Positions 1-22,306 of a stretch of DNA of 22,306 nucleotides are shown here, in pieces. The notes beneath the pieces are model-generated. The model saw only the letters and a program-made list of their open reading frames with translations. It had not been told where the DNA came from and searched no databases. This stretch comes from a virus, in the IMG/VR virus record IMGVR_UViG_3300020165_000170, positions 1-22,306 of that record, one strand, 5' to 3'. Positions within the stretch are counted from its first letter, which is position 1. Each line of letters opens with the position of its first letter. The translations under genes were made by a program, and so were the position numbers.

Positions 1-396
1 ACCCATTTTCATGTAAGTTGCATGAAGGTCTTCTTTGTTCATGCCTTCCATTTTTTTGTGCATGGCAGCCATGAGGTCTTTTTTAGACATAATTTCCTCT
101 TCTTCTTCCATTTCCTCATCTTCATCTTCATCTTCATGGGCTGCTTCCATCTTAGTAGATGCATCAGATGGTTTTGCTTTAGGGGCAGTACCTGTTTTAG
201 CAGCTGCTGAAGCTTTCTTACCGATTTCTCTATCTTTGTCGTCGCCATCTTCGTCGGCACCGCCAAGGTCATCGGCTTCGTTTTTCTTATCGTCTTTCTC
301 TGATGGAACACCAGAATCATTGGGTTGACTTGCTTCTTCAAGCTCCGCCAGAACCTCTGCTTCTAGTTCCTCAATTGTTTGGTCTAATTCAGACAT
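1..396 (-). CDS. 22: Prohead core scaffold protein gp22-like, 3' end missing
   Basis: An open frame of 132 codons starts at the ATG at 396 and runs off the left edge, so the C-terminus is missing. The start follows a strong AGGAG ribosome site (AAAGGAGACTTCCT-ATG) and a late promoter. The visible protein is highly charged: an acidic N-terminus, an Ala/Lys/Pro stretch near residues 60-80, an almost unbroken Asp/Glu run at about 88-101, then a Met/Lys-rich helix (residues 103-131: SKKDLMAAMHKKMEGMNKED). Acidic tracts followed by a Met-rich amphipathic helix are typical of gp22 homologues in marine T4-like phages; this protein forms the inner scaffold of the prohead and is degraded by gp21. Position directly after the protease gene supports the call. 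Candidate protease sites of the (L/I)-x-E type are IEE (8-10), LAE (16-18) and LEE (19-21). Identity rests on position and composition more than on sequence identity. Confidence 0.85.
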   Translation of the reverse strand, partial: MSELDQTIEELEAEVLAELEEASQPNDSGVPSEKDDKKNEADDLGGADEDGDDKDREIGKKASAAAKTGTAPKAKPSDASTKMEAAHEDEDEDEEMEEEEEIMSKKDLMAAMHKKMEGMNKEDLHATYMKMG

Positions 397-422
397 AGGA
401 AGTCTCCTTTTTTTATTAAATA

Positions 423-430
423 TATTTATA
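423..430 (-). promoter_or_regulatory. T4-type late promoter for gene 22
   Basis: The minus strand reads TATAAATA exactly, starting two bases after the gp21 stop codon and ending 26 bases before the gp22 ATG. T4-like late promoters consist of this single box, recognised by the phage sigma factor gp55 with gp33 and the gp45 clamp. Transcription would begin about 6 bases downstream, leaving a short leader that holds the AGGAG site. It separates abundant scaffold (and presumably capsid) expression from the preceding genes. Confidence 0.85.
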
Positions 431-432
431 AA

Positions 433-1086
433 TTATAACTTTTTGAGGAACTTAGCAAAAGCTAACGCCGATTCATTTGCTTGTCTTTGACGTTTCTTAA
501 CATCAAAACTCCTTTTTACCTCTGCAACATGAGCTTCAATCAACGAACCATGATTCCAAACCCATTCTTTCCCCTCCATTATACCTTGTACAAATGCACT
601 AGGTGCAGAAGGGTCAGCAACAATATCTGCTGCAGCTGCAAGATAAAAGTCACTTCTCACATACTTGGCACCGTCCCTCTCGTCCAAGCTTCCCATACCT
701 CTAGATGAAACACCCAACTTGCAACCATCGTCCATTAAAGTTTTGACGATTTTACCCATAGGTGTTTCTAAAATACGAGCTTCACCCATAATATTTTTAC
801 CTTCTGGATATAATTCGGTAATAAGGTGTGAAACTCTTTCTAAATTTACTGTTGGTCCTTCTGGATGACCCAACTCTCCATATGCTCTATTTTCACTGAC
901 AAATTTATTATTATAATTTTTGACTTCCTTTGTCAGTATTTCCATAGGATACACTCGACCATTTCGGTTCTTGATATCCCCTTGCATGAAAATACCACGA
1001 ATCTTGTAATCTTTCTCACCGTTTTCTTTTTCTTCACGAATGTATTCTACTGTTTCAATAGCTTCTGAAATTAGTTTTATATTCAT
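433..1086 (-). CDS. 21: Prohead core protease gp21
   Basis: This 217-residue protein is the serine protease that matures the T4-like prohead by cutting the scaffold and capsid proteins after (L/I)-x-E. Length is close to T4 gp21 (212 residues). Conserved blocks are IRGIFMQGDIKNRNGRVYP (residues 29-47), GELGHP with the likely catalytic His74, and GVSSRGMGSL (125-134) with the nucleophile Ser at 127 or 128; these match GELNHP and GVSSRG of T4. Possible self-cleavage sites are ISE|A at residue 8 and LIE|A at residue 184, the latter removing a basic tail. The start ATG overlaps the stop of the upstream gene (ATGA, 4 bases), implying coupled translation. Its stop is followed immediately by the gene 22 late promoter. 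Confidence 0.97.
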   Translation of the reverse strand: MNIKLISEAIETVEYIREEKENGEKDYKIRGIFMQGDIKNRNGRVYPMEILTKEVKNYNNKFVSENRAYGELGHPEGPTVNLERVSHLITELYPEGKNIMGEARILETPMGKIVKTLMDDGCKLGVSSRGMGSLDERDGAKYVRSDFYLAAAADIVADPSAPSAFVQGIMEGKEWVWNHGSLIEAHVAEVKRSFDVKKRQRQANESALAFAKFLKKL

Positions 1087-1544
1087 GCGCCTGGGTGTCC
1101 TTGTGCAACTTCTTCAACGTAAACAGCGCAATCATTACTAGCAGTTTCATTGATTACTGAAATACGGAATTCGGTCTCGGCTCTATCGTATAAAAGAAGC
1201 CCAGGCCCTGTCAAGTTTTCAGTCCCTTCTTCTAACACTATTGCATTAGCATTTGTATCATCTTCACTATTTTGTGCGATAGGAACTTCAGAAGCAAATC
1301 GTAATGCTCGCTCTACGTCAGGAACCACTGTTGTTGTAGTCCCTGCTTTTAAGTAGAATGCATTTGAAGAAGATGCTACAGGGTAACCATCTGAAATAAG
1401 AAAGAGAGCATCTTGACCAGCAAACTCTGTTACTCTGTATGAAGAAGCTGGGGATAATTTGCCAATAACGGCATCGTGTGCTGCATCATCGGCAGTCTGT
1501 GCTGCGGTTACTGTTCCAGCAACTCTTAATGTTTTGAATGACAT
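1083..1544 (-). CDS. Hypothetical virion-associated protein between genes 68 and 21
   Basis: A 153-residue acidic, soluble protein with no family that I recognise. It begins MSFKTLRVAG after a clear AGGAG site that overlaps the stop of the gene before it, and ends overlapping the protease start by 4 bases. No signal peptide or membrane segment is visible. The predicted character is beta-rich. Residues 101-122 (AIVLEEGTENLTGPGLLLYD) resemble the LLLEDGT repeats in gp14, gp18 and the right-edge protein, which suggests a structural role, perhaps on the capsid or prohead. T4 has no gene here (its order is 68-21). Expression with the prohead genes is the main clue; the function is unknown. Confidence 0.85.
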   Translation of the reverse strand: MSFKTLRVAGTVTAAQTADDAAHDAVIGKLSPASSYRVTEFAGQDALFLISDGYPVASSSNAFYLKAGTTTTVVPDVERALRFASEVPIAQNSEDDTNANAIVLEEGTENLTGPGLLLYDRAETEFRISVINETASNDCAVYVEEVAQGHPGA

Positions 1545-1553
1545 TTCCTACTC

Positions 1554-1802
1554 CTATATCGCTAACATTTCTTTTTCAAAATAATTCATAAGTTCTTTTT
1601 CAGTAACTTTAAATTTTTTTGATACTTCTTTTATAGTTTTCTCAAAAGTATTTAGGAAATCTGAAGGTTTATCATCCATAATTTTAAAGATAGAATCGAC
1701 AGCATTTCGCATCTTTGGAGACAATTTCTTGTACTCCGTTGATTTTTTGTGTTCATCTCTCTCAAAAACTATATTTTGATAAAGTTCATCAATTCTCTTC
1801 AT
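1554..1802 (-). CDS. Small charged protein in the gp68 position
   Basis: An 82-residue Lys/Glu-rich protein beginning MKRIDELYQN. An upstream ATG at 1814 would add four residues, but it has no ribosome site, whereas the ATG at 1802 sits six bases after GAGG, so I take 1802. It overlaps the preceding small gene by 14 bases. The sequence is predicted to be almost wholly helical (for example KKLSPKMRNAVDSIFKIMDD and EKTIKEVSKKFKVTEKELMN). T4 has prohead core protein gp68 at this place (141 residues), and a small, helical, charged protein fits a minor scaffold role, but I see no sequence match that proves homology. Confidence 0.8.
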   Translation of the reverse strand: MKRIDELYQNIVFERDEHKKSTEYKKLSPKMRNAVDSIFKIMDDKPSDFLNTFEKTIKEVSKKFKVTEKELMNYFEKEMLAI

Positions 1803-1953
1803 TTTTAACCTCATGGTTCACAAAGGCATTTGACAACTCTTTTCTTTTTGATTCTAAAGCTTTACCAACCTTATTAATCATAGAGTTGTTAAACTGTGCT
1901 TCAGCTTCTAAGTTTGATCCCATTGCAATACTATCAATTATTTCTCTAGACAT
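1789..1953 (-). CDS. 67: Prohead core protein gp67-like, 54 residues
   Basis: A short gene whose ATG at 1953 directly follows the TAA of gp20 (TAA-ATG, no spacer). The ribosome site GAGGAG lies inside the end of gp20. It encodes MSREIIDSIAMGSNLEAEAQ, a middle FNNSMINKVGKALESKRKEL, and ends SNAFVNHEVKNEEN. The pattern of a helix IIDSIxxGxxLEAE followed by a second helix ending ALExKRKELxxAF is that of the small gp67 prohead core proteins of T4-like phages; T4 gp67 is also next to gp20 but carries a longer acidic tail, absent here. The role would be scaffold assembly and head shape. The 3' end overlaps the next gene by 14 bases, suggesting coupled translation. Confidence 0.8.
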   Translation of the reverse strand: MSREIIDSIAMGSNLEAEAQFNNSMINKVGKALESKRKELSNAFVNHEVKNEEN

Positions 1954-3564
1954 TTATTTCTCCTCATCATCTACTTCTTGGCCATCGTATTTAGCAACAT
2001 CGTCTGGAGGTATAGGATTGCCACCTTGTGATGGATATCGTGTAATGCCATCTGTATCTTGTGGAATATCAATACCACCATCCTCTGGTTCAATATCTTC
2101 TTCTTTACTGATTTGTCTTTGCATTTCATCCATTTCATTATCAGTCATACGCAATACCTTCTTCATTACATATTCTTTACTGAAAAATGTACCAATATAT
2201 GATTCAATGGTCCCTAAATTATTTAGTCTTTCATTAAGAAGTTCACTATCCTTCAATTCTGCAAAATGTCCATCAGCCAAGAAATCATACTGAATATGTT
2301 CTTGAATCAATTTCCAATCATCTAAAGATATTACTCCTTTTAATAGAAGTTGTGTTTTTAGAATATCAGTGAATAGAGGCGTAAACTTCTTTCTAATTCT
2401 TTGAACAAACTTAGTAAATTTAAGTTCATCTCTAGTAATTTCTGTGGCTCTACCCAAACTAAAATTAGATTCTGCTTCTAATCTTGAAATGGGAACATTC
2501 AATGATCTAAAAAGTTTTCTTTGAAAATAAACGATATCATCAATCTCACCAAGATTCTGTCCACCGGGAAGTGTTGTAATCTCTGTGCCTCTACCACCTT
2601 CTCGACGTGGGAGCCAGAAATCTTCCAGCATACTCATATGGTTTCTATCGTCACGAATCTCACCAGTTGATGCATCATACACTAACTTGTTACGATAACG
2701 ATTCATAACATCTTTGAGATATTGTTCTGCTTTTACTTTTGGTAAATTGCCAACATCAATATAAAATACTCTGCGTTCTGGTGCCCTCGATACACGATAG
2801 ATTACTAGAGAGTCTTCTATCATTCTCAATTGGTTTACAGGTTTAATTGCTTTATGAAGATAAGACATGACCTGTCCAGAGTTTCCATCTATCAGGCCTG
2901 ATGGAACATAAGTTACAGCATCTGGTGATATTCTAATCCCTTGATTTGGTCCATGAAGACCTCCTGTCCCAGTATTTTCAACCCCCTTATCATTGTATAA
3001 ATAAAATTCTTCAATCTTTTTTATTTTTTCTATACTACTTTTTTGATCTAATTCTTTTTCAACCTGTCTAACTTTTTTAATTTTAGTTGGGTCAACATAT
3101 CGAAGTTCTACAATACCGTTTTTAGGATTTTTAGTGTTAATGATTTTATGAAAATAAATTCTGCCATCCACATACCATCTGCGAAAAAGATCATGACCCT
3201 TTTCTTCAAATTTTAGAAGTCTCAAAACTTCCTCAAATTCGTCTCTGATTTTTCTTTTAATTCTATCTGGGTAGGGTAGATTATCTAATTCAATTTGAAC
3301 AGATATATCGCTTTCGTTAGATACAATCCCTTCATTAACAATGTCTTCAATTGCAGTATCACATTCTGCCTGTTGTGCTATATCACGATAACGCCTGATT
3401 AAATCAGTATCAGCTCTATCCCGGCCATCAGTATCCAAGATAGAACCATAAAATCCTCCGCCTGGAATATCTATAGTGCCATCATCAGAGGAAGGGCTTG
3501 TAAAAGTTACAACACCCTCCTCCTCATTTTTTCTACTAATTTTAAAACCAAAAAGTTCAGCCAT
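1954..3564 (-). CDS. 20: Portal vertex protein gp20
   Basis: The dodecameric portal at one head vertex: it starts prohead assembly, is the channel for DNA packaging by gp17, and joins the neck. The protein has 536 residues from the chosen ATG (T4: 524). Recognisable stretches include QAECDTAIEDIVNE near the N-terminus, ELRYVDPTKIKKVR, a central block SLVIYRVSRAPERRVFYIDV followed by GNLPKVKAEQYLKDVMNRYR, and RLEAESNFSLGRATEITRDE, all typical of gp20, the gene used for surveys of marine myoviruses. I place the start at 3564, where GGGAG lies five bases upstream; a longer frame from a GTG at 3576 would start inside that ribosome site. The C-terminus is acidic. It follows gp19 after 39 bases and is followed without spacer by the gp67-like gene. 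Confidence 0.97.
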   Translation of the reverse strand: MAELFGFKISRKNEEEGVVTFTSPSSDDGTIDIPGGGFYGSILDTDGRDRADTDLIRRYRDIAQQAECDTAIEDIVNEGIVSNESDISVQIELDNLPYPDRIKRKIRDEFEEVLRLLKFEEKGHDLFRRWYVDGRIYFHKIINTKNPKNGIVELRYVDPTKIKKVRQVEKELDQKSSIEKIKKIEEFYLYNDKGVENTGTGGLHGPNQGIRISPDAVTYVPSGLIDGNSGQVMSYLHKAIKPVNQLRMIEDSLVIYRVSRAPERRVFYIDVGNLPKVKAEQYLKDVMNRYRNKLVYDASTGEIRDDRNHMSMLEDFWLPRREGGRGTEITTLPGGQNLGEIDDIVYFQRKLFRSLNVPISRLEAESNFSLGRATEITRDELKFTKFVQRIRKKFTPLFTDILKTQLLLKGVISLDDWKLIQEHIQYDFLADGHFAELKDSELLNERLNNLGTIESYIGTFFSKEYVMKKVLRMTDNEMDEMQRQISKEEDIEPEDGGIDIPQDTDGITRYPSQGGNPIPPDDVAKYDGQEVDDEEK

Positions 3565-3603
3565 AATAACTCCCACTAATCCTTATATTTAGTAGGTAAA
3601 GAA

Positions 3604-4137
3604 TTAGAAGTTTACGCCAGAAGCCTCAAAATGTTGATATCTCCAAGTAACCTCAAATTCTTCAATAGCATCTGCTTGATCAGAGCTTAATTCGATTGCT
3701 GCAAGAGATGTTGGCCATGCACTTCTGAAGATATAAGTTTTGAGAATTGTATTATCTCTATCTAACTGTTCAACTTGCAAATCGGTTTGATAATCTGCAA
3801 GTACGCTTGTTCCTGTTCCCTCTGCAAGATCATTGATGCCGTTCATCCATAATTCCAATGAATTACGAATACCAAAGTCTGTATCATTCATAAATGTAGT
3901 TGTCCAAGGATCATCAAAAGTTCTGTCACCAGCAATATAAATTTGTCTTCCTCTGAACGGAATTGCAATTTCAGTTAAAGTTTGCGCTGGTAGACTAGAT
4001 GCTCTTGCCAAGAATGAGGCTCTACGAACATCTAATCCAGTTCCAATCCCAGAAGGTGGGGTAATAGTAACTCTGAATTGATTTGCCCGAGCACCTCCAC
4101 CAATTAAATTTGCTTTAAAATCATCTATCTGTGCCAT
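3604..4137 (-). CDS. 19: Tail tube protein gp19
   Basis: The 177-residue subunit of the inner tail tube through which DNA passes (T4: 163). Typical features are the N-terminal FKANLIGGGARANQFRVTI, the central PFRGRQIYIAGDRTFDDPWT, and FMNDTDFGIRNSLELWMNGI; the C-terminus has EFEVTWRYQHFE. These match the conserved gp19 fold (a beta-barrel tube subunit related to Hcp and phage tube proteins). The ATG at 4137 follows AAGGAG by nine bases, and the gene starts 13 bases after the gp18 stop, so sheath and tube are co-transcribed, as their near-equimolar use in the tail requires. Confidence 0.97.
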   Translation of the reverse strand: MAQIDDFKANLIGGGARANQFRVTITPPSGIGTGLDVRRASFLARASSLPAQTLTEIAIPFRGRQIYIAGDRTFDDPWTTTFMNDTDFGIRNSLELWMNGINDLAEGTGTSVLADYQTDLQVEQLDRDNTILKTYIFRSAWPTSLAAIELSSDQADAIEEFEVTWRYQHFEASGVNF

Positions 4138-4150
4138 GTGAAGTTACTCC

Positions 4151-6253
4151 TTAAAATTTACCTACTACTTCACTAAACTCTACACCAGTACGAACCGCAA
4201 CAAAGTTTAGAGTAATGAAGTTGATTGATCTGGCTGGTTTGATGTAAATATCACCAATAAATTCATTTCGGTCTATAACCTCACCAGTATTATTTGTATC
4301 ATCAGCGACCACTCTAAAGTCAAAAATACCTCTACGACCTTGAACATCTCTCAAGAAAGGTTCAATAAGATTTCTGAATTGCGCTCTTGTAAATTCATCG
4401 TTGAACTCAAAGAGAGAGAACTTAGCAGCAGTTGAAATAGCTTTTTCCAAAACCAAGAACAACCTTCTCACATTGATTCTATCAAATGCACTGGGTTTTG
4501 CCAGAGCAGTTTTATCACCAAACAGAACCACACCTTGGCCTGGAAAATCAACAACAGGATTAACTCTTGCTCGATAAAGTTGATCTCTTTCAGATTTTTT
4601 AGGGTTATATGACAGTTTAATTGCGCCTCTAACATTACCTCTATTGAAACCAGCTGGTGAGAACCAAGGGTCAGCGACATTATCAGTGAAACAACACAGT
4701 CCCGCAGTATCGCCATTCATTGGTACAAATCTGAAAACATCATTGTACTTATCATACATTTGTTTGTAAGAACTATCAAAAACAACATATGATGAAGATG
4801 GACAAAGATCAAATGCATCAACGACATTCTCTGTAGCAGTGATAGAACTTGAAACACCTACGGTTGCAGAACGGTATGGCGAAAGGAATGCAACGCAATC
4901 TCTTCTTGTTTCTACGAGTGCAGTTAACATAGTAGCATGTGTATCTTGCGTGGATGCTGTATCACCAGAACCACCACCTCGACCACCAAGAATAAGATTA
5001 ACATCAAGTGACTCTGTATCTTCAAAATTATCATAAGCTATTTCAAGTTCACCAGCAGTTACTGCATAGTCATCAGTACCATTTTTGAGATTTGTTGTAG
5101 TTGGTGTGTCAAGTGCCGCATATGAAGTACCACCTGTTTCTAGTTGAATATCGCCATTTTCATCTTCATTTGAAGTACCAGTAGCGTCAAGAACAATATT
5201 GTCTCCAGCATTTGCACCAGCACCATCAGTTCCACCGTCTTCCATGACGATCTGACTTGTTTCACCAGTGAAGTCTGTACCCCAGTTTGCTCCAGCTGTA
5301 TTGTGATCCATCCAATAAACAAAATTGGAAGTTCTAAAAATTTTATCTGCATAATAAACACTATCACCTTGGGGTGATTTACCATTTGGATTCTTAGAAA
5401 GATTTGCAAATGTCTCTAAAACAGCATTCGTTCTATTTCCATTACTTTCTACAGCAAATCCATTGATTTCTCCAAGTTGATCATATACAACAATATGAAG
5501 CTCATCATTGGTGCCTCTTTGGTTTTGCGTAGCATAATCTGATGTGCCTGGAGCTTCATCAAATAAATCATAAAATCTCCAGCGGCGTCGAATACTTGTA
5601 GCAGTAGAAATCGTACTTTGAAGACCAGCACCATTTGGATCATCTTTTAGTTTAATCGTAATGGTGGATGCATCAGCGGCAGTAACTTGATATTCAAATC
5701 CTCTTGCTTCTCCAAAGTTAACAATATCATGGATTGTGAAAGCTGTACCATCTGTTACACTAATAACTGTTTGTCCAATAGCTTCTTCGGCACTTGTAGT
5801 TGTTACAGCAGTCTCTTCAAATGCAGTTGCACTAGGACAAACTGAAATACCAATAGAATTTCCCCATTCACCGGCAGTTCTTGCAGCCCATTCACCAACA
5901 GAACCTTGCCCATCAGCAAAAGAATCTTCGTAATGATCATCATCTCTAATGATGAAAGATGTTCCAGATGCAATAGCATTTGTAACACCAGATTCGCACC
6001 GAACAATTTTAAGTTGGTCTGAATATTGAAGAAAATTAGCAGCAGTAAAAAATGTTTCAAACTGATTTGAATCACCTTGAGGTTTTCCAAAAACTTTTAC
6101 TAAATCATCTTCTGTACCAATAGTCACAATTGAATTGACTGGGCCCTTTTGAAAGGCACCAGCAATAGCACCAATAGTTGTTGGCACTGATGGGACGATT
6201 GTTGTGAGATCGATCTCTCTTACATGAACGCCAGGAGACTTTAAAAAACTCAT
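4151..6253 (-). CDS. 18: Contractile tail sheath protein gp18
   Basis: A 700-residue sheath subunit (T4: 659); it polymerises on the gp19 tube and contracts at injection. The N-terminus SPGVHVREIDLTTIVPSVPT is the usual sheath start, and the C-terminal domain carries IYIKPARSINFITLNFVA, nearly the T4 sequence, after a stretch resembling FDFRVVADDTNNTGEVIDRN. The middle (about residues 130-450) is an expanded, surface-type region; residues 332-375 contain the repeat-like MEDGGTDGAGANAGDNIVLD and IQLETGG, related to repeats in other virion proteins here. It is the first gene after a perfect late promoter and has a strong AAAGGAG site seven bases before the ATG. Confidence 0.97.
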   Translation of the reverse strand: MSFLKSPGVHVREIDLTTIVPSVPTTIGAIAGAFQKGPVNSIVTIGTEDDLVKVFGKPQGDSNQFETFFTAANFLQYSDQLKIVRCESGVTNAIASGTSFIIRDDDHYEDSFADGQGSVGEWAARTAGEWGNSIGISVCPSATAFEETAVTTTSAEEAIGQTVISVTDGTAFTIHDIVNFGEARGFEYQVTAADASTITIKLKDDPNGAGLQSTISTATSIRRRWRFYDLFDEAPGTSDYATQNQRGTNDELHIVVYDQLGEINGFAVESNGNRTNAVLETFANLSKNPNGKSPQGDSVYYADKIFRTSNFVYWMDHNTAGANWGTDFTGETSQIVMEDGGTDGAGANAGDNIVLDATGTSNEDENGDIQLETGGTSYAALDTPTTTNLKNGTDDYAVTAGELEIAYDNFEDTESLDVNLILGGRGGGSGDTASTQDTHATMLTALVETRRDCVAFLSPYRSATVGVSSSITATENVVDAFDLCPSSSYVVFDSSYKQMYDKYNDVFRFVPMNGDTAGLCCFTDNVADPWFSPAGFNRGNVRGAIKLSYNPKKSERDQLYRARVNPVVDFPGQGVVLFGDKTALAKPSAFDRINVRRLFLVLEKAISTAAKFSLFEFNDEFTRAQFRNLIEPFLRDVQGRRGIFDFRVVADDTNNTGEVIDRNEFIGDIYIKPARSINFITLNFVAVRTGVEFSEVVGKF
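5129..5257 (-). repeat. LLLEDG-type protein repeat segment within gp18
   Basis: Gp18 residues of about 332-375 read as three consecutive units: IVMEDGGTDGAGANAGD, NIVLDATGTSNEDENGD and IQLETGG. Each starts with a hydrophobic triplet plus Glu/Asp, then Gly/Thr and an acidic Gly-rich linker. The same pattern is found in gp14, the 153-residue protein, the DUF4815 protein and the right-edge protein. It lies in the variable outer region of the sheath, so surface exposure is likely. Confidence 0.55.
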
Positions 6254-6292
6254 CTCTTTACTCCTTTACCGAAGTCTTGTTGTATCTTAGAA

Positions 6293-6300
6293 TATTTATA
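6293..6300 (-). promoter_or_regulatory. T4-type late promoter for gene 18
   Basis: The minus strand carries an exact TATAAATA box, 39 bases ahead of the gp18 ATG. It would start a transcript through genes 18, 19, 20, 67, the small genes and 21. The leader contains the AAAGGAG ribosome site. It lies back-to-back with a plus-strand TATAAATA 43 bases away, making a divergent late promoter pair. Confidence 0.85.
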
Positions 6301-6326
6301 ATATCTGATTTCTTAAAACACCACTT

Positions 6327-6348
6327 TTATAAGTGTTATAACTTATAA
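6327..6348. repeat. 22-base inverted repeat over the plus-strand promoter
   Basis: TTATAAGT, a 6-base spacer GTTATA, then ACTTATAA: a perfect 8-base inverted repeat. The right arm overlaps the first five bases of the plus-strand TATAAATA box, and a second small dyad (CACTT-TTAT-AAGTG, 6323-6336) overlaps the left arm. As DNA it could be an operator for a dimeric protein; as RNA it would be a weak AT-rich hairpin without a T-run typical of terminators. In such AT-rich DNA chance dyads occur, so the function is inference. Confidence 0.5.
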
Positions 6349-6351
6349 ATA
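6344..6351 (+). promoter_or_regulatory. Plus-strand late-type promoter box before the HNH-like gene
   Basis: An exact TATAAATA on the plus strand ends five bases before the ATG at 6357. At usual late-promoter spacing, transcription would begin at or within a base or two of the ATG itself, so the message would have little or no leader. No ribosome-binding sequence precedes this ATG, which agrees with a leaderless start or weak translation. Confidence 0.6.
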
Positions 6352-6356
6352 AAATC

Positions 6357-6656
6357 ATGAATGAACACTATGAAAAATACAAAGAGACAATCAAAAAGGT
6401 TGCTCGTAGGAATTATCAAAAGAGAATTGTTCTACTAAATGATTTTTTGGCAGAACAATCGTGTATACATTGTGGAGAGAGTGAAACAATCTGTCTCAAG
6501 TTTCATCCATATGATTCACAAATTCGCAGACTAACAAAACGAGTGGGCACGAATAATGAAAGCAGAAAAGAAATATTTCATCTAATAAGCGAATCAAAAA
6601 TTCTGTGTTCAAATTGTTTTATCAAAGTTGATAACGATTTGATTGAATTTATATAA
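6357..6656 (+). CDS. HNH-like zinc-binding protein, probably catalytically degenerate
   Basis: The only plus-strand gene in the window: 99 residues, inserted between genes 17 and 18. The N-terminus (residues 1-30) is a basic helix of the kind that precedes small phage HNH domains (YEKYKETIKKVARRNYQKR). Then come CIHCG (Cys36, Cys39), CLKFHPYDS (46-54), and LCSNCF (83-88; Cys84, Cys87). This matches the CxxCG...LxFHHxDP...LCxNCH architecture of phage HNH endonucleases with a zinc ribbon. The four zinc cysteines, His50, Asp53 and Asn86 are kept, but the second His of the HH pair is Pro51 and the last His of NCH is Phe88, so nuclease activity is doubtful. It could be a decayed homing endonuclease or a DNA-binding regulator. 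Its stop codon abuts that of gp17 tail to tail with no base between. Confidence 0.8.
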   Translation: MNEHYEKYKETIKKVARRNYQKRIVLLNDFLAEQSCIHCGESETICLKFHPYDSQIRRLTKRVGTNNESRKEIFHLISESKILCSNCFIKVDNDLIEFI

Positions 6657-8300
6657 TTACCAGTTTGTGTTATAATCTCGTACTACAGTAGTCCACCGTG
6701 TTCCATATTCATCAATTTCATCATCAAGATCATCATCTACACCATTTAATATAAATCCAAATGGAGCCATATCTTGCTCTAACATATCTTGTTGTTCTTT
6801 CATCATAGTCATTCGTATATCATTATCAGTTAGTTCTTTGAAATATGTTTGATCTGTAGCCCAACCAAATATAAACATACAGGCAACCAAATCATCATTA
6901 CACCCATCATCTGCCGTGTATGACGAACCCTTACTAATGAAGGTTGACAATTCGTTGACACAATCATAATCCTCTACAATAAGTTTATTATCCTCAATCA
7001 ATTGTTTGAGATTTGAACATCCAATCTTCTTCACAGCTTTAGTTGTTCTTATCCCCAATTGCGCTCGACCCCCTGAGAAGCCCGCTCCAAGGACTTGGCC
7101 CGCTCTGCCACGCATGGAAGCCATAACTAGGTTGTCATACTCCAAATCAAACTGTAAAGCATTTGCGACCTGTTCCCCTATATCATTTACCTCAACCATT
7201 ACATATGCGTTGTTGTATGCCTTCGCAACTTCATGAATCTTGGTAGGAAACAGTAGTGGTTTAATTTCATTGTCTCTAAACTTTGCGACGATCTTATATG
7301 GTATCTCTGTAACATCAAATACTATAAATGCAGAATAATCATTTGCTGTACCTCTAGAAACGTCAGCAGTTAGCATATATGTGTGATTTTCTTCTGGACG
7401 AACATGAATATCTATCCCAACATTTGAATGAATGGGTGTTCTGTATGTAAGTTGTTTTAGTTTCATAGAACTTATTAGAGTGTCTATAGACCCCAGAAAC
7501 TCACACTCAAACTCTGAATTGAACTGTGATTGAGAGGTATTTCGTATTGTCTCTTCTTTCCAAACTTCATCTCTGCCGGGAACCTCACTCCAATGAACTT
7601 CTGTAGGAACATAATCATTCCTTTTTTCTTCAGCATCTACCCATATCTTATAGAACATGTTCATACCATGAGGCGTGGAAACAATAATAACTTTTGTACT
7701 TTGACCAGAGGTAATTGTAGGATAAACAGATGCAAAAAACTGTTCTGCAACATTAGAGGGAACGAAAGCAAACTCATCCAAGAAAATTACATTATAGGAA
7801 CCTCCTCGAATTGCACTTGAGGAAGTGGCTGCTGCAATAATTTTACTGCCGTTCTCTAACTCTATGTTACCTTTGTTCCAAGCTATGATGCCCTGTTGCA
7901 TCCATTTAGGGAGATTTTCATATGCGAGTTGTAATCTTGATAAAATATCTCTCGCAGTTGAGGACTTGTTTGCAAGAACAGCAATATTTACATTTTGATT
8001 AAATAGTGCATAGTGCAGAAGGTAGCTGATGATTGTAGTAGATTTACCAGACTGTCTAGGTAGTTTGAAGATACTAAATCTGTGGTCATGCATAGTAGAA
8101 ACCATGCCTCTTTGAAAGTCATACATCTCAAAAGGCACAAGACCTTCATCAAGTGAGACAATTCTTACATAGTTCTCAATAAAGTAAAGAGGGTCTTCAG
8201 CACACTTATGATATTCTTTGATATCATCTTTAGTAAACTCAACAGCAGTATTTGCTTTCTTGAGATTAGGATTACCCAGATATTGATTTTGGTCAGACAT
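6657..8300 (-). CDS. 17: Terminase large subunit gp17 (packaging ATPase and nuclease)
   Basis: The DNA-packaging motor: an ATPase that pumps DNA through the gp20 portal, and a nuclease that cuts the concatemer. It has 547 residues (T4: 610). The ATPase domain has Walker A LPRQSGKST (Lys86), Walker B NVIFLDEFAF (Asp175, Glu176) and the coupling motif IIVSTP (205-210). The RNase H-like nuclease domain has TADVSRG (Asp313), VEVNDIG (Glu370) and GCNDDLV (Asp469/470) as the metal-binding acidic set. All key residues are present and no intron or inserted gene interrupts it. It starts one base after the gp16 stop. The C-terminal tail is acidic (DDDLDDEIDEYG). The terminal TAA abuts the opposing gene. 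Confidence 0.98.
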   Translation of the reverse strand: MSDQNQYLGNPNLKKANTAVEFTKDDIKEYHKCAEDPLYFIENYVRIVSLDEGLVPFEMYDFQRGMVSTMHDHRFSIFKLPRQSGKSTTIISYLLHYALFNQNVNIAVLANKSSTARDILSRLQLAYENLPKWMQQGIIAWNKGNIELENGSKIIAAATSSSAIRGGSYNVIFLDEFAFVPSNVAEQFFASVYPTITSGQSTKVIIVSTPHGMNMFYKIWVDAEEKRNDYVPTEVHWSEVPGRDEVWKEETIRNTSQSQFNSEFECEFLGSIDTLISSMKLKQLTYRTPIHSNVGIDIHVRPEENHTYMLTADVSRGTANDYSAFIVFDVTEIPYKIVAKFRDNEIKPLLFPTKIHEVAKAYNNAYVMVEVNDIGEQVANALQFDLEYDNLVMASMRGRAGQVLGAGFSGGRAQLGIRTTKAVKKIGCSNLKQLIEDNKLIVEDYDCVNELSTFISKGSSYTADDGCNDDLVACMFIFGWATDQTYFKELTDNDIRMTMMKEQQDMLEQDMAPFGFILNGVDDDLDDEIDEYGTRWTTVVRDYNTNW

Positions 8301-8301
8301 G

Positions 8302-8709
8302 TTATTTCTCTTTTAACATTTTCTGCAACTCAGCAGTACTCCCCACAAACAAAGCATTGGTTACATTTTTAGGTGCATTGTTTGGAACCTCTTTTAACCT
8401 TTTCATTTTTTCTTGAAGATCGCCAAGCTTTTCAGTAACCTCTGCGACCTGCTTGATAAGATTTCCAGCAACCTCATATGCTCTGGGGTGGTCTGATTCT
8501 TTTGCGAGTTCCAAAATTCCTTCCACTGCATCCGTTCCTCTTTCGACCAAATTGTAGAAGTTTTGTCGTTGGTATTCATAATCTCTCTCCACATGTTCAG
8601 TATTAGCGTCACCCCAATCTTCTTGAGATAGTGGCATCACTTCTTGTTTTTTATTGTCGGTTGAAACTTCTTCTACTATGCCTAATGCTTTATCAATTGT
8701 ATTATTCAT
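8302..8709 (-). CDS. 16: Terminase small subunit gp16
   Basis: A 135-residue helical protein (T4 gp16: 164) that forms a ring, recognises DNA for packaging and regulates gp17. The N-terminal third is acidic and probably flexible (QEVMPLSQEDWGDANTEHVE). The core, from about residue 40, is two long helices: YEYQRQNFYNLVERGTDAVE and the coiled-coil NLIKQVAEVTEKLGDLQEKM, followed by LKEVPNNAPKNVTNALFVGS near the C-terminus, a stretch typical of marine T4-like gp16. The ATG at 8709 lies inside the end of gp15 (8-base overlap) and gp17 starts just after, so the three are translationally coupled. Confidence 0.95.
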   Translation of the reverse strand: MNNTIDKALGIVEEVSTDNKKQEVMPLSQEDWGDANTEHVERDYEYQRQNFYNLVERGTDAVEGILELAKESDHPRAYEVAGNLIKQVAEVTEKLGDLQEKMKRLKEVPNNAPKNVTNALFVGSTAELQKMLKEK

Positions 8710-9502
8710 CTTCGCCTGTCACTGGGTTAAAGGTTTTCGCATCCGTAAAGAATGATGTAGTTTCGTTAAATCCAAAATCATCATCTGCATCAGCACCGGA
8801 TGGGTTTGGTGTAACGGTAAATCTTTGTTCTCTCTTAGGTGACTTATCAGGAAGGTCTGTGAAAGAATCGACTTGAGCAGTTTTAATTATGTTACTGGAA
8901 GTAACAGGGCCATACAAGTAAAATTTACATGTAAAGTTCATCGTATATATTAATGCTCTTCGTTGTTCAAATTCACCTTCATAATTATCCTCATAGGATA
9001 TACTATTTAAAATAATAGGTACATCTCTTTTAATACCCATATCAGCCATATCGTTTATTGTAACTGTATAATCTGGTTGGAAGTATGGCAAAATCTGTTC
9101 GACAATTTGCAATGCATCATCTGATTGTTTTGCTAATACATATAAAACAATTTCCAAGTTATACGGCACTGGCATAAACTGGGTATCTAGCTGCCTACTC
9201 GTATCATCCTTTACCTTTTTAAACTTTTGCACACGACTCAATTTACGAGATGCATCGTATGATAGATTTTGAATTTCAAAACCAATTCTAGGAAGCGTGA
9301 TTGCAACTTTACTAGACAAATCAGCATCTGCTCTGAGTCGAACTAAAAACTTCTCTTTAGGTCCATACGCAAGAGGAACTTTCATAGATTGAACGATATT
9401 TCCCGAACTATCTTTTCGTATTAATTGAACATTATTAAATGTTGTACCAAACCCTACGATTATCTTTCGGATTGTCTCATGGTAAAACTGGGTTCCTAAC
9501 AT
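8702..9502 (-). CDS. 15: Tail completion and sheath stabiliser protein gp15
   Basis: A 266-residue terminator (T4: 272) that caps the finished tail tube and sheath as a hexameric ring and binds the neck. The N-terminus FYHETIRKIIVGFGTTFNNV, the block YGPKEKFLVRL, LPRIGFEIQNLSYDA, and above all QIVEQILPYFQPDYTVTIND (almost identical to the T4 stretch QIVEQILPYFQP) define it. The C-terminus is a Pro/Asp-rich tail. The start overlaps the gp14 stop by one base (TAATG) and the end overlaps gp16 by eight bases. Confidence 0.97.
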   Translation of the reverse strand: MLGTQFYHETIRKIIVGFGTTFNNVQLIRKDSSGNIVQSMKVPLAYGPKEKFLVRLRADADLSSKVAITLPRIGFEIQNLSYDASRKLSRVQKFKKVKDDTSRQLDTQFMPVPYNLEIVLYVLAKQSDDALQIVEQILPYFQPDYTVTINDMADMGIKRDVPIILNSISYEDNYEGEFEQRRALIYTMNFTCKFYLYGPVTSSNIIKTAQVDSFTDLPDKSPKREQRFTVTPNPSGADADDDFGFNETTSFFTDAKTFNPVTGEDE

Positions 9503-10503
9503 TAACTGCCTCCTACATCACCAAATGGATTTATTTCTGTGAAATCCAATACAGAATCATCAGCGTCATCAAACAATTCATTTTGTGCTGAAGTATCCAC
9601 ATTACCATCAGCTGTTGTACTTCCATCACCTATTATATAGTCTTCTTGTAACAAGAAGTCACTATCTTCACCAAGAAGAACACCAGCGGAAGTTGTCATA
9701 ACACTAGTTTCTAGTGCGATAACTTCATCATTTGCATCGTCCTCATGTATAATTCTTCCAAATTCATTTTCCAACAGTAATGCATCAATAGTTGCAGAAT
9801 CCTGTTCCATTGTAAACTGTAATGCAAGAGTATCAGTTGATAGACTATCTTCAATCGCATCAATAGCAGAAACATCTGTATCCAATACTTCAGAACTATA
9901 TTCAAACAATCTACATCGCAATTTGTATACTGGATTATTATCCAGCTGGAAATATGGTTCGTCATGATCAACAAAATTTATCTGAAACAATTTTGATAGG
10001 ATAGGATGAAAAATCAAATCACCCTCTAATGGTCTATCTGAATTTGTAGATGTTGCCTCTGAAATTAAATAACCACTTTCAAAGGAGGCCGAAGCTTCAA
10101 CTGTTCCGCTATCAAGCGTACCATCCTCTAACAAAATAGACCCACCAAGAGTATCAGTTCCAGACTCTATGGTAATCTGTTTTGTGAGGTCTTGAAATCT
10201 TTTCTTTGCAACAACAAATGTAGCTTCACTTAAATTCTGTAAACCAAACTGGCCCATCAATTCTTGTTCACCAGCAAAACCGGCGCCACTGTCCTCCATA
10301 TACATTTCTATTTTAGCTTGCGTGGTAAATTTTGATAGATTATCTGTTCCAAGAATCGAATCTTCATTGACAAGAGTTCTGTCTAGATAATGAACATCAT
10401 GTCCATATATTTGAATAGACTCTACAACTAAATCTCTATATAAATTCTGTTCAGTTGCTATTGCTGCAACATTACTGGTGTGAAATATTGAATTGACTGC
10501 CAT
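9502..10503 (-). CDS. 14: Neck protein gp14, enlarged with acidic repeats
   Basis: A head-tail connector protein that with gp13 closes the filled head and receives the tail. It has 333 residues against 256 in T4. The conserved core is LYRDLVVESIQIYGHDVHYL (residues 21-40), MGQFGLQNLSEATFVVAKKR, then after an insert EGDLIFHPILSKLFQINFVD and EPYFQLDN, and the terminal NPFGDV resembling the T4 end. Two additions stand out: residues 110-150 (ESGTDTLGGSILLEDGT) interrupt the core strand region, and residues 236-300 (ALLLENEFGRIIHEDD, VLLGEDSDFLLQEDYIIGDG) form an acidic tail; both resemble repeats in other virion proteins of this window. Start lies three bases after the gp13 stop. Confidence 0.95.
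   Translation of the reverse strand: MAVNSIFHTSNVAAIATEQNLYRDLVVESIQIYGHDVHYLDRTLVNEDSILGTDNLSKFTTQAKIEMYMEDSGAGFAGEQELMGQFGLQNLSEATFVVAKKRFQDLTKQITIESGTDTLGGSILLEDGTLDSGTVEASASFESGYLISEATSTNSDRPLEGDLIFHPILSKLFQINFVDHDEPYFQLDNNPVYKLRCRLFEYSSEVLDTDVSAIDAIEDSLSTDTLALQFTMEQDSATIDALLLENEFGRIIHEDDANDEVIALETSVMTTSAGVLLGEDSDFLLQEDYIIGDGSTTADGNVDTSAQNELFDDADDSVLDFTEINPFGDVGGS
9604..9798 (-). repeat. LLLE/D acidic repeats in the gp14 C-terminus
   Basis: Gp14 residues 236-300 hold repeated hydrophobic-acidic units: ALLLENEFGRIIHEDD, VIALETS, GVLLGEDSDFLLQEDYIIGD. They resemble units of the right-edge protein such as PGLLLSEDSEFG and FFLLEDEALLLQE. The shorter T4 gp14 lacks this extension. Confidence 0.5.
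10054..10176 (-). repeat. LLEDGT repeat inserted in the gp14 core
   Basis: Gp14 residues 110-150 (ITIESGTDTLGGSILLEDGT, then LDSGTVEASASFESGYLISE) interrupt the core between the block ending KKRFQDLTKQ and the block beginning PLEGDLIFHP. The unit SGTDxxGGSILLEDGT matches units in the right-edge protein (for example DGTDNSGGGSIVFDGT). This looks like a module placed into a surface loop. Confidence 0.6.
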
Positions 10504-10506
10504 GAG

Positions 10507-11328
10507 TTATCCTATCATATAATTTACTGGCAATTCAAAAGCTAACTGTATCTGTTCCTCTAGTTTAGTTATTTCTTCATTTGCTTGAGTGAATAAAGTT
10601 TCACCATTCATAGTTACACCACCCAACATTGCTACACCACTAAACTTACTAAGGTTTGCACCCCATTGCCTTTTGAGCAATGCCGTGGCATATCTTTTCA
10701 AATAAATGTCATCGTATATATCTGTGTAGGATGTTGGGTCAAGCTTTCTATAGCACTCTATTACCAAATAATCCTCGTCAGCATTAAAGTCATTTTCCCA
10801 ATCAGCATCTATGTATAAACGGTTTTGGTGTTGATTAAATCTAATTGGTGTTTCACCAACCAAAATATGTTCTAGGAAATCTAAATGATTCATTGTCATT
10901 TCATAATGAATTACAGATTGAGATGAAAAATCATATAAATCATTCATTCTCAATTGGTATCGTACATCAAACATACTAGAACGAGCAGAGGTATCACTAA
11001 ATGGAAAAACTTTTACAACTGACAATACAGCGTCTGGAACCGGAATCCAATTCTTACCTTCTAACCAATCAGCAGTTAGGTCACTGTCAATTTTGTCTGT
11101 GGCTGTAGTAGTCGTATTTGATCTAGCTCTAGTAACATCAGCTGATGTGATTAAATGTTTTAGATACATTTTTTCTATACCATCATAGTGATATTGTGAA
11201 AAATACTGTAACGCTTCATCTATCCTATCATCTGCTTGGTCATCAGAGATGTTAATATCAATGACTCCAAAACCTAGAGCCCTCAAACAATAACTTTTAA
11301 ATGTAGCTTTTGTTGTTGGTATAGCCAT
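10507..11328 (-). CDS. 13: Neck protein gp13
   Basis: A 273-residue connector (T4: 309) that binds beneath the portal and seals the packaged head with gp14. Recognisable regions are LRALGFGVIDINISDDQADD (compare T4 LRRLGAPIINVELTPDQ), the following DEALQYFSQYHYDGIEKMYL, and the C-terminal LKRYATALLKRQWGANLSKF and GVAMLGGVTMNGETLF, which correspond to the T4 stretch ending in MLPGGVTIDGQRL. The final LPVNYMIG resembles the T4 ending PFGILVG. It starts with a one-base overlap (TAATG) with the preceding small gene. Confidence 0.96.
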   Translation of the reverse strand: MAIPTTKATFKSYCLRALGFGVIDINISDDQADDRIDEALQYFSQYHYDGIEKMYLKHLITSADVTRARSNTTTTATDKIDSDLTADWLEGKNWIPVPDAVLSVVKVFPFSDTSARSSMFDVRYQLRMNDLYDFSSQSVIHYEMTMNHLDFLEHILVGETPIRFNQHQNRLYIDADWENDFNADEDYLVIECYRKLDPTSYTDIYDDIYLKRYATALLKRQWGANLSKFSGVAMLGGVTMNGETLFTQANEEITKLEEQIQLAFELPVNYMIG

Positions 11329-11576
11329 TACTTGTCTACCAATTGTTGTAAGAGATTTTTAATTTCATGCATCTCCGATTTTAAAGTATTTATCTCTCTG
11401 GTTGCGTTTCTAATTGTATCTCTCTGTTCTTCTTCTTTTAGAAGTTTTCTTCTTGATTCCTCTGACCTCGCCTTTGCTTTTTCATATGCATTTTTATTAC
11501 GATTTATAACAACGCCTGGAACATTAGAATCTTTAGCTAAATCTGGTTCACCTTCAACACGTTGATAGTTATCCAT
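11328..11576 (-). CDS. Small coiled-coil protein next to gene 13
   Basis: An 82-residue protein placed between the DUF4815 gene and gene 13, overlapping each by one base (TAATG at both ends). The N-terminus (YQRVEGEPDLAKDSNVPGVV followed by INRNKNAYEKAK) is of a kind I associate with short hypothetical proteins of marine T4-like phages, in which a VxGxxxLxRDxxxxAIIN motif precedes a helix. Residues 35-82 are a continuous charged helix ending in a heptad-like segment (INTLKSEMHEIKNLLQQLVD), so it probably forms a coiled-coil oligomer. Function unknown; conservation of position with virion genes suggests a minor structural or assembly role. Confidence 0.85.
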   Translation of the reverse strand: MDNYQRVEGEPDLAKDSNVPGVVINRNKNAYEKAKARSEESRRKLLKEEEQRDTIRNATREINTLKSEMHEIKNLLQQLVDK

Positions 11577-14500
11577 TATAGTGCCAATGCCAATGCTCGT
11601 AAATCTTTCAGTCTTGGTGGCTCTGACATATTAGTTCCCTGCATTACAATTTTAATTGAGAATGCAATAAACTCATCCAGCGGAGTTCCAATACCATCAT
11701 CAGTAACACCAGCACTATATTCATATTCTTGGAAATCATCTTGGTCTAGAGATGGGTTAACAAATCTATCTGGAGAACCATCAGTATTTATAAATTCATA
11801 ATTCAAATCATCAAAATCAACTGAGTCTTGCGCTCCTAGAATCTTGAACAAAACCTTAATATCAGATGTTGCTGGTCTGTGAGCAGTTAACAATATTTTA
11901 ATTGCAGTAGCTGGATTTTCCAATATAACCTTCTTTGTTACATAAATTGCAGCATTGCTATCACCTTCTGGTTCTGTTGATGCAACGAATGTGAGGTTTG
12001 ATGCCAAGTCTGAAGCTGAATCAATATTGTTTATTCTGTTACTAACAGAAACCCATGAACTTCGTTTTGAATCAATAACTGGCGATAGATTTTTTAAAGG
12101 ACTTTTCATTATTAAATCTGTATTGTATGATTTAACACCACCCATTTCATTTGTTTCATTGATGGGTGACGCAATCATAAAAGTATTATCAAATTCAATA
12201 TTGTCGTTGAGTGTTATATCTATTGCATTTGCAGCAGAAGTTTTAGTAAATGAAGTTTCTGATCCAGAAACACTTGTTCCTGTTGTTAGCTGGGCAGTAG
12301 CTGAAACTGAAGTGCTTTCGGGTTCTAATATACCTATCTGTGTAAATCCTGTATTGATAATATGATTTTCTGAGGCAAAAACAACACTACCACCATTTTC
12401 AGCAGATGATCCAGCGCCGCCATCAAATACAGGACTAGATGTTAGAAGTATACTATAAGAATCTAAATCTGTGTTTGCAATTGCAGTGTGTGTCTTATTG
12501 ACTTCTGATAATGGAACTTTATGTAATTGGTAGAACTCTACTGTTGCACCAGCAGAATGTGCTGCCGCAGTTGTACTTTCTTGTGCCCTAACCAAAGTTG
12601 AAACAGCTGTTCCAGATATGGTTTCATAGTACATTATTTCATCATCAATCTTAATGTAAAAACGAGGAGTAGTATCTGCTGTATTTGCAAACTTTCCAGT
12701 TGTTTTATCAAAATTAGTACCACTTGTCAAAGTTAAAGTTGTTGCAGTAGATGTTATTGCAGCACTCAAGGTTGTTGATAATCCAGAACTGACGCCAGAA
12801 ATTGTAACATTATTAGCTGTATTATACATACCATTATCTTTATGTGTTACCTTTAATGCAGTATCGCCATGGGTGAATGTCAGTGGATTTATTTTCAATC
12901 TTTTGCTGGGCAGAGCGTTATTTTCTAAAGTAACTTTTCCAGCAGCACCAATATCAAAAACAGCTCTCTTTAAACGGAACTTCAGGTCTTCTTCGGGAGA
13001 AATAGCCCAAGCAGTATTATTGTGAGATTTGAATAATGTTCCAAGATGTGGTTGTGTGCCAAGTGTTGGACCGCCACCCACTGGAGTTTCGCCCAATAAT
13101 GATATCCACACTTTATGTTCTGGACTATTACTTGCCAGAACAATAGCATATTCTATTTCCGGTCTAACAAAAACTGGTGATGCGAATGTAAATGTTGTAG
13201 GTGTCTCAGCAGTGAGATCAGGAATAATATCACGGGCTGGTTTTACCACTCGACCAAAAGGTAATAGTTCAGATGAAGGTTGTCCGTTATATGTATTCCG
13301 TATTTCACAAATGACAGGTATATTTTCATCTCTATGAGAAAAGAAAATATCTACTGATGTTAAAAAACATCCACCTACAATTTCATTAGTAGAATCATTG
13401 ATGTTCCCAGAACCTTCAGTAACTCTAAATGTCATTGCAAGAGGATCGCCGCATTCATCCGGTGGCGCCGGTTGTGCATCGATGTATACTTGCCGCCTGT
13501 TCGTTGGAGGAGGAGGAGGGGGTGGCCGCAATTGCAGAGAAATATCGACTGTTTGTTCAAATAAACCTTTGGCTTGGTAATATGCACTACCAGATGAGGC
13601 TGGATCAGTTGTCCTAACATCTGTAGTACTAGTTGTAAGTCTAAATTCAACTTCACCAGTGCTAAATTGTGGATTGCCAGCAATTGTTGGGTCAGGGATA
13701 TCCAAAAATCCCTCAACATGTCCACTGGCATCTGTGATTAATGAACTTCCTGGCGGTGCTGTGGTCAATCCTTCATCAGCAGCCTCACTTGTAAATTCAC
13801 TTGTCATAGTGACGAATTGACTTACTGCTGTCCTATCAAAAAAGGTATATAATCTTGCATTAGGTCTGAAACCATCACCAACAAATTTAATCTGTGTTAG
13901 CCTTACAAATGGTCGAACACCTTTTGTGATAATACGAAAACCATTACCAATTCTTTCCAAATTTGCAATACCAACAGATGTTGGAGCCTCTCCAGCCCTT
14001 CTTGCAACTGATATGGAACGAGAGAATGCATTTGCTCCACCTTGTGCTTCTGGAACACCAGTAACTTCGACAACACCAGCCCATTGAGACTGCCAAGAAT
14101 TCCATATAGCACCCAATACATTATCAGGAGTTGCTACTGCAAAGTCAAAATCATGTGCGACACTAACCACAAGTGCTGGACGAACTTCTGTTTCAAACCA
14201 ATCATCACCAAATGGATCAAGTTCAATAACTCCTCTCCATGTGGAAAGTAAAATTGGCATTACTCTTTCCACTCTAGTTGCAACCAATTGTTCAGTCAAA
14301 ACTGTTTCAGTATATGGCAAAGTTAACACATCACCTGTCTTTTGATAACCATTAGCAGTTCTCTGGCTATCAGTTGTAGCTTGTTCAGATAAACCAATAT
14401 TTTGCATTTTGTGTTTTGGTCTTAATTCTTTATTTTCTGGATCAATCGAACATTTATAATCAACATTTGCAACGTCACCAGTTCTATGACCAGCAAAATT

Positions 14501-17500
14501 ATCAACAACAAATCCAGATTTAAATCTATTCAATCCAGCTGCATCAGTAACTTCAAGGTCTTGTGCTGATCTTTCCAATAAGTTTAGTGATGCAATATAT
14601 TCAACATTTTGCAATCGTCTTTCAATCTTACCGATATCTTTCATAGTAAATCTTTGATGACGCTCTCTTTTTATTTCAACATCTTTGGGAGAAAATGTAT
14701 ATGCCGGTAAAAACAATGTAGCCAGTAGCATATTTGCTTGACTAGTTAGTGGTAAAGTTGGAATTTCAGCACTGGCACCTTCCTTAATTAATATATTTCT
14801 ACTTGATGTTAATTCTACAATAACATGCTTTGGAAGAAAAAACTCAAAATCACTTTGAATAAAAGAATCTGGTTTAGGAACATTTGATATTGATGATCCA
14901 GTGCCATCGTATTGTCTTGAGAAGAAATCAAATGAATGTCCTGTAACTTCATCAGTGGTTGTAAGTGTCGCTGAAGTTCCAGCAATGTCCTCAACTCTTG
15001 GTCGAAAATCATAACAATCAATCAAAGGAAACTCACCAGTTGGTGCCGGTGCATCTGGGTCAATTTTTGTAGCACTGTAAGTAGGAATATCCTCATATGT
15101 CATTTGGTCTGCAACATCAATGTATGAGTCAACAGTGAAAACATCACCAGTGCCATGTTCAAAATAATCATACACAACAACAAGCTTGCCAGTTGGGTTA
15201 GATGCATTTTGTTTTTTTACAATTCTGGCAATATCATAGAAGTTATCTCTTTGTCCTGTATCAAGAATATAGTTATTTGTAATGTTTTCACTACCAACAG
15301 TTACAGCTGTAATACTTGCAGATGCACCAGATGATTGTCCAGTGATTATATCGACTGTGCTGAAGTCTGTTGTGCTAGTGAGGACATATTCCATAGGACT
15401 TGAAATATCAATAATTCTTCCTTCTGACCCACTGCTCGAACCAATTATCCTTTCACCTCTGGTAAATGAACCTGTTATAGTTCCAAGTGTCAAAGATGGC
15501 ATTGTTACAGCAGTACTTACTTCTTCTGAGTCGAGAACTGCAACTAATTTAAATACATCGGCTCTACCCAAAGAAATTGTTCTATCTGTGGGTCGAGTTC
15601 CAAATGCATCTGTATCGCCGGGATTAACTGACAACTTTTTCATAAGTTGAACAGTTTTATTCTTTTGATTTACGCTTGTTTTTAATATTGTAGCAATCAG
15701 TTTAACTTTTGTACCAGTTGGTAAATTAGTTGCATCAGTAATCGTAATCGCTGATGTGCCTGCTCCAGCAATAGTTGAGGATACTGACACAACATCGCCC
15801 TGCGATGCACCACCTCCAGCAGTAAGAACTGAAAGTGTGTAATCCTTCTCAGCAAATGCAACAAAAGTCTCGCCAGCACCAGCGTTAAATGTGACAGCAT
15901 TACCAACAGTGGTTCCAACAAACTGTTTACGAATTGTGTACTGTGTATCAGACAATCCAGCATTTGCAGTAGTCAAATGAGTTTTAATAACTTTCTTTGG
16001 ACCTTTATAAACAAGAAGATTTTTCTCTGGTTGTTTAAGTTTTGCAGTAAACTTTCTTTCAACAGAAACATCATCGCTTGATTCTGTAATCAAATTACCT
16101 TCAGTTCTGTTAGCACTTTCTTCTAATAAAATAAAGTCTAGAGCTTGATCTGTTTCTGTAACAATGTCTGCTGTAAAATCTTGACCAGAATCATCATCGT
16201 CCATAAATACCTGTTTCACATCACCAAAAGAACGAACATCTATTTTTGTGATTGTCAAGTCGGCATTACCACTGTCTTCCACAACATCATCAGTTTCAGC
16301 TGAATCAGATGTGGTTATTTTTTCTCCACTCTGAAATACTCCTGCAACTGAAGTCAAGAGAACTTTAGTTGAACTTGTGCCAGACGCAAAAACAAAGCCT
16401 GTTGCACCGGATGAAACACCTTTAACTTGTGTTCCACCATTCGTGTGAGTTGCGATAAGAGTTGGACTAGGTGTTCCACTCAAAGTAAGTTCAACGAACA
16501 TTTTAACATCGAATAAGAATAACTTATAAACAGATTCAGTGTTTGTTGAAGAGGCACCAACAGTTCCTGTACTATATTCTAAACCTCTTGCCCGAGCAAT
16601 ACCAATTTTAGTTCCACTAGCACTACCTCTTGATGAGGTTGCAGTATCAAACAAATCAATCTGTTTAAACTGTGTAGTTTCTCCACTTATTACTGAAACA
16701 TCAGGACTTCCATATAAATTTGTTACATTAACAAAGTTTCCTAATTCTGCTGTTGTAATTCCAGCATTAATCGTGTTGAAATCTCTAGATTTATTAATAT
16801 CTAAAAGTCGGGGATGAGGAATGCCTACCTCTTTACCTTTAAGATATGCTTTACCTGTAGAAACTTTTAATGTTAACAAATCTGTGCTGGCAACATTCCC
16901 CGATTCTGTTTCTTCACCAAGTGCAAATCTTCCCACATTCTCATTGATTGTTACACTTTCAGACACTTCAAATTCAAATGGTTTGACTGTGTAATCACCA
17001 GATTCATCATGAGTTCTTCTTGCAAGATTTTGTTCAAGTTCAGCATAGTCTGTATACTTTGCGACCGACCGAATGGCGCCATTTAAAACATCCATTAACT
17101 GAACAAAATTTTCATCTGTAACGGTAGCTCTAGGCAACTTAACTAAGGACAACGCCAGTTTGAGTCTATGGGCACCTTTTGCCGCAAAGTTTGTAGAACC
17201 CGTAGAATTATCTAATAAACTGGCATCTTCTTCTGGTGTAACTATTGTTTCTGTCACATTAAATCCAACTAGAAAGGATGGATTAATGTCATACGGATCA
17301 AGGATTAGTGCTTCTTCATTATTTTGGAGAAAAAATCCTCTAACATAATATACGCCAGATTCAACCTTTACCGCCCTCCCTAATCTAGATGCTGGCCCAG
17401 TTGGACCGGCAAGCTCATCTGCCGTTGCTGTCGCAACATTAAGAGGAGATGTAAAAGTAGTTGCAGAAGCAACATCGTTTCCATACGATGTTGTGTGAGT

Positions 17501-17962
17501 AATACCAGCATTAGCTGAAATATTCTCTCCATCAGCAAATTCAAATGTTTCAAAATCACTACCGACTCCTTCATATGCAACATGAAGTAGTGGTTGATCT
17601 GTTGCTGTTCCAGCAGTAAATCCAACCACCTTTGCGCTAACACCAGTGGTAGCACCAGTAATTAAAACAGGAATATCTGCATTGAAATATTGAGAAGGGT
17701 CAATAGTTTCCCCAGTAAAGGTATTTGCTAATTTGAGAGTTGCTACATTGATCAAACTAATCTGGCCCGGTATGACCATTGCACCTTCATCGAAAATATG
17801 GCTCCCGTGACGTTCTATTTGATTTTGTAAAGCAGATTGTAATTGAGTTAGTTCCCTTGCTTGTATTGCAAAGCCGGGTCTAAACAGTGTTTTTACAAAA
17901 TTATCTTCTTCTGCAAAATCATCAAAGTATGGGGCAACATTTAAGTTTTTAATTTCTGGCAT
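11576..17962 (-). CDS. Very large virion protein with N-terminal DUF4815-type domain
   Basis: At 2128 residues this is the largest gene here. The N-terminus (APYFDDFAEEDNFVKTLFRP, then GFAIQARELTQLQSALQNQI and ERHGSHIFDEGAMVIPGQ) is the hallmark of DUF4815 proteins, large structural proteins of marine myoviruses, probably baseplate-periphery or fibre components. Central parts contain modules such as VAGVFQSGEKITTSD and IITGQSSGASASITA. A poly-proline hinge (RPPPPPPPTNRRQ) falls near residue 1480, followed by a conserved beta domain at about 1505-1625 (DPLAMTFRV, FLTSVDIFFSHRDENIPVIC, EYAIVLASNSPEHKVWISLL). Near 1774 there is IDDEIMYYE followed by RAQESTTAAAHSAGATVEFY, a repeat known in phage fibre-like proteins. 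It occupies the place of T4 genes 9-12 and wac, suggesting it replaces long/short-fibre attachment parts. Start lies one base after gp8. Confidence 0.93.
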   Translation of the reverse strand: MPEIKNLNVAPYFDDFAEEDNFVKTLFRPGFAIQARELTQLQSALQNQIERHGSHIFDEGAMVIPGQISLINVATLKLANTFTGETIDPSQYFNADIPVLITGATTGVSAKVVGFTAGTATDQPLLHVAYEGVGSDFETFEFADGENISANAGITHTTSYGNDVASATTFTSPLNVATATADELAGPTGPASRLGRAVKVESGVYYVRGFFLQNNEEALILDPYDINPSFLVGFNVTETIVTPEEDASLLDNSTGSTNFAAKGAHRLKLALSLVKLPRATVTDENFVQLMDVLNGAIRSVAKYTDYAELEQNLARRTHDESGDYTVKPFEFEVSESVTINENVGRFALGEETESGNVASTDLLTLKVSTGKAYLKGKEVGIPHPRLLDINKSRDFNTINAGITTAELGNFVNVTNLYGSPDVSVISGETTQFKQIDLFDTATSSRGSASGTKIGIARARGLEYSTGTVGASSTNTESVYKLFLFDVKMFVELTLSGTPSPTLIATHTNGGTQVKGVSSGATGFVFASGTSSTKVLLTSVAGVFQSGEKITTSDSAETDDVVEDSGNADLTITKIDVRSFGDVKQVFMDDDDSGQDFTADIVTETDQALDFILLEESANRTEGNLITESSDDVSVERKFTAKLKQPEKNLLVYKGPKKVIKTHLTTANAGLSDTQYTIRKQFVGTTVGNAVTFNAGAGETFVAFAEKDYTLSVLTAGGGASQGDVVSVSSTIAGAGTSAITITDATNLPTGTKVKLIATILKTSVNQKNKTVQLMKKLSVNPGDTDAFGTRPTDRTISLGRADVFKLVAVLDSEEVSTAVTMPSLTLGTITGSFTRGERIIGSSSGSEGRIIDISSPMEYVLTSTTDFSTVDIITGQSSGASASITAVTVGSENITNNYILDTGQRDNFYDIARIVKKQNASNPTGKLVVVYDYFEHGTGDVFTVDSYIDVADQMTYEDIPTYSATKIDPDAPAPTGEFPLIDCYDFRPRVEDIAGTSATLTTTDEVTGHSFDFFSRQYDGTGSSISNVPKPDSFIQSDFEFFLPKHVIVELTSSRNILIKEGASAEIPTLPLTSQANMLLATLFLPAYTFSPKDVEIKRERHQRFTMKDIGKIERRLQNVEYIASLNLLERSAQDLEVTDAAGLNRFKSGFVVDNFAGHRTGDVANVDYKCSIDPENKELRPKHKMQNIGLSEQATTDSQRTANGYQKTGDVLTLPYTETVLTEQLVATRVERVMPILLSTWRGVIELDPFGDDWFETEVRPALVVSVAHDFDFAVATPDNVLGAIWNSWQSQWAGVVEVTGVPEAQGGANAFSRSISVARRAGEAPTSVGIANLERIGNGFRIITKGVRPFVRLTQIKFVGDGFRPNARLYTFFDRTAVSQFVTMTSEFTSEAADEGLTTAPPGSSLITDASGHVEGFLDIPDPTIAGNPQFSTGEVEFRLTTSTTDVRTTDPASSGSAYYQAKGLFEQTVDISLQLRPPPPPPPTNRRQVYIDAQPAPPDECGDPLAMTFRVTEGSGNINDSTNEIVGGCFLTSVDIFFSHRDENIPVICEIRNTYNGQPSSELLPFGRVVKPARDIIPDLTAETPTTFTFASPVFVRPEIEYAIVLASNSPEHKVWISLLGETPVGGGPTLGTQPHLGTLFKSHNNTAWAISPEEDLKFRLKRAVFDIGAAGKVTLENNALPSKRLKINPLTFTHGDTALKVTHKDNGMYNTANNVTISGVSSGLSTTLSAAITSTATTLTLTSGTNFDKTTGKFANTADTTPRFYIKIDDEIMYYETISGTAVSTLVRAQESTTAAAHSAGATVEFYQLHKVPLSEVNKTHTAIANTDLDSYSILLTSSPVFDGGAGSSAENGGSVVFASENHIINTGFTQIGILEPESTSVSATAQLTTGTSVSGSETSFTKTSAANAIDITLNDNIEFDNTFMIASPINETNEMGGVKSYNTDLIMKSPLKNLSPVIDSKRSSWVSVSNRINNIDSASDLASNLTFVASTEPEGDSNAAIYVTKKVILENPATAIKILLTAHRPATSDIKVLFKILGAQDSVDFDDLNYEFINTDGSPDRFVNPSLDQDDFQEYEYSAGVTDDGIGTPLDEFIAFSIKIVMQGTNMSEPPRLKDLRALALAL
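11785..11792 (-). promoter_or_regulatory. Possible internal late promoter ahead of the gene 13-17 cluster
   Basis: An exact minus-strand TATAAATA lies inside the 3' end of the DUF4815 gene, about 210 bases upstream of the small coiled-coil gene. It could boost expression of genes 13 to 17. It encodes Phe-Ile-Asn-Thr codons in frame and may be chance in AT-rich coding DNA. Confidence 0.35.
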
Positions 17963-17963
17963 A

Positions 17964-19493
17964 TTAGAATTCCACTATAATTTTTATATCTTCAGTTTGG
18001 TCCGTAGCTCTTGATATTGGTCTTCTGTTCTCTTTATATATAATATCACCACTATCATATGCCAACTCTGGATTTGCATATCCATCTGTAAAAGTAATAG
18101 TACTGGCATTAGTTAGGGTGACAGCACTATCTGCTGTCGAATCGGGGGTTGCTGCTGCTGAAGATGTACCACCAGTTACAGCATTAGCGCCACTGAAGGC
18201 AACATAACTACCAGTAGTTGAATTAGCGCCTGTTCCAAAATCAGCATGTCGTTCTTGTTGATAATATAGTATCAAATTAGAACTATCATATTCAACAACT
18301 TTTCCAACTGCACCTGTAGATGCTTGAGTGATTTTTTCATCAGGAGTAAATGTTCCCGAAACTGATGCAAACTTTAATGCGTATACTTGTCTAGCAGTAG
18401 ATGCCGTCGCAACGGTAGAACTTCCAAAATTAGTTGGGTCCACAACAATTCCAACATTTCTAAAATCATTTCCTGCCAAAATATCATCTGACTCTGCACC
18501 GGAAAATGTTGTGTTAATCATTGCATAATGAGCGCCCAACTCTTTTACTGCATTAGAACCGTGGCCACCTTTGGGTGATATAATAACATCTATAGCACTA
18601 CCAGAACCACCAATAGCAGATGCTGATGTAAGCGCACTATCAGAGAAGGTAAATCCAGAACCTAGATTAATTGTTCCAAATGTATAACCAGAACCAGCAG
18701 TATGCACACCAGATGTTGTTGATGCAACTGTTCCAAATGCTTGAATCTGATTACTAGAAATTACAATTCTTGCAATGGCTCCAGAGGAAGTTCCCGCATT
18801 AGAACCATCACCATAAATTGCTGCATAGTAAGTTCCATCTGTTAGTCCAGTACCCACATTTGTCACTCGTAACGATTCAACCGCACCGTCAACGGCAGCT
18901 GCACTTACCGTGCTATCAGTCTCGGCGGACATGAAATCAGTTGTTAAGAATTTAGTTGCATTGGAGGCAGAAATTGTGTACATATACTTGAGAACATAAC
19001 CGCCCGCTGTAAATAGAGTTGTTCCCTCTGTTGTGGGTTCTGATCCATCAAATGCAGATGCGGCCGTATTTGCACCAACTGGAATATTACTAATAACTTT
19101 ATAAACTCTATTTGCTGATGTTCTAAAATAGAATGTTGAATTGTAAAGTGTAGAAGCACCAGAGTCTGTAGTACTCGCAGAACTATAGTCATCTCTATAC
19201 ATGTCAAAGGTAGTGCCATCAGACCAATCTCTTCTAGGAACACAGTTAATTACATCCGAAGATGCAATCTTTTTAGCAGCAATCATCTGGTCCCAAAAAT
19301 AAAATTCGTCAGATACACTATCCAAAGGAGTTGGTGGTGTAGAATCAGTTGCTCCGGTTCCATCATTGGTGCTGTTAAATTCTGTGGATTTACCAATAAA
19401 CATGTAGTAAGTTGATGCCGCAGATTCACTAAAAGATTCTGTGAACTGCGAAGCATTATGTAGTTTAAATTTTTCTGTGATGATTGCTACCAT
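17964..19493 (-). CDS. 8: Baseplate wedge protein gp8, expanded
   Basis: A baseplate wedge subunit that in T4 dimerises and links gp7 and gp10 during wedge assembly. The identity is fixed by the two ends: CVPRRDWSDG at residues 84-93 (T4 VIPRRDWGD) and the C-terminus IIYKENRRPISRATDQTEDI at 484-503 (T4 MIYMENRPPIIMAMDQTEEI). The N-terminal EKFKLHNASQFTESF and YYMFIGKSTEF also fit. It has 509 residues versus 334 in T4; most of the surplus lies between about residues 200 and 470 and is Gly/Ser/Thr/Ala-rich, with modules like SGTFTPDEKITQASTGAVGK, which recur in the neighbouring DUF4815 protein. It is the first gene after a doubled late promoter; the AGGA site is seven bases before the ATG. Confidence 0.95.
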   Translation of the reverse strand: MVAIITEKFKLHNASQFTESFSESAASTYYMFIGKSTEFNSTNDGTGATDSTPPTPLDSVSDEFYFWDQMIAAKKIASSDVINCVPRRDWSDGTTFDMYRDDYSSASTTDSGASTLYNSTFYFRTSANRVYKVISNIPVGANTAASAFDGSEPTTEGTTLFTAGGYVLKYMYTISASNATKFLTTDFMSAETDSTVSAAAVDGAVESLRVTNVGTGLTDGTYYAAIYGDGSNAGTSSGAIARIVISSNQIQAFGTVASTTSGVHTAGSGYTFGTINLGSGFTFSDSALTSASAIGGSGSAIDVIISPKGGHGSNAVKELGAHYAMINTTFSGAESDDILAGNDFRNVGIVVDPTNFGSSTVATASTARQVYALKFASVSGTFTPDEKITQASTGAVGKVVEYDSSNLILYYQQERHADFGTGANSTTGSYVAFSGANAVTGGTSSAAATPDSTADSAVTLTNASTITFTDGYANPELAYDSGDIIYKENRRPISRATDQTEDIKIIVEF

Positions 19494-19516
19494 TTTCAGT
19501 TCCTATGTTCTCTGGT

Positions 19517-19530
19517 TATTTATATTTATA
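19517..19530 (-). promoter_or_regulatory. Tandem overlapping late promoter boxes for gene 8
   Basis: The minus strand reads TATAAATATAAATA, two exact TATAAATA boxes overlapping by two bases, ending 23 bases before the gp8 ATG and starting within ten bases of the upstream stop codon. Either copy gives a short leader that includes the AGGA ribosome site. This is the likely start of the transcript for gp8, the DUF4815 protein and the gene 13-17 cluster. Confidence 0.85.
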
Positions 19531-19537
19531 ACGGTAA

Positions 19538-22306
19538 TTATACAGTAAATGCAGAATCTATTAGTATGCTTGCTCTAGTTCCATCCTCATGAAGAATGTC
19601 ACTTCCAGCATCAGTTGATGAATCGTCTGTACCATCAAATACTATACTGCCGCCACCCGAATTATCAGTACCATCCTCTAATGGTATATTCATTCCTATA
19701 TCTATGTAGATATCTGAACTGTATGAAATATTATCAAAGGTTGAGTTCAAATAATTTTGGTGTGGAATAACTCCAACTTTATCTGTTTCATCCTCAACTT
19801 CAATTCTGGTGTTTTCTAAAGTTAATTTATTATTTACTCCAAATGCAGTTGCATTCTCCAATAAAATGTCATCGCCATAAGTTGTTGCAACTGTACTTTC
19901 ATCTTCTTGTTTGAAGAAACCTTGTTCAGCTTGTTCTAATAATATTCCTGTTGTTTCTGAAGACTCTGTAGTGTTGTTTGGGTCTTCACTAATATCAATT
20001 ATTACTCTTCTGATTATATCTTCAATTGTTGGACCAAATTCTGAATCTTCACTCAATAACAATCCAGGCGCACCATCAGTGCCGTCTTCTAGCTTAACCT
20101 GACCGAATGTTAGATTTACATGAGTTTCAGCAACACCATCCTCAAATAATATTATACCACCTGTTTCTAAAAGAACTTGATCATCTCTATTGGAAGATGA
20201 AGTATCTGTTCCATTCAGAAGCAAAGTATTAGCAATAACACCATCTATGTTTATTGGTTTAACTTTACTTATGTCACTAATAGAAATCCCATTATTTGTG
20301 TCTTCCATAAGAAGATCACCTTCGTCATTCACTCCATCCGAAACTGCAATGACAGCCACATGATGTGCTTCTTGTGCAGACTTACTTGCAATGGTTCCTA
20401 ATTCAGTCTCAACTCTTGTTCTCTCTGTACCAAATGGCCTTTCGCCCAATCTTATCAAACCAAAGGAGTTTGCAGTATTACCAAAAGATTCTGTTGGTAA
20501 AGTAATACCAACACTTCTAACTAAAGAAACATCAGAATTTGTTTGAGCCTTAACCAATGAACTACCAGTTGGAAGTGAATTGTGAGCCGTTGGTAAATCT
20601 ACAGGATATCTACTATATGGTTGTATGCTGCCTGATTTTCCTGATCTCTCTGATAAAACAAATCCACCGTCTTCATTTATAATTGCATCATGATTTATTC
20701 CAACTGGTTTATTAATTCTTTCATGAACAAATCTATTGAAAGTTACCGGTTCATTTTCTAAGTCTATTGGATTTCCAGATTCATCAAGCAAATCACTACC
20801 AGCATTTTTGGAGTCTTGCAGCGACAATCCATCCTGTGTCCCGTCAAGAATTAAATTATTAGACTCAACGACTGTCTCTTTGGAAAATCCATTTACATGA
20901 AAATCATCTTCAGTTAATAGTTTGTCATTTACACCCAATCTCTCTTCATTTGTTTCAAGTTGGATTGTAAATTCATTTTCAGATTGTTTCGCAGTGAAGG
21001 TTTCTTGTAAAAGTAACGCTTCATCTTCCAGTAAGAAAAATTCTTCTGTGTCACTTATACTAGCTGAACTTTCCAGAACTATTACTTCATCTTGAGCTCC
21101 TGACTGTAAGTCCATAGTTCCTAATGATCTACGAACAAACCTAAAGAAGTCTGGATCGCCAGAAAATGCAGATATGGATATTGCATCTGTAAGATCAGAT
21201 AATGTCATTGGTTCTGATATTGGTGTGGCAATACTGACCTTACCAAATACAGCAAACCCAGCTGGGTGTACAGCCTTTTTTAACTCATTAAGATATTCAT
21301 TTGTACCAGCACCTGTTTGAACTTCATATGAGAATTGTTGATAGAAGAAAGAATCTTGTAATCTATTCAAGTCCTCACCAAGTATACTCTCAATATTATT
21401 TCCATATCCTGAAATATCATCTCTTTCAACATCAACAGATGCTGTTATTTTCGCAATGTCTGCACCAACGATAGTTCCTGTAAATCCACCAGAAGTTGTG
21501 ATTGTGGTAGTACCGGCAGAAAAGTCTATTCCATTAACTTCATGAATAACACTACTTCCGGCGTGTGTGGATGAAGAATCAGTTCCATTAAGAGCAAGAA
21601 CTCCTGTCTCTGGATCAATTTCTCCTAGTAATAATCCACCTTCTTCCAATTCAATATTTCCAAACGAAGCAACACCATCAGCATTGCTACTTTCATCTAT
21701 TACTTCTGATCCAGCATTTAACCCGTTAGTATCTGTTCCATCTAAGAGAATTTTACCAGTGTCATCAAAATCACCATCTAAAATTATTTGCTCGTTCTGT
21801 TCTGAATATGAATCAAATGTGCTTCTAAAAGGATCAAGTGCAGTGATAAATGATTCATCCTCATCCTCAAGAACTATTGTGTCACCATTAAGTTCACCGA
21901 TAATAAATCCACCAACATTTGTCGAATCAGTATCAGTACCATCTAAAATAACATGACCAGAAATCGTAACAACACTTCTAAATTGACCAGCAGTTTCTAA
22001 AACAATCTCTTCTGATAAATCGCTTTCAACAATGACACTAGATGCATCTTCAAGCAGAGGTGCATTTTTATTTGTTATAGTTTCAATAATAAAGTCTGTC
22101 CAGATTGAGTCCGGTGAAGAAACAAATGCATTCGTTAGTGTTTCAATTGTAGATTGAGCATTAACTGTGTTTCCACCACTATCTACTTTAGAATCTCCTG
22201 TAATAGTTTCTCCAACAATAAAATTTATATCGTTGCTGGATATGAATTTTAAGTTTGCAGCAGCATCAAGAATTAATGCAGTTGCACCCGAAGTACCACC
22301 AGTAAT
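19538..22306 (-). CDS. Repeat-rich virion structural protein, 5' end missing
   Basis: The frame is open from the right edge to the TAA at 19538, giving at least 922 residues without a start inside the window; the TTG at 21649 is an internal Leu codon, not a start. I do not recognise a family domain. The visible N-terminal part has ITGGTSGATALILDA and INFIVGETITGD, modules shared with gp8 and the DUF4815 protein. The rest is acidic, with many units such as ILLDGTDTNGLNAGSEVIDE, IVFDGTDDSSTDAGSDILHE and KLEDGTDGAPGLLLSEDS. Between them are less repetitive parts (FFYQQFSYEVQTGAGTNEYL, LKKAVHPAGFAVFGKVSIAT at about 21240-21360). Adjacent to gp8, in the region where T4 has gene 7, it is probably a baseplate or tail-surface protein. 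There is no evident homology to T4 gp7. Confidence 0.85.
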   Translation of the reverse strand: MTGGTSGATALILDAAANLKFISSNDINFIVGETITGDSKVDSGGNTVNAQSTIETLTNAFVSSPDSIWTDFIIETITNKNAPLLEDASSVIVESDLSEEIVLETAGQFRSVVTISGHVILDGTDTDSTNVGGFIIGELNGDTIVLEDEDESFITALDPFRSTFDSYSEQNEQIILDGDFDDTGKILLDGTDTNGLNAGSEVIDESSNADGVASFGNIELEEGGLLLGEIDPETGVLALNGTDSSSTHAGSSVIHEVNGIDFSAGTTTITTSGGFTGTIVGADIAKITASVDVERDDISGYGNNIESILGEDLNRLQDSFFYQQFSYEVQTGAGTNEYLNELKKAVHPAGFAVFGKVSIATPISEPMTLSDLTDAISISAFSGDPDFFRFVRRSLGTMDLQSGAQDEVIVLESSASISDTEEFFLLEDEALLLQETFTAKQSENEFTIQLETNEERLGVNDKLLTEDDFHVNGFSKETVVESNNLILDGTQDGLSLQDSKNAGSDLLDESGNPIDLENEPVTFNRFVHERINKPVGINHDAIINEDGGFVLSERSGKSGSIQPYSRYPVDLPTAHNSLPTGSSLVKAQTNSDVSLVRSVGITLPTESFGNTANSFGLIRLGERPFGTERTRVETELGTIASKSAQEAHHVAVIAVSDGVNDEGDLLMEDTNNGISISDISKVKPINIDGVIANTLLLNGTDTSSSNRDDQVLLETGGIILFEDGVAETHVNLTFGQVKLEDGTDGAPGLLLSEDSEFGPTIEDIIRRVIIDISEDPNNTTESSETTGILLEQAEQGFFKQEDESTVATTYGDDILLENATAFGVNNKLTLENTRIEVEDETDKVGVIPHQNYLNSTFDNISYSSDIYIDIGMNIPLEDGTDNSGGGSIVFDGTDDSSTDAGSDILHEDGTRASILIDSAFTV
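19550..19690 (-). repeat. C-terminal LLEDGTD repeat cluster of the right-edge protein
   Basis: Near the C-terminus three units follow each other: IPLEDGTDNSGGGS, IVFDGTDDSSTDAGSD, ILHEDGTRASILIDS. These are the cleanest copies of the consensus hydrophobic-(E/D)-DGTD-(Ser/acidic)-AGS. Confidence 0.7.
20035..20232 (-). repeat. Central LLEDGTD repeat cluster of the right-edge protein
   Basis: Units in order: TLLLNGTDTSSSNRDDQ, VLLETGGIILFEDGVAE, and after a short strand VKLEDGTDGAPGLLLSEDSE. The LLSEDSEFG copy is close to LLGEDSDFL in gp14. Confidence 0.65.
20778..20870 (-). repeat. LILDGT repeat unit of the right-edge protein
   Basis: One longer unit, NLILDGTQDGLSLQDS followed by KNAGSDLLDESGN, with the same order of hydrophobic strand, DGT, acidic linker, NAGSD and LLDE as in the other clusters. 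Less regular than the terminal cluster. Confidence 0.5.
21530..21970 (-). repeat. N-proximal DGTD repeat cluster of the right-edge protein
   Basis: Successive units: GHVILDGTDTDSTNVGGF, IIGELNGDTIVLEDEDES, then after a spacer IILDGDFDDTGK, ILLDGTDTNGLNAGSEVIDE, ELEEGGLLLGEIDPETG and LALNGTDSSSTHAGSSVIHE. The spacing of DGTD motifs is irregular (about 25-60 residues), which argues for repeated modules rather than a strict tandem array. Confidence 0.65.

Follow-up and report, generated by a model that had tools for sequence, protein, structure and literature searches.

The window, i.e. the whole 22,306-nucleotide stretch of viral DNA analyzed here, contains a small open reading frame at positions 6357..6656 of the + strand, with an ATG start and a TAA stop, which encodes a 99-residue protein with a predicted nuclease-dead HNH fold (PHROG HNH, E 5e-5) and is the sole gene on that strand in the region. 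It lies antisense to both of its neighbors, namely the divergent gp18 tail sheath gene (4151..6253, - strand; PHROG 23, E 5e-126) and the convergent gp17 gene for the large terminase subunit (6657..8300, - strand; PHROG terminase, E 2e-64), the stop codon of the latter abutting its own. The frame and its antisense placement are exactly as given in the preliminary description of this DNA, as are the positions of C36, C39, H50, D53, C84, N86 and C87. The four cysteines make up two predicted zinc knuckles, C36-x2-C39 (6462..6473, + strand) and C84-x-N86-C87 (6606..6617, + strand); on the same strand codon 51 (6507..6509) specifies a proline at the place of the general-base histidine and codon 88 (6618..6620) a phenylalanine at that of the metal-ligand histidine of the NCH motif. 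The protein has a modest net charge of +3, and its AlphaFold2 model (mean pLDDT 84) starts with a long helix, continues with two beta strands and ends in another helix. Upstream of the ATG are a T4-type late promoter box, TATAAATA, at 6344..6351 (+ strand; -13 to -6 from the A of the ATG), a divergent copy of TATAAATA at 6293..6300 on the - strand, which is the late promoter box of gp18, and a perfect 9-bp dyad, TTTATAAGT-GTTATA-ACTTATAAA (6326..6349), which overlaps the gene's own late promoter and is a candidate operator.

Profile and structural comparisons point firmly to HNH descent of this product. Profile-profile comparison using hhalign with intact phage HNH proteins, which are often tRNA-associated, gave a highly significant match (Prob 98.6, E 6e-16), 16 of 16 reference homologues matched phrog_2255, and a Foldseek search of the BFVD predicted viral structures recovered HNH endonucleases (best E 6e-4, probability 1.00, TMq at most 0.74). 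Fold and sequence searches of the PDB recovered no meaningful relative, the Pfam HNH model did not recognize the window protein, and no family name was obtained for it from either Pfam or NCBIfam. The beta-beta-alpha fold, the zinc-cysteine pairs and the core typical of HNH endonucleases are nevertheless all present, and in the HMM-HMM alignment with the LDFHHxD...SNCH pattern P51 pairs with the second histidine of HH and F88 with the histidine of NCH. This alignment and 178 distinct homologues bear out the proposal that HH had become HP and NCH had become NCF. The small phage HNH endonucleases of PHROG 2255/3106, often found beside tRNA genes (e.g. crAss001 gp8, PHB09_029 and wV8 gp50), share the same four-cysteine HNH domain and core spacing, but they retain HH or DH together with NCH, whereas both are lost in every member of the present family; most of them also bear an N-terminal zinc ribbon that is absent from it. 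A protein of Hafnia phage SarahDanielle (L227:595-942; DUF7390, Ounavirinae), annotated as HNH, carries F-I-P-F-D-E-A-V-R where the catalytic motif would be and lacks NCH, and is possibly a second, independent dead HNH family.

The homologues were gathered by viral contig scans, one annotated-phage search and one genome-contig scan, the last contributing a single phage-like contig binned with a Flavobacteriales genome. These yielded 357 loci with a visible gp17/gp18 boundary, comprising 219 distinct gene sequences, which encode 178 different proteins; many of the loci are fragments, contigs overlap between scans, and the sequences are phylogenetically related. They fall into four groups, A (that of the window), B (Melnitz), C (L220) and D (L448), whose representatives are 42-66% identical to one another at the protein level. 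The four cysteines, E43, L47, R57, Y5, K7 and Y8 are invariant among the 178 proteins, and Asn86 is kept in 175. The preliminary description had asked whether P51 and F88 are fixed. Position 51 is proline in all 178, through four synonymous codons (CCT85 CCC50 CCA41 CCG2), so that the general-base histidine (the second residue of DH/HH) is uniformly missing. Position 88, in the final helix, is phenylalanine in just 44 and otherwise varied (W66 Y30 E19 R14 S2 D2 K1); it is never histidine, so that fixation applies to the loss of the metal ligand and not to the residue that took its place.

A nuclease with a shifted catalytic center might still be conceived, with, for example, His52 of a P-H-D motif as the base and the metal held by other residues, and the frequency of His52 (128/178) and the near-constancy of Asn86 lend this some appeal. 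Position 52 is, however, aspartate in 39 proteins and tyrosine in nine, the window phage among them, no histidine column is invariant across the 178 distinct homologues, and the metal-ligand position 88 is mostly aromatic; we regard such an enzyme as very improbable. His50, which had been named beforehand as a residue that could prove to be the true catalytic histidine, does not fill this role, because it is not conserved (Y in 131, H in 39, otherwise F or W, and never Asp). Neither His50 nor His52, both considered as alternative bases, is invariant. As His52 is the usual residue, Tyr52 of the window is atypical: P-H-D is the usual state of the motif and the window phage has lost one more histidine.

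Reading frames are intact in all 178 distinct proteins, and median pairwise dN/dS (Nei-Gojobori, same-lineage pairs with dS 0.1-1) is 0.10 in group A, 0.11 in B, 0.22 in C and 0.08 in D, which answers in the affirmative the earlier question whether the gene is under purifying selection. Taken with the state of positions 51 and 88 and of the cysteines, these values imply that catalytic loss was ancestral to the family as sampled and that the product is selected. The pattern is neither chance nor a private mutation, and it is far broader than one gene. A decaying homing endonuclease or pseudogene, the second of the two possibilities raised in the preliminary description, would account for the loss of both catalytic histidines and for a locus typical of free-standing homing genes. 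It is already refuted at the level of the family, and we give it practically no credence, by the 178 unbroken frames, dN/dS of about 0.1-0.2 with no sign of relaxed selection, the fixed zinc cysteines, promoter and position, the maintenance of P51 over four codons and the lack of any loss within a lineage. By these sequence measures the gene is a fixed and selected one.

The position of the gene is as uniform as its lost active site: at each of the 357 loci that bear it, the gene occupies the gp17-gp18 gap in antisense orientation, which extends to the whole sample the placement at the gene 17/18 boundary noted at the outset. In HTVC008M, Mosig, P-SSM2 and Syn30 the site is empty: the gap measures 56-113 nt and the gp18 late promoter directly follows gp17. 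In a TerL tree one edge parts the gene-bearing from the gene-free phages (support 0.91 for the absent clade, 0.99 for C+A+D and 1.0 for B), which is consistent with one gain or one loss. Two of the scans used gp17 as the query and are therefore independent of the dead-HNH gene; in these, the gene was present at 82 of 82 loci with gp17-tail identity of at least 65%, and none of the 50 loci without it reached 60% by a crude ungapped measure. Hence the family differs from free-standing homing genes on two counts. Patchy presence among close relatives was not observed, the gene being absent only in separate lineages, and an intact nuclease was not found, save for an intact-looking GIY-YIG part in two fusions described below. 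Among openly available papers, neither PMC9004378 nor PMC7029224, both consulted with this locus in mind, mentions an HNH gene.

Several further features of this locus were observed. Extra cargo genes in the gap usually lie on the gp17 side, and the dead-HNH gene therefore stays beside the gp18 promoter. Such cargo, found between the dead-HNH gene and gp17 in L034, L076, L077, L078, L127, L138, L159, L342, L343, L375 and L379, consists of long sense or antisense frames that by eye are transporter-, methyltransferase- or other accessory-like. The arrangement suggests a hot spot anchored by the dead-HNH gene. In the complete Melnitz genome the homologue is essentially the sole lone antisense gene of ordinary size. 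At L242/L448 and L243/L449 gp17 is 89% identical to that of the window, yet the dead-HNH allele is of group D, and in the TerL tree the carriers of group D alleles lie dispersed among those of group A; this dispersal suggests that alleles may have been exchanged at the gp17/gp18 locus. In the gene-free relatives L260-L312 (cyanophage-like), L086 and L087 the gap often has a sense gene of about 75-90 codons, whose product has two CxxC pairs and a YPDW end and resembles the zinc ribbon at the N-terminus of phage HNH proteins.

In T4 the first base of the late TATA box is at -13 with respect to the transcription start site (PMC2988020). Among 162 distinct upstream regions the [TC]ATAAATA box begins at -13 from the ATG in 146, at -15 in 14 and at -14 in one; the predicted transcript start therefore coincides with the A of the ATG, and the late mRNA of the dead-HNH gene is predicted to be leaderless. 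Most of the other late boxes that precede an ORF in Melnitz lie 24-70 nt before it, and two others are at 13 nt, upstream of L231:4812 and L231:12276(-) (Melnitz 54812 and 62276); leaderless late mRNAs may thus be a wider habit in this phage. In lineages A, B and D the gp18 late box stands 61-66 nt upstream of the dead-HNH ATG; lineage C has it at this distance in 13 of its 33 upstream regions, and 19 of the others have no exact match. Phages with an empty site have the gp18 late box and lack the second element. Sigma-70 promoter matches at the locus were no more frequent than in shuffled sequences, and no intrinsic terminators were found at the gp17/gp18 locus.

Superimposed on the dead-HNH late promoter is a 24-bp dyad, TTTATA-N12-TATAAA, which has the same offset in the four lineages. 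A scan for dyad symmetry at every offset has its maximum at -31 to -8 in all four groups, with lineage means of 7.8, 6.2, 5.1 and 6.6 paired positions out of nine vs about 2.9 in shuffled sequences. The -10 box is preceded, at exactly -18, by the element TTTATA (with A, G or T as its last base) in 92/100, 21/25, 13/30 and 16/17 upstream regions of the respective lineages; only about half of the lineage C sites have the dyad and the others a differently placed palindrome. The -35 region of T4 late promoters has no conserved sequence (PMC2988020), and among 25 late boxes of Melnitz the only one with the TTTATA element is that of the dead-HNH homologue itself. A position matrix run on the complete Melnitz genome finds one strong site (37 bits, the next being 12), and a regulon was accordingly set aside. 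Per-position counts back TTTATAnG half-sites. Covariation was not seen at dyad positions 7 and 9, which removes strict covariation over all positions, and support for strict symmetry therefore rests on positions 1-6 and 8; such a pattern would be expected of a site bound by protein and not of an RNA stem. An RNA hairpin was likewise rejected, as it is no stabler than shuffled sequences (z -0.95) and the dyad lies upstream of both inferred transcript starts. Alternatively, the upstream half-site might be an AT-rich feature of the promoter, or an additional, weak late box for gp18 that reads TATAAAA on the opposite strand.

That the product is a structural or RNA-binding late accessory, which for instance binds terminase or the gp18 mRNA, with the dyad unrelated to it, would agree with the strict gp17/gp18 linkage across lineages and with the late-type promoter. 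However, the phages with an empty site run the same kind of gp17 and gp18 without the gene, and the linked dyad would be left unexplained, making this an improbable account. The interpretation that we favor, though by a narrow measure of confidence, is that a homing-endonuclease fold devoid of nuclease activity has been domesticated as a DNA-binding autorepressor of its own late promoter. The preliminary description had offered a DNA-binding regulator as its other option, and this receives indirect backing from the invariant zinc cysteines and basic residues, the single-copy dyad and the fusions. In the proposed scheme an ancestral marine T4-like phage would have acquired a homing-endonuclease-like gene in the interval from the gp17 stop codon to the late promoter of gp18. 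The gene would be transcribed late, into a leaderless mRNA, and the zinc-stabilized fold with its long basic N-terminal helix would bind the dyad TTTATAnG-N8-CnTATAAA, probably as a dimer. One of the half-sites is at the same time the late -10 box of the gene, so that the bound protein would shut off its own promoter; this autorepression would limit antisense transcription into gp17, and the protein may in addition adjust the activity of the divergent promoter of gp18, some 50 bp away. The sequences themselves establish the ancestry, the loss of the catalytic residues, the purifying selection, the constant locus and the conservation of late box and dyad, while binding of zinc, binding of DNA as a dimer, repression, leaderless translation and the effect on gp18 are inferred.

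Two group C loci, L318 and L331, bear on what the domain might recognize. In each, a GIY-YIG domain that matches Pfam LEM-3_GIY-YIG just below the cut-off of that model (E 3e-5 in L318 and 5e-5 in L331) makes up the start of the ORF and continues in frame into the N-terminal end of the dead HNH; the simplest reading of these fusions is that the dead HNH part recognizes DNA. The L318 fusion is on the reverse strand of the gp17/gp18 gap. L331 has TATAAATA followed by an AU-rich inverted repeat, an AAGGAG Shine-Dalgarno sequence and a leadered start, while L318 is without the conserved late box and dyad. A nuclease-dead DNA-binder might have its target elsewhere: it could act in trans, on the DNA of the host or of competing phages, or shield the old homing site, as a protection or immunity factor. 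The homing ancestry, the site between structural genes and the two fusions fit such a site-recognition module, and L318 keeps the dead HNH though the conserved promoter and dyad are gone. We consider a distant target unlikely, given that the sole strong dyad match in a complete genome is at the gene's own promoter and that the offset of the dyad is constant across lineages with proteins only 42-66% identical.

The autorepressor interpretation has a precedent in I-TevI, the GIY-YIG homing endonuclease of the T4 td intron, which represses its own T4 late promoter via an overlapping operator (PMC2988022). The candidate operator of the dead-HNH gene is likewise placed, the dyad (-31 to -8) lying over TATAAATA (-13 to -6). 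I-TevI differs in being an active, intron-encoded nuclease that binds by a zinc finger and an HTH, whereas here the HNH is dead, the gene free-standing and the putative operator, with which binding is predicted from sequence, a dyad. By this analogy the dead-HNH protein would correspond to the repressing part of I-TevI, the nuclease part having been lost. Two other T4 genes treated in PMC2988022 invite comparison: segD, for which no promoter was found, is antisense between structural genes 23 and 24, and segF is depicted as a hybrid of GIY-YIG and HNH. That paper presents neither of them as a free-standing dead HNH domain under a late promoter of its own. Gene 200 of the methylophage Melnitz (QZI94926.1) is a direct homologue, 54% identical, and has the same locus, orientation and promoter dyad; it is annotated as hypothetical only, and the Melnitz paper does not mention HNH. 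What is new here is the predicted late promoter at -13 with its overlapping conserved dyad.

In its fullest form, which we put forward tentatively, the proposal is of a stand-alone, nuclease-free repressor made from a leaderless late mRNA, which limits itself and balances the divergent sheath operon across an entire lineage of abundant marine T4-like phages, and whose domain serves in rare relatives as the targeting arm of a GIY-YIG nuclease. The family offers a clean and testable case of a selfish DNA-cutting gene that became a fixed phage gene after loss of its enzymatic activity, with a catalytic loss that is universal and old, a frozen position and a specific predicted operator. It would add a family of small DNA-binding zinc proteins, now annotated as hypothetical, from phages that are very common in the ocean (SAR11/OM43-type), and would extend the idea of an endonuclease as autorepressor, known from I-TevI, to a protein that only represses. 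If this is true, the switch between selfish element and regulator may be traceable through the gain and loss of domains.
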